This document shows, one piece after another, positions 1 through 7,184 of a stretch of DNA of 7,184 nt. Source of the DNA: an uncultured Collinsella sp. (lineage in GTDB: Bacteria; Actinomycetota; Coriobacteriia; Coriobacteriales; Coriobacteriaceae); assembly GCA_902495955.1 (NCBI GenBank), contig CABUZE010000039.1:1-7184 (forward strand). The letters run 5' to 3'. Position 1 is the stretch's first letter. Each line of letters opens with the position of its first letter. Both the position numbers and the translations under genes were made by a program. The notes beneath the pieces are model-generated. The model saw only the letters and a program-made list of their open reading frames with translations, ran no database searches and was not told the DNA's origin.

Positions 1-712
1 CGGCCAGCCACGCGTTAACGGCACGGCTACGGATGTGCGTCTGTGCTACCGAGTCAATCGTAGAATCGGGAATACGTTCGAGCACTGAGTCCGAGGCATC
101 GGCAAGCGACTCATTGATGCGGTCGGCAAGGTCGGCCCGGACCCGCTCCAGCTGATCAGACAGACGCCGCCAGCTCGCCAACGAGCACACCGCGTCGACC
201 ATCATCGCGACCGCGACGATAAAGGCGGACAGCCGCACAATCAGCACCGGCAGATGGCCAAGCAGCCCCAGCAATGCCGGCTCCACTAAACGGCAAATAC
301 ACAACGCACCCAAGCCAAACGCGCAGGCCCAGTACAGACAGATGCGTCCGTGCAGGTTAAACGGCAGGTGCGAGTAATCCCAAAAGCGAGCGCCCGTTGT
401 TTTTTCCAACAGCACGCCCACGCTGTACTCAATCACGCTGCATACGAGCGCTGCAGCGACAAACTGGCTCGAGGCATCCGGAATTCCGCGCAACAGCAGC
501 CAGCAGGCAATGCCGCCCGCGCCATAGATGGGGCAGCACGGCCCCAGCAAAAAGCCACTGTTGGCAAATCGTCCGTGATTGAGCATGGCGCATACTGTCG
601 ACTCCCATGCCCAACCGCAAAACCCGTAAAAGGCAAACGAGAGCACCAGTGCCGAGAGTGGGCAGGCGGCAAGCGTCGCGCCGCAAAACGCCATATCAAT
701 CGCGGTCCCCAC
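1..712 (-). CDS. CmpB-family (PF06541) putative ABC transporter permease, 3' end beyond window
   Basis: This is an integral membrane protein of the family annotated 'putative ABC transporter permease' (ABC_trans_CmpB); its biochemical role is not established. The window shows 237 codons with no stop, and the C-terminus lies beyond the left edge. Family hallmarks are visible: FCGWAWES (31-38), GFLLGPCCPIYGAGG (53-67), an IEY segment (94-96), and TGARFWDYSHLPFNLHGRI (106-124). Hydrophobic segments lie at about 13-36, 62-75, 84-102, 125-142 and 154-178. A charged, probably cytosolic helical stretch follows from about 181. It is cysteine-rich, with 13 Cys visible. I chose the GTG at 712-710, which sits 3 nt after the upstream TAG and has AGGAG at 727-723. 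An internal ATG at 694-692 (codon 7) is the alternative. It is translationally coupled to the HD gene. The family call is from memory of its motifs; real membership is very likely. Confidence 0.85.
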   Translation of the reverse strand, partial: MGTAIDMAFCGATLAACPLSALVLSFAFYGFCGWAWESTVCAMLNHGRFANSGFLLGPCCPIYGAGGIACWLLLRGIPDASSQFVAAALVCSVIEYSVGVLLEKTTGARFWDYSHLPFNLHGRICLYWACAFGLGALCICRLVEPALLGLLGHLPVLIVRLSAFIVAVAMMVDAVCSLASWRRLSDQLERVRADLADRINESLADASDSVLERIPDSTIDSVAQTHIRSRAVNAWLA

Positions 713-715
713 CGT

Positions 716-1252
716 CTACCCTCTCCTCTTTTCGCTCGATGCTTTACTCACGCTATCGTCCGTCTCGTCCTTGCGCGGCAGGCGGCCGGCGACCGTCTCG
801 CGCAGAGCACACCATTTATCCGCCAGGCAAACAATCCACGCCTCGCGACACGTCGGCGGCACCGGCACCAGCGGAAACATATGCCGCACGATAATATTCC
901 GCTCGCGCGGCGTCAGCTCAAAATCCTCTTCGGCTCGCGCCAGGGCAAAAAACGGATGGCGAAAGCCATGCAGCCGATGGCTTGGGTCGGGATCGTGCCA
1001 ATCGTAGAGAAAGTAATCGTGTAACAAGGCTCCGCGCAGCAACGAGGCGCGGTCGACCGAGACACCGACGCGGCCCAGGCGCTCGGCAAAGGACAGGCTT
1101 GCCCGCGCTACCGAGGTCACATGTGTATAGACCGTCACATCGCCATGCTGGATAAACTCGCGCGTCAGGTCCAGACGGCCCGCCTGTGCCAGTTGACGGG
1201 CAGCATGGTCTACTTCGCACGCGATTTTCTCGGCACGAACGACATCGGACAT
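716..1252 (-). CDS. HD-domain metal-dependent phosphohydrolase-like protein
   Basis: This encodes a soluble protein of 178 residues with an HD superfamily fold signature. The ordered candidate metal ligands are His44 (YTHVTSVA), the His78-Asp79 doublet (ALLHDY), His99 (GFRHP), His124 (RHMFP) and Asp145 (CLADK). This H...HD...H...H...D series is typical of HD enzymes, possibly binuclear ones, so phosphohydrolase activity is likely. The substrate cannot be read from the sequence. The frame stays open up to 1324, but the ATG at 1252-1250 is preferred because AAGGAGG lies at 1263-1257, 4 nt upstream. The C-terminal 20 or so residues are charged and low in complexity, and part of that stretch encodes the ribosome binding site of the next gene. 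It is the first gene of a minus-strand pair with the CmpB-family membrane protein (3-nt gap). I recall similar HD proteins next to PF06541 proteins in Firmicutes, which would suggest a functional link. It diverges from dxs. Confidence 0.85.
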   Translation of the reverse strand: MSDVVRAEKIACEVDHAARQLAQAGRLDLTREFIQHGDVTVYTHVTSVARASLSFAERLGRVGVSVDRASLLRGALLHDYFLYDWHDPDPSHRLHGFRHPFFALARAEEDFELTPRERNIIVRHMFPLVPVPPTCREAWIVCLADKWCALRETVAGRLPRKDETDDSVSKASSEKRRG

Positions 1253-1256
1253 GCTG

Positions 1257-1263
1257 CCTCCTT
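1257..1263 (-). promoter_or_regulatory. ribosome binding site fixing the HD-protein start
   Basis: Read on the minus strand, AAGGAGG lies 4 nt before the ATG at 1252-1250. It is a near-perfect anti-16S match. It argues against the longer reading from 1324, whose extra N-terminal 24 residues contain no recognisable domain. Confidence 0.7.
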
Positions 1264-1427
1264 CCAGCGACTCACAGCGATAAGCCACGGCCTGTGCACA
1301 ATCGATAAAAACATCATGGAACACATTAGTATGGCATCGGACAAAACGTTTTGCCCCACCAGTTGGCGAATTACCGCGCCGCCGTCACATATCAAACGCC
1401 AAAATGTGCGAGACTGTTTTGTGCAAT

Positions 1428-1454
1428 TGTGCCGGCCAAGGGAGTGCCGGCGCA
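1428..1454 (+). other. GC-rich leader hairpin upstream of dxs
   Basis: Positions 1428-1436 (TGTGCCGGC) can pair with 1446-1454 (GCCGGCGCA). This gives a 9-bp stem with one G-U pair and a 9-nt loop, ending 10 nt before the GGAG at 1465-1468. There is no T tract, so it is not an intrinsic terminator for dxs. The GTGCCGGC motif occurs twice, at 1429-1436 and 1444-1451. It could affect translation of dxs, or it may be chance in GC-rich DNA. I found no convincing -35/-10 pair in the 1253-1480 divergent intergenic region on either strand. Confidence 0.3.
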
Positions 1455-1480
1455 CGATTCGCATGGAGTAACCCACAACG

Positions 1481-3262
1481 ATGCTGCTTACGCAAACGAC
1501 AACGCCCGAGGACGTCAAGGCTCTCGACCGCGCCGAGCTTCCGCTGCTCTGCGGCGAGATCCGCCACGCCATCCTCGAAAGCTCCGCCGCCGTCGGCGGG
1601 CACGTTGCCCCCAACTTGGGCGTCGTTGAGCTTACGGTTGCGCTTCATCGCGTGTTTAACTCCCCCATCGACAAGATTGTCTTTGACGTTTCGCACCAGA
1701 CCTACGCCCACAAGGCGCTGACGGGGCGCGCGTACACTTATATCGATCCGGAGCGTTATGGTGAGGCTTCTGGCTTTGCCAATCCCGACGAGTCCGAGCA
1801 CGACCTGTTTGCCATGGGCCACACCTCCACATCGGTGAGCCTGGGCTGCGGCCTGGCGCATGCTCGTGACCTGGCGGGCGACACGTATAACGTCATTACC
1901 GTTATTGGCGACGGCTCGCTTTCGGGCGGCCTGGCGTTCGAGGGCCTCAACAATGCCGCCGAGCTCGACAGCAACTTGATCATCATCGTCAACGATAACG
2001 ACCAGTCCATTGCCGAGAACCATGGTGGCCTGTATCGCAATCTGGCCGAGCTGCGCGCCAGCAACGGCGCCTGCGAGCGCAACGTTTTCCGCGCGATGGG
2101 GCTCGACTACCGCTATCTGGACGCCGGTAACGATGTGTTGGCCCTCGTCGACGCGCTGCAGGAGCTGCGCGACATCGACCACCCCATCGTGCTGCACGTC
2201 TCGACCGCCAAGGGCAAGGGCTTTGAGCCAGCCCAAAACGACCCCGAGCGCTGGCATCACGTAGGCCCCTTTGACATGGCGACCGGCCGCAAGCTCTGCC
2301 CGGGCCATCCGAGCGAGCCCGCGCCGCGCACCTATGCCGATATTACGGGCGAGGCGCTCGGCGCCGCCATCGAGCGCGATCCGCAGGTCGTGGGCATCAC
2401 GGCCGCCACGCCCTACATCATGGGCTTTACACCCGAGCTTCGCGCTGCCGCCGGCAAACAGTTCGTCGATGTGGGCATTGCCGAGGAGCACGCCGTAACT
2501 TTTGCCACCGCGCTTGCGCGCTCGGGCGCCAAGCCAGTCTTTGGTGTGTACGGCACGTTTTTGCAGCGCGCCTACGACGAGCTGTGGCACGACCTGTGCC
2601 TCAACGATGCCCCCGCAACCATCTTGGTGTTTGGCGCGTCGATCTTTGGCACCACATCCGAGACGCACCTCTCGTTCTTCGATATTTCCATGCTGGGCGC
2701 TCTTCCCAACATGCGCTACCTAGCGCCGGCCTGCATGGAGGAATATCTGTCCATGCTGAGCTGGTCGCTCGACCATCGCGAGCATCCCGTGGCGATCCGC
2801 GTACCGGGCATCGGCCTGGTAAGCCGCCCCGACCTTGCGCCCGCCGAAGACACCGACTACAGCGCCGTTCGCTACAACGTGGTGCGTCAGGGCCGCGACG
2901 TTGCCGTGCTCGCGCTTGGCGATTTCTTTGAGCTGGGTGAGCGCGTGGCAAACCGTCTGACTGCCGAGTACGGCATCGAGGCCACGCTCGTCAACCCGCG
3001 CTTTGCAACCGAGCTCGACCGCGAGTTCCTCGACAGTCTTGCCGCCGAGCATCGCGTTGTCGTCACCCTCGAGGACGGCATCTTGGACGGCGGCTGGGGC
3101 GAGCGCGTGGCATGCTATCTGGCATGCACGCCGTTGCGCACGCGCACCTTTGGCATCGCCAAGGGCTTTCCCGACCGCTACGATCCCAACGAACTGCTCG
3201 CGCAGAACGGCATGACGGTCGAGAACATGGCCGCCGAAGCCGTAAGGCTACTCAACGAGTAA
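1481..3262 (+). CDS. dxs: 1-deoxy-D-xylulose-5-phosphate synthase, short divergent type
   Basis: DXS condenses pyruvate with glyceraldehyde 3-phosphate, using thiamine diphosphate, to make DXP. DXP enters the MEP isoprenoid pathway and also feeds thiamine and pyridoxal synthesis. This cytosolic protein has 593 residues; typical DXS has about 620. It shows GGH (His41), the SHQ segment (His72; usually GHQ), GHTSTSVSL (113-121), the ThDP-binding GDG (143-145) with VNDND (170-174), WHHVGPFD (258-265), the ThDP-activating Glu335 in IAEEHAVTFA, and YGTFLQRAYDE (357-367). A transketolase C-terminal domain follows from about 460. By eye against the E. coli enzyme, His49, His80, His299, Glu370, Tyr392, Arg398, His431 and Arg478 have counterparts, but Asp427 aligns to Thr392 (motif TTSETHLSF instead of the usual ADGQTHQG type). 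It may therefore be a paralogue with altered substrate use. GGAG at 1465-1468 precedes the ATG. It is monocistronic, with a terminator straight after it. Confidence 0.82.
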   Translation: MLLTQTTTPEDVKALDRAELPLLCGEIRHAILESSAAVGGHVAPNLGVVELTVALHRVFNSPIDKIVFDVSHQTYAHKALTGRAYTYIDPERYGEASGFANPDESEHDLFAMGHTSTSVSLGCGLAHARDLAGDTYNVITVIGDGSLSGGLAFEGLNNAAELDSNLIIIVNDNDQSIAENHGGLYRNLAELRASNGACERNVFRAMGLDYRYLDAGNDVLALVDALQELRDIDHPIVLHVSTAKGKGFEPAQNDPERWHHVGPFDMATGRKLCPGHPSEPAPRTYADITGEALGAAIERDPQVVGITAATPYIMGFTPELRAAAGKQFVDVGIAEEHAVTFATALARSGAKPVFGVYGTFLQRAYDELWHDLCLNDAPATILVFGASIFGTTSETHLSFFDISMLGALPNMRYLAPACMEEYLSMLSWSLDHREHPVAIRVPGIGLVSRPDLAPAEDTDYSAVRYNVVRQGRDVAVLALGDFFELGERVANRLTAEYGIEATLVNPRFATELDREFLDSLAAEHRVVVTLEDGILDGGWGERVACYLACTPLRTRTFGIAKGFPDRYDPNELLAQNGMTVENMAAEAVRLLNE

Positions 3263-3263
3263 G

Positions 3264-3304
3264 AAAACCTCCGCAAGGAAAGCATCCCTGCGGAGGTTTT
3301 TATT
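3264..3304 (+). terminator. Rho-independent terminator of dxs
   Basis: AAAACCTCCGCA (3264-3275) pairs perfectly with TGCGGAGGTTTT (3289-3300). The 12-bp stem has a 13-nt loop, and TTTTTATTTT follows on the plus strand. It begins 2 nt after the dxs stop codon. The A tract on the left arm makes it plausibly bidirectional. Confidence 0.92.
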
Positions 3305-3319
3305 TTCCCAACTCAATTA

Positions 3320-3374
3320 TCTCGATCTGTAACATCTAGGGCCCGAATTCCCGTCTAACTGTTACAGATCTAGA
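3320..3374. repeat. Inverted-repeat unit 1 of the array
   Basis: Arms 3320-3334 and 3360-3374 pair at 14 of 15 positions; the mismatch is C3323 against T3371. The 25-nt loop contains GAATTCCC and GGGCCC. Confidence 0.85.
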
Positions 3375-3398
3375 CAAGACGTCTTAGTCCCTGACCTT

Positions 3399-3457
3399 TG
3401 TCTCAATCTGTAACAGATAGAGACCTTTTGTCCGTCCAGATGTTACAGATCGAGACA
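3399..3457. repeat. Inverted-repeat unit 2 of the array
   Basis: The 15-nt arms 3401-3415 and 3441-3455 pair at 14 of 15 positions (A3405 against C3451 mismatched). Two more outer pairs (3399-3400 with 3456-3457) give a 17-bp stem. The loop is 25 nt. This is the longest stem of the three. Confidence 0.85.
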
Positions 3458-3480
3458 TTCGAATTCCCCTGAAGAGAAAA

Positions 3481-3535
3481 TCTCGATCTGTAACAGTTAG
3501 AACCCATTTCCTCGTCTACCTGTTACTGATTGAGA
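3481..3535. repeat. Inverted-repeat unit 3 of the array
   Basis: Arms 3481-3495 and 3521-3535 pair at 13 of 15 positions, plus a G3485-T3531 wobble; T3489 faces T3527. Inner bases GTTAGA (3496-3501) partly pair with TCTACC (3515-3520), lengthening the stem. The space between the arms is again 25 nt. Confidence 0.82.
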
Positions 3536-3604
3536 CAAAACAGCGAGGCGGGCCGTCCGAAAAGCACTATCTCAGCAGCAACAACCGACGTTTGTCCAGA
3601 TAAA

Positions 3605-3639
3605 ACCTGCCAAAATAAACCTGTCCCTTTTTGGTAGGT
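3605..3639. repeat. 11-bp hairpin of possible REP type
   Basis: ACCTGCCAAAA (3605-3615) pairs with TTTTGGTAGGT (3629-3639) through 11 bp including one G-T, around a 13-nt loop containing ACCTGTCCC. On the plus strand no T tract follows. On the minus strand TTTTA follows the stem, so it could act as a weak terminator in that direction. The rest of 3536-3681 holds nothing else I can name. Together with the array and promoter, this accounts for the 492-nt gene-free gap 3263-3754. Confidence 0.5.
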
Positions 3640-3643
3640 GGAA

Positions 3644-3658
3644 TTACCCATAAGGTAA
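3644..3658. promoter_or_regulatory. small dyad upstream of the ABC operon promoter
   Basis: TTACC (3644-3648) and GGTAA (3654-3658) form a perfect 5-bp inverted repeat around CATAA. It lies 23 nt upstream of the -35 box, a plausible activator or repressor half-site arrangement. It is short enough to be chance. Confidence 0.25.
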
Positions 3659-3681
3659 GTATGTTTCTGAGTTATTTCGTG

Positions 3682-3711
3682 TTGACCCTTTTGAGCGCGA
3701 TAGGGTATAAC
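3682..3711 (+). promoter_or_regulatory. sigma-A-type promoter of the amino-acid ABC operon
   Basis: TTGACC (3682-3687) and TATAAC (3706-3711) are separated by 18 nt. Each differs from the housekeeping consensus by one base. The transcription start would fall near 3718, giving a leader of about 37 nt before the ATG at 3755. AAAGGTG at 3741-3747 serves as the ribosome binding site. Confidence 0.8.
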
Positions 3712-3754
3712 TCTACTCAACCGCTAGGGATTTTATTGAGAAAGGTGTTCTACC

Positions 3755-4750
3755 ATGAGCAAGAACCTCTCCCAGCAGGTCGTTCTCGCCCGCCGCGGCT
3801 TCGTTGCCGCCACCTTCGCAACCGTCGCCGGCCTTGGTCTTGCCGGCTGCTCCGACACCAGCGCCGAGGCCGACAAGGGTTCCGCCGCCGGCTCTTCCAA
3901 GAGCTCCGAGGATACCGAAGTTTCCACCACGCTCGACGCTAAGGCATTCGACAAGCTCGTCGACAACGGCCCCAAAGCCGACGACGATGCCATCGCCGCC
4001 AGCACCTGGGCCACGGCCGTCAAGGACGCCGGCGTCTTTAAGATCGGCGGCGTTCAGACCTCTACGCTTTTCTCCCTCCTCAACGAGAAAGACGGTCAGA
4101 CCCGCGGCTTCGATGCCGGCATCGCGCAGCTCCTGTCCAACTACATTCTGTTCGAGAACAAGGTCGAGATCACCCAGGTGACCTCGGACACTCGCGAGTC
4201 CGTCCTGCAAAATGGCCAGGTCGACGCCGTCTTTGCCACCTACACCATCACCGACGAGCGCAAGAAGCTTGTCTCCTTTGCCGGTCCCTACTACTACACC
4301 CAGCAGGCCATCCTGGTGCTCGCCGATAACGACGACATTAAGAGCGTCGACGCCCTGGCCGACAAGAACGTCGCCGTCCAGTCCGGCTCCAACGGCCCCG
4401 CCATCCTGGAGGAGTTCGCTCCCAAGGCCAGCCAGCAGGAGTTCAAGACCGACGAGGAAGCCCGTCAGGCACTCCAGCAGGGTCGCGTTGACGCCTATGT
4501 CATCGATAACAATATGCAGCAGAGCGCCCTGGTCCGCGAGCCCGGTAAGTATAAGATCGCCGGCAAGCCCTTCGGCAGCAAGGAGCCCTATGGCATCGGC
4601 CTGCCGCTCGATTCCGACGGTGTCGCCTTTGTCAACGACTTCCTTAAGAAGATCGAGGACGACGGCACCTGGACCGAACTGTGGCAGATCTGCATCGGCG
4701 ACCGCACGGGCGACACCAACGTTCCCGAGCTGCCCGAGATCGGCGCCTAG
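3755..4750 (+). CDS. Amino-acid ABC transporter substrate-binding lipoprotein (GluB-like)
   Basis: This 331-residue protein captures an amino acid outside the membrane and delivers it to the permease pair encoded downstream. The N-terminus ALARRGF-type region (12-16) has a twin-arginine-like pair, then a hydrophobic stretch and a lipobox LAGC with Cys32 as the lipid-anchored residue. A Ser/Ala/acidic linker runs to about 60. A family 3 solute-binding domain (SBP_bac_3) spans about 93-311. It includes GFDAGIAQLL (118-127), NGQVDAVFATYTITDERKK (153-171), FAGPYYYT (175-182) and AYVIDNN (247-253). By analogy with HisJ, Arg169 should hold the ligand alpha-carboxylate and Asp251 the amino group. 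The ATYTITDER segment and the operon parts resemble glutamate-binding GluB, but side-chain specificity cannot be fixed from sequence. The usual GxDxD pattern is GFDAG here. It is first in the operon, with its own promoter and a partial terminator after it. Confidence 0.9.
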   Translation: MSKNLSQQVVLARRGFVAATFATVAGLGLAGCSDTSAEADKGSAAGSSKSSEDTEVSTTLDAKAFDKLVDNGPKADDDAIAASTWATAVKDAGVFKIGGVQTSTLFSLLNEKDGQTRGFDAGIAQLLSNYILFENKVEITQVTSDTRESVLQNGQVDAVFATYTITDERKKLVSFAGPYYYTQQAILVLADNDDIKSVDALADKNVAVQSGSNGPAILEEFAPKASQQEFKTDEEARQALQQGRVDAYVIDNNMQQSALVREPGKYKIAGKPFGSKEPYGIGLPLDSDGVAFVNDFLKKIEDDGTWTELWQICIGDRTGDTNVPELPEIGA

Positions 4751-4838
4751 GCAACGAGCCTGGTAACGGCCGCAACGAAACCATATGGAAACGCACGATG
4801 CGCTTTATTGCGGTAAACTGTTTCCTCACAGAGTTGTC

Positions 4839-4870
4839 GGGGCTTCCGTACACACGGGAGCCCCTTTCCT
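4839..4870 (+). terminator. Attenuating hairpin between binding-protein and permease genes
   Basis: GGGGCTTCCGT (4839-4849) pairs with ACGGGAGCCCC (4854-4864) through 11 bp with one G-T, closed by a 4-nt loop. TTTCCTT follows, which is an interrupted and weak U tract. Being intergenic in an operon, it most likely causes partial termination, or protects the upstream mRNA end. Either would make binding protein more abundant than permease, as is usual for importers. GGGAGG (4878-4883) just after it is the ribosome binding site of the next gene. Confidence 0.7.
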
Positions 4871-4888
4871 TATCGGCGGGAGGTCCGC

Positions 4889-5548
4889 ATGAGTCTCTCC
4901 GAACTCTGGTCGCTCTATGGCCAGAACTATATCGACGCGCTGCTAGCAACCTGGGGTATGACGCTTGAGTCGTTTGCCATCGCCATGGTGCTGGCCGTCG
5001 CCGTCACCGTGATGCGCGTGTCGCCGCTCAAGCCGTTGCGCGTCTTTGGCGACCTGTATGTCCAGGTCTTCCGTAATATCCCCGGCATCGCGCTGCTCAT
5101 CATCGTCGTCTATGCGCTGCCGCCGCTCAAGGTCGTTCTGCCCTACCGCACCTGCGTTATCGTCGCCACGGTCCTTTTGGGCTCGGCCTTTGGCTCCGAG
5201 AACTTTATGAGCGGCATCAACACCGTCGGCGTCGGTCAGGTCGAAGCCGCACGCTCGCTCGGCATGAGCTTTAACCGCATCCTCGCCAAGATCGTGATTC
5301 CGCAGGCACTGCGCTCGAGCGTGCTACCCATGACCAACCTCTTTATCGCCGTCATGCTCACCACCGCGCTCGGCAGCCAGGTGCCGCTTAAACCGCAGGA
5401 GCTCACCGGCGTGGTGAGCTATATCAACACGCGCTCGCTCGGCGGCGTCGCCGCGTTCTTTATCTCGGCGCTTGGCTACCTGGGCACGGCCTTTGTGGTG
5501 AGCCACATTGGCAACTACATCGATAAGAAGGTGAGGATCCTCCGATGA
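4889..5548 (+). CDS. Amino-acid ABC transporter permease (HisM/GluC-like)
   Basis: This is a 219-residue inner-membrane subunit of the polar amino-acid importer, probably pairing with the next gene product to form the channel. Hydrophobic helices lie at about 18-41, 56-80, 88-104, 145-161 and 186-205. The cytosolic EAA loop that contacts the ATPase is clear: EAARSLGMSFNRILAKIVIP (119-138). The segment FRNIPGIALL (61-70) is a form of the RxxP motif of the HisQM permease family. Its length is close to that of corynebacterial GluC (about 228). The start is set by GGGAGG ending 5 nt before the ATG. The gene ends in an ATGA overlap with the following permease gene, indicating translational coupling and equal stoichiometry. 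Substrate assignment as glutamate or a related amino acid is inference from the whole operon. Confidence 0.9.
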   Translation: MSLSELWSLYGQNYIDALLATWGMTLESFAIAMVLAVAVTVMRVSPLKPLRVFGDLYVQVFRNIPGIALLIIVVYALPPLKVVLPYRTCVIVATVLLGSAFGSENFMSGINTVGVGQVEAARSLGMSFNRILAKIVIPQALRSSVLPMTNLFIAVMLTTALGSQVPLKPQELTGVVSYINTRSLGGVAAFFISALGYLGTAFVVSHIGNYIDKKVRILR

Positions 5549-6378
5549 GCAAGCACTCCTCCCCTGCACTTACCATGCGCGATGCGCTCTACGAGGCTCC
5601 CGGCCCCAAGATGCGCGCCAAGATTCGCATCGGCACCGCCATCTCGCTTGTTGCCGTGGCCGCACTCGCCGTCCTTGTACTGCAGCGCTTTTATGTGACC
5701 GGTCAGCTTTCGGTCCACTACTGGTATTTCTTTACGCACCTCACCACCTGGAAGTTCCTGCTTGCCGGCTTTGAGGGCACCGTTAAAGTCGCACTCACCG
5801 CCGGCGCCATCGCACTGGTGCTGGGCCTGGCCCTTATGCTCGGTCGTACCAGCGATATTAAGCCGCTGCAGCTGGTCTGCCGCGTGCTCACCGATTTCTT
5901 CCGCGGCGTACCGAGCCTGCTGTTCATCTACTTCTTCTTTTTGGTGCTGCCCCAGTACAAGATCGCGCTGCCGTCGTTTTGGATGCTCACGCTTCCCGTC
6001 GCGCTCGCTGCAGCCGGCGTACTTGCCGAGATTTTCCGCGCCGGCGTCAACGCCGTACCGCGCGGGCAGGTCGAGGCGGCCCAGGCACTCGGTCTCTCCA
6101 AGGCTAAAATCACCTTTAAAATCGTATTGCCGCAGGCTATTCGATTTATCATTCCGTCGTTGATTTCACAGCTCGTGGTCGTAGTCAAAGACACCACCGT
6201 CGCCTACGTGGTGAGCTACCCCGACCTCATGCAAAACGCCCGCGTGCTCATTACCAACTACGACGCTCTCGTGTCGGTCTACCTGGTAATCGCGGTCATC
6301 TATATCCTCATCAACGTCGCGATTAACAAGGCTGCTGTCTACGTTTCGCACAAGACCGGCGCGACCATCATCCGCTAA
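5545..6378 (+). CDS. Amino-acid ABC transporter permease (GluD-like)
   Basis: This is the second membrane subunit of the importer, 277 residues. An N-terminal cytosolic stretch contains YEAPGPKMRAKIR (16-28). A similar DAPGP motif begins actinobacterial GluD proteins in my memory, and the length matches GluD (about 273). Hydrophobic segments lie at about 31-48, 74-99, 122-137, 146-165, 201-225 and 242-261. FFRGVPSLLFIYF (118-130) is the HisQM-type RGxP motif. The EAA loop is EAAQALGLSKAKITFKIVLP (177-196). The start ATG at 5545 overlaps the TGA of the preceding gene (ATGA). GAGG at 5533-5536 lies within the perfect palindrome GAGGATCCTC (5533-5542). The gene is intact with a TAA stop and is followed 36 nt later by the ATPase gene. 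Confidence 0.9.
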   Translation: MSKHSSPALTMRDALYEAPGPKMRAKIRIGTAISLVAVAALAVLVLQRFYVTGQLSVHYWYFFTHLTTWKFLLAGFEGTVKVALTAGAIALVLGLALMLGRTSDIKPLQLVCRVLTDFFRGVPSLLFIYFFFLVLPQYKIALPSFWMLTLPVALAAAGVLAEIFRAGVNAVPRGQVEAAQALGLSKAKITFKIVLPQAIRFIIPSLISQLVVVVKDTTVAYVVSYPDLMQNARVLITNYDALVSVYLVIAVIYILINVAINKAAVYVSHKTGATIIR

Positions 6379-6414
6379 CGCTTTACCATTTCGAGTCATA
6401 AGGAGCCGAGCACC

Positions 6415-7184
<770 letters not shown>

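Follow-up and report, generated by a model that had tools for sequence, protein, structure and literature searches.

Six near-identical 15-mers in alternating orientation occupy positions 3320 to 3535 of a 7,184-nt stretch of DNA from an uncultured Collinsella sp. (the whole stretch is called the window here), and they do so at steps of 40 or 41 nt. Such a row could be conserved because its arms fold into hairpins, in RNA or in single-stranded DNA, or because they are sites on double-stranded DNA. Which of these does the array represent, and what would read it?

Geometry and distribution of the repeat units

The arms start at 3320 (+), 3360 (-), 3401 (+), 3441 (-), 3481 (+), and 3521 (-), with spacings of 40, 41, 40, 40, and 40 nt, and differ from TCTCGATCTGTAACA at 0, 1, 1, 0, 0, and 2 positions, respectively. 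At up to 3 mismatches to TCTCGATCTGTAACA the window holds 7 matches, the seventh (3409 to 3423) overlapping the third arm, against 0.09 expected; none of 200 shuffles reached 7. Together the arms form three units. Unit 1 (3320 to 3374) consists of a plus arm (3320 to 3334), a spacer (3335 to 3359), and a minus arm (3360 to 3374). It is separated by a 26-nt linker (3375 to 3400) from unit 2 (3401 to 3455), with arms at 3401 to 3415 (+) and 3441 to 3455 (-) around a spacer at 3416 to 3440. A 25-nt linker (3456 to 3480) leads to unit 3 (3481 to 3535), whose arms (3481 to 3495, +, and 3521 to 3535, -, the latter with two mismatches) enclose the spacer 3496 to 3520. Profile scores of the three units are 83.1, 83.1, and 76.6, with 14, 14, and 13 of 15 arm pairs and 4, 3, and 5 of 12 inner pairs. 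All three within-pair gaps are 25 nt, and the spacers are pairwise identical at 13 to 15 of 25 positions. The alternating 15-mers and the equal gaps around differing spacers given in the preliminary description are thus confirmed.

Upstream lies a plus-strand gene for a 1-deoxy-D-xylulose-5-phosphate synthase-like protein of 593 amino acids (1481 to 3262; Pfam DXP_synthase_N, Transket_pyr, and Transketolase_C). Between this gene and the array, repeat detection and a T run in the sequence mark an inverted repeat with terminal T run on the plus strand (3264 to 3300), which is likely the terminator of the gene; an automated terminator scan of window positions 3200 to 3800 called none. On the other side, 220 nt past the array end, starts the plus-strand gene for the solute-binding protein of an amino-acid-type ABC transporter (3755 to 4750; Pfam SBP_bac_3), followed by two permease genes (BPD_transp_1 twice) and an ATPase gene (ABC_tran). 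The solute-binding protein is 99% identical to its counterpart in genome G007, and, judged by sequence, these neighbors are Collinsella-like. In G007, an iron-containing alcohol dehydrogenase gene (G007:C1:1320312-1321514), absent from the window, lies between the array and the solute-binding protein gene.

The geometry extends far beyond this locus. A contig search for ATCTGTAACA-N15..40-TGTTACAGAT returned at least 120 stretches, and among the matches listed 112 were from Collinsella or Coriobacteriaceae and 8 were unrelated. With gaps of 15 to 40 permitted, the gap was 25 in 239 of the 241 exact Collinsella instances among the matches listed, the remaining two having gaps of 24 and 26; the 8 non-Collinsella matches listed had gaps of 16, 36, 16, 16, 23, 27, 24, and 28, none of them 25. 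When arms with up to 3 mismatches were compared across 141 loci and the window, plus/minus neighbors lay 40 nt apart, start to start, in 343 of 349 cases, a count that leaves out 17 overlapping matches at 8 nt and comes from partly orthologous, hence non-independent, loci. Minus/plus neighbors in the same set lay 40 (129 cases), 41 (93), 39 (8), or 38 (1) nt apart, that is, 40 or 41 in 222 of 231, and 18 same-strand neighbors, mostly at 32 nt, are part of overlapping matches. The within-pair gap is therefore fixed, whereas the gap between pairs has about one base of play. Arrays comprise 1 to 8 units, mostly with an 80/81-nt period (steps between unit starts of 79 in 7 cases, 80 in 151, 81 in 109, and about double in 4). 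These counts bear out the proposals that selection acts on geometry while the spacers diverge and that the sites stand nearly four helical turns apart. The array is not a CRISPR, as had been stated: the repeats alternate in orientation, and no Cas-type family was found among 7 window and 28 neighbor proteins.

An order-wide search of 395 genomes with a slightly looser pattern gave 25 positives, 22 with 19 to 52 units and 3 with one, and 370 genomes with none. The exact unit is present in 23 of 65 genomes of the family to which G001 belongs, at 17 to 43 copies in 22 and as a single copy in one. With up to 2 mismatches allowed, G001 itself yields 53 + 53 arms and the reversed control 2 + 1. In the 2.3-Mb genome G007 the profile finds 44 units, which fall into 19 clusters that include one low-scoring remnant. 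The units are a dispersed intergenic family of one Collinsella clade, with a sharp clade boundary among the 395 genomes searched, and the outcome that would have reduced them to a local duplication, their occurrence only here, did not arise. We call the clade the "C. aerofaciens group"; its carriers are C. aerofaciens strains, Collinsella sp. 4_8_47FAA, TF06-26, BG-O-102, and WCA1-178-WT-3, and Collinsella bins. Two of the single copies are likely contamination or transfer: L314 (genome G244) is 99.4% identical to C. aerofaciens contig L103 over its 1753 nt, and L313 (G041) is 93 to 96% identical to carriers over 263 nt from the unit onwards, with no match before the unit. The third (G042) gave no match under the stricter pattern. 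Among viral contigs, 21 stretches matched, with paired arms at up to 2 mismatches in L002 only. At L302, one of 8 loci examined from non-carriers, the orthologous position has an inverted repeat of 15/25/15, which was considered as the same geometry with other arms. It was rejected, being a longer stem that matches once in its own genome and has a single, unrelated match in the remaining 394.

Pairing, constraint, and curvature within the unit

The consensus of 345 distinct units, orthologues counted, reads WWW-R-TCTCRATCTGTAACA-kcTAG-n-SSSS-n-WWW-n-SSSS-y-CTA-sm-TGTTACAGATYGAGA-Y-WWW. In a profile scan most units score 55 to 85, and nothing scored 0 or above in five mononucleotide shuffles of 299 kb. 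The letters of the spacer diverge while its weak/strong pattern and a central A-tract are retained: AAA or TTT occurs at positions 26 to 30 in 73% of units, versus 6% in shuffled spacers. Measured outwards from the dyad, where A/T is found, G/C lies at about 5 bp and further A/T at about 9.5 and 30 bp. Within arrays, the orientation of this core in neighboring units is random (52 same and 50 different in 60 arrays).

Among 822 close unit pairs, defined by spacers that differ at no more than 4 sites, arm sites differ at 2.0% (positions 4, 5, 51, and 52 left out), spacer sites at 8.6%, position 5 at 32%, and position 4 at 17%; because the pairs were chosen by similar spacers and the units recognized via their arms, the contrast among arm positions is safer than that of arm versus spacer. 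By this comparison of sequences the arms are under constraint. Position 5, the freest-varying arm base and faster than the spacer, alternates between A and G, which makes or breaks a GATC.

Would the arms and spacers be kept as hairpins, as had been suggested? In a set of 88 non-redundant units, chosen so that any two spacers had more than 7 mismatches whichever way they were oriented, the two variable arm pairs, 4/52 and 5/51, are paired at chance frequency. Watson-Crick pairs at the 12 inner positions are depleted (3.72 versus 4.79 expected; standard deviation, 0.17; 0 of 2000 shuffles as low), partly owing to the oriented core with its T-tract on one strand, and the depletion has the same direction in all 345 units. 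Folded as a single strand, the window array far exceeds shuffles (z of -9.7 and -8.3), which follows from its being an inverted repeat. Since the arms do not covary and pairing in the spacer is depleted, the hairpin is not the conserved thing, and hairpins in RNA or single-stranded DNA are rejected as the explanation.

The idea of an mRNA-end element is weakened along with it. Hairpins that stabilize or process mRNA 3' ends would suit the strong predicted folds and the closeness of arrays to gene 3' ends, with a median of 95 nt over 46 distances in the set of one array per locus. However, an exact 25-nt loop would be unnecessary to such an element, covariation is absent and pairing depleted, and Rfam at gathering scores gave no match in the window. 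A terminator-like hairpin moreover already precedes the array at 22 of 41 array-facing gene ends, compared with 48 of 150 control ends and 10 of 150 shuffled ones at unmatched interval lengths. We regard this as the most remote of the explanations weighed here.

Intrinsic bending by the spacer was also considered and rejected on the strength of a curvature model. In a wedge model, the predicted bend of the spacers is not above that of shuffled spacers (33.1 versus 34.4 degrees); the modeled bend of the unit is, on comparison of means, slightly larger than that of other G007 intergenic 63-mers (30.3) or random ones (27.1).

Placement, turnover, and candidate partners

None of 163 distinct arrays lies inside a called gene, in line with the intergenic, BIME-like arrays that had been envisaged; genes were called with a self-written codon-usage caller, which missed some, e.g., one open reading frame (ORF) starting a few nucleotides from a unit. 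By their flanks, 51 of the 163 arrays are convergent, 32 divergent, 49 tandem, and 31 not assigned; with one array per orthologous group (n = 60), the figures are 17, 10, 12, and 21. Among G007 intergenic gaps of at least 100 nt, arrays occupy 7 of 149 convergent, 5 of 201 divergent, and 5 of 566 tandem ones (Fisher test, P = 0.005 for convergent versus tandem and P = 0.14 for divergent versus tandem). The neighbors of the G007 arrays share no pathway (28 of 34 distinct neighbors scanned, 26 with a family) and include EF-Tu, glucosamine-synthase and glycogen-phosphorylase types, glycosidases, kinases, transporters, and a peptidase.

Conserved 15-bp sites at a fixed spacing, some of them between divergent genes, could be operator clusters of a single clade-specific transcription regulator. 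The 28 scanned neighbors, however, lack a common function, and the arrays keep at least 93 nt from called start codons (median, 200 nt; 32 distances, one array per locus, with the caller that missed some genes). This makes a regulator of that kind quite unlikely.

G007 has two stretches without arrays, of 0.62 and 0.58 Mb. Two such gaps have a probability of 0.0016 under random intergenic placement, or 0.011 if close clusters are merged, and two quarter-genome stretches of this kind are odd for a general nucleoid element. One extends from 0.47 to 1.05 Mb, with the GC-skew maximum at 0.64 Mb inside it, and the other from 2.05 Mb through the record start to 0.36 Mb.

Arrays seem to have grown and shrunk by complete 80-nt units and to have exchanged complete spacers, with recombination between arms as the probable route. 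At the window locus, an array stands at the same place in 12 other loci, 11 of them with three units and one (L101) with two, a sequence difference that fits the loss of one 80-nt period. Unit 3 of this locus carries one of two unrelated spacers depending on the strain, while the flanks still align. For orthologous arrays of equal unit number, 311 pairwise, non-independent spacer comparisons were alike and 87 showed replacement; 151 array pairs whose unit numbers differed were excluded. In locus L034, two adjacent units reappear in a second array about 2 kb away. The spacers of G007 include no near-identical copies among 946 pairs, the closest differing at 5 of 25 positions, but 7 pairs differ at 6 positions or fewer, versus about 0.5 expected, and some half-spacers recur between loci. 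Spacer inversion was rejected: both orientations were apparent at first but were confounded by locus orientation, and none was inverted once the flanks were oriented. Inversion of the linker fits 2 of 227 equal-length linker comparisons, both involving L025. Two apparently empty sites (L153 and L150) are not empty, one holding a unit with a 26-nt gap and the other half a unit. A Mutator-type transposase gene (G007:C1:1828658-1830154, L253) has a low-scoring remnant of a unit on one side and a single arm on the other, an arrangement resembling that of an insertion sequence that jumped into an array.

Genes of the Y1 family (PF01797, which covers IS200-type as well as RAYT proteins) are found in 53 of the 65 family genomes, in all 23 with the exact unit and in 30 of the 42 without. 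Neither of the two Y1 loci of G007 has an arm within about 1 kb on each side; the nearest units are more than 160 kb off, and both genes sit in an array-free stretch. A REP-associated tyrosine transposase, the partner suggested earlier, is therefore not supported. A GGGGACAGAC-type repeat flanks one of the two genes. Related to it is a second repeat motif, CCTGTCCC, which adjoins the array in the window (3620 to 3627) as well as several orthologous arrays; G007 carries it 59 times on one strand and 62 times on the other. The CCTGTCCC/GGGGACAGAC repeat may be the true REP family of Collinsella.

REPINs (the GI doublets of Pseudomonas fluorescens and others) have much in common with the units: two inverted, conserved sequences of about 16 nt flanking a less conserved spacer whose length is set, in dispersed, extragenic positions, a layout given in excerpts of PMC8049555 and PMC3116915. 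Inverted REP-like ends around diverse spacers could thus have been spread by a RAYT or a similar protein acting on a single-stranded hairpin, with the arrays as by-products. The number of units in G007, the Y1 genes in every exact-unit genome, the recurring half-spacers with their excess of similar pairs, and the repeated two-unit block of L034 would all agree with this. However, REPIN ends are 71 or 110 bp apart, compared with 40 bp here, and the Collinsella units, unlike REPINs, stand mostly in tandem arrays. Compensatory changes, common in REPINs (PMC3116915, in part), keep the pairing of their hairpins, whereas the Collinsella spacer keeps its length and weak/strong pattern and is depleted of pairing. 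The G007 Y1 genes lack arms beside them and one has the other repeat instead, so that a RAYT flanked by the unit is missing there, and even the closest G007 spacers retain their five differences. We consider a REPIN-type origin unlikely.

Other candidate partners fared no better. The HU/IHF family (PF00216) was detected in 0 of the 65 family genomes, with 9 of 14 control genomes positive, and ParB in 64 of 65; none of Y1, HU/IHF, and ParB separates carriers from non-carriers. A DUF559-like ORF of 364 amino acids (L154:11075-12169; L144:9743-10837; weak DUF559 similarity, with an E value of 0.005 that does not reach the cut-off) has arrays on both sides, as if these were exchange points for it. 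At 84% identity or more it occurs in 19 of 22 carriers, being in pieces or cut by contig ends in G028, G037, and G039, and it was rejected as an obligate partner because it is absent from G006, G009, and G010. No candidate was thus found among the Y1, HU/IHF, and ParB families and the array-bracketed ORF.

Known repeat systems and a predicted architectural protein

BIMEs of Escherichia coli and other bacteria resemble the units in being extragenic, alternating, regularly spaced, and often located at the ends of transcription units. They differ in consisting of self-folding palindromes of 20 to 40 nt, compared with 15-nt arms and a 25-nt spacer in Collinsella. BIMEs of E. coli are bound by IHF and Pol I. 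The GTAG and CGTC tags of REP sequences (PMC3733652, in part) are not consistently present: immediately ahead of the unit, 18% of units have C at position -1 and 62% have G at position 0, making CGTC at most occasional. Two further differences from BIMEs are that no Y1 gene adjoins the repeat in G007 and that pairing is not conserved. The Collinsella units are best read as BIME-like in placement and not as REPINs by test. None of the titles and abstract openings listed in literature searches on Collinsella repeats describes the unit, which is no proof of novelty given that most subscription papers lie outside that coverage. The main text of a REP survey (PMC12306157) mentions neither Collinsella nor Coriobacteri, and a set of 250 palindromic candidate RNAs from human microbiomes (PMC8040213, in part) could include the unit.

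BIMEs are also associated with DNA gyrase in E. coli (PMC6379681 and PMC2817692, excerpts). The gyrase motif of E. coli spans 130 bp, over which phased G/C content forms a symmetric pattern, and gyrase sites are enriched in BIME-2 and downstream of highly transcribed operons (PMC6379681, excerpt). The arrays could accordingly be gyrase loading sites as in BIME-2, the arms helping to place the wrap, and the symmetric A/T-G/C variation of the unit around its dyad and its location at transcription-unit boundaries would suit such a role. Against this, the gyrase motif is degenerate, whereas the arms are sharply conserved 15-mers found in one clade. Gyrase is, to our knowledge, universal. The weak/strong pattern within the unit recalls the phasing of about 130 bp, but arms and linker centers are out of phase: A/T sits at several phases within the arms, and a strict 10-bp phase would place A/T at the linker center, which is rich in G/C. 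Together with the modeled bend, which is not above that of shuffled spacers, this renders gyrase loading very unlikely.

The site sets of matS, Noc, and SlmA likewise comprise tens of dispersed copies of a sharp site per chromosome. Those sites are single palindromes, whereas the Collinsella sites are paired at a fixed gap and stand in arrays.

A fixed gap with free letters, a positioned A-tract, an unpaired spacer, constrained arms, and boundary placement together suggest that a protein spanning both arms reads the unit as double-stranded DNA. The array is one of many intergenic rows, in the C. aerofaciens group, of mirror-image 15-bp sites that are paired across a constant 25-bp gap. We infer that each pair is bound as double-stranded DNA by a predicted architectural protein, a reading that we hold to be plausible if a little short of probable. 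The predicted protein would bend or clamp the 25-bp gap, and one dimer (or two subunits) would take both arms. The A-tract at the dyad, the G/C about 5 bp off, and the T-A steps about 9.5 bp off might be read by shape. A step of 40/41 bp, about four turns near 10 bp per turn, would put all arms on one face of the helix. By analogy with BIMEs and gyrase, the rows may serve as topological or nucleoid anchors where transcription units meet. Several observations count against this reading: the modeled bend is no larger than in shuffled spacers, arms and linker centers depart from a strict 10-bp A/T phase, two large stretches of G007 lack arrays, and neither the Y1, HU/IHF, and ParB families nor the array-bracketed ORF supplied a partner.

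A bolder version, possible but doubtful, is that the array is a code for a new architectural protein. Docking sites at 40 bp, a shape-coded A-tract dyad, and stacking at 80/81 bp would then let the protein assemble at operon boundaries into a regular filament or wrap along one face, and the family concerned is without detectable HU/IHF.

For bacterial intergenic palindromes, the ideas of hairpin formation and of paired-site geometry usually go together. The two can be separated here because pairing in the spacer is depleted while the gap keeps its length to the base. Given some 44 units in the 2.3 Mb of G007 and a sharp clade boundary, a direct search for the partner protein is feasible. If the predicted binding is true, these arrays would add a sequence-addressed DNA-organizing system in a family in which HU/IHF went undetected.
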